This document shows positions 1 through 36,999 of a DNA stretch of 36,999 bases, piece after piece. Position 1 is the stretch's first letter; every line of letters starts with the position of its first letter. The stretch is from a virus. The notes beneath the pieces were generated by a model, which made no database searches, was not told the origin of the DNA, and saw only the letters and a program-made list of their open reading frames with translations. The stretch lies in IMG/VR virus record IMGVR_UViG_3300031251_000065, positions 1 to 36,999 of that record; one strand, 5' to 3'. The translations under genes and the position numbers were made by a program.

Positions 1-541
1 TAGTGCCGGGGTTCATCGTACGCACAATAAAAGCCGCCGCAGGCCCACCATGTCCGACTTCGCCGGGATTGTGTTCTTCCGACGTATAACTATTAAAGCC
101 GACCGATTTGCATTTAATGGCCCGCTCGATCACCGCCTCGCTAATACCCCGGCCGCTTAAATACGCCTTTACCTGGGCGGACTGCTTAATGCACTTGCCG
201 GCGACAAACTCCGCCAATGACACCTTGGCTTTGGGCTTATCCGGCGCCGCTCGTTGCGGCTTGGCAATGTTGTACTGATCTTGGAGCCATTCGATAGCCG
301 CAGCCACCTCCAGCCCTAAGATATACATCACCAAGTCAATGCAAGTGCCGCCGGCATGATCGCCGCTACCACTCCAATCCTTCCAACGTTGCTCGCCGTT
401 ACGGGTATAGACCGACAGGCTGGGGGTTTTATCATCATGGTGCGGGCTTTTGTAATTGCCCTTACCGCCGGGCCGCTGCAAGCCCAACCGGACTGCCAGA
501 TCGTGCAGGTCGATGGTGTTTTTTAGGGTATCTATAGACAT
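1..541 (-). CDS. Phage DNA primase/helicase, CHC2-like N-terminal part (partial)
   Basis: The frame is open from an ATG at 541 through position 1, so about 180 residues are visible and the C-terminus lies outside the window. Residues about 28-70 match the CHC2 primase fold: SPHHDDKTPSLSV (32-44), then WKDWSGSGDHAGGTCIDLV. The Pro-x-His-x-Asp-Lys-Thr-Pro-Ser block is typical of primases that prime phage replication. Two usual zinc cysteines are not where expected (Ser at 32, Trp-Ser in the second motif), so zinc binding looks reduced or lost. It is the last visible gene of the leftward early operon, which suits a replication role. Whether a Toprim or helicase domain follows cannot be seen. Family call fairly sure, full architecture unknown. 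Confidence 0.8.
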   Translation of the reverse strand, partial: MSIDTLKNTIDLHDLAVRLGLQRPGGKGNYKSPHHDDKTPSLSVYTRNGEQRWKDWSGSGDHAGGTCIDLVMYILGLEVAAAIEWLQDQYNIAKPQRAAPDKPKAKVSLAEFVAGKCIKQSAQVKAYLSGRGISEAVIERAIKCKSVGFNSYTSEEHNPGEVGHGGPAAAFIVRTMNPGT

Positions 542-543
542 AG

Positions 544-876
544 TCAGTACTTTATTAGCCCCAGTTCCCTGCATACACTTTTCGGCAATGACACACTCAC
601 TGACGCATCAAAGGTGGCCTTTAATTCTTTAAAAGTGGCATCCTGACTCAGCAATTGAGCTAATCCAGGTTGATTGGCTTTTATCCATTCCCAAACCGGC
701 CGCTGCTTTGCGGCAGGCAGAGAAGACAAATTGACATCGATGCAGGGCTCTGCCGGTTCGGTTATCGAAGGTGCGCTATCAGCCACTCTGGCATGCTTAG
801 ACAGCCATTTATCTAACCGCCCTTGTTCGAAGTCGGCGGCGTATTGTGCGGAGTTGTAGTTATATTTATCCGCCAT
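544..876 (-). CDS. Hypothetical early-operon protein, 110 aa
   Basis: I do not recognise a family. The frame also extends to a GTG at 897, but the ATG at 876 is preferred because a GAGG sits six bases upstream and that start gives an 11-base overlap with the preceding gene. The N-terminus begins MADKYNYNSAQYAADFEQGRL. A Trp-containing segment (VWEWIKANQPGL) is followed by a helical C-terminus. There is no signal peptide or membrane segment. It lies two bases upstream of the primase-like gene and is presumably co-transcribed with it, so a replication-accessory role is possible but unproven. Confidence 0.65.
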   Translation of the reverse strand: MADKYNYNSAQYAADFEQGRLDKWLSKHARVADSAPSITEPAEPCIDVNLSSLPAAKQRPVWEWIKANQPGLAQLLSQDATFKELKATFDASVSVSLPKSVCRELGLIKY

Positions 877-1171
877 GGAAAACCTCGCTACGTCCACAAA
901 TCACCCTATGCGCATACTCTTTTATAAAAATAATCCGCCGTGCTACCTTAACGGCGTGGTCATGAGCACCCAGCAGGGTGTATCCCTGGTTCATACAAAC
1001 CAGTCCAATACGCACACAGGCATTAACTTCAAAGACGTTTAAGCCCATCCCGGCGACAGCATCAGCAATGTGAATCGCCAGCCTTTTCTGGCGATCGCTG
1101 TCCGAAACGGGTAACTGAATAACAATCGGCGCAGTGTCTGTTTTAGATGATTGAATAGGAACAATAACCAT
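866..1171 (-). CDS. Hypothetical early-operon protein, 101 aa
   Basis: A small soluble protein of unknown function. The N-terminal third is Ser/Thr/Asp-rich, followed by a helix-prone segment (RQKRLAIHIADAVAGMGLNV) and a basic C-terminus (VKVARRIIFIKEYAHRVI). Its start overlaps the stop of the recombinase gene by one base and its end overlaps the next gene by 11 bases, the packing of a translationally coupled operon. There is no catalytic motif, membrane segment or cysteine pair. Expression as part of the early leftward transcript is an inference from the spacing. Confidence 0.65.
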   Translation of the reverse strand: MVIVPIQSSKTDTAPIVIQLPVSDSDRQKRLAIHIADAVAGMGLNVFEVNACVRIGLVCMNQGYTLLGAHDHAVKVARRIIFIKEYAHRVICGRSEVFHGG

Positions 1172-1851
1172 CAGCCCACCTCCCGCATGACTCGCTGCAA
1201 CGTGGCTTTATCCGGCTGGGTATAAATCGCCGTGCTATTGATGCTTTTATGCCCCAGCGTCGCCATAGCAATGCCGCGCGGATCTTGTGCCGTGCTTTCC
1301 TGCATAATGCGCATGGCCAAGGTGTGGCGTAGCCAGTGCGGACTAAAACCGGTTAACCCGGCCAGCTCGCCCCAATGCTTGGCACGATTCTGAAAGGACC
1401 GGATGCTCATACCGTTGTGTTCCCGGCTCATCACCAGCGGTCCATCGGATTGCTCCGGATGCCCCATATCGCGGCGGACTTTCAGTAAGCGTTTTAGGGC
1501 TGTTTCAGCTTGCTTGCCCAGGTAGATTTTGTAGGCGACACGGCCTTTATTGATCTCGCCGCGAATCGTTAAGCGCTTCTCCGTCAGTGCCAATTGGGCA
1601 TCACCCACGGTTAGCCGGCTTAACGTGCCGATGCGTATGCCGGTCATCCTTAGCAGCAGCATCCATGCCGCATCACGTTGGGCCTCAATGCTGCTATTTT
1701 GTCTAACAGTTTGGAAAAGTTTCTTTTCTTCAGCAGGCGTTAAAAAGCGTTCCATAACTTTGCGTGTTTTGTCGCTTTCAGTTTTTACCTTTACTCTGGC
1801 ATTCGGAGCTTTGCGCAAGCGCTCTATTATTCTGTGATTAATGGCTGACAT
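1171..1851 (-). CDS. Short tyrosine recombinase (phage integrase family)
   Basis: A site-specific recombinase of the tyrosine (lambda Int/XerC) family, 226 residues. Catalytic residues are visible in order: Arg73 in TGIRIGTL, the HxxR box with His172 and Arg175 (PHWLRH), His201 in LGHKS and the nucleophile Tyr210 (STAIYTQ). A full SAM-like core-binding domain is missing: only about 38 residues precede the catalytic domain, against 100-170 in typical integrases. The start is backed by an AGGAGG five bases upstream. It sits in the early operon between hypothetical genes and the primase, not beside a recognisable att site. It could be the integrase/excisionase-type enzyme of this phage or a resolvase for genome multimers. 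Confidence 0.88.
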   Translation of the reverse strand: MSAINHRIIERLRKAPNARVKVKTESDKTRKVMERFLTPAEEKKLFQTVRQNSSIEAQRDAAWMLLLRMTGIRIGTLSRLTVGDAQLALTEKRLTIRGEINKGRVAYKIYLGKQAETALKRLLKVRRDMGHPEQSDGPLVMSREHNGMSIRSFQNRAKHWGELAGLTGFSPHWLRHTLAMRIMQESTAQDPRGIAMATLGHKSINSTAIYTQPDKATLQRVMREVG

Positions 1852-1860
1852 GTCATCCTC

Positions 1861-2208
1861 CTATTGCTTACGGAAAGTCGGTCCGGCGTGAACAAACGTG
1901 TTCTCACCGGATGCTGTCATACGCTGAATGTCAGCTTCGACCTGCTTGAGGGGAACTCCTAGCTGCTTGGCGATTTGCTCGGCGCTGTACAACGGTTTTC
2001 CATCTTCACTGACATACATTGCCTCCGGCAGTAAGCCCATTTCTTGCGCTTTTTCGTGCATGATCTTTTTCAGATCGTCAGGGGCATACTCCATCATTTG
2101 GCAAATCCACTGCATAGCAACCGGATTGCCAAAGCGTTGATTCTCAGGCAGCCGGTTCAGCTCCTCGTAGGCTTCCACGAGTTTTGGGTGTTGTTTTGGG
2201 CGGCTCAT
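1861..2208 (-). CDS. Hypothetical protein with C-terminal HTH-like segment, 115 aa
   Basis: The first 70 residues are helical and charged (MSRPKQHPKLVEAYEELNRL). The C-terminal part contains YSAEQIAKQLGVPLKQVEADIQ, which reads like a helix-turn-helix of the kind used to bind DNA. The start codon overlaps the stop of a 16-codon ORF just upstream (ATGA), so translational coupling is likely. The stop is followed at once by the AGGAGG that serves the recombinase. Possible roles are a small regulator or recombination directionality factor. Neither is proven, and no named family is recognised. Confidence 0.65.
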   Translation of the reverse strand: MSRPKQHPKLVEAYEELNRLPENQRFGNPVAMQWICQMMEYAPDDLKKIMHEKAQEMGLLPEAMYVSEDGKPLYSAEQIAKQLGVPLKQVEADIQRMTASGENTFVHAGPTFRKQ

Positions 2209-2255
2209 ATTTCACCGCCTCGGTCGTATTCAAAATAGGTTTTGATATTAGGCAT
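2205..2255 (-). CDS. 16-residue microprotein / leader peptide
   Basis: The reading frame encodes MPNIKTYFEYDRGGEI. It starts one base after the stop of the gene at 2257-2598. An AGGAG Shine-Dalgarno, formed by the last codons of that gene, is six bases before the ATG. Its TGA overlaps the ATG of the next gene (ATGA). The good ribosome site and stop-start overlap argue for translation. Its purpose may be only to couple the two flanking genes. No family is recognised. Confidence 0.5.
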   Translation of the reverse strand: MPNIKTYFEYDRGGEI

Positions 2256-2256
2256 A

Positions 2257-2598
2257 CTATTCTCCTCGGCTCCAACGGCACTTGACGTGATAGTGTCGCC
2301 ATTGCGCCCATAGCTTCTCAAACCGCTTATCTTCATTGGCAAACGTCATTTGCGGCTCGATGTTGAGTTCAATTCGCCCTCTGATCACCACCAACGCATG
2401 ACTGTAAAGCTTTTCATCTAACCGATTCAGATCGACAATATCCAACTGAAATTCAGAACCGTTATAAGTACTCAGCAACACTTGGGCGCAGACACCAGAA
2501 CCGCCGCAATCTTTCTGAGCGAACTTCATTAACGCTTCTACAGACTGAGCGTATTGCTCGAAAGTGATGATTTCGCTTAAATGTGGATTAATGCTCAT
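2257..2598 (-). CDS. Hypothetical protein, possibly DUF7673-like, 113 aa
   Basis: The sequence has the pattern of a small family seen in phages and genomic islands: a Cys/Gly turn (GGSGVCAQVLLSTYNG), then FQLDIVDLNRLDEKLYSHALVVIRG, then a charged Phe-Glu-x-Leu-Trp segment near the C-terminus. I recall this arrangement from DUF7673 proteins, of unknown function, but the match is from memory and not certain. The start overlaps the stop of the CII-like gene by 11 bases, so it belongs to the same operon. There is no membrane segment or catalytic signature. Confidence 0.6.
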   Translation of the reverse strand: MSINPHLSEIITFEQYAQSVEALMKFAQKDCGGSGVCAQVLLSTYNGSEFQLDIVDLNRLDEKLYSHALVVIRGRIELNIEPQMTFANEDKRFEKLWAQWRHYHVKCRWSRGE

Positions 2599-3040
2599 CG
2601 GTCAACGCCTCCAGCCGATTTAAAAACTCCAGTCCAGTGCTGACTGAATTGAAAAACTCCTTACGTACCGCTTGATATTCCTCCAGTGTTACCCGTTGGT
2701 CGTTCAGTACCTCGGCGACTACTGTAGAAGTGCGGCCGATCTTGGAATGATAGTTTGCGTAGGAGGTCAGAATTTCCAGATCACTGACCCCCTCAAAATT
2801 GCCGAGCGGCACAATGGCATGATTCAGCACCGCCGCTTCGGCCGCCAGCACTCTAAAATCTTGCGTGGTATTTTGGATAGCGACGGCTTCTTTAACCGTC
2901 AAGTGATGGTGTTCCATGGCCGGATTGGCTTTGTTCGCCAACGTGCCAGGGTTCATATTGACCAACGGCGCCAGCTGCGTAGCGCCGCCTTTTTGGTCGT
3001 GGATCAGGCCGTAAATGGCCCTGTCTAAAGTGTCAAACAT
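2588..3040 (-). CDS. CII/CP76-like phage regulatory protein
   Basis: A 150-residue protein resembling the Phage_CP76 / regulatory protein CII family. An N-terminal segment reads as a DNA-binding fold (LDRAIYGLIHDQKGGATQLAPLVNM then NPGTLANKANP), followed by a helical C-terminal half. In P2-like and related phages such proteins activate early or establishment promoters. The frame extends to 3094, but the ATG at 3040 has GAGG six bases upstream and starts MFDTLDRA, as the family does. It is the first large gene of the leftward early operon after the Arc-like gene, the CII position. Upstream lie two hairpins that may regulate it. Confidence 0.75.
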   Translation of the reverse strand: MFDTLDRAIYGLIHDQKGGATQLAPLVNMNPGTLANKANPAMEHHHLTVKEAVAIQNTTQDFRVLAAEAAVLNHAIVPLGNFEGVSDLEILTSYANYHSKIGRTSTVVAEVLNDQRVTLEEYQAVRKEFFNSVSTGLEFLNRLEALTDEH

Positions 3041-3095
3041 GTGAAGCCTCGTCTCAAAACAACATTGTTTTTTAATCAAGGCGCTGGTTAACATA

Positions 3096-3120
3096 ATAGC
3101 AAGTCAGGTAGACTTGCTAT
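3096..3120. repeat. Perfect 10-bp inverted repeat upstream of the CII-like gene
   Basis: ATAGCAAGTC (3096-3105) and GACTTGCTAT (3111-3120) are exact inverted copies around a 5-base loop. It lies 56 bases before the CII-like start. There is no T-tract after it on either strand, so it is more likely an operator or RNA regulatory hairpin than a terminator. Confidence 0.6.
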
Positions 3121-3162
3121 TGAGGTCCGTAGAAGGTATGTTACAAAACCAGTGCCTCATCA

Positions 3163-3198
3163 GTACTGTCAGCAGTTGGCGCTGTTGGCAGTACGCTT
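3163..3198 (+). terminator. Stem-loop with short U-tract between Arc-like and CII-like genes
   Basis: A 13-bp stem (GTACTGTCAGCAG at 3163-3175 with CTGTTGGCAGTAC at 3182-3194, two G-U pairs) is followed by GCTTTT. It pairs better as plus-strand RNA, because the G-U pairs become A-C mismatches on the other strand. No plus-strand gene is seen to end here, so it may terminate a small RNA, or act on the leftward transcript as a weak structure. Confidence 0.4.
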
Positions 3199-3209
3199 TT
3201 AATTCCGCT

Positions 3210-3398
3210 TTATTTTTCCTCGGTTTCCCCCTCCTTCTCTGCATAGTAGTTGATCAAAATCGCTACGGTTTGCATGGTGATCGTGCGCCCGTCATTCGCG
3301 GCATCCCGCTTTATCTGCTCATGGATAGACTTAGGGATCAGCAATGCCCTGACCTGCACTTTATCTTTGCCCTCATAAGGCGCATAATTGACAATCAT
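3210..3398 (-). CDS. Arc/MetJ-type ribbon-helix-helix repressor, Cro position
   Basis: A 62-residue protein whose centre, VQVRALLIPKSIHEQIKRDA followed by NDGRTITMQTVAILINYY, has the strand-helix-helix layout of Arc/Mnt repressors: an N-terminal DNA-contacting strand and a second helix with Ala-Ile-Leu packing. The start has GAGG nine bases upstream. It is the first leftward gene, divergent from the CI-like repressor across an 88-base control region with palindromes. This is the place held by cro or arc in other temperate phages, so it probably represses the CI promoter or its own. The exact target is inferred. Confidence 0.72.
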   Translation of the reverse strand: MIVNYAPYEGKDKVQVRALLIPKSIHEQIKRDAANDGRTITMQTVAILINYYAEKEGETEEK

Positions 3399-3446
3399 TT
3401 TTTTATCCTCATAAAAATTAATTTGTTTGTGTGGATGACATTATTT

Positions 3447-3462
3447 TTCATATAAATATGAA
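3447..3462. promoter_or_regulatory. Candidate operator 1 of the lysogeny switch
   Basis: TTCATATAAATATGAA has 7-bp inverted arms around AA. It lies between the divergent Arc-like and CI-like genes. Its outer bases resemble the second palindrome at 3478-3489 (CATA-AT-rich-TATG core), so both may be bound by the same repressor. Confidence 0.55.
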
Positions 3463-3477
3463 AGTCTATTTATTTTG

Positions 3478-3489
3478 CATAAATTTATG
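3478..3489. promoter_or_regulatory. Candidate operator 2, overlapping the CI-like start codon
   Basis: CATAAATTTATG is a perfect 12-bp palindrome whose last three bases are the ATG of the CI-like gene. The spacing from operator 1 is about 29 bases centre to centre, close to three helical turns. Binding here would block transcription of the repressor gene itself. Confidence 0.5.
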
Positions 3490-4209
3490 AAATTATCTGA
3501 TCGAATCGCGCAACTCAAGGCCTCCAGGCCTGTGTCCTACTGGGAGAGGCAGGTAGGTATTGCGCGCGGAAATTTAGATAGAGCGCTTAAAGACGACAAG
3601 TTGAGCGATGAAAATATTCGCAAATTGTGCAAATGGGAAAATGCGCGCGCAGATTGGTTGTTGCTCGGCTCCGGGGCTCCCTATCAAACAGCCACTTTCA
3701 ATACCGATCATGATCTATCCGATCAACTAAACGCCTATCTTATTGATGAAGCGGAAAGCCGGACGTTAACCGTCGTTACCCGGAAATCAGACGATCTACC
3801 GTGTGCGGTGGTGCTGACTATGCCGGGTCAGTATCAAGCCGGCAAAGCTATGGTTGATTACACTATCTTGGATGTATTGGTCGGGCCGATTGGGCTCTAT
3901 AGCCGAGGAACCATCAAGGACGGAAGTTGGCGGAAGCGGCAACAAGTGACGCTGGACGATGAGGTAGTGGAAAGTTTGTGCAAAGGCGGCATCGGGACCT
4001 ATGCGCTAATGCTCGATCCGGGCTATTTAAAAGCCGCTGGGCCGTTGGATGATCAAACCTTGGCCGACGTTGCCGAAGAGTCGGCAGGCTACACAGTGCC
4101 GCTGACACCACCCGAACAGCGATTGCTGACAACCTACCGAGCCTTGCCCAATGATGACCGCCATCGCTTGCTTGCGATTGCCGACACGCTAAAATCGTGC
4201 GCCGGTTAA
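3487..4209 (+). CDS. CI-like phage repressor without peptidase domain
   Basis: A 240-residue protein and the only sizeable plus-strand gene in the left 33 kb. The N-terminus (MKLSDRIAQLKASRPVSYWE) and following helices suit a DNA-binding domain (WLLLGSGAPY near residue 60 is common in phage repressors). The last 35 residues (LTPPEQRLLTTYRALPNDDR) are also typical of prophage repressors. I see no LexA/S24 Ser-Lys protease signature, so SOS self-cleavage is unlikely and induction may depend on an antirepressor. ATG 3487 is preferred over a TTG at 3475. No Shine-Dalgarno is present, and the start lies in a palindrome. It is divergent from the Arc-like gene. Confidence 0.78.
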   Translation: MKLSDRIAQLKASRPVSYWERQVGIARGNLDRALKDDKLSDENIRKLCKWENARADWLLLGSGAPYQTATFNTDHDLSDQLNAYLIDEAESRTLTVVTRKSDDLPCAVVLTMPGQYQAGKAMVDYTILDVLVGPIGLYSRGTIKDGSWRKRQQVTLDDEVVESLCKGGIGTYALMLDPGYLKAAGPLDDQTLADVAEESAGYTVPLTPPEQRLLTTYRALPNDDRHRLLAIADTLKSCAG

Positions 4210-4317
4210 AGCGCCGCTGACATTGGCGTTGATTTGTGAGATATTTGACGTGCTGAGAGGGTCGCATAATGCGAAACTTAATCGCGTATTGAGTAAAAGC
4301 GTACCGCTCATCGTTTT

Positions 4318-5340
4318 CTAAGTCGTCGTTTTTATCCAAATATATCCGCCGTTCTGAACTACCACAAAATAATTTCCATCCCCAGAAATGCAACAACCCA
4401 GAGTAACAGCTCCTGTCATTGAAATATCTTGTCGAACAAATGAACTTCCGCTGTCAGTAGATGTTAATACGAAATTGGTTTGATACCCAGTGCCAGAGTC
4501 ATAATCATATCCTACGATAATTATTTCAGTTCCATCATCCGATATATCCCCATCAAACCAGTTTCCATCAGCATTCGGGTGGGATAAGCCAAGATCACTG
4601 AACGAAGTACCCCCATTAGAAGATATATAGGCTTTTTTAACGCTAGGGGTGGTATTAAGGTCCCCAAGTAATAAGATTTTACTGCCATCATAAGACAATT
4701 TAGGGTCCCATCTTATGTAAGCGTTAGGCGGGGATAATTGGGAAAAAGAAGCTCCTGAATTAGATGATCCCCATAATATACCACTGGTATTTGATGCTAC
4801 TAAAATCTTGGAACCGTTACCAGAAATTCCGGCTTTCGCCCACTTCAAAGACCCAGCTCCAGTTTGTTGCCCCCATGTTACACCGTAATTTGTTGAAACC
4901 CTGACATAATGATTAGCTGTGATTCCTCTGACATGAATCATTACTTGCCCGTTAGAGGACATACCAACACTTCCAACAATATCACTAGCTCCAGCGTTAG
5001 TTGCCGCATTTGCAAAACTGCTTCCAGAATTTGAAGATTTAGTGGGTAATGCGTAAATATGTTCAGCTAATAAATAAACTCCATCATCTGACGCAGCCAT
5101 TTGTTCGGAATCTTGATTTATAGCTGTTCCCGCAGACCAAGTAGTTCCAGACCGAGTAAATTTAGAAGCCATTCCTGTTGACGAATTAGGTACAATTAAT
5201 ATTGAACCATCAGTATTTATAGTTGGTTTATGCCACCCAGACGCTCCAAAAGATGATTGCTGTACAAAAGGACTCCCTCCCGCACCAGATACCTTCTTTC
5301 TACTTGCTGCAATCAGCAGCTGAAAAAAAAAGTCCATCAT
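4318..5340 (-). CDS. BNR/Asp-box beta-propeller, probable tail-tip or receptor protein
   Basis: A 340-residue protein built from repeats of about 45-50 residues with Asp-box-like turns (STNYGVTW, SSNSGASF, SSNGGTSF, STDSGSSF) and recurrent Ser-x-Asp/Asn-Gly strands, the pattern of sialidase/Ycf48-like propellers. It is the last gene of the late operon. Its start overlaps the stop of the previous gene (CTATGATG). The N-terminus MMDFFFQLLIAASRKK is hydrophobic but short. The position after fibre genes suggests a carbohydrate-binding or -cleaving tail protein. No sialidase catalytic set is evident, so binding is more likely than hydrolysis. The coding sequence is visibly more AT-rich than the tail genes upstream, suggesting a swapped-in host-range module. 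Confidence 0.65.
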   Translation of the reverse strand: MMDFFFQLLIAASRKKVSGAGGSPFVQQSSFGASGWHKPTINTDGSILIVPNSSTGMASKFTRSGTTWSAGTAINQDSEQMAASDDGVYLLAEHIYALPTKSSNSGSSFANAATNAGASDIVGSVGMSSNGQVMIHVRGITANHYVRVSTNYGVTWGQQTGAGSLKWAKAGISGNGSKILVASNTSGILWGSSNSGASFSQLSPPNAYIRWDPKLSYDGSKILLLGDLNTTPSVKKAYISSNGGTSFSDLGLSHPNADGNWFDGDISDDGTEIIIVGYDYDSGTGYQTNFVLTSTDSGSSFVRQDISMTGAVTLGCCISGDGNYFVVVQNGGYIWIKTTT

Positions 5341-5894
5341 AGCCCTATTTCCTCTCTTAATTCAGGAACCGTATAAGGCATTGGCCCAAAATTACTAAAG
5401 TCTAAATCTGGTTCTGAATAAACTGAAAGCGCTTCTTTTCTGGCATAGTATTCAGACCAAATACTTCCAATCCAGGAAGTCACGGCGATGGCTTTTACTT
5501 TTTGCTGTATCACTCCGACCGTCAACATTGCAGTTGCAGAACCAGAGATATACTTCTGTTCATAAGAGGTCGCCGCTTTCCAGAGTTGCTCACGCTGCTC
5601 TTCTAGTATCTGTAGACTATCAACATCTATTTCCTCTTGTGATCTTTGGTTAATTACCCAAGTCTGCTGCCATACAGCATTACTAAAAGTAGGGGTGCCT
5701 TCTGTTATGTATTGGGTCAGCGTGTCTATTTCAGGGATAGAAGTTTCACTTACCAATACCCAGCCGCGTTCTGTTAAATATTCACAACCGTTTAAATCGA
5801 CTTGCAAACAAACGTCAGGATAAAAACTACGCAATTCTCGCTCACTATTTGCCCTATTAATAATAGTGTTATTAGATATCTGTATAAAAATCAT
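5337..5894 (-). CDS. Probable tail-fibre-associated / assembly protein, 185 aa
   Basis: It lies between the fibre and the propeller gene with 4-base overlaps on both sides (start overlaps the fibre stop, end overlaps the propeller start), so the three are co-translated. The N-terminal half is beta-rich (MIFIQISNNTIINRANSERE). Residues 95-185 are helical and Glu/Gln-rich. This is the layout of small fibre-assembly chaperones that follow fibre genes in many phages, but no family signature is certain. It shares the raised AT content of the propeller gene. Function is inferred from position. Confidence 0.5.
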   Translation of the reverse strand: MIFIQISNNTIINRANSERELRSFYPDVCLQVDLNGCEYLTERGWVLVSETSIPEIDTLTQYITEGTPTFSNAVWQQTWVINQRSQEEIDVDSLQILEEQREQLWKAATSYEQKYISGSATAMLTVGVIQQKVKAIAVTSWIGSIWSEYYARKEALSVYSEPDLDFSNFGPMPYTVPELREEIGL

Positions 5895-6826
5895 AACAGT
5901 ACTCCATAAATTGTAGTTCCTCCGTCTTTCTGCCAGAACATAAAACTATCCAACCCGGATGTTTTAAGAGTTGTTTCCCCACCCCTATCAGCTAAATAGG
6001 TAGAGAAAGACGTTGTATACGCATCGTTTTTAAGCTTCCAATTTACAACACCAGCAAATGCCAGTGTTCCCAGCCCCATATTGTCAACATCGACGCGGAT
6101 ATAAGAGCCGTATGACGTAGCAGGCCAGTTTGAAAAAGCCCAGGTTAATGTGTAAGCGCCGCCGCAAGTCAGGCTTTGAATACAGCCATCCGTGTGATCA
6201 AACGTAACAGTTGATGTTGAATTGATTGATCCTTTAGCGTTTACTTTAACCGCACAGTCTACAAAATTAGCGCGAGATAACAACTGATCCGACATAATGA
6301 CAGCCCCGGTAAACGTAGCTCCGGATAGCAGTGCGTAGTTAGCGAGATTACCGACAATTTTTTGTATCGCCTGCAAAATGGAGTCTGAAGCTGATACGGT
6401 ACCGGAACCTACCGAAAACCCTGTTAAGACATCGTTAATCGCTGTGCCCGCTGCCCTGTATATTGGGTCAAAATAAGCCTTTAGTGTCAGCTTAAGGTTT
6501 AGCCATGACAGTTTTTTTAGTACGCCACCAGCAGCGCTATCCGATAGCCCAAATTGATCAGCATCAACGGGCTCTACCTTGCTGGTGGCGCCGCTTATTA
6601 ATGCGCCGACTGAAGCTGTTGTAGCCCCGCCACCAGCGACCTCGCGGAATGTTGCGACGCCGTCGGAGACCGAGACAACCCGCCAAAATGTTTCGTCAGC
6701 TAATTTCGCCTCTTTGCCCACGTCTGCAGCACTATAAGTATGCGCATCACGAAGCGCTGCATCGTCAAACTCCCAGTTATGCAGCGCATGGTTCTCGCCC
6801 AGTGCAATTGCGCTATGTAATGTCAT
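5891..6826 (-). CDS. Tail fibre / receptor-binding protein
   Basis: A 311-residue protein directly downstream of the J-type tip protein. The N-terminal about 80 residues hold an Ala/Gly/Val-rich stretch (VATFREVAGGGATTASVGAL) followed by a helical linker (LKKLSWLNLKLTLKAYFDPI), and the C-terminal 130 residues are rich in beta-strand, Gly, Ser and Thr (DHTDGCIQSLTCGGAYTLTW). Its end, GGTTIYGVLL, resembles the terminal segment of many phage fibre proteins (usually 'WQKDGG..Y..L'). A role in host recognition is inferred from place and composition. No chaperone-cleavage motif is seen. It is short for a full fibre and may be only the distal, variable part. Confidence 0.65.
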   Translation of the reverse strand: MTLHSAIALGENHALHNWEFDDAALRDAHTYSAADVGKEAKLADETFWRVVSVSDGVATFREVAGGGATTASVGALISGATSKVEPVDADQFGLSDSAAGGVLKKLSWLNLKLTLKAYFDPIYRAAGTAINDVLTGFSVGSGTVSASDSILQAIQKIVGNLANYALLSGATFTGAVIMSDQLLSRANFVDCAVKVNAKGSINSTSTVTFDHTDGCIQSLTCGGAYTLTWAFSNWPATSYGSYIRVDVDNMGLGTLAFAGVVNWKLKNDAYTTSFSTYLADRGGETTLKTSGLDSFMFWQKDGGTTIYGVLL

Positions 6827-6829
6827 TGT

Positions 6830-9800
6830 TTAATACCTCGTGTAAATTAAGTCGCCGTTACTGTCGGTCAGAAAATTCGGCATTTTGTTATCGCCAACGC
6901 CATAAATGATGTCTTCATTAAAACCGCCGGCCATCAGTGGGATAAGGGTGCTCGACGTCCCCCAAATTAAGTCATTATCCGAATTCGATTTCTTCATTAG
7001 CGCTTGCCCTTTTGTGCCACCCTCAGGCACTAGCCAATCATTTATGACGGTGGTGCTAATCTCAGTTGAATACACGGTTCCGGCCACGCCAAACGCATCA
7101 ACACCCTGAAGCCTGACATACCAAATACCGTCGACCGTGACCGGGAACGAGGTCACGCGGTCGGCGGTCTCGCCGACCAAAGTCGCTTCGGAAGGCGTAA
7201 AGCCTTCGGTTTGGCTGGCGTAAATGCGCGTGTACGTGTAATCCGGATCGCTGGGCTGAACGTAGGTTACGAAAATGGATTTAATAGCGGGCGTTAGCGT
7301 GACTGCACCGAAGTCGGTTGGCGGCGGGTTGGTCGCTGTTAAGCTGGACTCTTGGCTGTAACGACCGTAAAAATCGCGGGCCCGAACTTTTGCGGTGAAG
7401 GTCCTGCGTGGGCCGCCGTCTGCGCTGTTTTTTTCAAAGGTGTAGGTGTAATAATTTTCGGTGACGTATTCGGTGCGCAATAGCGTGGCGCCATTGAAGA
7501 TACGTATTTCAAAGTCTCTAAACCAAGGCGATTGACCGCCCTGACCAGTGGCATAACTGGTGCTGCCCAGCACGGTATCGGCATCGGTCGACCAGCTGAA
7601 CAGCGCGTCACGGCCGGTAAAATCAGTGGTTCCATTGGGCAACGTCAAGTTAGTGATCTGTGCGGCTCCGATCGCGTAGAGTTCGCCCAGCTCGCTACTC
7701 ACGCTGATCGATGTTGAGTATTTGCCGGTTATGTTGACTGCCGCCAGGGTGATCTCGTAAGTACCCGTAAACGGGTTGTCGATACGATACGACTGTCCAG
7801 CAATCTCGCGTTCAAAAACCTGCGTGCCGTTAAATTTATAACTCAGGCTATAGCCACGCAAAAGCGGATCGTTTGAAGCGGCCCAGCTGATGTCGATATA
7901 GCGCCGCAGGCCTTCAAGCCCCGTGTAAATGCCTTCGCTGGTTTGCAGGCCGGAAGGCGGTATGACGCCGCTGACGATGTAGGGATTATCCGGCAATGCG
8001 TCCAGATCGGCAGTATCGTCGATTTCAGCAAATTTACCGGGTGCGTACTGAGTCGCCGAGATCGTGTAAAAGCCGCTGCTCTTATCTTCATTTTCGGCTA
8101 TGCCTAAAATCCGGAATAATTGTCCGACGGCTAACGGGTCGTAAACGATCCATTCCATTTCCGGCTCCGGCGCTTCGGCAAAGGCCGGGTTAATGGTCAG
8201 CGTAGTGTAAGCAGATCCGGAGGCATTGGTAATGGCCGAGTCCCATAAGGAGCCGTCATTACCGATGACAGCCAAGCGATAACCGGTATTGTTCGCCAAG
8301 GCGACGGGCGCATCCAATTTTATAACGTTGGTCGCCGATCCGCTTGATATGCGCCCCCCCATGCGCTGTCCATCCGTGCGCAATGGATCGGCTATACCGA
8401 TAATGTCGCCGGGCCGGTCGTTGATACCGCCCAAGCCGGTTGAAAATGTCACAGAGTCGATTTCTTCGCGGCTGGTGATGAGCAGCCGCTTGCCTCTTCT
8501 ATGCGCCTCTCCGCGCGATGTACAGCCGATGGCTGTTTCGGTTTTAGGCCGCCAGTTATAGCGATCAATACCGGGAAAATCTTCGACGTACTCAGGCGTC
8601 AGTCGGTATTGATCGGTCGGATCATTGTACTGAATGAATGCAGCGGTGTAACGGGTTTGGCGGGCGGTTCCGGCGTAAACAAAGCGGCCGCCGACGACGT
8701 TGGCCGGCAAGTAGAGCGAGGTAACCGGCTTAGGCGCATCTTGGGTCAGGTAAACTGCTTTTCCATCCCAAAGCGCCTGCGCATCGAAAATACCCGCTAT
8801 CGCCTGGATCAATTCATGAGCGCCGGTTTGGGCCATAAATTGCGCATCGATAGAGTAGCGGGGCTCATAACCGCCATTACCGTCGGGTACTAATTCATCA
8901 CAGCGTTTGGCAATCTGATAAATCGCCCATTTGTCCTGATAGGCCGGATTGATGTCGTCGCCTAAACCAGCGCCGGCCGTGGTCAATAGATGATACAAAA
9001 ACCACGCCGGGTTCCGGCACCAGGACTTAACCAGCGTGCCGTTCCAGTCGGCGCCGGTATAGGTCCGGGCGACGGGATCATAGACGGCGACATGCGGCAC
9101 TTGAATCAACCAACCTCTCAGTAAGTAGCTGCGTACCGGGATTGAGCTAAAATAGCGGGTATCAAAGGTTAAACGGCAATGCGGAATATTCGGACGGCGC
9201 AACTTGGCGTAGGTCAGCTTATCGTAGCCGGTCCAGCGGAAGGCCGAGTTTTCGCCATTGGCGGGATCAGCGGATAACCGTGACATGCGGATGTCATAAC
9301 TGGTGGCCGTAGCGGAAAAGGCTCTCAGGTTAATGTGATAGCTGCGTTGGTACGGTGATTCGGTTTTATCCGAGATGACATCCCGGCCTAATAAATCAGC
9401 ATCGGCCCAACTGCCGCCCGCGGGCCGCACTTCGATTTTAAGCCTTACGGTTGCCGCTGTCCGGTCTCCGTTGGTCGTGTCTTGCACCATCAACGCGGCA
9501 AAGGTGACGGTAATGCGCACGGCATCGGTCGATGGGTCGATAATGGTACGAGTAATCGGTGTGCCATGAACGACCGGCACATCGACGACAATCGGCGAGC
9601 CGACGCTATCATCGACCATGCCGGGGATATAGGTTTGATCCTGAGTGCCTAGGCGATAATCGAACGTCACCCCCTGAAAATTAAGAACGCCGTTGCTCTT
9701 GATCGGCGTACCGTCGAGATAGACATGCTCTAAAGGGTCGGCTCCGGGAAACCCGGCAATCTCGCCCCATCCCCAAGCTTCGACAATCTCGACAATCGCC

Positions 9801-9901
9801 TGTGACCGAGTAGAATCCGGAGCGATAATCGGGGCGCGCGCAGCTGAGCCACCGCCGCCACCGCCGCCTGCACCACCGATCATAGTGCGTTGCTTATTCA
9901 T
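6830..9901 (-). CDS. Tail tip attachment protein J (host specificity)
   Basis: A 1023-residue homologue of lambda gpJ, the central tail-tip protein that forms the fibre and DNA channel. The N-terminus has a poly-Gly stretch (MIGGAGGGGGGGSAARAP) and then the family's opening region (SQAIVEIVEAWGWGEIAGFP). Tip domains follow to about residue 600, then fibronectin-III-like repeats (for example DISWAASNDPLLRGYSLSYK and VTLTPAIKSIFVTYVQPSDP). The ATG at 9901 overlaps the TGA of the I gene (ATGA). This favours it over the start 17 codons upstream. Length is close to lambda gpJ (1132). The C-terminus ends in a short strand-rich segment that may bind the next fibre. Confidence 0.92.
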   Translation of the reverse strand: MNKQRTMIGGAGGGGGGGSAARAPIIAPDSTRSQAIVEIVEAWGWGEIAGFPGADPLEHVYLDGTPIKSNGVLNFQGVTFDYRLGTQDQTYIPGMVDDSVGSPIVVDVPVVHGTPITRTIIDPSTDAVRITVTFAALMVQDTTNGDRTAATVRLKIEVRPAGGSWADADLLGRDVISDKTESPYQRSYHINLRAFSATATSYDIRMSRLSADPANGENSAFRWTGYDKLTYAKLRRPNIPHCRLTFDTRYFSSIPVRSYLLRGWLIQVPHVAVYDPVARTYTGADWNGTLVKSWCRNPAWFLYHLLTTAGAGLGDDINPAYQDKWAIYQIAKRCDELVPDGNGGYEPRYSIDAQFMAQTGAHELIQAIAGIFDAQALWDGKAVYLTQDAPKPVTSLYLPANVVGGRFVYAGTARQTRYTAAFIQYNDPTDQYRLTPEYVEDFPGIDRYNWRPKTETAIGCTSRGEAHRRGKRLLITSREEIDSVTFSTGLGGINDRPGDIIGIADPLRTDGQRMGGRISSGSATNVIKLDAPVALANNTGYRLAVIGNDGSLWDSAITNASGSAYTTLTINPAFAEAPEPEMEWIVYDPLAVGQLFRILGIAENEDKSSGFYTISATQYAPGKFAEIDDTADLDALPDNPYIVSGVIPPSGLQTSEGIYTGLEGLRRYIDISWAASNDPLLRGYSLSYKFNGTQVFEREIAGQSYRIDNPFTGTYEITLAAVNITGKYSTSISVSSELGELYAIGAAQITNLTLPNGTTDFTGRDALFSWSTDADTVLGSTSYATGQGGQSPWFRDFEIRIFNGATLLRTEYVTENYYTYTFEKNSADGGPRRTFTAKVRARDFYGRYSQESSLTATNPPPTDFGAVTLTPAIKSIFVTYVQPSDPDYTYTRIYASQTEGFTPSEATLVGETADRVTSFPVTVDGIWYVRLQGVDAFGVAGTVYSTEISTTVINDWLVPEGGTKGQALMKKSNSDNDLIWGTSSTLIPLMAGGFNEDIIYGVGDNKMPNFLTDSNGDLIYTRY

Positions 9902-10482
9902 ATCGGAATATCCTGAACGTGGATTTGGCTGGACAGCACGATAGAACCGCACAAAAACTCGCCGGCAATAATGGGGTAAGGATGACCGGCACGGACGACG
10001 TTGACCGGGCCGTTGCTGATGAATGAGGGTTTGCTTTCGTAGCTTTCGGTATTGGCGGCGCTGACGGATTGTTTAGGACTTGTGATGAGGTTGGCCAGGG
10101 CGGAAAAGGCCATTGATAGGCCGATGTTAATGATGGCTGTAGCTGCAACTACGGCAAATGACGTAGCGGTAAAACCGACGGCGCCTACTGCCTCAAACAA
10201 CGCAAGGACAGCAACGGCTGGAATATCACCGCCCGCCCGCGGCACGATCATCAGTATTTCATCGCCCCACGGTGCTGAGGTATTATCCAGGGTCACTTGA
10301 CGGATCAGCTCCGGGTTATGCTCATCAAATAAAATCGCTAGGTAATCGCCAGCATCCGCAGCTTGCAGAAATCCGGGACGGTTGGCATCAATCGCTCGCA
10401 GCGCTTCGCCGGGTGTTTTGACATCCAACTCCCACTCAGCTTTGAAGCCTTGCAAATCGCCAAACAATCTCACTTTTTTCAT
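9898..10482 (-). CDS. Tail assembly protein I (TAP-I family)
   Basis: A 194-residue relative of lambda gpI, needed for tail-tip assembly. An N-terminal ubiquitin-like domain (MKKVRLFGDLQGFKAEWELD, then GEALRAIDANRPGFL) is followed by a long hydrophobic Ala/Val-rich segment (about 105-160), and a C-terminal domain. This order is characteristic of TAP-I. The ATG at 10482 is preferred to GTG codons nine bases earlier. It follows a 53-codon ORF and overlaps the J gene by four bases, matching the lambda L-K-I-J order. Confidence 0.88.
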   Translation of the reverse strand: MKKVRLFGDLQGFKAEWELDVKTPGEALRAIDANRPGFLQAADAGDYLAILFDEHNPELIRQVTLDNTSAPWGDEILMIVPRAGGDIPAVAVLALFEAVGAVGFTATSFAVVAATAIINIGLSMAFSALANLITSPKQSVSAANTESYESKPSFISNGPVNVVRAGHPYPIIAGEFLCGSIVLSSQIHVQDIPI

Positions 10483-10484
10483 AG

Positions 10485-10646
10485 TCACCACCAGCGGATA
10501 GTGTTAATAAACTCAGGCAACGCTCTGAGCAGTATTGCAGCGCCAATACAGAAGATTAGCCAGCCGCTATAGGGCACATCCAATTTAAACCCATCTTGAT
10601 GATTCCAAATTATGCGCATTCGTCTATAATCGTCTTTAAGTTTCAT
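10485..10646 (-). CDS. Small single-span membrane protein, 53 aa
   Basis: A short frame fills the gap between tail genes K and I. It begins MKLKDDYRRMRIIWNHQDGF, has one hydrophobic span (GWLIFCIGAAILLRALPEFI) and ends IRWW with a TGA two bases before the ATG of gene I. The charged basic N-terminus followed by one span predicts an inner-membrane protein. Phage proteins of this shape include holin-like and tail-assembly accessory proteins, but I do not recognise a family. It sits just after a strong terminator-like hairpin. The Shine-Dalgarno is weak (TAGG close to the ATG). Confidence 0.55.
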   Translation of the reverse strand: MKLKDDYRRMRIIWNHQDGFKLDVPYSGWLIFCIGAAILLRALPEFINTIRWW

Positions 10647-10673
10647 GACCTAGTTTGGTAGATTGTGGAAATT

Positions 10674-10712
10674 AAAAACCCTCGTCAGATGGCCGTCTGT
10701 CGGGGGTTTTGT
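10674..10712 (-). terminator. Hairpin with U-tract after tail gene K
   Basis: A stem of about 14 pairs (10675-10689 with 10696-10710, loop TGGCCG) is followed on the minus strand by TTTTT. It starts within a few bases of the K stop at 10716. T-runs on the other side make it potentially bidirectional. It would interrupt the late transcript before I and J unless read through. Confidence 0.7.
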
Positions 10713-10715
10713 TTT

Positions 10716-11432
10716 TTAGGGCTGCGGCTGGGCATACCTCAGGTAGCAATGAGTCGCTTGCCGCCAATACTGTCCGTACATCTCAACGCGCGAGGGCGTA
10801 CCGGTTCTGGGGTGGTGCAAAATGCGACTATCGCCGTAATAAATGGCGGCATGATTAGGACAAGGTCCGCCCAGCTGCATAATAACCAAGTCATTCGGCT
10901 GCAACTCGTCGACGACTGCAAAGCCTTGAGCTTTAAAACCGTTAACAAACGCGTACAGGTTGTCAGTGTTCAGCCACCATTCCCACGCCTTACGCTCACC
11001 GTCGTTGATAATCACACCCAGTTCGTGCCGGTAGTAATCGGCAACCAGGCTTAAGCAATCCATCACGCCGTAAACAAAATCGCGGCCTTCATAAGGGGCG
11101 GGCAAGATGCCTTTGGGCGTGTAGGTGTGGATCTGCTCACCGGGATAGCTAATAATCAAATACGGCACATTACAGCGTTCGGCGCTGGCAATGTCTGCGG
11201 CGGATGGCTCGGGACTTCGGTTAGGGTGACTGTGATAGACCGCAGCAATGTGGTCCGCATGAGCGGCATAGATCAGTGGATCAATCAAAAAGGATTGCTC
11301 CGGCTCATGCGATATGTTGGCGCACTCAAGCACTTGGTAGCCGTAGCCGGTTTTTAAGATCAGGCCGCAGGCTTCCTGCGGGAATCCACGCGCGGCGTGA
11401 GCGATGATTTGTTGCAAGATAAGATCGTCCAT
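10716..11432 (-). CDS. Tail assembly protein K: JAMM plus NlpC/P60 domains
   Basis: A 238-residue two-domain protein like lambda gpK. Residues 1-100 are a Mov34/MPN/JAMM isopeptidase-like domain with Glu20, His67 and His69 (YHSHP) and Asp80. Residues 115-238 are an NlpC/P60 cysteine peptidase domain with Cys126 (YGVMDCLSLV), His194 (PCPNHAAIYY) and a following His206/207. In lambda the protein works at the tail tip and may cut peptidoglycan during infection or process a tail protein. All catalytic residues appear intact. It overlaps the L stop by one base and is followed by a terminator-like hairpin. Confidence 0.9.
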   Translation of the reverse strand: MDDLILQQIIAHAARGFPQEACGLILKTGYGYQVLECANISHEPEQSFLIDPLIYAAHADHIAAVYHSHPNRSPEPSAADIASAERCNVPYLIISYPGEQIHTYTPKGILPAPYEGRDFVYGVMDCLSLVADYYRHELGVIINDGERKAWEWWLNTDNLYAFVNGFKAQGFAVVDELQPNDLVIMQLGGPCPNHAAIYYGDSRILHHPRTGTPSRVEMYGQYWRQATHCYLRYAQPQP

Positions 11433-12115
11433 TACACGCTATTCCGTCCTAACCCTGGATTGCCGCCGTAATCAAGCGGCTCATTAGCGCCAAAGCGCAA
11501 CTTACAATCCGACATGCGCTTACCGCAGACATCCAGCCCCGCGCTGGCAACGGACACACCGAAGCGATCAAACCATTTGGTTGAGTCCGTGCCCGGCCAA
11601 GAGCAGCCGGAACCGCCTAATATCGATTTATAGCGATGCGGGCAGCCGGTGGCGACGGCGATCATGCCGGGCAACTGCTTATCTAAAAAATCCAGCGGGC
11701 TGGATAGATCAAACTTTACCGTGTCGCCTTCGCCCACTCGCTGTTCGATCAGGTAATAGTCGTCTTGATATTCGCCGATGTCGGACAGTACGTAGCTGGA
11801 TAAAGTGCGTCGACGGCGAACGGTAGCGCCGACCATATCTTGATAAAGCCTACACAGCTCAGTGATGTAGCGATTGACGTTGCCTAGCTCTACACTGGGC
11901 CTCGGTGACGAACCTGTACCGCGTTTGTCGATGCCGGTGACGTGGATCGGCCAAGGCGTGTAAGTATTGCCTTGGTAGATGATCGGCTGGCTGTTAGCGT
12001 CAACATAGGGCGTAATGTAAAAAACCTGCCCGACGCCAATGGTGTTGAGATCGATGCTATACAGATTGATCTCAGCGGTCGGCGTGAGTTTGTGGCTGTC
12101 TTTTTTTAGGCTCAT
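11432..12115 (-). CDS. Minor tail protein L (probable Fe-S tip protein)
   Basis: A 227-residue homologue of lambda gpL. The N-terminal half is beta-rich (IGVGQVFYITPYVDANSQPI). The C-terminal half has four cysteines in the gpL arrangement: Cys158 (GCPHRYKS), Cys171 (SGCSWPG), Cys197 (DVCGKR) and Cys204 (SDCKLRFG). In lambda the equivalent cysteines hold an iron-sulfur cluster in the tail tip. It overlaps M by four bases upstream and K by one base downstream, as expected for the M-L-K block. Confidence 0.9.
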   Translation of the reverse strand: MSLKKDSHKLTPTAEINLYSIDLNTIGVGQVFYITPYVDANSQPIIYQGNTYTPWPIHVTGIDKRGTGSSPRPSVELGNVNRYITELCRLYQDMVGATVRRRRTLSSYVLSDIGEYQDDYYLIEQRVGEGDTVKFDLSSPLDFLDKQLPGMIAVATGCPHRYKSILGGSGCSWPGTDSTKWFDRFGVSVASAGLDVCGKRMSDCKLRFGANEPLDYGGNPGLGRNSV

Positions 12116-12450
12116 GGCTCAAATACTTGGTAGATCGATGCCGTTAAGCGATGGTTGTTATCGTCCACTGGGGTGGGGTCCCATTTATCGCACACATATT
12201 TCTTTACGGTCGCCGCATAAGGTGACTGCCAAGTAAATGTCGCCACACCGCCCAAGCCGTCAAAAAAGGCCAGCAGGCTGGTAATCTCAGCGTCAGTCAG
12301 TTCATTCCAGTTTAAAGTCCATTTATCCGGATTCGCATTTAAGCCATCGGCCACGCGCTGTTCGTAGTTATCGCCAAAACCGATTTTTCGAACTTTAGGT
12401 TGTTTGCTCAGGCTGGATGAATAATCCGGTTGAATCGGCAAATCAGCCAT
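12112..12450 (-). CDS. Minor tail protein M
   Basis: A 112-residue protein of the lambda gpM family, a tail-tip component. It contains the usual block PKVRKIGFGDNYEQRVADGL and a Trp-rich core (WTLNWNELT, FTWQSPY). The start is ATG 12450 (MADLP), with AGGAGG just upstream and a TGATG overlap with the stop of the DUF2460 gene. A GTG one codon earlier is in the same context. Order and length agree with the family. Confidence 0.85.
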   Translation of the reverse strand: MADLPIQPDYSSSLSKQPKVRKIGFGDNYEQRVADGLNANPDKWTLNWNELTDAEITSLLAFFDGLGGVATFTWQSPYAATVKKYVCDKWDPTPVDDNNHRLTASIYQVFEP

Positions 12451-13085
12451 CACACCTCCTCGATGGACATACCCGGCAGGGTATACACCGCGTTGTCATC
12501 CGGAACGTTATAAAAATTGAAGGTTCGGCTAAAGTCGCCGGTAAATCTAACATGCACATCGAATTCAAAGCCGGCACGCAATACAGCGCCGTTGGCCGGA
12601 GCGCCGGCAAAGGTGACGATGCCGGTGGTGGTGTTGACCGTCCAGCCGTTGTCTTGCGCTACGCCGTTCACATAAATTTGCACGGTGCCGGCGACCGGCT
12701 TGGTGATGATGCGGTCCTGAGTATCGCCGTTCGGTTGATAACGCTTAATCAGCTGAAACTGGGTTAATACGCCGTTGCCGGTGCCGCCGCCCAGGATGCC
12801 TTGATCGTTTGTGCCGTTGTAAGTGGTCGCAAAATCGCCCCAGTCTTTAAGCCTGAAGCGCTGTAAGCCCCTGCGTCGCGCCCGCCAAAAGGCTTGCAAA
12901 TAATCCAGTTCAGCGCGCAAGACTTTGCGGTTGCCGACCTGCCATTTACCCTTGATGGTGTACTGACTGATGTTACCGATGGCGCCGGCCGTGATAACAG
13001 GCAGTCGCTGGCCGCGCACGCTGTAAGTCGCGGTGGACTGGTAATCGTAGTTCAGTTCCAGGCATTGTTCGCTATCGAGAAACAT
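12450..13085 (-). CDS. DUF2460-type tail protein
   Basis: A 211-residue tail protein carrying DUF2460 hallmarks: GLQRFRLKDWGDF (about 84-96), QFQLIKRYQPNGD and RIITKPVAGTVQIYVNG, followed by DNGWTVNTTTGIVTFAGAP. Family members lie between the tape measure and the tip cell-wall hydrolase genes in many siphophages and are probably distal-tail or baseplate components. It starts three bases after the tape measure stop. Confidence 0.82.
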   Translation of the reverse strand: MFLDSEQCLELNYDYQSTATYSVRGQRLPVITAGAIGNISQYTIKGKWQVGNRKVLRAELDYLQAFWRARRRGLQRFRLKDWGDFATTYNGTNDQGILGGGTGNGVLTQFQLIKRYQPNGDTQDRIITKPVAGTVQIYVNGVAQDNGWTVNTTTGIVTFAGAPANGAVLRAGFEFDVHVRFTGDFSRTFNFYNVPDDNAVYTLPGMSIEEV

Positions 13086-13088
13086 CGT

Positions 13089-16082
13089 TTACCCCCGTTG
13101 CTTGAACCATTGGTCTATCAAGCCGCCAGCGCGCAGTTCGGTGGTAATTGTTTGGCGCACCGAGGTAGTGACCAGATTTCCAAGTTGACCGCCCATGTTG
13201 CTATCATCGGCATTATTGCTATTGCTGATGACGTTAACCTGAGCAGTAATGTTAAAGTCCGCCGAAGTGGAGACGGAGGCATCCGTCGACTTGTTTTTTA
13301 GATTGTAGCGATGGCGTGGGTCGTTTCGCGTCAAAACCTCTTCATCATCTAGCGCGATAATGGGCACCTCGTTGGGCGCTAAACCAGGAATACCGCCGCT
13401 GTGATAGCGCGTTGCCGCGCTAAATATCGCAGGATCGGCGGTAATCATGTTCGATGCATGACCGACAAGGCCGCCGCTGTGTTTTGTTTTTATCCACTGA
13501 AAACTACTCATTGTGTCTGAGAAAGCCGCACTATTGCCATTAGCAACAGAGGTCGAAGCACTGCTGGTGGCCCCGCTACCAAAAGCGCCACCTACAGCGC
13601 CCACCACCCCGGAAAATAAGGCACTGAGTAAGCCGCCACTAGCGTTATCTTTCCCGTAATTTTTGCCCAGTAAGGATTCAAAGATTTGCGCTGAAGCCGC
13701 CTCGGCGACCATCCGTTGCATAATTTTGGCAAAATTGGCGCCCATGCCCTCAATGCCGTTTTGGAAGGGATCGAATAGGAAATCAGCAAAGGCGGACTGC
13801 ATATTATGGGCAGCCTGGATGCTGAATTCGGATAGGCTGTTAGTGCCTGACTTTGCGGGGTCAATAAAGTAATCGTTATAGGCCTTACCCAACTTATCGG
13901 CCTCAGCTTTGAATTGCTCGGGTGTGATTAGCCCTTGGTCTAATTGATCCCGTGTTTTAGCCAGCGCGTCATTAAAGCCGCCTTGTACGTCACCATGCGT
14001 TATTAACTCAGCATTGTTTTTGCGTAACTCATCCGTGGTATTGGCGTCTTTAACCAGCTGATCCCACATAGCTTGCTGGCGCTGGATGAGGGTGGTTTCT
14101 TTATCCAGCGTACGCACTTTCGCTTCAATCGCAACCCGCTCTTCATCGGTGGCTTTTGCGGCAAGGCTGCGTACCTTCGTTTGAATAGCTTGTTCATTGT
14201 CGGACAGTTTTAGCGCGGCCAGTTCAAAGTTCAGTTGCTCGACGTTTTTGGCGACGGCTTCACGTTCAGAGGCGTAAGCCTTGTCCGCTTTCTTCGCTTC
14301 GCTGCTCGCTGAACTCGCCGCTTTAGCGGCATCTTTGTGGCTTTGACTTAATTTTTCATTAGCATCCGACAGGGCTAGCGCATCCGTCAGACCCTTGCCG
14401 CTCAATCCTTGAGATTCCAGTAACTGCTTCGTGTAATCATGCTGTGACAGCGTTAGTTTTTTATTGGCGTCCGTCAGTTTTGCCAGCACTTCAGTTGTTG
14501 TTTTGGCATTTTCCTCCTTTTTTATTAAAGCTTGCGTACCTGCCATTTCTGCTTCATGCTTAGCTTTTTCGTCGGCTGCCTGCTTATCCTTTTGCGCGTT
14601 TTCGGCTCGCAGCTTATCCTTTAGGGCCGCTATCTCCATAGCCGCAGCCTTAGCGTCGTATATCTCACCAGAGCCAATAAAACCTATAGCTTGGGTGGCA
14701 CCCTTTGCAACCGTATTCATGCTGTTAAAGGTTTTTAGACGTGCTTCAGCATGAGCAAGCTGATCGGTTAGCACCGTACTCATGTTTCGGGACAGCATAT
14801 CCAGACTACGGGCGGCACTATCGACGATCCACTTAAGAAGTCCCTCTGATTTATCCCCCATCAGAGTATCTTCATAATGATGCCACGCATCCGACAACAC
14901 GCTGATCTTGCCTTTTAATGTCTCCATCGCTATGGCATTTTGACCCGACGCCAGCTCACCCATTTTTATAATGACTTTATCGATGACATCGCGCGTCAGC
15001 TGGCCTTTTTCAGCCATATCGAACAAGGCGGCGGAATTTTTCCCGGTGACCTTCGCGAGCAAATCATAAATAGGCACGCTTTGATTGATCAACTGCAAAA
15101 TCTCCTGTCCTTGCAGTTTACCTTTGCCCCAGGCCTGACCTAATGCTATCGCAATGCCGGTCAAATTTTCCGCAGATCCGCCCGATCTGGCAGACTGATT
15201 GGTTAACGCCTCCATGACTTCGGTAGTCGGTTTTAAGCCGAAGTTTTGCAGGGTTAAAAATGCTTTGGTAATGCCGTCGATTTCAAACGGCGTTTCTTTG
15301 GCAAACTTCAAGATGAACTCGAAATTTTTGGAACCTTCCGCAGCAGAGCCCGCTAACCCGTTTAATCGGCCCCGCAGGGTTTCCATTTCGATATTGGTAC
15401 GCAAGATGTCGCGTGCCAATCCGGCAAAGCCAACAACCCCTAAGGTTACCCCGAATGCAGCCATTGTGGAGTTCATGCCTGCAAAGACCGTGGAGCTTGA
15501 TAGCCCCGCAGCCCTCGCCTGCTCCAGCGTTCGTATATGCTGAATTTGCGCCCCAGTGAGGCCTTGTAGTGATAACTGGTTGGCTCGATACTGCGCGTTA
15601 GTCAGCGACAATCGACTAACATGATCCGCATAAATAGCGTTGGCCCGTTGCACCGCTGCCTGCTCATTCCGTTCAGCGGAGGCAAGACGTTCGATTTCAG
15701 CGCGGGCGGAAGCCGCCGAATGCTCCATAGCGCCCATTCCAGCCGTCATTCTGATGCTATCTAATGACGGCTGGTTGGACATCGCGGCCATCATCGGCGC
15801 AATGCGAGAGGCGGCTTGTTGCGAAGATACAGCGATTCTGTCGATCTCTGCACGCGTAGAGGCAGCGGCACGACCCACCGCTTCCATACCGGCTATCATT
15901 CGGGTGCTGCCGGCTGAAGGCGGATTCGATAAAGCCGACATCATCGGCGCGATCCGCGCTCCGGCTTGTTGCGCAGAGCGGCCCACGCCCTCAACACCGC
16001 CGGTAATGCGGTTTAAATCGGTTAATGCCTGCCCGAGATCGGCCCTGATCCGAATCAGCAGTTCAGTATTGTTACTCGACAT
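13089..16082 (-). CDS. Tape measure protein (lambda H-like)
   Basis: A 997-residue tape measure. Residues about 36-135 contain two copies of a 50-residue helical repeat (RIAPMM...RMIAGM...STRAEI). Residues about 225-380 match the tape-measure N-terminal domain (ETPFEIDGITKAFLTLQNFG, then GKGKLQGQEILQLINQSVPI). A long coiled coil rich in Ala, Lys and Glu occupies 420-700, and a Gly/Ala-rich hydrophobic stretch (LLSALFSGVVGAVGGAFGSG) lies near 835. In siphophages this protein sets tail length, roughly 1.5 Angstrom per residue. It is directly downstream of the G/T frame pair, as in lambda. Confidence 0.92.
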   Translation of the reverse strand: MSSNNTELLIRIRADLGQALTDLNRITGGVEGVGRSAQQAGARIAPMMSALSNPPSAGSTRMIAGMEAVGRAAASTRAEIDRIAVSSQQAASRIAPMMAAMSNQPSLDSIRMTAGMGAMEHSAASARAEIERLASAERNEQAAVQRANAIYADHVSRLSLTNAQYRANQLSLQGLTGAQIQHIRTLEQARAAGLSSSTVFAGMNSTMAAFGVTLGVVGFAGLARDILRTNIEMETLRGRLNGLAGSAAEGSKNFEFILKFAKETPFEIDGITKAFLTLQNFGLKPTTEVMEALTNQSARSGGSAENLTGIAIALGQAWGKGKLQGQEILQLINQSVPIYDLLAKVTGKNSAALFDMAEKGQLTRDVIDKVIIKMGELASGQNAIAMETLKGKISVLSDAWHHYEDTLMGDKSEGLLKWIVDSAARSLDMLSRNMSTVLTDQLAHAEARLKTFNSMNTVAKGATQAIGFIGSGEIYDAKAAAMEIAALKDKLRAENAQKDKQAADEKAKHEAEMAGTQALIKKEENAKTTTEVLAKLTDANKKLTLSQHDYTKQLLESQGLSGKGLTDALALSDANEKLSQSHKDAAKAASSASSEAKKADKAYASEREAVAKNVEQLNFELAALKLSDNEQAIQTKVRSLAAKATDEERVAIEAKVRTLDKETTLIQRQQAMWDQLVKDANTTDELRKNNAELITHGDVQGGFNDALAKTRDQLDQGLITPEQFKAEADKLGKAYNDYFIDPAKSGTNSLSEFSIQAAHNMQSAFADFLFDPFQNGIEGMGANFAKIMQRMVAEAASAQIFESLLGKNYGKDNASGGLLSALFSGVVGAVGGAFGSGATSSASTSVANGNSAAFSDTMSSFQWIKTKHSGGLVGHASNMITADPAIFSAATRYHSGGIPGLAPNEVPIIALDDEEVLTRNDPRHRYNLKNKSTDASVSTSADFNITAQVNVISNSNNADDSNMGGQLGNLVTTSVRQTITTELRAGGLIDQWFKQRG
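15678..15977 (-). repeat. Two-copy 150-bp coding repeat in the tape measure gene
   Basis: Residues 36-85 (15828-15977) and 86-135 (15678-15827) align without gaps at a 50-residue period: QQAGARIAPMMSALSNPPS against QQAASRIAPMMAAMSNQPS, then RMIAGMEAVG against RMTAGMGAME. The copies have diverged at protein level, so the duplication is not recent. Confidence 0.8.
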
Positions 16083-16358
16083 TTACGTCCTTAATCCGCG
16101 CAAAACAGCAGGCAAATCTTTAGCGCCCATCGCCAGGGCGATGGATTGAATCATGTCGGCCTGCTGGTTGCGTTGTTGGCGTAACAGTACGGCGGCGAAA
16201 TGCTGTATCTGCCGCCATGTTAAGTTTTCCCCGATCATTTGCGGGCTGTTGCCAAAGCCGGCGCTCATCAGTAATAAAAACAATTCGGCTAACTCGCGAC
16301 CGGTGGTTTCAGCATGATGTGACCGAACTGTTTGGCGACGACCACCCGCCGCAACAAA
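16083..16358 (-). CDS. T-frame extension of tail chaperone GT (via -1 frameshift)
   Basis: This frame has no convincing start of its own (only a TTG at 16283) but is open, without stops, back through the end of the G gene in the -1 frame. Entering at the slippery site adds 91 residues to the first 110 of G, giving a protein of about 201 residues. The segment includes GRELAELFLLLMSAGFGNSP and ends GAKDLPAVLRGLRT, next to the tape measure start. In lambda and many siphophages, gpGT made by frameshifting acts with gpG to chaperone tape measure and tube assembly. The same role is inferred here. Confidence 0.75.
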   Translation of the reverse strand, partial: FVAAGGRRQTVRSHHAETTGRELAELFLLLMSAGFGNSPQMIGENLTWRQIQHFAAVLLRQQRNQQADMIQSIALAMGAKDLPAVLRGLRT

Positions 16359-16687
16359 AAAGGGCCGTTCATCTCCCAGAATGTCATTGATAATAAAGTG
16401 CCGTCGGCATCGTTCAACTTTTCAGCCCACTCCAGGGGTTTACCGATGGACATCGCCAGCAGTTGCAGCCAAATAGCCGCATTATTACCGATGACACGAT
16501 CAAGTTCGGGCAGTCCCAGCGTGTCGCCTTCAGTGATCAGCCTCGTCAAGTCGGTCAGTAATGGCTGAGCGATAGCGGCGGCGGACAGGCCTTCGAGGTA
16601 GGTAAATTCATGCACGATGACGTCTTCGCCGCCGATGGTGATGGTTTTATCCGGAAATAAGAGGTCCGATTCTGGGGTCGTGGTCAT
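16289..16687 (-). CDS. Tail assembly chaperone G
   Basis: A 132-residue protein with the place and size of lambda gpG, between tube protein and tape measure. It begins with acidic, beta-rich sequence (PESDLLFPDKTITIGGEDVI) and continues with helices (AAIWLQLLAMSIGKPLEWAE). Near its end, codons GGC CCT TTT TTG form a slippery heptamer, so part of the translation should continue into the T frame. The start overlaps the preceding gene by four bases. Confidence 0.82.
   Translation of the reverse strand: MTTTPESDLLFPDKTITIGGEDVIVHEFTYLEGLSAAAIAQPLLTDLTRLITEGDTLGLPELDRVIGNNAAIWLQLLAMSIGKPLEWAEKLNDADGTLLSMTFWEMNGPFLLRRVVVAKQFGHIMLKPPVAS
16335..16364 (-). other. Programmed -1 frameshift signal (C CCT TTT plus hairpin)
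   Basis: The heptamer C CCT TTT lies at 16364-16358 in the correct G-frame phase (X XXY YYZ). It is followed by a five-base spacer and a six-pair stem GCGGCG/CGTCGC (one G-U pair) around GGTGGT at 16352-16335. Slippage by -1 joins the open T frame. Slippery site, spacer and stem are all present as in known frameshift signals. Confidence 0.78.
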
Positions 16688-16908
16688 TTAATTTTTCCTA
16701 ATGAGCGCAGCCAATCTTGCTGGCGTGAATTAATACGAATGCTGTCGCCGGGTTGTTTGAGTTCTCCGCCGTGTTCATGTGCGGCGATGAGGACGACCTC
16801 GATAACATCACTAGCCGTAGTCGCAGGTGCCGTTTGAACGGTCTGTTCGGACGTGGTTTGAACCGTCGGTTCGGATGTTGATTTCACAATAGGTGTTTCT
16901 TTAGCCAT
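16684..16908 (-). CDS. Small tail-region protein, possibly DUF7210-like
   Basis: A 74-residue protein. The first half is a Thr/Val/Gln-rich low-complexity linker with repeated E-T/Q-TVQT units. The second half (VVLIAAHEHGGELKQPGDSI, then RQQDWLRSLGKI) resembles a small phage domain with a Gly-Asp turn and a C-terminal Trp-Leu. I recall this as DUF7210 but cannot confirm. It lies between the tail tube and G genes. It may be a tail or neck accessory protein. Confidence 0.55.
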   Translation of the reverse strand: MAKETPIVKSTSEPTVQTTSEQTVQTAPATTASDVIEVVLIAAHEHGGELKQPGDSIRINSRQQDWLRSLGKIK

Positions 16909-16924
16909 TATTTTCTCCTGGGGT

Positions 16925-17680
16925 TTAGTCTTCGATTTTCCAGCTAAATAGCCGGTCGCCTGCCGGACGTAGCGCGTCCCACATTACCGTGCCCGTGATC
17001 GGCATTTCCGCGGATTTGCTCTCGATCATCGCTAACGAGCCGGGCGATAATCGAACTTTGTACATTTCGCAGCGGGTTTGCTTGTTGTTGTCAGCTCGGT
17101 TCATGCCGGCGAATACGATGTAATAGTCTTTTTCCTCGGGAGCCACGGCAAGATGATGCTGTGCCTCGTACGTGTAATCGACTCTCAGCTGTGATTCATT
17201 GACAATATCGCCGCCGTCAAGAATCTCGATCATGCCTTTATCGGAATGCATGATGTAATCGATATTATGAATATAAGAAACGCTATTTTGATCTCCAGCC
17301 ATGCGTACATCTACGATGAATGTTTTGACATGTGGCAAGGCAATAAACTTACCTTTGTAAGCCGTTACCGATGCATCGGTAACCGTCTGGAGGTTTTTTA
17401 CCGTGTTTGACGATTGCAAGGCGATGGACAAATGATCGGGCTTGATGGACCGCATTTGCATAGAAAAATCATATTTAACGGACTTGGTAAATGAAGCGCC
17501 GATTGCGGATGATCCGCTGACATTCTCGGTGACCGTTTCTTTATCAACCGAAGGAGTCAGGGTAACCGTTGTCATATCGCCGATAAACTCCAAGCCCTTG
17601 GGCTGTCCGGACGCGTCGCGTTCAGCGATAAAAACCGGACCTTGCCCAGAAAAGTATTTGGTATCGAATTGTTCTGCCAT
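16925..17680 (-). CDS. Major tail tube protein (lambda V-like)
   Basis: A 251-residue protein in the tube position, between the tail terminator and the tail chaperones. The N-terminus (FDTKYFSGQGPVFIAERDAS) and the segment TVTLTPSVDKETVTENVSG are typical of siphophage tube subunits. The rest is beta-rich, consistent with the tube fold (VSYIHNIDYIMHSDKGMIEI). It is longer than lambda gpV by a few residues only. Assembly into a non-contractile tube around the tape measure is inferred. No sheath gene is present nearby. Confidence 0.78.
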   Translation of the reverse strand: MAEQFDTKYFSGQGPVFIAERDASGQPKGLEFIGDMTTVTLTPSVDKETVTENVSGSSAIGASFTKSVKYDFSMQMRSIKPDHLSIALQSSNTVKNLQTVTDASVTAYKGKFIALPHVKTFIVDVRMAGDQNSVSYIHNIDYIMHSDKGMIEILDGGDIVNESQLRVDYTYEAQHHLAVAPEEKDYYIVFAGMNRADNNKQTRCEMYKVRLSPGSLAMIESKSAEMPITGTVMWDALRPAGDRLFSWKIED

Positions 17681-17691
17681 GGTATTGCCTA

Positions 17692-18126
17692 TTAGGTGGT
17701 GGTACGCGGTGGAATTGCGTTAATGTTGACGACAACCCAGCCGTAGGGATGTTCGAGTTGTCGTGAATGCTGTGCCGATTCAATTTCGAACGACATGCCG
17801 GGCACACCTGCGCGCACCCAGCTTTTTATTTCTTCGATCAGCGCCATTTCAGCCAATTCAACGGCGACTTTGGCGCTGTCTTCAGCGACTTTGAGATGAC
17901 AAATCAGCAGCAGGCTGTGTTTTGGCTCCAGCGCTGTCATGCCCAGCTTGTTGCTGTAGTCGCTTTCGCCATCGCTGACGACCATCACCACGCCGGCTTC
18001 GATTTCTCCGGACTCGTGTCCATCAAAATGCAACAGGCTGCGTTTTAAAATGCGCGTGGTCAGTGCCGATTGCATGGACTCGACGATAGCCGTCATGCGC
18101 TCGTCGATGCGTTCTATCCATTGCAT
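17692..18126 (-). CDS. Tail terminator (lambda U-like)
   Basis: A 144-residue protein between the gp10-like completion protein and the tube gene, the place of lambda gpU, which caps the tail and sets its end. The N-terminal helix (IERIDERMTAIVESMQSALT) and a later strand (LEHPYGWVVVNINAIPP) suit the terminator fold. It abuts the preceding gene with a one-base overlap. The call rests on order and shape rather than a strong motif. Confidence 0.62.
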   Translation of the reverse strand: MQWIERIDERMTAIVESMQSALTTRILKRSLLHFDGHESGEIEAGVVMVVSDGESDYSNKLGMTALEPKHSLLLICHLKVAEDSAKVAVELAEMALIEEIKSWVRAGVPGMSFEIESAQHSRQLEHPYGWVVVNINAIPPRTTT

Positions 18127-18641
18127 TAGTGAATCTCCCTGATAGCTTGTTGAATCGCTTCATTCACGCGGTTTATGGTCGCGGCTTTTTCGGATTCATA
18201 AGCGGGCTTCATAAAGGGCTTAGGAGCGATGCCATGTAGCGCAATTTTTCTAGCAATTAAAAAAGCCAGTTGTTTTTGAGTGATATTTGGGTCGTAGGGT
18301 GTTATTCCTCTTCCTGTCCTTAGCCAGTCAAGTATCGGATGCTTGTCTCTGCTCTCAGGACCCTTTCCAGGGCCTCTGCCGTGTTCAATAAAAATAGCGT
18401 AATTCTTGTTTGAGTAAACAATGGCCTCCAGTCCGTTGGCCGCAACATCATTAAGGATGCTGGTCATTAGGCCCGTTGTACTGAATGAATTATTGCTACG
18501 AATATTGTCATGAACCTTATTGTTTATCTTTAGAACAGATAAGGTCAGGGCAGGCTTCAAATATCGTTCGATCAATACCGGGAAGTGACGCAATGAAGCG
18601 CCCAGCGGTCCGGCATTGGTAGTAATGTCAAAGGCCGTCAT
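18126..18641 (-). CDS. HK97 gp10 / lambda Z-like tail completion protein
   Basis: A 171-residue protein with a helical N-terminal half and the typical VYSNKNYAIFIEHGRGPGKG motif (position about 75-95), found in HK97 gp10-family minor tail proteins (usually 'Y..yvE.Gt'). C-terminal helices (PFMKPAYESEKAATINRVNE) match the family's 'arPFl.PA' block. ATG 18641 overlaps the upstream TGA (TGATG), so the longer frame from 18671 is not used. It joins head and tail during assembly. Confidence 0.8.
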   Translation of the reverse strand: MTAFDITTNAGPLGASLRHFPVLIERYLKPALTLSVLKINNKVHDNIRSNNSFSTTGLMTSILNDVAANGLEAIVYSNKNYAIFIEHGRGPGKGPESRDKHPILDWLRTGRGITPYDPNITQKQLAFLIARKIALHGIAPKPFMKPAYESEKAATINRVNEAIQQAIREIH

Positions 18642-19258
18642 CAACGGCCACCGTCGAAAATAGCCAACCATGATTCGGCCAGCGCGGCCGGTGTGCCGTT
18701 TTTAGGCATTGAGCCTACGCCCTGGCTGCCCAGGCTAACCGGCTTGGTGCTGCCTGAGTTAGCCAGCTCCATCAATGCCTGCACCGTTGCCCGTATCAGT
18801 AATAAGTCGCGGTGTTGCGCCGGCACGGTTGTTTCGGCTTCGGTTGTGCCGATCACATAAGTGCCGTAATAAAAAACCGGGTAATCGCTGCCTATTTGGG
18901 CGATTTGACAGGCAGTAGGAGCCGGCGATAAATGAATATGCCGCTCGCCGTCAATTTCAACGATGCCGAGCCGTGGCAGCAGCCCGATGAAGTTGGGTTC
19001 CCACGCCTTTCTAGCCCTACGTGCGCTTTCGCCCCAATTGGAGTACTTAACTTCAATCATGTCGGTGGGCGCCGGATAATCGGCGACATCGGCGACAACG
19101 GTTAGTTTTACAACACGGGTAACTCGGATTTTTCTCGCTAATGCCAATGCGGCAAGATCAAGATGCCGATCATAAGCAGAGGTGCTGGAGAATTTTTGCG
19201 CGGCATCGCCCAGGATGCCTTGCAAATCAGCATGCAGTGCGGCACGGGTCATGCTCAT
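18641..19258 (-). CDS. Putative head-tail adaptor protein
   Basis: A 205-residue protein located right after the capsid block and before the completion protein, the adaptor position. It starts with a helix bundle (AALHADLQGILGDAAQKFSS, then LDLAALALARKIRV), has a strand-rich middle with IHLSPAPT, and ends helical (HRDLLLIRATVQALMELANS). This resembles phage adaptor proteins, possibly DUF6682-type. The function is inferred from order. It overlaps the upstream gene by four bases. Confidence 0.6.
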   Translation of the reverse strand: MSMTRAALHADLQGILGDAAQKFSSTSAYDRHLDLAALALARKIRVTRVVKLTVVADVADYPAPTDMIEVKYSNWGESARRARKAWEPNFIGLLPRLGIVEIDGERHIHLSPAPTACQIAQIGSDYPVFYYGTYVIGTTEAETTVPAQHRDLLLIRATVQALMELANSGSTKPVSLGSQGVGSMPKNGTPAALAESWLAIFDGGR

Positions 19259-19560
19259 CCTAACGACTCGTCTTCATCAATTCGAGCACGGCGAATGGAC
19301 ATTCTATTCAACGCCGTCGCCATCGCGCTGATAGCGGTGTTAGTCTCACGCTGCCGGGCATCGACAATCTTGCCCCACTCCTCGCGCTCTTTAGCGTGCA
19401 AATCTAGCAGGCTGCTTAAATCGGCCCGATGGTTGTCCAAAATTTTAGAAATGCTCTTAATGAACAGATAAATCAATAGAAATAGCGCCAGGATGACCAA
19501 GCCGTTAAGCCCGCCCACTTGCGCCCACAAAGCTGGATCGATGGGATTAGCGGCGGGCAT
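19255..19560 (-). CDS. Membrane-anchored coiled-coil protein, 101 aa
   Basis: A single hydrophobic span (GLVILALFLLIYLFIKSISK, residues about 19-39) is followed by a charged coiled coil (DLHAKEREEWGKIVDARQRE). There is no catalytic motif. Proteins of this form occur in phage head-tail regions, and some act in lysis (holin- or spanin-like). Its place between head and adaptor genes does not decide. It overlaps both neighbours by 1-4 bases, so it is part of the late operon. As no other lysis gene is visible, a lysis role remains a possibility. Confidence 0.6.
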   Translation of the reverse strand: MPAANPIDPALWAQVGGLNGLVILALFLLIYLFIKSISKILDNHRADLSSLLDLHAKEREEWGKIVDARQRETNTAISAMATALNRMSIRRARIDEDESLG

Positions 19561-19892
19561 TACTGAACTCCTTCTTGTGCTAATTCAAGACGGCGTTTTT
19601 CAATGCCGTCCAGTACGCTACTGCGCGGCTTAGCCGAATCGCCTTCCATACGTTCCAGCTCGGATAACTGATCTAACGTTAACTCGGCCAGCGCGGCCAA
19701 AACAGTCGGCACATTACCCAGCAGCATCTCTGCCAGCGGATTGCTTTTTGTTTCTGCCATTTTTTGTTCTTTGGCAATGCCGTAACCGGGCACTTGGGTT
19801 TCGTCGACTTGTCTCGACTCGCCCGGCATGATGGTTTTGCCGTCGATATGCACTGGGGTTTTTCCGGTATTGGTAAAATTGACTAAAGCCAT
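19560..19892 (-). CDS. Small structural protein after the capsid gene, 110 aa
   Basis: The start ATG 19892 (MALVNFTN) has GGAG six bases upstream, better than a codon at 19910. The first 40 residues form a small beta domain (GKTPVHIDGKTIMPGESRQV), like head-decoration or head-completion proteins in Mu-type heads. The remainder is helical and charged (ALAELTLDQLSELERMEGDS). No exact family is recognised. Directly downstream of the capsid gene, it may decorate or complete the head. Confidence 0.6.
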   Translation of the reverse strand: MALVNFTNTGKTPVHIDGKTIMPGESRQVDETQVPGYGIAKEQKMAETKSNPLAEMLLGNVPTVLAALAELTLDQLSELERMEGDSAKPRSSVLDGIEKRRLELAQEGVQ

Positions 19893-19922
19893 GGTGTTCT
19901 CCAAGGTCAAAAAGGGCGGGGG

Positions 19923-22484
19923 TTATCTGCCTGAAGCGCTATACGCAATGACAGACGTTAAACGGCTGCGCAGCATATTCGGTACTTTGATGGCGCTGTA
20001 CTCTTCTCCGTAGGCTTGCTTTTGACCTGTGGCTTTACCGACCGAGTTAACGACTTCGAACGGCGCACCAGTTTGGAACGGTTTAGTGATTGTATAGGTC
20101 AGGGTGCCGCGCTCGCCGATAATCAGGCGTTCCGAGCCTAAATCGGTAGACGGTGCATTAGTGGACCAGGCGGGGATATTCTTGATGGTCATCAAGTCGC
20201 CTTGTGCGGTGGTATCCGTACCGTATTTTTTACCGGACTCGGTAAATTGCGAGGCATTGGTGATGGTGTCATTCAGCGAGTTGCTGGACAGCATAAAGTC
20301 AGGCGTGACAAAGCGATCATCGGCTAGGATGGCTTTACGACGGCCAACCGCACGCAAGAGACCGTTCAGGTGCTTATCCATATCGACAGCGCCGTTATCC
20401 AGATCGAACTTGGCAATGTTGGTCGCGTAGTCGTAGGTGATGTTAGTGTTGGTGGCGGTGGCCGGGAAAACAGGGACGCCCAATTGGTTAACAAACTGCA
20501 CATAACCCAGATTGTAATTAGTAATGCGGTAATAGGTTCCTGCGGCTTGCTCGCCTGAACCGTTATATTCAGCGATCACCACGTTGTTATGCTTAAGCAC
20601 AATCGGATTAGTCACCGTGCCAACAGCCGTGCCTTTTAAATCATATTGCTGGTATTGACGCACGATAGGGAATTGCGCGGTTTTAATGGTGCTGACGGTT
20701 GCGCCGTCCAGCTGAGTTTGATACGCCTCGGCTGTGACTGTCGCGGCTAAATAGCTATCTGCGGCACGTTGCAGCGTGTTGCTGATTCTGCGAACGATCA
20801 ACTCTTGCATGAACCGGGCGTTGCTGGCTACGTTGCGGCCGTAGGCGTCCCAATCGATACCGCTTGTCCGTGAAAAATGCATGACCTCATTGGAGATAAT
20901 AAACGACAGTTTCATCGCCAAAATATACGCGGTATCCATATCCTGCATGACGCTCGCCCTATGGATACCTGCACCTTCAAAAACGATGCCTTCATTCAGG
21001 ATGGCGGAACCGTCGCGCGTCTCGAAAGGGATTTGCGTAGTTACCGTGGCTGAAAAGTCAGTCAGGGTGTTGACCAGTTCCAGGATGCGGAAATCAGACA
21101 GAGCCTCACGGATGACAGTACGCTGAAAGCCGATGGGTAAATTGGTATCGACCATTCCAGTGGAACCACCGGCAAGGTATTTGGTTTCTGCGGCAATAGT
21201 TGGGGCATTGATGCGGTCGAACTCCGATAGCACCCGTTCAGCAAAGGGGGTTAACTTTTCGGATAATTTCAGGCGCCCCGTGGCGAATTCATTGGTCAGG
21301 CGTAACCCGGTTGAGATGGATTCTTGCAACGATAGCGCGGTACGCTGATCGCTTTGGGTCAGTTGTACGTGTCCGGCTGTGCGGTAACCCAGACCGGCCA
21401 GCTGAGTATTGACGGATAAGGTGTTGCCCAGGCTAATTTGATGTTCAGCCAGCTTGGTGACTTGTTCGGCGCTCATATCGGCGGTAATCAAGTCGGCAGC
21501 GGATGCCAGTGCTTTTTTGGCTTCTTCGTCCAGGGCTTTAATGCCTTCGGCTTCGGACAGCAACTTATTGAATAAGGTTGTGTTAGTCGTCAGCTTTTCG
21601 GCGAGTGTTCTGGCTGCTGTATCGCGTTGGGCTCGGTCTTCTGTCAGCAAACGCTTTACATCATCGACTGACAGCGTTTTTTCCCCGGAAGGCGCAGGAG
21701 CGTTAATCGACAGTGTGACGACTTTGTCGCCGATTTGTTCTGAAAGGGTTTTTCCTGTGCTTTCAAAGCTGGCAAACAGGCCGTCCAGTTTGGCTTTATC
21801 TTCGCCCAACTCTTTGGCGGTGGTTTCGAATGTTGTGCATAATTGAGCGACTACAGGTTCAGACAGTTTAAAGGCCAAAAGTGCAGCAGTCAGGCGGGCA
21901 AGGTATGATTTGTACATGGTGTCTAGTTCCTGTGAAAGTTGGATAATGAGTTCAGGATGTATTAATAGCGGATGGTTTGATTCTGTCGCCTCGGAAAGTC
22001 GCACGGGGTCCAGGTTTTTGATAACGGGTCTCACGGTTAACCCGGCCCCGAACAGCAAGGGACCATGCTCTTGACCGGCTTCGTTATCGGTATAGTTTTC
22101 TGAGTAGTCAGCAGAAAGGTATTGATAACCTTTAGTTTTGATAGCGTCGATGCCGTAAGGCGTCCACTCGACCTCAGCACGCAGGCGGTTGCCTTCCACG
22201 CTTAAGTTTATGATTTTGGCGGCGGCGCCATTGCCTGGCTTGTGATCGACATCCAGAAAGATGTCCTGTCCGTAGGTGCCTTCCTTGAAGTTCTTAACCA
22301 TCGACAGCAGCATGTCTTTGCTGATTTCAAAGCGGCCGTAACGCGGATCGGTAAAGACGCCGGTGCGGGTGACGGTAACCGTGCTGGTAGTCTTACCTTC
22401 AGCCAGCTCTATTTTGCAGCGGCTTAAAAACCGGATGGTTCGACCGTCTGTGCCTGCTGATAATTTAATGATTCTATTTTTCAT
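19923..22484 (-). CDS. Protease-scaffold-major capsid fusion protein (Mu I/T type)
   Basis: One 853-residue frame holds three parts. Residues 1-175 match Mu gp32 (I) protease (FTDPRYGRFEISKDMLLSMV, DVDHKPGNGAAAK, YLSADYSENY). Residues about 185-400 are helical, Lys/Glu-rich scaffold (AKLDGLFASFESTGKTLSEQ). Residues about 410-853 are a major head protein (FAERVLSEFDRINAPTIAAE, VPNMLRSRLTSVIAYSASGR). In Mu the protease, scaffold and capsid are separate genes or nested products. ATG 22484 follows a terminator-like hairpin, and no strong Shine-Dalgarno is seen. An internal ATG at 21917 (MYKSYLARL) with AGGA upstream could give a scaffold-capsid product. Self-cleavage by the protease would free the capsid subunit. 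Confidence 0.85.
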   Translation of the reverse strand: MKNRIIKLSAGTDGRTIRFLSRCKIELAEGKTTSTVTVTRTGVFTDPRYGRFEISKDMLLSMVKNFKEGTYGQDIFLDVDHKPGNGAAAKIINLSVEGNRLRAEVEWTPYGIDAIKTKGYQYLSADYSENYTDNEAGQEHGPLLFGAGLTVRPVIKNLDPVRLSEATESNHPLLIHPELIIQLSQELDTMYKSYLARLTAALLAFKLSEPVVAQLCTTFETTAKELGEDKAKLDGLFASFESTGKTLSEQIGDKVVTLSINAPAPSGEKTLSVDDVKRLLTEDRAQRDTAARTLAEKLTTNTTLFNKLLSEAEGIKALDEEAKKALASAADLITADMSAEQVTKLAEHQISLGNTLSVNTQLAGLGYRTAGHVQLTQSDQRTALSLQESISTGLRLTNEFATGRLKLSEKLTPFAERVLSEFDRINAPTIAAETKYLAGGSTGMVDTNLPIGFQRTVIREALSDFRILELVNTLTDFSATVTTQIPFETRDGSAILNEGIVFEGAGIHRASVMQDMDTAYILAMKLSFIISNEVMHFSRTSGIDWDAYGRNVASNARFMQELIVRRISNTLQRAADSYLAATVTAEAYQTQLDGATVSTIKTAQFPIVRQYQQYDLKGTAVGTVTNPIVLKHNNVVIAEYNGSGEQAAGTYYRITNYNLGYVQFVNQLGVPVFPATATNTNITYDYATNIAKFDLDNGAVDMDKHLNGLLRAVGRRKAILADDRFVTPDFMLSSNSLNDTITNASQFTESGKKYGTDTTAQGDLMTIKNIPAWSTNAPSTDLGSERLIIGERGTLTYTITKPFQTGAPFEVVNSVGKATGQKQAYGEEYSAIKVPNMLRSRLTSVIAYSASGR

Positions 22485-22496
22485 GGTTTTAAACGC

Positions 22497-22534
22497 AAAA
22501 AAGCCCGTGCCGATGAATCGGAACACGGGCTTTT
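22497..22534 (-). terminator. Strong hairpin with U-tract just before the capsid fusion gene
   Basis: AAAAGCCCGTG (22499-22509) pairs with CACGGGCTTTT (22524-22534), enclosing CCGA-TGAA-TCGG and a two-base bulge. Minus-strand RNA ends in six U. It lies between the tail-collar gene (ends 22621) and the capsid start at 22484, so it would end the packaging transcript unless antiterminated. Its presence argues against the longer frame that begins at 22526. Confidence 0.78.
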
Positions 22535-22620
22535 CGCTTTATACAGCGCGTTATGCCTTTAGTGAGTTACGATTAGTTTATAGACCACTGTCAAGCAAGA
22601 TAACCGGGTAACATGCTGAT

Positions 22621-23301
22621 TTATACCTCTGAATTAACAGCCACGTTACTCACCACTGATCCCATGCTCAACGCCACCGGAATACCGCCCGTCGATAATG
22701 TGGCGCCATTAAAATTAATAGCCGCAGTCACGTCCCCGACGTCTTCGGGCTGCACTACATAATCAGCAAACTCCCAGCTGCGCGCATTGCCGCTGACAAA
22801 TGCCAGTGTATGCACCGCTCCGCCAATATCGACATTTAAGCTGATAGGACCTCCGGTCACCGCAATATCGTCAAGCAGCTGCACAAAAAACGACAATACG
22901 GCTCCCGATGGATAATTTCCCGCAATAGGGCCATGAATCGCGGCAGGGACAGTCACTCGCTGAATGGTTGAGCGATAAGAAAAATCAATAAAGATAATCC
23001 GTCGCTCGGCGCCAGCGCCGCGCCGGGCATTCGGCAAGGCAAAGTTACTGACGCCATCGCCGCCGTACACATTACCCAGTACGGAAAACAACAAGGGGTA
23101 ATCCGAGACAGACAAGAGCTGACCTTCGCACGGCATCCAGCCGTCAGGAATATTCTGTCCGGCAAACAAGCGAATTTCTCCGGGGATGTTCAGCATTGCG
23201 CTAAGATTAACGAGCTTTTCCTTGCCCGTATCGGCAGACACTACGGATAGCTTGTCTCTTTGCTCGGGATAACTAAATCGGTTGTTCATTTCACTATTCA
23301 T
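22621..23301 (-). CDS. Phage tail-collar domain protein
   Basis: A 226-residue protein with a tail-collar (microcystin-dependent protein-like) domain at residues about 38-95: GEIRLFAGQNIPDGWMPCEG, then LLSVSDYPLLFSVLGNVYGG and FALPNARRGAG. The C-terminal 120 residues are beta-rich and lack a known motif. Such domains are normally in fibres. Here the gene sits among head genes, between the Com-like gene and the capsid fusion, and a terminator follows it, so it looks like an inserted cassette. GAG precedes the ATG at 23301. A second Met occurs four codons in. Confidence 0.75.
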   Translation of the reverse strand: MNSEMNNRFSYPEQRDKLSVVSADTGKEKLVNLSAMLNIPGEIRLFAGQNIPDGWMPCEGQLLSVSDYPLLFSVLGNVYGGDGVSNFALPNARRGAGAERRIIFIDFSYRSTIQRVTVPAAIHGPIAGNYPSGAVLSFFVQLLDDIAVTGGPISLNVDIGGAVHTLAFVSGNARSWEFADYVVQPEDVGDVTAAINFNGATLSTGGIPVALSMGSVVSNVAVNSEV

Positions 23302-23350
23302 ATCGGTCTCACAAAAAAATTAAGAGTGGATAACGCTGACATTACATGAG

Positions 23351-23539
23351 TTAGTCAATCGGCATAACCGGAACTTCTGCGCTATAGACTATGGGTAACG
23401 GTACCCAGGTTTTGCAGCGCTTACACAGCCCCTTACTTTCACTTTCCGGCAGTATCGAGATAACCGACACGCCTTTGATTACCTTGCCATCGAACAATTT
23501 GGTATTGCAACCCGCACAATGCACAACTTCTCTTTTCAT
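23351..23539 (-). CDS. Com-like zinc-ribbon protein
   Basis: A 62-residue protein with CAGC (residues 8-11) and CKRC (about 39-42), preceded by the opening MKREVVHCAGCNTKLFDGKV. This matches Mu Com, a small zinc-binding RNA-binding protein that allows translation of the DNA-modification gene mom. The spacer between the Cys pairs is longer than in Mu Com. No Mom-like gene is next to it. It overlaps the stop of the MuF-like gene by four bases. It may regulate another late gene or bind zinc structurally. Confidence 0.68.
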   Translation of the reverse strand: MKREVVHCAGCNTKLFDGKVIKGVSVISILPESESKGLCKRCKTWVPLPIVYSAEVPVMPID

Positions 23540-24639
23540 AGCGAAGCTCCCCATGTATTCGTATTATGCCCTTGCTGATCCAGTCGCACTTTCAGCACCT
23601 TCCAAGGCGTGGCGATAGCATTTTCTTTAAGCAGGCCTTTTTCTAAGGCAATGCGCTTATTGCGCGAGTTCAAAACCGACTCTTGTACAGCGGCCGGTTG
23701 ATCATTAAGCCAGTCCAGCCGGTTTTGTTTGCCTTGCCGGTCGGCGGCACTGACTTCGTCTTTAAAGACAACCTCTATGTAACTTAAGGTGTTTGGGTGA
23801 GCCGGACACGGGTTTTTTCCTTCCGGATAAACGCCGGGGCCAAGCCCGTAAATATTGGCATGGGCATGCATATCGCAGATGTCGTGTTTAGGGTGGTTTG
23901 GCGAAAGCAGAAAGCGTGTGCCAATAACATTTGGATGCGAAAAAGCACCAACTTCATAAGATTTAACATAGGCTCGGTTAAGTTCGGTTCTGGCTACGCG
24001 GAGCGCGTTAGCGTAAGGAGTGCCGTCGCCGGTAAAGAGCTGCTGGGTAATGGTTTGCCCCAATGGTCCGGCGGCATTGGCTTTCAATTTGGCTTGCAGG
24101 TCCTTACCGAGCCCTTGGCCGCCGCTTAATAGCTCTTGCGCGGTGCGACTGGCTGAATAGCCTTGAATCACCGCTTGATTAATGGCGTCGCGCACGATTT
24201 GCCGGGCGTGGTTGTCGTTGCGCCAGACGCGGTCGGATAGCTGTAGGCCGTCGTCGGCAATAAAGTTTCTGACAAATTTAACGGAGTCGGCCGGTATTGC
24301 CGACAGGTTGGCCCCTATCATTACGGCCTCATCAACAGCAAATGGGCTAACTCCCAGCAGCGCGGCTTGGTTTAGTCCATCAGTCAGTAATCCGGCTTTT
24401 TGCGCTTCCAGTTGCTGTAATCGTGCCTCAGCTGAAGCCAGCAAGGCTTGTAAGGCACTGATAGGAATTAAGCCTTCATTGTCGGCAAAACTGCCTATCA
24501 CCTTACTCAGTGCATCAACTGATTGCCGGTAAAGTTCGGTTAACCGCTCCAGTGTTTGCATGTCCAGTTGGTTCATCGCGTCTTGCGCGGATAACGTCGC
24601 GCGCTTGATAGCGGCTTTTTTGGCGGTGCGGTCGTTCAT
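23536..24639 (-). CDS. MuF-type minor head protein (SPP1 gp7 / Mu gp30 family)
   Basis: A 367-residue minor head protein that follows the portal. The N-terminal two thirds are helical. The C-terminal MuF domain begins near residue 215 (ALRVARTELNRAYVKSYEVG), with SPNHPKHDICDMHAHANIYG, VYPEGKNPCPAHPNTLSYIE as the zinc-like HxxxD/C cluster usual in the family. In related phages it is packaged in the head or holds the portal. It overlaps the portal stop by four bases. Confidence 0.88.
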   Translation of the reverse strand: MNDRTAKKAAIKRATLSAQDAMNQLDMQTLERLTELYRQSVDALSKVIGSFADNEGLIPISALQALLASAEARLQQLEAQKAGLLTDGLNQAALLGVSPFAVDEAVMIGANLSAIPADSVKFVRNFIADDGLQLSDRVWRNDNHARQIVRDAINQAVIQGYSASRTAQELLSGGQGLGKDLQAKLKANAAGPLGQTITQQLFTGDGTPYANALRVARTELNRAYVKSYEVGAFSHPNVIGTRFLLSPNHPKHDICDMHAHANIYGLGPGVYPEGKNPCPAHPNTLSYIEVVFKDEVSAADRQGKQNRLDWLNDQPAAVQESVLNSRNKRIALEKGLLKENAIATPWKVLKVRLDQQGHNTNTWGASL

Positions 24640-25982
24640 TGGTTTTTAATACTGGTTGCTGACTCGCCCTTCGGCGCATTGCCCGGCGTGACCGATACGC
24701 GCGGATTGACTACGGCATCCTGTGGATAAGGATCGTTCGAATTAGCCTGTGCCTCTCGTCCTGCCAGTACTTCAGCCGGATCAAGTCCGGCAGATGCCCA
24801 TACCATGTCCGCAGGAACGCCCAGCGCTTGGTATTTAAGCGCCAAATCAGCACGCTGGTTAGGCGTATCAGTACGGCGCTCAGCAAAAATTATGCTGAAA
24901 TCATAAGCATCAGGGTTAATGCCGTTAAGCAGCAAAGACAGTCTAAAGCCTTCTTCATAAGCTTCTGACTGGGTGTCTTGCAAGGCGTCAATCTCTTCGT
25001 AATAGTCACGTTTTAAGTCTTCCAGGATGTCGCGGTTCAAATCGCCGACATAGCCGAATAGGCCTTTAGGGGCAGGAGCGCCTGCGAAAAAGGTATCCAG
25101 CAAATACGATACATCGGCTATCTGGTCTAGGTTGGCGTCACCCTGTACCGCTGCCACGCCGCCTTTTTTGTTCAGGTAATAATCGGTGGTGATGTCTTGC
25201 TGATCTTGTTCGACACTCTGACGGTAGGCTTCGAGTTCATCTTTGCTTGCGCCCTCTAAGGTATGCGCCATGCGTAGCGGTGCCCGTTGGCGGCGACGAA
25301 TCACCAGGTCTTCTTCGGTCATAATCAGTTTTTGCCAGACCGTGCGGTTGGCATCCAGGTAAGGCCGACCCATTGAGCCCATGTCATCGTAGTTGTCCGG
25401 GGTTAATCGGACTACGGTGAGCTGCCAGAGCGGAAACACGGCGTCTTCACGGCCACTGGCTAAATCAATTTGCCGGTACGCGGCTTCAGGGTTTTTAAAC
25501 TGCCCGTTCGGCTCGACGATGGGCTGGATGGTTTCGGAGGCCATGCGCACGCCACGGCAGATTTGCTGGTTGCCGTTGAGCACCCATTGAATCGGTAGAT
25601 TGCCTTCCATCACCAGGCCGCGCGCATCGGATTCGAGTTTTTGAATACGATGCAGTCCCAAACGTTTTTCAAAGTTCGCCCAGGCGGCAATGATGCGTTT
25701 GTTGCGCGGGTCGGTTTCAATTTTTAAGCCGCCTTTGACTGCGGTTCTGGCCATGCGCGTATGAATCTTCTTAATGCGGCCATCCACGGCGTCCATGTGG
25801 CGCAGGTCGAGAATGCGCTGATGATGTACCGGGTCGGTCCACATCGCCCGGTATAGGTACAGGATGCGGTTTTCAGGTGTGGTTCTAAAGCCAACCTCGC
25901 TCGATTGAGAGGGCTCTTCGCCGGTCATGGGGCTGGCGTTGTCGTTTGGTTTACGTTTAAACCAGTTATCTAGTAGGCCCAT
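24636..25982 (-). CDS. Portal protein, Mu gp29 family (DUF935)
   Basis: A 448-residue portal of the Mu gp29 type. It has the early segment RILDLRHMDAVDGRIKKIHT, then a GNLPIQWVL strand and the conserved region with APAPKGLFGYVGDLNRDILE near residue 300. The C-terminal part has the ERRTDTPNQRADLALKYQAL block, where portals are extended toward the head. It is slightly shorter than Mu gp29 (512). The terminase, exonuclease and MuF genes flank it. Twelve subunits would form the DNA entry ring at a capsid vertex. Confidence 0.9.
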   Translation of the reverse strand: MGLLDNWFKRKPNDNASPMTGEEPSQSSEVGFRTTPENRILYLYRAMWTDPVHHQRILDLRHMDAVDGRIKKIHTRMARTAVKGGLKIETDPRNKRIIAAWANFEKRLGLHRIQKLESDARGLVMEGNLPIQWVLNGNQQICRGVRMASETIQPIVEPNGQFKNPEAAYRQIDLASGREDAVFPLWQLTVVRLTPDNYDDMGSMGRPYLDANRTVWQKLIMTEEDLVIRRRQRAPLRMAHTLEGASKDELEAYRQSVEQDQQDITTDYYLNKKGGVAAVQGDANLDQIADVSYLLDTFFAGAPAPKGLFGYVGDLNRDILEDLKRDYYEEIDALQDTQSEAYEEGFRLSLLLNGINPDAYDFSIIFAERRTDTPNQRADLALKYQALGVPADMVWASAGLDPAEVLAGREAQANSNDPYPQDAVVNPRVSVTPGNAPKGESATSIKNQ

Positions 25983-25996
25983 TTAGGAGGCTCCAG

Positions 25997-26566
25997 TTAA
26001 TCTTGATGAGTCAATAAGTGAATCAGATGTAGCGCTTGGCTTTCAGCATCATTTACCGCATTGTGATGCGTTCCTATTCTGAATTGATCGATTTTTACTG
26101 CGGCAAATAGCCCCTTCATTGTTCGATAACAGCGGTTTCTGTAAAAAGACCACGGCTGCCTATAACCTGACCGTTTAAGTGCGGAAGAAAGAATTACGTT
26201 ATCGAAATCACTACCGTTTCCCCAAACCCTGATGTCGCCAACACGTTCAACATCAATACCGTAAAACCAGTTCGCAAATTCCTGCAATGCTGCATTGATA
26301 TGCAAATTATCACCCTTGGCTACTTCTAGCCGTGCCGATTCACTTTGTTCTAACCACCACATCACAGTACTTGGATCTATAACGCCATCCATTTCAACAG
26401 CACTGCGAAGATCAATAAGCTGATAAAAACGATCTATTACCTTTTTCTCGGCGAAGAAAAATAACACTGCGCCGATAGCAATAATTGCCGCATCAGCACC
26501 GCTACCCATCGTCTCTAAATCTAACATCACATGTTTAGCGTTTAATTCGTCTTTAGATAGTTTCAT
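25997..26566 (-). CDS. DEDDh 3'-5' exonuclease
   Basis: A 189-residue exonuclease of the DnaQ/RNase T superfamily, close to exonuclease VIII/Rv2179c-like enzymes. Motif I is MLDLETMG with Asp16 and Glu18, motif II VWGNGSDFDNVIL with Asp120 or Asp122, and motif III HHNAVNDAESQ with His168 and Asp173. These are the metal-binding residues, and all are present. It would digest single-stranded DNA or RNA from the 3' end. Its place between terminase and portal is unusual. Start overlaps the terminase stop. It may process genome ends, degrade host nucleic acids or oppose host defence. Confidence 0.85.
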   Translation of the reverse strand: MKLSKDELNAKHVMLDLETMGSGADAAIIAIGAVLFFFAEKKVIDRFYQLIDLRSAVEMDGVIDPSTVMWWLEQSESARLEVAKGDNLHINAALQEFANWFYGIDVERVGDIRVWGNGSDFDNVILSSALKRSGYRQPWSFYRNRCYRTMKGLFAAVKIDQFRIGTHHNAVNDAESQALHLIHLLTHQD

Positions 26567-28134
26567 TAACTTGTTCCTATTAATTGTTCTCGAGTTTTTT
26601 TACGGATCAGTACGGTAGTCGGCGCATTGCAAGCGCCGCGAGTCACCATGCCCCAGACGGAAGCCATGGCGGCATCGAATAAGTCATCGCCAATCTTACC
26701 GTCGGCCATTTTGTAGCTGGCATAGCTGGTTTTTGTGACCTGCGGCACGATGTTGGGCAATTGCCGCACAAAGGCACGCAAATCTGCCAGCTCTGGATCA
26801 GTTAAATCCTGGTCATCAAAATACGGTATCGCCGCCTGCTTATTGTGAAATATCGACCGGATGGCCTGCGCCATGCTGTGCTTGGTCATGCCTTCGAAAC
26901 GGATCGGCGAGAACGGCCATTCCGGCCACGTGCTGGCGGTACTGTCGCCGTCGCCGATAGTGCGGCGGTCGGTTTGCGTCAGGCCCAGGGCGTAAAGATC
27001 GTCATTCAATGAAGTCAACATGCCCACACCATAAGCATCGCCCATGGCGGTATCCGGGCTAAAGTATTGCCAAAGCCCGATTAAATCGCGCTTGACGACG
27101 TTGTCATCAGCGCCGGGCGGCCACGTGCGCACATATGGAAAGGTGACGAAATTACCGATTTGTTCGGTAACGACTAAGGCATGCTTGGAGCTGGTTGGAT
27201 TTTCGCCGTGGCCGCCAGCGTCGTAGCCGAAGCCGATCAGGCCGCGTTTGCGGTATTTTTCGCCGGGCATCGGGCTGGCCAGCTGCAACCCGGCTTGAAG
27301 GCCGACTTGTATAGCCCGCCTGACGTACTTTTCCCAAATCAGGTTCCGACTGGAAATATTCCGGCACAGCAGCTGGCGGATGTATTCATCGGGCGACAAC
27401 TGGGAGCGCATTTGCATCATGAAGGCTTCGTTCAAGATACCCATTTCCATGCCGAGATAGGCATCGATAGTAGACAGCACGTGATAATGACCGCCAGCTA
27501 CTAGCTCTGTTAGTGTATCGGCACCTTTAAAAACGCCGGTAATTCTGATTTGTGGATCGTTCTTAGCTTCTTTAGCTGCACCAAGTCGCCGAGTTGAACC
27601 CATCATCAACAGAAACCTTGAAAACAAGCGCTCTTTTGGCATGTCGTCGACTTCTTCGAGTGAGGCTTCGGTTAAATCGCCCCCGTCCACTTGGGCCATG
27701 ATGCCGTAGGCCCGTGCCATGCTGCGGTTGGCGAACTGGTAATAGGTATCGGCGAATTGTTTGCGGCCTGATTTGTAGTTTAACCAGGCGTCCAGAATCG
27801 GCGAACGGCGGATGGCGTCGAGATGATAGCCCAGGTTAACTAAGGCTTGCGCCTCGCGCGGGGCGACAATACCCAGCTCTTGGTCGGCGTTGGTGGCGTT
27901 GAATTTGAGTAAATATAGCTCTTTAATCGCAGTCTTGCCGGTACGGCGGCAGGAATAATCGATAGTGTTTTGATGCTGATCCATTTCAATGCATTTGAGG
28001 ATCTGCATCGGGTCGAGTTCGACGTTATGGACGTGCTTATGCCATAAGGCGTGGTCATCCTTGTACCGCATCACCTCCGTTTCGGCGATGCAGCGTAGTT
28101 CGATGCGCTTGTGGGGGGATAGGCGTTCAGCCAT
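26566..28134 (-). CDS. Terminase large subunit
   Basis: A 522-residue packaging ATPase-nuclease. The adenine/Walker A region is SCRRTGKTAIKELYLLKF (residues 61-78), a Lys-Thr loop with the deviant Arg seen in many terminases. A Walker-B-like acidic block is LEEVDDMP near 158-166. The RNase H nuclease begins GLIGFGYDAGGHG with Asp305, then DTAMGDAYGVG and near the end DDLFDAAMASVWG. It resembles Mu gp28-type enzymes. The small subunit is not obvious. The Mor-like HTH protein or Cys-rich protein upstream are candidates. Confidence 0.9.
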   Translation of the reverse strand: MAERLSPHKRIELRCIAETEVMRYKDDHALWHKHVHNVELDPMQILKCIEMDQHQNTIDYSCRRTGKTAIKELYLLKFNATNADQELGIVAPREAQALVNLGYHLDAIRRSPILDAWLNYKSGRKQFADTYYQFANRSMARAYGIMAQVDGGDLTEASLEEVDDMPKERLFSRFLLMMGSTRRLGAAKEAKNDPQIRITGVFKGADTLTELVAGGHYHVLSTIDAYLGMEMGILNEAFMMQMRSQLSPDEYIRQLLCRNISSRNLIWEKYVRRAIQVGLQAGLQLASPMPGEKYRKRGLIGFGYDAGGHGENPTSSKHALVVTEQIGNFVTFPYVRTWPPGADDNVVKRDLIGLWQYFSPDTAMGDAYGVGMLTSLNDDLYALGLTQTDRRTIGDGDSTASTWPEWPFSPIRFEGMTKHSMAQAIRSIFHNKQAAIPYFDDQDLTDPELADLRAFVRQLPNIVPQVTKTSYASYKMADGKIGDDLFDAAMASVWGMVTRGACNAPTTVLIRKKTREQLIGTS

Positions 28135-28143
28135 AAAGGATAC

Positions 28144-28362
28144 CTAGCCTTTAATCCCTAGCGCATCTTTAATTCGCTGTTTTGCAATAAAATCTGCCTG
28201 TTTCGTCGCTCTCTCATGTATTTGGTTCATATGACTACCAATTACATCACATAGCCAAGGATAATGTGAGACAGGAAATTCTCTAACACAAAATGAATAA
28301 CGATACCCACCTACCTCGTGAGACAACACTGGAGTTCCGTCATGATCTTCAATTGTCGCCAT
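28144..28362 (-). CDS. Hypothetical protein between packaging genes, 72 aa
   Basis: A small basic/aromatic protein (GGYRYSFCVREFPVSHYPWL) with a helical C-terminus (QADFIAKQRIKDALGIKG). The ATG directly follows the stop of the Cys-rich gene (TAGATG), with GAGGG seven bases upstream. Nothing identifies its function. Position just before the large terminase makes a packaging accessory role possible. Confidence 0.6.
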   Translation of the reverse strand: MATIEDHDGTPVLSHEVGGYRYSFCVREFPVSHYPWLCDVIGSHMNQIHERATKQADFIAKQRIKDALGIKG

Positions 28363-29322
28363 CTATTGACCCTCATCCTGCGCATGTTCTATCAAAATCG
28401 GGTCGTTATTAACCCGCTTTCGGCTGTTCTCAATCATTTGCTGCAATCCTTCCAGCGCGACGGCTTGACGCTCTTGGTAAGCCAACAAGCTATCGCCCCG
28501 GACAGCATTAGCGTCAATATGGCCTTTGATGCTGGATTCCTGTTCTTGCACACGCGGAGTCATGCCGAGCTCGGACATCGATAGGCTGTTTTTGCTGACG
28601 AACTCGGTTAATACCTTAAGCAATGGGTGTGCTTTAACTTCGGTTAAAAACTGGAGTTCACCGCTATTGGGGTCTTCGTATTTTGCCAGTTGAAAACCGG
28701 CCTCTTTATCGACATACCAAACCGGCTCTCGAATTTCGACGCCGGTCTGGATGATTTTCAGCATGATGTTGTTGATGATGGTTTGGATAGTCGCGTGCGT
28801 TGCTGCATGATCCTCAACAATCAGTGAATAGTCTTTATTCTCGAAAGCCAGCCGATAGCGCATATACCGGTCGGCTTCCTTCGCACAAAGTGTGTTTTGC
28901 CAGCAAATATTGTCAGCCAATTCGCAACCGGTACACATCGGGTATTGACCGGGACGAGCCGGGAAATAGGTCAATACGTGAGCATTCATACCTGTTTTCA
29001 GCGCATTAAACCGGGTGCGGGCGTGAATCTCGGGCGTGTGCGTTTTCTCAAGGTTGAGTTTTGTATTGGCTTTGCCTTCAGGCGTTTTCGGCCCGGTGGA
29101 TTTCCCGAAAGAAGCCATGAGGCCTTTTTCCCAGTGCGCTTGTTCGGCTTCGTGGTCACAACGCGGACAGGGGGCGTAATACAAATAGGGATGGTCACGT
29201 TCCGGCGCATCTTCAACGCGGTCCGGTTCGCGCGCGAATTTGTGCCGGCAATGGCGGCAGTAAAAGTTAACCTCTAGCAGAGGTTCGGATTGGTCTTTGC
29301 GTTTGTCTCCCATGTTGCCCAT
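28363..29322 (-). CDS. Cys-rich zinc-binding phage protein near terminase, 319 aa
   Basis: Near the N-terminus are two Cys pairs (FYCRHCRHKF and PCPRCDHE), a putative zinc ribbon. In the middle is GPKTPEGKANTKLN then RFNALKTG, a motif family found in phage-associated proteins ('GPkTpeGKarsslNalkHG'), and further Cys (MCTGCELADNICWQNTLC). The C-terminal 150 residues are helical. ATG 29322 is chosen over TTG 29340 and ATG 29313. The ribosome site is poor, so the start is uncertain. It may bind DNA and could fill the small terminase role. Confidence 0.62.
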   Translation of the reverse strand: MGNMGDKRKDQSEPLLEVNFYCRHCRHKFAREPDRVEDAPERDHPYLYYAPCPRCDHEAEQAHWEKGLMASFGKSTGPKTPEGKANTKLNLEKTHTPEIHARTRFNALKTGMNAHVLTYFPARPGQYPMCTGCELADNICWQNTLCAKEADRYMRYRLAFENKDYSLIVEDHAATHATIQTIINNIMLKIIQTGVEIREPVWYVDKEAGFQLAKYEDPNSGELQFLTEVKAHPLLKVLTEFVSKNSLSMSELGMTPRVQEQESSIKGHIDANAVRGDSLLAYQERQAVALEGLQQMIENSRKRVNNDPILIEHAQDEGQ

Positions 29323-29361
29323 GGTCGCCGATTTCGGCAAGCAGGATAACCGGAGCTGTTG

Positions 29362-29823
29362 CTAGGCTTTGGCGATAATGCGCTTGATATGATCAACGCT
29401 GACGACTTCATTCAAGTCGTCCATAATCCTGACGCGGATCTCTTGGGCACGCAGCCCGTCGGCATGCAACGACAAAATCACCCGGTTGCGCTGATAGCGC
29501 ATCCACACGCTATAGCGCGGGACGTAAGCGTAGTGTTTTTCATCTTGGACAGCATCGCAATTGCTTAAAATGGCCCACATCGTCAGGAAGTTATCGACAC
29601 CTATCGATGCCGCCACATCAAGCCAGTGAGCGGCAAGGCCGATTTCGCGCAATTCCGCCAGCCGAGAATCAGCGCGCGCATTTTTTTTTGAAAACCTGTC
29701 GCTATTGCAGATATTCGGGTACCCACCCTGTCCTGTAGGAGGGGCCGATTGACCATGCCGAGCCCCCACCCCATAGCCAGCACCTGCCATTTCCCCGTCT
29801 GGGTTGCGCTTTACTGTGTTCAT
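29362..29823 (-). CDS. Mor/C-like HTH protein, first gene of the packaging operon
   Basis: A 153-residue protein. After a Gly-rich low-complexity start, residues about 70-150 resemble the Mor/C activator family of Mu: a helical domain (IGVDNFLTMWAILSNCDAV), the strand VPRYSVWMRYQRNRVI and a helix-turn-helix (LRAQEIRVRIMDDLNEVVSV, ending DHIKRIIAKA). In Mu, Mor and C switch on middle and late genes, and a similar fold also occurs in small terminase subunits. Standing first in the packaging block it could be either. The call to DNA binding is firmer than the choice between them. Confidence 0.62.
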   Translation of the reverse strand: MNTVKRNPDGEMAGAGYGVGARHGQSAPPTGQGGYPNICNSDRFSKKNARADSRLAELREIGLAAHWLDVAASIGVDNFLTMWAILSNCDAVQDEKHYAYVPRYSVWMRYQRNRVILSLHADGLRAQEIRVRIMDDLNEVVSVDHIKRIIAKA

Positions 29824-29830
29824 GATACCC

Positions 29831-30040
29831 CTACAGCCCTTGATTAACGTGATAGCTATTGCTAACGAGTTGCGCTTTCTGTACTAATGCGCAACTGATA
29901 TTTATATTACCCTTTAGGCTTAGCCCGCTTTTAACGGCTGTATATAGCCCTCGCATCCCCACCCGATAGACGCGGGCTACAGGCATTAACCCGGTCCGGA
30001 CAATAAGTTTTATATAACCCAATGGGGCAAACGGAAACAT
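29831..30040 (-). CDS. Small uncharacterised ORF after the recombinase, 69 aa
   Basis: The ATG directly follows the recombinase stop (TAGATG) and has AAGGGGG a few bases upstream, so translation is plausible. The product is basic and hydrophobic-leaning (MFPFAPLGYIKLIVRTGLMP) with no motif. It fills the gap before the Mor-like gene with eight bases to spare. Composition does not exclude a chance frame, hence the low score. Confidence 0.32.
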   Translation of the reverse strand: MFPFAPLGYIKLIVRTGLMPVARVYRVGMRGLYTAVKSGLSLKGNINISCALVQKAQLVSNSYHVNQGL

Positions 30041-31063
30041 CTACGCCCCCTTCAAAGCAGCGGCCAGACCAGTGACAGGTGTCCTCATCTCCGCCAACGG
30101 ATTGCACCTATCATTATCAGCTCTCAACCTTTGCGTTGCCATCCTGATATAAATCGCCGTTGATTCAGGCCGTGAGTGTCCCATCAGCGTTTGAATGCCC
30201 TTCATCTCTACACCACCCTCAGCCAGACGTGTCCCATACAAATGCCTGAACGCATGCGGATGTAAGATGTTATCAGGCAGCCCAGTCATACGGCCATGCT
30301 TGCGGACTACCTCAAACACCGACTTAGGCGTCAGCCGCCGGCGCTCACCGTAATACAAATGATCAGCAACCCGTCTGTTGTTAGTCGACACAAACAGAAC
30401 CCGGTCATTGTTATCCAGCGTCCTGACAATATCGCCAAGCTCAGGATGCCCCAGATAAGCCCGGATAAACAGCAACACCTCGTTCGGGGCTGGAACCTCC
30501 CTCTGCTTACAGCCCTTCTCACGCACACGCAACGTCAACAATTCCCGCCCCTTATCCCCGCGCTCAAAAATCAGGTCAGAATCATTCAGACCGCATAACC
30601 CACTCACCCGCAACCCGCAGCCTAAAAGCGTCGCCATCATTGCCGCATCGCGAACGCCGAGAAACGTAGTAAGGTCAGGAGCAAATAACAGCTTCTCAGC
30701 GTCCTGAAGCCGCATATACATCTTGTCCGGATCACCTACCTTTGGCAGCACCAAAATAGCCGCTGGATTATCCAGCCGCTTCCGCTTCACCGACAACCAA
30801 CAAAAAAAACCACGAAGGCAAGAAATAATCGGCTTGCGGCTGACCGGCTTTACCCCAGCCTTAAGCTGGTGCATACCGCAAAACTCTTCCAGATCGTCTT
30901 CACTGGCCGTCAAGTGATCCTTTCCACGACCGGCCAAAAACACCCGCAACCGCTCAAGATACAAAAAATACTTTCCGTACGTTCGCGGGCTCAGATTCTT
31001 ATTGTGCTGCAAAAACGAACACCAAGCAGACGAATCAATCTCAAACTGACCAACATCAGACAT
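30041..31063 (-). CDS. Full-length tyrosine recombinase (XerC/D-like integrase)
   Basis: A 340-residue recombinase. An N-terminal SAM-like core-binding domain (residues about 8-105) leads to the catalytic domain with Arg152 (GCGLRVSG), Lys183 (VREKGCKQREVP), His270 and Arg273 (HPHAFRH), His296 (LMGHSRPE) and Tyr305 (STAIYIRM). All catalytic positions are present. ATG 31063 has AGG eight bases upstream and is preferred to the longer frame from 31135. It resembles XerC/D-type enzymes more than lambda Int. It lies between an AT-rich non-coding region and the packaging operon, an unusual place for an integrase. Confidence 0.9.
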   Translation of the reverse strand: MSDVGQFEIDSSAWCSFLQHNKNLSPRTYGKYFLYLERLRVFLAGRGKDHLTASEDDLEEFCGMHQLKAGVKPVSRKPIISCLRGFFCWLSVKRKRLDNPAAILVLPKVGDPDKMYMRLQDAEKLLFAPDLTTFLGVRDAAMMATLLGCGLRVSGLCGLNDSDLIFERGDKGRELLTLRVREKGCKQREVPAPNEVLLFIRAYLGHPELGDIVRTLDNNDRVLFVSTNNRRVADHLYYGERRRLTPKSVFEVVRKHGRMTGLPDNILHPHAFRHLYGTRLAEGGVEMKGIQTLMGHSRPESTAIYIRMATQRLRADNDRCNPLAEMRTPVTGLAAALKGA

Positions 31064-31639
31064 CAAATTACCTGGAAAAAGGAAGGAGCGGGGGAAAACG
31101 CTCCGTGGATTGTGTGTTTTACCTATTTTTAACATTCAATTAGTTAAAAAACAACAACTTATTACTACATATAAGCCCACACGACTACACCAAACCGGTT
31201 TTTTTCATCCCACATCTCGTGGACGCACAATATTAGCCATTCCTTATTTTGTGGGGAAGCTTTTCTTTATCTCTATCTCTCTCTTTCTTAATAAAAATAA
31301 ATAGATAGATAGATAGTAGGGTGCAAAACGGGCGAAATAAAAAACGTGGAAAAACACACAAGTGTGTGGATTTTGGTAAAGGTAGTGTAGTTAAGACACA
31401 CAAAAATGTAGCGATAAATCGACCAAAAACAAAAAAAATAGCATAAATAACATATAGTTAAAAAAATAAATAATACAACAATATTACAATCTACACATCC
31501 ACAAGCGTTTTCCCTGTGGGGGGGTAATAAAAAACAGCAAAAGCAGCTTAACTTTAACGTTATCTAAAGAGGAAGGGAAAATGTCCGGACACAGGCATAG
31601 TTTCCTGATAAGAAACTGTACAGAGAAACATGCGCGCAT
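31064..31639. other. AT-rich non-coding region with repeats (possible att/origin/promoter)
   Basis: No convincing gene lies here. The stretch is strongly AT-rich and has a palindrome (ACACAC-AA-GTGTGT, 31354-31367), the octamer ACACACAA at 31354 and 31396 and inverted at 31110-31117, four ATAG units (31301-31316), and a pyrimidine tract (31261-31289) partly complementary to them. It could hold arm sites for the adjacent recombinase, a replication origin, or late promoters. None can be chosen from sequence alone. Confidence 0.45.
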
Positions 31640-31666
31640 AAAAAAGGCCGCTCGATCTGAGCGGCC
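31640..31666 (-). terminator. Terminator of the antirepressor/RHH operon
   Basis: GGCCGCTC (31646-31653) pairs perfectly with GAGCGGCC (31659-31666) around GATCT, and minus-strand RNA ends in six U. It lies 32 bases after the stop of the ribbon-helix-helix gene and separates that operon from the recombinase. Confidence 0.88.
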
Positions 31667-31697
31667 TTTAGCCTATCGGGTGTTAAGGGGGTGACTA

Positions 31698-32324
31698 TCA
31701 AGCGCCAAACTGAGCGTCCAGCACCTTATGAAGCTTACCCAAATACTCCATCCGACAGACACTGAGAGCAACCATATGCGCGACACGCCGATTATCGATT
31801 AACCGTTCAATACCTTTCTTAACAAAAATGTTTGATGCCTCAACCCCCTTGGCCAGCGCTTGCGGCGACTTGATAGCTTGTCCCTCGTAAAACCCCGACA
31901 GCGCCGGCGTATTGGCCACATACTTCATAATAGCGCCAAACCTTACAACCAAGCAGAGCTGCCCAATACCATCAGCACGGATAAACTCAAGCTGATAAGG
32001 ATGATTAAACCGGCCGTCGTTAATCTCGACTAAAACAGTTTTTAAGATCAACTCCCACGGCTCCAAAGCAACCTCCTTTTGCGCCGTTGTCGCTACCATC
32101 GGCGGTTGAATAACAGGCGGCTCCACTGCCAGCCTATTTCTTGCCGCAATAGAATCCTGATCCCTAAACAAACTAATCATTTCCCGTTGCGGATCCTGTC
32201 TCACAGCTTGCTTCAGAATGTCCTTAACAAACTCGCTCAACGTCACCCCGCGCTCCCTGGCCGAAACCTTTAGCGACTCCTTAAGCCAAGCAGGGACAAC
32301 CATATCTAACCGTTCTTGCTTCAT
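31698..32324 (-). CDS. Ribbon-helix-helix protein with extended C-terminus, 208 aa
   Basis: Residues 1-45 (MKQERLDMVVPAWLKESLKV, then RGVTLSEFVKDILKQAV) form an Arc-type strand-helix-helix domain. A Pro/Val linker follows, then a 125-residue domain of unknown kind (LEFIRADGIGQLCLVVRFGA). GAGG precedes the ATG. It is the last gene of the leftward c4/antirepressor operon. The combination of RHH plus a larger domain could fit a partition-type DNA-binding protein or a transcription factor. No match to a named family is claimed. Confidence 0.65.
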   Translation of the reverse strand: MKQERLDMVVPAWLKESLKVSARERGVTLSEFVKDILKQAVRQDPQREMISLFRDQDSIAARNRLAVEPPVIQPPMVATTAQKEVALEPWELILKTVLVEINDGRFNHPYQLEFIRADGIGQLCLVVRFGAIMKYVANTPALSGFYEGQAIKSPQALAKGVEASNIFVKKGIERLIDNRRVAHMVALSVCRMEYLGKLHKVLDAQFGA

Positions 32325-32339
32325 TTTTCACCTCATAAT

Positions 32340-32362
32340 AAAAAGCCCGGAAGAACCGGGCT
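32340..32362 (-). terminator. Terminator between the 86-aa and RHH genes
   Basis: AGCCCGG (32344-32350) pairs with CCGGGCT (32356-32362) around AAGAA, and minus-strand RNA ends in UUUU(U). It lies between the stop at 32377 and the next start at 32324, so expression of the RHH gene probably needs readthrough or its own promoter. Confidence 0.75.
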
Positions 32363-32376
32363 TAAACATAACCAGC

Positions 32377-32637
32377 CTAAAACCCAGCCTCCTTAAGCAA
32401 CATCAACTGCATCACCCGAATCTCAAACAACAGCCGGGCCGTAATGATCGCCATCGCCTGGCGCTGGCCATCCGGATTAGCGTCAGCATCGCCAACGCCG
32501 AGGGCAATCGCATCGATCGCCACCACGCCGGCTTCCAGCTCCTTACAAAAGCTCGCCATCTCCCTAGGTCCGCTTGTACTGGGTACAGCCGTATATTCAA
32601 AAACAAGGTCTTTCAGCTCTTTATCAATATTTATCAT
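32377..32637 (-). CDS. Hypothetical helical protein, 86 aa
   Basis: A short, mostly helical and acidic protein (MINIDKELKDLVFEYTAVPS, then GREM-like turn and an Ala/Ile/Leu-rich C-terminal helix). GGAG lies six bases before the ATG. It follows the antirepressor gene and precedes a terminator. There is no signal peptide, Cys pair or catalytic motif. It may be a small partner or regulator of the antirepressor system, judging only by position. Confidence 0.6.
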   Translation of the reverse strand: MINIDKELKDLVFEYTAVPSTSGPREMASFCKELEAGVVAIDAIALGVGDADANPDGQRQAMAIITARLLFEIRVMQLMLLKEAGF

Positions 32638-32667
32638 AATATTCTCCGTAATAAGTGAGCGGAAAGT

Positions 32668-33312
32668 CTAAGCGTCTGAATCAGTAGCGCATGGATAGTA
32701 TTCGTCATGCCCCAGCCTAGGCGTAACAGCGGCGGGCTTGGCGTACATATCCGGCGCATCGGTGCCATGCAGCTCAACCTGCTTAAAGTGCTTACGCATA
32801 AAAGCCAACTCAGGGTAGGGTATGCCTATCGCATCGCACAGCACCGTAATTTCCAGCCAGGTTTGCTTGTGGTCCATCGCGTCTTTAATCTTCGCTATTT
32901 TCGAGGTTAGATTCGTGATCCTGGCCAGGATCGAGCGGTACTCTTTGGGTTCAATATCTTCCGGCCGGATTAAAGCCTTACCGGTATTGGAAAAGTGCCA
33001 AACAAACTCAGCCACTTCTACTTTCTTTTGCTTGGCTTTCGGTTTTCCGGATTCCATGACGACCAGTAAAAAGCCGATGGGGTGGTAAACGTTGGTGTCG
33101 TAGCTTTTACCGTCAGTAGTGGTCAACTTGACCACTACTGAATATGAATCTATGTGAGGGTTTCTTTCTAAAAGCTTAGATATTGCCCTTATTGGGTCTT
33201 CATATTCTAACCATTCGCCTATGCCTTGGCGGGTTACATGTGGAATACCATTGATTAAAACAGTTTGTGTTAAGGCGATGTCGCCATAAGTGAATGAGGA
33301 TAATTGAGACAT
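32668..33312 (-). CDS. Phage antirepressor (P22 AR N-terminal / BRO-N type)
   Basis: A 214-residue antirepressor. The N-terminus has the usual pattern: VLINGIPHVTRQGIGEWLEY, EDPIRAISKLLERNPHI, then PIGFLLVVMESGKPKAKQKK. The C-terminal half is helical (SILARITNLTSKIAKIKDAM) and differs from common KilA/ANT C-termini. ATG 33312 has GGAG eight bases upstream and lies in the same frame as an upstream Ash/Icd-like leader. In P1, Ant inactivates the C1 repressor and its translation is coupled to icd and blocked by c4 RNA. A similar role against the CI-like repressor is inferred, since that repressor lacks a peptidase domain. Confidence 0.85.
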   Translation of the reverse strand: MSQLSSFTYGDIALTQTVLINGIPHVTRQGIGEWLEYEDPIRAISKLLERNPHIDSYSVVVKLTTTDGKSYDTNVYHPIGFLLVVMESGKPKAKQKKVEVAEFVWHFSNTGKALIRPEDIEPKEYRSILARITNLTSKIAKIKDAMDHKQTWLEITVLCDAIGIPYPELAFMRKHFKQVELHGTDAPDMYAKPAAVTPRLGHDEYYPCATDSDA

Positions 33313-33462
33313 GACTGTACTCCGTAGCGATTTTAAAACCGGCACAAAGACGCCAATCTTTGGGAGCCGGACTGGGCGGGGTTGGCGTACCGGGCTACGA
33401 CCGGCCAGCCTTTTTAGGGGCTGCCCCGCCCAGCCCGACATAATAGGCTGAACGTCGCGCAT
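33313..33462 (-). CDS. Ash/Icd-like leader reading frame, fused in frame to the antirepressor
   Basis: The frame runs from an ATG at 33462, right after a terminator U-tract, with no stop before the antirepressor ATG at 33312. It contains IMSGWAGQPLKRLAG and the later KIGVFVPVLKS, the pattern of the phage Ash family (P4 ash / P1 icd neighbourhood). In P1 the icd frame is the site where c4 RNA acts. Translation of this leader may be needed to open the antirepressor ribosome site. No clear Shine-Dalgarno precedes 33462, so the exact start is uncertain, and a 264-residue readthrough product is possible. Confidence 0.62.
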
Positions 33463-33482
33463 AAAAAAACCGCATAGAGCGG
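33463..33482 (-). terminator. c4 RNA terminator
   Basis: CCGC-TCTAT-GCGG followed by seven U on the minus strand. Termination here would yield the free c4 RNA. Readthrough would give the mRNA of the Ash leader and antirepressor. The ATG of the leader frame is directly after the U-tract. Confidence 0.85.
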
Positions 33483-33536
33483 CTTGCGCCGTAGCTATCC
33501 GAGTACGCCAATACCCGAGCTGCCAATGTGGGCAGC
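33463..33536 (-). ncRNA. c4: c4-type antisense RNA
   Basis: From the predicted transcription start (about 33536) to the terminator U-tract (33463) is about 74 bases, near the size of P1 c4 RNA. It begins with a hairpin (CCCG/CGGG outer, TGCC-CACATT-GGCA inner). It then carries TTGGCGTAC and GCTACG, complementary to GTACGCCAA (33390-33382) and CGTAGC (33399-33394) in the downstream Ash leader. It ends with the terminator CCGC-TCTAT-GCGG-TTTTTTT. In P1 such an RNA pairs with the icd leader to silence the antirepressor. Confidence 0.82.
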
Positions 33537-33542
33537 GGGATA

Positions 33543-33572
33543 AGAATAGGCTTGATTAGGTCTTGGTGTCAA
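33543..33572 (-). promoter_or_regulatory. Sigma-70 promoter of the c4/antirepressor operon
   Basis: Consensus -35 TTGACA (33572-33567) and -10 TATTCT (33548-33543) with an 18-base spacer, read on the minus strand. It predicts transcription from about 33536, exactly ahead of the c4 RNA. It is divergent from the promoter of the zinc-ribbon gene. Confidence 0.8.
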
Positions 33573-33604
33573 CTGCTATTTTTCGCCTATTTAGCTAAGT
33601 TTAT

Positions 33605-33633
33605 TTGTTAGAAAAGCGCAACTGAGTTATATT
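33605..33633 (+). promoter_or_regulatory. Promoter of the accessory (zinc-ribbon) gene
   Basis: -35 TTGTTA (33605-33610) and -10 TATATT (33628-33633) with a 17-base spacer, read rightward. The ATG is about 50 bases downstream. This gives the accessory gene its own transcription, as in lysogenic-conversion genes. Confidence 0.55.
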
Positions 33634-33687
33634 TTCTAGCTAGCAAGCTTATTACCTAAAAACAAGCAAATAAAAAGGAAAGTCATC

Positions 33688-34335
33688 ATGGGCAAACTCG
33701 TTCCCTGCAAGACATGCCAGAAAGAAATCGATAACACAGCTCCATTCTGCCCGCACTGTGGTGTAAAAAAACCAGGAAGTACTGCTGCAGGGTGCTTTCC
33801 AGTGGTATTAGTCGTTTTTCTTTCCTCTGCTTTATTGTTTTTTCTAGGTGGGCAAGGGAATAGCAATAAAGCGCCGGCTTACAAGCAACCCTTGCCACCA
33901 CAAAACACCGTTATGCCAATACTGGACGCATTGCCAGCACCTTTTAAAAATCCAGAGGAGTATGTTGGACTGAGTATTATTGACGCCTCAGGCCGTTCAG
34001 GCAGGTCTTTTCAGCAAAACGCCGCCGACGTGCACAGTATTAATTATGAGGACGAAAATGCGGCCTTATGGATACATGCGGCATCAGGAATCGTGACCTG
34101 GGTAGATATTGACCTAAAAAAAGCCAAGCCCTGTTATCTAAAAACGCCATTCGATCCTAATCCTATATTGCTGGCGTTGGGTATTAACCCCGATGAGTTA
34201 GCACCGGGGTTATTAAATGCAACACATGCACATACTTTTTACGACCACAAGAGAAGACTAAAGATTAGTATCGTATGTAACGGCGATGGAGACCCGTTGA
34301 ATGTTTTTATTGGATCAAAATTTTATTTACAGTAA
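33688..34335 (+). CDS. Zinc-ribbon membrane protein, 215 aa
   Basis: The N-terminus is a double-Cys zinc ribbon (PCKTCQKEIDNTAPFCPHCG, residues about 6-25). One membrane span follows (GCFPVVLVVFLSSALLFFLG, about 35-55). The C-terminal 155 residues lie outside the membrane and hold a probable beta domain (ALWIHAASGIVTWVDIDLKK). This layout (cytoplasmic zinc ribbon, span, exported domain) is common in small bacterial membrane proteins. AGGA precedes the ATG, and an own promoter is likely. The function is unknown. It reads as a prophage accessory gene. Confidence 0.7.
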   Translation: MGKLVPCKTCQKEIDNTAPFCPHCGVKKPGSTAAGCFPVVLVVFLSSALLFFLGGQGNSNKAPAYKQPLPPQNTVMPILDALPAPFKNPEEYVGLSIIDASGRSGRSFQQNAADVHSINYEDENAALWIHAASGIVTWVDIDLKKAKPCYLKTPFDPNPILLALGINPDELAPGLLNATHAHTFYDHKRRLKISIVCNGDGDPLNVFIGSKFYLQ

Positions 34336-34365
34336 GTGTGTAATCTTTAACCGACATACATAAGG

Positions 34366-34393
34366 AGCATAATGTCTTATGCTAGGCTTTTTT
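34366..34393 (+). terminator. Weak terminator after the zinc-ribbon gene
   Basis: AGCATAA (34366-34372) pairs with TTATGCT (34377-34383) around TGTC, followed by AGGC and six T. The stem is AT-rich and separated from the T-run, so efficiency is doubtful. Confidence 0.42.
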
Positions 34394-34412
34394 ATTATTA
34401 AGGAATAAAGCC

Positions 34413-34745
34413 ATGAAGAAACAAAAAATCTTAACGTTATTTGTAACAGTAATGTTGACGCTGACTTTATCGACCAATATCTATGCGCGAGGCGGCCATT
34501 CTCGGGGAGGCAGTCACTATGCAAAGAGCATTGCCGCAGCCGGTTTAGGCATAGGCGCAGGAGTAGCAGCGCATTCCGCCTATTCAAAGACTAAACCTAG
34601 CGTCAGTTCCCAAAATAACACCGTCACTCCTCCTGCCGATGCCCCTTCTGCCGGTAGCGGTTACTACACAGGTAAACGCGGCGGCTGCTATACCTATACC
34701 GCAGGCGGAAATAAGCGCTATGTTGACCGTTCTTTTTGCAAATAA
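34413..34745 (+). CDS. Exported Gly/Ser-rich small protein, 110 aa
   Basis: A signal peptide (MKKQKILTLFVTVMLTLTLS, with cleavage likely after YARG or earlier at IYA) precedes a His/Gly/Ser segment (RGGHSRGGSH), an Ala/Gly-rich helix and a Pro/Ser linker. The C-terminal part has two Cys (GKRGGCYTYTAGGNKRYVDR, then SFCK) that could form a disulfide in the periplasm. AAGG sits ahead of the ATG. The function is unknown. It lies in the accessory block with another exported protein, probably expressed from the prophage. Confidence 0.7.
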   Translation: MKKQKILTLFVTVMLTLTLSTNIYARGGHSRGGSHYAKSIAAAGLGIGAGVAAHSAYSKTKPSVSSQNNTVTPPADAPSAGSGYYTGKRGGCYTYTAGGNKRYVDRSFCK

Positions 34746-34758
34746 AAGAGGCCTGTAA

Positions 34759-35487
34759 ATGCACAAGATACCAAGAATAATCTTAGTAAGCATACTTGGT
34801 AGTTCCTTCCTTCAGCCCGTTTCCGCTGAAATTGTGTGTCCAAGCACAGAGTACGGAGCTGGTTACCAGCGCAATCTATCAATCGTAGATTCTAATGAGT
34901 TGATAACTGCTCAAGGTCCTCTTCTACCAGGCGGAAAGGTTGTCTGTAAAGTATCGCTTAACTCCCAGACACTGAGGAACAATTCAAGAGCCAGAACCGA
35001 AGAAGGTGTCTACAAAGGCATCAAATACCGCATCTACTATTCCGATGGGAGTGGCTCTGTACAAGGGCTACCGTCCAATACACTGGATTACATTCATGAT
35101 GAACATAGAACCAATTGGTCTACGGGATGCAAGAAGGACGAAATGGATGATACTCGTTGGTGCTCGCTCCACAAGGGCGATTTGCAAGTCCTAATATGGA
35201 AAGACGGATCTCATTCCGTTGGGGTTGGTAGCAACCATTATCCAGGCTCATCTATCACAGTACGTATTGACAAGGGGCGACCAATATCGGCGGCAGAAGA
35301 GACCGGCTTTTCAAAACAGCAATCTGAGTCGATATTAGGGCATCTCAAAAAGGGCGTATCAGTGTTGACACGCTATCAAGAATGGCCGTACATAAGCGAC
35401 AAAGACAAAATAATAGAGCTTTTTGGTTTTAATGAGGCCTGGGAAATTCTGGGTATCGTTTACAAGGCTGCGGCACCGCGTAAATAG
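34759..35487 (+). CDS. Exported protein, 242 aa, unknown function
   Basis: A signal peptide (MHKIPRIILVSILGSSFLQP, cleavage near SAEI) precedes a Cys-containing beta-rich domain (CPSTEYGAGYQRNLS, VVCKVSLN, WSTGCKKDEMDDTRWCSLHK), suggesting disulfides in the periplasm. The end is helical (QSESILGHLKKGVSVLTRYQ). AGAGG precedes the ATG, 13 bases after the previous stop, so the two exported genes are probably co-transcribed. No family is recognised. Confidence 0.7.
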   Translation: MHKIPRIILVSILGSSFLQPVSAEIVCPSTEYGAGYQRNLSIVDSNELITAQGPLLPGGKVVCKVSLNSQTLRNNSRARTEEGVYKGIKYRIYYSDGSGSVQGLPSNTLDYIHDEHRTNWSTGCKKDEMDDTRWCSLHKGDLQVLIWKDGSHSVGVGSNHYPGSSITVRIDKGRPISAAEETGFSKQQSESILGHLKKGVSVLTRYQEWPYISDKDKIIELFGFNEAWEILGIVYKAAAPRK

Positions 35488-35543
35488 CCGGGTAGGGCAG
35501 GCAACGCTTCTCTGCCCGACATCAATCCAATCAGTCAAATAAC

Positions 35544-35571
35544 TTGATAATATACGGGATTCCCGTATAAT
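35544..35571 (+). promoter_or_regulatory. Toxin-antitoxin promoter with operator in the spacer
   Basis: -35 TTGATA (35544-35549) and -10 TATAAT (35566-35571), 16-base spacer. The palindrome TATACGGGA-T-TCCCGTATA (35551-35569) fills the spacer and overlaps the -10. The start codon at 35579 is at or next to the expected transcription start, so the mRNA is probably leaderless. The HTH antitoxin is the obvious ligand. Confidence 0.75.
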
Positions 35572-35578
35572 TATTATC

Positions 35579-35875
35579 ATGCAAACCGTTATCGAAACCC
35601 CAACTTTTCAAAAACAGGCCGAAAAAATCTGGTCAGACGATGAGCGCATGGCATTTATCAGTTGGATTGCCGAACATCCCACAGCAGGCGATGTGATTCC
35701 CGGCGCTGACGGTGCGCGCAAAGTTCGCTGGTCGATAGCGGGCAAAGGCAAGCGCGGCGGTGTCCGCGTCATTTATTTTAATCTGACTGAGCAAGGCGCA
35801 TTGGTGCTGGTCATGCTGTATCAAAAGGCGGACCAGGCCAACATCCAAGCCAGTGACATTAACAAGGCGGTGTGA
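35579..35875 (+). CDS. RelE/HigB-type toxin
   Basis: A 98-residue toxin of the RelE/HigB (phage Gp49-like) type. It begins QTVIETPTFQKQAEKIWSDD, and the core KVRWSIAGKGKRGGVRVIYF has the basic residues that contact mRNA or ribosome in the family. The C-terminus LVMLYQKADQANIQASD includes the 'yaK..' helix seen in HigB proteins. It would cut mRNA on ribosomes when free of antitoxin. It is the first gene of the pair, as in higBA order. No Shine-Dalgarno is visible. Confidence 0.88.
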   Translation: MQTVIETPTFQKQAEKIWSDDERMAFISWIAEHPTAGDVIPGADGARKVRWSIAGKGKRGGVRVIYFNLTEQGALVLVMLYQKADQANIQASDINKAV

Positions 35876-35876
35876 C

Positions 35877-36185
35877 ATGGATATTGAAAAAATAGCGCAA
35901 GCGATTGAGGCCGACGCCGGCATGGCGCTGGACGATCTCCGGCAGGGTTTGGCTGAAATGCAGGCAGGCAGTGGCCGGGTGACTACGGCTGAGCAGCTTT
36001 TAGTGCGCATGGTCCGCACTAAAACCGGCTTATCGCAGCAAGCGTTTGCCGAACGCATCAAAACACCAGTCGCCACGCTACGCGACTGGGAGCAAGGCCG
36101 ATTTACCCCGCCCGGTGGAGTGCTGTGCCTATTAAAGCTCATCGGCAACCACCCGGATTTGATCGGCGAGTTGGATGCCGCATAG
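35877..36185 (+). CDS. HigA-type XRE antitoxin
   Basis: A 102-residue HTH protein that neutralises the upstream toxin. Residues about 42-75 (VRMVRTKTGLSQQAFAERIK then TPVATLRDWEQGRFTP) form an XRE/HigA helix-turn-helix. The ATG at 35877 lies one base after the toxin stop (TGACATG), favouring coupling. The frame also opens at 35853, but this start fits better. It probably represses the operon through the 19-bp palindrome ahead of the toxin. Confidence 0.88.
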   Translation: MDIEKIAQAIEADAGMALDDLRQGLAEMQAGSGRVTTAEQLLVRMVRTKTGLSQQAFAERIKTPVATLRDWEQGRFTPPGGVLCLLKLIGNHPDLIGELDAA

Positions 36186-36204
36186 CCATGTAGGCAGGAC
36201 AACG

Positions 36205-36402
36205 ATGGACGAAACCTTGGGCTCGCAGCTGGCGACACAAACCGACTTGATTAAGCTGGAACGCCGCCTGGATGGCATTGACGCTAAAATTGACCGTTTG
36301 GATACCCGCATTTCTGGCGAGCTTACCCTATTAAAATGGATGATGGGGCTGGTTCTGGGCGGCATTTTGGCGTTGGTGTTACGGGCGTTTTTTCCGGTAT
36401 AA
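36205..36402 (+). CDS. Small coiled-coil membrane protein, 65 aa
   Basis: The start ATG 36205 (MDETLGSQLATQ) has AGGA six bases upstream and is preferred to one at 36175 inside the antitoxin gene. A heptad helix (LIKLERRLDGIDAKIDRLDT) is followed by one membrane span (MMGLVLGGILALVLRAFFPV). This layout is typical of small phage/plasmid proteins sometimes called hemolysin-XhlA-like. The function is unknown. It follows the toxin-antitoxin genes closely. Confidence 0.6.
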   Translation: MDETLGSQLATQTDLIKLERRLDGIDAKIDRLDTRISGELTLLKWMMGLVLGGILALVLRAFFPV

Positions 36403-36433
36403 CATCATCCCATCATTCCAAATTGATGTTATT

Positions 36434-36480
36434 TATCGTAACCGTTACAATAAATCATATTAAACGTAACGGTTACGATA
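36434..36480. promoter_or_regulatory. 15-bp inverted repeat, operator-like, before the KRRGRP gene
   Basis: TATCGTAACCGTTAC (36434-36448) and GTAACGGTTACGATA (36466-36480) are exact inverted copies 17 bases apart, and each arm itself holds the pseudo-palindrome GTAAC-N-GTTAC. The second arm touches the ATG. This would place two binding sites about three helical turns apart, over any promoter for the gene. Autoregulation is inferred. Confidence 0.68.
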
Positions 36481-36744
36481 ATGAAAGATTCAGCAGATCA
36501 AACAACAATTGACCTTTTCCAAGAAAAACGCCGCGGTCGGCCGATCACAGGATCCGCCAAATCCGCAAAGCAGCGGATGCAAGAATATCGGAAACGTAAA
36601 GCAAATAAACAAGCGGACGCGTCAGAAATTACATTAAGTGTCGCTCAGTTTGAAATGCTGATTGAGCAGATAAATCAGTTAACAAAAGAACGCGACGAAG
36701 CCATTCAGAAGCTTCAAGATGAGCAAGATAAACCCCTTATATAA
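36481..36744 (+). CDS. Small basic DNA-associated protein with coiled coil, 87 aa
   Basis: The N-terminal segment DLFQEKRRGRPITGSAKSAK has the AT-hook-like Arg-Gly-Arg-Pro core and the following 'QRMQEYRKRKANK' basic helix, a pattern common in small plasmid/phage regulators. The second half is a predicted coiled coil (FEMLIEQINQLTKERDEAIQ). Its ATG directly follows the inverted repeat, with no Shine-Dalgarno, so translation may be leaderless. DNA binding is inferred. Confidence 0.68.
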   Translation: MKDSADQTTIDLFQEKRRGRPITGSAKSAKQRMQEYRKRKANKQADASEITLSVAQFEMLIEQINQLTKERDEAIQKLQDEQDKPLI

Positions 36745-36767
36745 AGCCCTCTAAGCCGCATTTTATA

Positions 36768-36830
36768 TAGTGGGAAATAATTGATAAGTAGTTGATTTAT
36801 AACGGCGTGAACTTTCAATTTAGTGGGAAA
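36768..36830 (+). repeat. Two direct copies of TAGTGGGAAA near the tRNA fragment
   Basis: TAGTGGGAAA occurs at 36768-36777 and 36821-36830, 53 bases apart, within 100 bases of the tRNA-His fragment. Integrase arm-type sites often take this form beside an att core. The assignment is tentative. Confidence 0.4.
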
Positions 36831-36873
36831 CAAAACACGCTAACCAATTGAAAAATAATAATGTTGTCCTGCC

Positions 36874-36904
36874 TTGTGATTCCGGTTGTCGCGGGTTCGA
36901 GCCC
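36874..36904 (+). other. tRNA-His 3'-half fragment, candidate attachment core
   Basis: The segment matches tRNA-His from the anticodon loop (TTGTGAT, anticodon GTG) through the variable loop and T-loop (GGGTTCGAGCCC). Compared with E. coli tRNA-His it differs at a few places only. No 5' half precedes it and no acceptor 3' strand or CCA follows, so it is not a working tRNA gene. Phages that integrate in tRNA genes leave such fragments at one end (attL/attR) or carry them as attP. No second copy is in the window. Confidence 0.58.
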
Positions 36905-36999
36905 ATACGCATCAAGCTAAGCGCAATCTCTTTGTGTTAAATCCTCCCGGACTAGGTAAGCCAAATCCTTAAAGCTGTCTAAATATGACACTTGTTGGA

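Follow-up and report, generated by a model that had tools for sequence, protein, structure and literature searches.

A predicted C4-type antisense RNA switch upstream of a Bro-N-like antirepressor gene in a prophage-like contig, and its relation to the sRNA-Xcc1 family

In phage P1, the C4 antisense RNA is cut out by RNase P; its b' block covers a ribosome site, and its a' block gives specificity (PMC5320573). In the Salmonella phage Gifsy-1, supplying the short RNA IsrK in trans was reported to raise the translation of the antirepressor encoded downstream by about 140-fold, with transcription changing 8-fold (PMC4825925). Control in Gifsy-1 is described there as pairing between IsrK and orf45, and the portion of the text that was searched makes no mention of a C4 RNA (PMC4825925). 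A further small RNA, sRNA-Xcc1, was described as a Xanthomonas RNA whose targets are unknown (PMC2996969), and among the integron cassettes of Xanthomonas, symE–sRNA-Xcc1 is reported to be the most widespread, its regulatory mechanism being left open (PMC12444791).

Here, we analyzed a window comprising all 36,999 bases of virus record IMGVR_UViG_3300031251_000065, a prophage-like contig, and found what is very probably an antisense RNA switch of the C4 type, linked in cis to a Bro-N antirepressor gene that it silences. Only one Rfam family scored above its cut-off anywhere in the window, namely the C4 antisense RNA (RF01695), which matched positions 33445–33360 on the minus strand at 62.4 bits (gathering score, 45; E = 6.2e-10 for the whole window). 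A first-pass annotation, made from the letters of the sequence, had proposed a P1-type c4/antirepressor module and a search with the Rfam C4 model as its check; that search was positive, and the order of elements, which is that of P1, likewise supports the proposal. As further expected of RF01695, an antirepressor gene lies downstream on the same strand, and blocks a' and b' pair colinearly (7 bp + 6 bp) with a2 and b2, the latter at the ribosome site. The same RNA reached 19.5 bits with the sRNA-Xcc1 model (RF02221), under the cut-off of 53, and so falls outside that family. By analogy with P1, mature C4 is expected to span about 33439–33363. When the annotated P1 immunity region was passed through the same searches, the C4 model located c4 where that gene has been mapped (68.8 bits), the upstream target copy matched c4-a1b1 (RF03163; 51 bits), and the a1/b1 copy with its terminator gave a sub-threshold isrK match (35.1 bits).

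All elements of the module lie on the minus strand, in a single predicted transcription unit that runs from about 33572 to 32668 and holds, in order, a promoter, the a1/b1 segment with a terminator, C4, a2/b2, and the antirepressor gene. The consensus promoter noted in the first-pass annotation is there (sigma-70-like, TTGACA-18-TATTCT, 33572–33543; 10/12 matches; predicted start near 33536), though taken alone it is no better than chance, with 1.9 such sites expected in the region; judged by eye, a TTGAC-type -35 element occupies the equivalent position in many C4 and sRNA-Xcc1 loci. Also confirmed were the two complementary blocks, a1 (TTGGCGTAC, 33511–33503) and b1 (GCTACG, 33495–33490), and, directly after b1, an intrinsic-terminator-like hairpin followed by a T run (33485–33467). 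Block a1 is complementary to a' (GTACGCCAA, 33390–33382), which forms an unpaired linker of C4, and b1 is complementary to b' (CGTAGC, 33399–33394), the loop of the second C4 hairpin. Absent from the earlier description were the functional target candidates downstream of C4, a2 (TTGGCGT, 33356–33350) and b2 (GCTACG, 33328–33323). The latter overlaps the first G of the Shine-Dalgarno sequence GGAG (33323–33320), which serves the antirepressor ATG at 33312, 47 nt after C4.

The 74-base a1/b1 segment ending at the terminator gave an isrK (RF01394) match whose coordinates were exactly 33536–33463, at 31.0 bits against a gathering score of 50 (E = 5.3e-5 in 451 bases); no c4-a1b1 (RF03163) match was found up to an E value of 10. 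The homologous segment of locus L038, which encodes the closest relative of the window antirepressor (62% identity), passes the isrK cut-off at 50.8 bits, which favours the name IsrK-like for the window segment.

These elements suggest the following course of events. Transcription of all the elements is predicted to start from the one promoter, and most transcripts would stop at the terminator near 33467, which would leave a1 and b1 on a short IsrK-like RNA. Transcripts that read through would comprise C4 and the antirepressor message, from which C4 is presumably excised by RNase P, as in P1. The a' and b' blocks of C4 would then pair with a2 and b2 just upstream of the antirepressor start and, as b2 overlaps the Shine-Dalgarno sequence, such pairing would itself prevent translation, with no need for Icd as the relay used in P1. 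By analogy with Gifsy-1, the 74-base RNA is predicted to be a decoy or antagonist of C4 and most likely sequesters it through pairing with the same loops, so that the balance between short RNA and C4 would set the timing of antirepressor synthesis and prophage induction.

To assess the pairing quantitatively, we counted the base pairs that the a'/b' part of each RNA can form with the 75 bases downstream of that RNA, requiring two blocks that are colinear and perfectly complementary; the downstream bases of all other loci served as the control. The C4 set comprised 33 loci, 30 of them from 369 genomes of one class, together with P1, the window, and L038. Downstream pairing averaged 14.4 bp in cognate and 5.9 bp in non-cognate combinations, and none of 20,000 permutations reached the observed mean; at least 12 bp were paired in 88% of cognate C4 pairs, compared with 6.4% of non-cognate ones. 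Upstream pairing was likewise specific (14.6 bp cognate vs. 7.5 bp non-cognate; 0/20,000 permutations). Kinship among the loci would improve the non-cognate pairs and therefore works against this contrast. The window C4 forms 13 colinear bp with its own downstream leader, a value attained or exceeded by 2.0% of non-cognate RNA–leader pairs, and 15 bp with its own upstream segment. Moreover, the blocks covary: the b' block of L038 is CGGTTTA where the window has CGTAGC, its b1 and b2 both read TAAACCG, and its a' and a1 also differ from those of the window in a compensatory manner, while C4 around the changed b block is largely conserved between the two loci. An earlier score, which allowed G-U pairs and any block order, ranked individual loci weakly, and perfect colinear pairs were used in its place. 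Plain duplex energies separated cognate from non-cognate C4 pairs on average only (-26.4 vs. -19.2 kcal/mol; for the window duplex, -24.7 kcal/mol, the non-cognate mean being -21.4 kcal/mol). Cofolding of C4 with the leader returned no favourable interaction, with a program that cannot represent loop–loop (pseudoknotted) pairing.

The roles of the two RNA elements could also be assigned the other way round. The first-pass annotation had taken the 74-base RNA at 33536–33463 as the antisense repressor (c4) and the stretch at 33445–33360, which it called an Ash leader, as its target. Both blocks are truly complementary, and the 74-base element ends in a terminator-like hairpin, which would allow it to exist as a free small RNA. 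However, the stretch matched by the C4 model is the other one, the mapped c4 of P1 is the second element, with the upstream element annotated as target a1/b1, and b2, where the antirepressor Shine-Dalgarno sequence is located, comes after C4; in addition, the equivalent short RNA of Gifsy-1 activates rather than represses (PMC4825925). Since the window shares the P1 order, the supposed c4 corresponds to the P1 a1/b1 segment and the supposed Ash leader to C4. On the Rfam match and the P1 control, we rejected a c4 at 33536–33463, and we regard the reversed roles as extremely improbable: the element of about 74 bases with its hairpin exists, under an IsrK-like instead of a c4 label, and the module itself is real, its regulator and a1/b1 segment having been exchanged. 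With C4 at 33445–33360, a1/b1 might still serve mainly as an attenuator, mature C4 binding nascent a1/b1 to promote termination near 33467, with translation control secondary. The terminator directly follows b1, and the CI RNA of phage P4 is described as working this way via seqA/seqC (cited in PMC4825925), but the terminator hairpin and a1/b1 share no bases in the predicted fold, and the position of b2 on the Shine-Dalgarno sequence points to translation control, as does the 8-fold transcriptional as opposed to about 140-fold translational effect of Gifsy-1 IsrK in trans (PMC4825925). An attenuator as the main role is thus unlikely, and we retain a1/b1 as the putative decoy of a C4 that acts on translation.

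A further reading concerns the open frame that crosses C4, which could encode a real orf45-like leader peptide, either fused to the antirepressor or translationally coupled with it. In Gifsy-1, the start codon of orf45 matters for anrP expression, and orf45 is apparently fused to anrP in S. dysenteriae (PMC4825925). In the window, the frame runs without a stop from 33462 across C4 and on to the end of the antirepressor gene at 32668 on the minus strand (264 aa), and an ATG stands at a conserved C4 position in 28 of the 33 C4 loci. Against this, the C4 reading frame is in phase with the downstream start in just 10/31 C4 loci and 11/28 sRNA-Xcc1 loci, about one third, which is the chance expectation; the frame from the C4 start is fully open into the next gene in six C4 and three sRNA-Xcc1 loci, and openness across the RNA is alike in all three C4 frames (25, 23, and 20). 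No Pfam match to Phage ASH (PF10554) was found in the leader frame up to an E value of 0.1, and protein conservation begins at 33312. The longer frame is therefore probably due to chance, and a leader peptide appears doubtful. Of the Ash-like frame said to run into the antirepressor, the open frame at 33462–32668 stands and the Ash identity does not; the Ash-Icd part of the proposed module falls away, there being no separate icd gene and no ASH match in the leader. A longer Ash/antirepressor fusion product, also suggested earlier, was rejected on the chance-level in-phase share and the onset of conservation at the ATG; it is not supported, and the sequences compared give no sign of selection for fusion. 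The C4-type switch acting on a separately started antirepressor gene remains our preferred interpretation.

The gene itself (33312–32668, minus strand) encodes a Bro-N antirepressor-like protein of 214 aa, with which the proteins of relatives align from the ATG at 33312 onward. It matches the PHROG "anti-repressor Ant" (E = 2.8e-6); the Pfam Bro-N match is weak (E = 0.0036; 18.3 bits) and, being below the curated cut-off of 25.6, does not place the protein in that family. An AlphaFold2 model built from a five-sequence alignment (mean pLDDT, 72.7) gave fold matches among viral Bro-N proteins (E = 9e-7 for the best hit and near 1e-4 for several that are named Bro-N), and a Foldseek search of the model against solved structures gave no match at an E value of 0.001. 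Fold and phage-family similarity together place the protein among the Bro-N antirepressors, in agreement with the first-pass annotation, and judging by sequence and model it likely acts as an antirepressor. In L038, a single C4 module is followed by two tandem antirepressor-like frames (1536–2482), of which the first is truncated and the second is the 62%-identical relative. In the window, a minus-strand gene at 31698–32324 combines an RHH_5/CopG-like N terminus with a C-terminal stretch that matches part of a DNA primase PHROG (phrog_5629; 3.6e-16).

The repressor gene at 3475–4209 had been described as lacking an S24 peptidase, and indeed its product has no Pfam match up to an E value of 0.1, hence none to S24; a PHROG "transcriptional repressor" match is weak (E = 0.008). 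The absence of S24 is compatible with antirepressor-type induction; that the antirepressor controls this particular repressor, as proposed in the first-pass annotation, is a guess. The possibility that the repressor region shares an operator with the promoter of the antirepressor was considered and rejected, as the two have nothing in common beyond an 8-base word. Just 5' of the CII-like (CP76) gene, the window contains a perfect 11-base inverted repeat (3095–3121; AATAGCAAGTC...GACTTGCTATT), possibly a terminator or an operator. At its other end, a RelE-like toxin gene (PF06296, just under cut-off) overlaps an MqsA/HTH antitoxin gene (35579–36185, plus strand), and the two probably form a toxin–antitoxin pair.

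Other relatives of the antirepressor, with 43–46% identity to the window protein, were found at L003 and L005 (Nitrosovibrio) and L004 (a viral contig). Where the window has C4, these loci carry sRNA-Xcc1 (RF02221; 61–65 bits) at 2892–2977 in L003 and L005 and at 2861–2953 in L004, each with its own a1/b1 and a2/b2; in the Rfam output, RF02221 is listed without a clan. From the 369 genomes and the relatives, we assembled a set of 31 sRNA-Xcc1 loci, with the founding X. campestris locus outside it. Most of them show, in order, a promoter-like site, a1, b1, a hairpin with a T run, the RNA, a2, and b2 at the Shine-Dalgarno sequence, and the start codon typically lies 30–65 nt downstream. Cognate pairing again exceeded non-cognate pairing, both downstream (10.7 vs. 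5.7 bp) and upstream (12.7 vs. 7.5 bp), and the same held for the 22 high-confidence loci (11.6 vs. 6.0 bp downstream; 13.5 vs. 8.3 bp upstream), with 0/20,000 permutations reaching the observed value in each of these four comparisons. In about a third of the sRNA-Xcc1 loci no good downstream pair is present, and many of these loci are matches with low scores. From these sequence patterns, the sRNA-Xcc1 family appears to be built like C4 and probably works like it.

SymR is a known antisense antitoxin of symE, and SymE genes recurred behind the RNAs studied here. Among 26 genes tested after sRNA-Xcc1 RNAs, four encode the SymE toxin, one a KilA-N protein, and one a Bro-N-like protein; genes after C4 RNAs include Bro-N, AntA, and Rha, plus one SymE. 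Each of the four sRNA-Xcc1 copies of genome G144 stands directly before a SymE gene, and in genome G080 a SymE gene lies directly behind two of three sRNA-Xcc1 copies and behind one C4 (loci L009, L011, L034, L035, L070, L081, and L082 in all). For three of the four G144 RNAs, pairing is longest with the RNA's own target (13, 15, and 16 bp, compared with 0–11 bp for the others), and in the remaining one, L082, b2 is degenerate; in L081, for example, b' is TCCTGTAGC and b2 is GCTACAGGA. A sub-threshold SymR match (43–49 bits) was detected at three of six SymE genes of G144 and G080 that have neither sRNA-Xcc1 nor C4 (L085, L089, and L090), and at none of the seven SymE loci checked that have one of these RNAs. 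This distribution suggests that sRNA-Xcc1/C4 and SymR replace each other as SymE silencers. Upstream of the promoter, L009 and L034 carry an attC-core-like GTTAGGC, which suggests that these two SymE modules are gene cassettes.

Together, these results make it likely that sRNA-Xcc1, seen as trans-acting since 2010, is a second structural class of C4-type switch, a self-contained module whose silenced genes, each lying immediately behind it, include phage antirepressors and integron-cassette SymE toxins; with the latter, it apparently replaces SymR. If so, its target would be the next gene on the same transcript, with no need for a genome-wide hunt; a mechanism would be supplied for the symE–sRNA-Xcc1 cassette of Xanthomonas (PMC12444791), and caution would be in order for genome-wide or plant-target predictions made for Xylella sRNA-Xcc1 members (PMC12189769). 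The wider value of the analysis lies in this link, and it is this reinterpretation that would surprise a specialist. Among the papers searched, with subscription work outside the scope, we found none that links sRNA-Xcc1 to C4-type control, and priority is not established.

Compared with the window C4, sRNA-Xcc1 occupies the same place before homologous antirepressors and has the same topology, but its first hairpin is remodelled and contains a conserved AUACAA...GGGAAUA internal loop. Like C4, the CI RNA of phage P4 is an antisense RNA released by processing, with complementary segments on either side of it (seqA/seqC); it differs in terminating transcription of replication genes (cited in PMC4825925). 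With isrK–orf45–anrP of Gifsy-1, the window shares a short terminated RNA, an open frame in the C4 region, and an antirepressor on one read-through transcript, as well as the joining of leader frame and antirepressor reported for S. dysenteriae (PMC4825925), whereas its isrK match is below the cut-off (31 vs. 50 bits). In layout, the window resembles the immI region of P1/P7, where promoter, a1/b1, terminator-like hairpin, C4, a2/b2, and ribosome site follow in the same order, and the C4 fold and the two-block complementarity are common to the window and P1. Unlike P1, the window has no icd gene, for which the 47 nt between C4 and the ATG leave no room; its b2 sits on the antirepressor's own Shine-Dalgarno sequence, its a and b sequences are distinct, and its antirepressor is of the Bro-N type. 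With these differences, the module is a P1 type of RNA immunity switch, and the window adds one more phage that carries this known arrangement.
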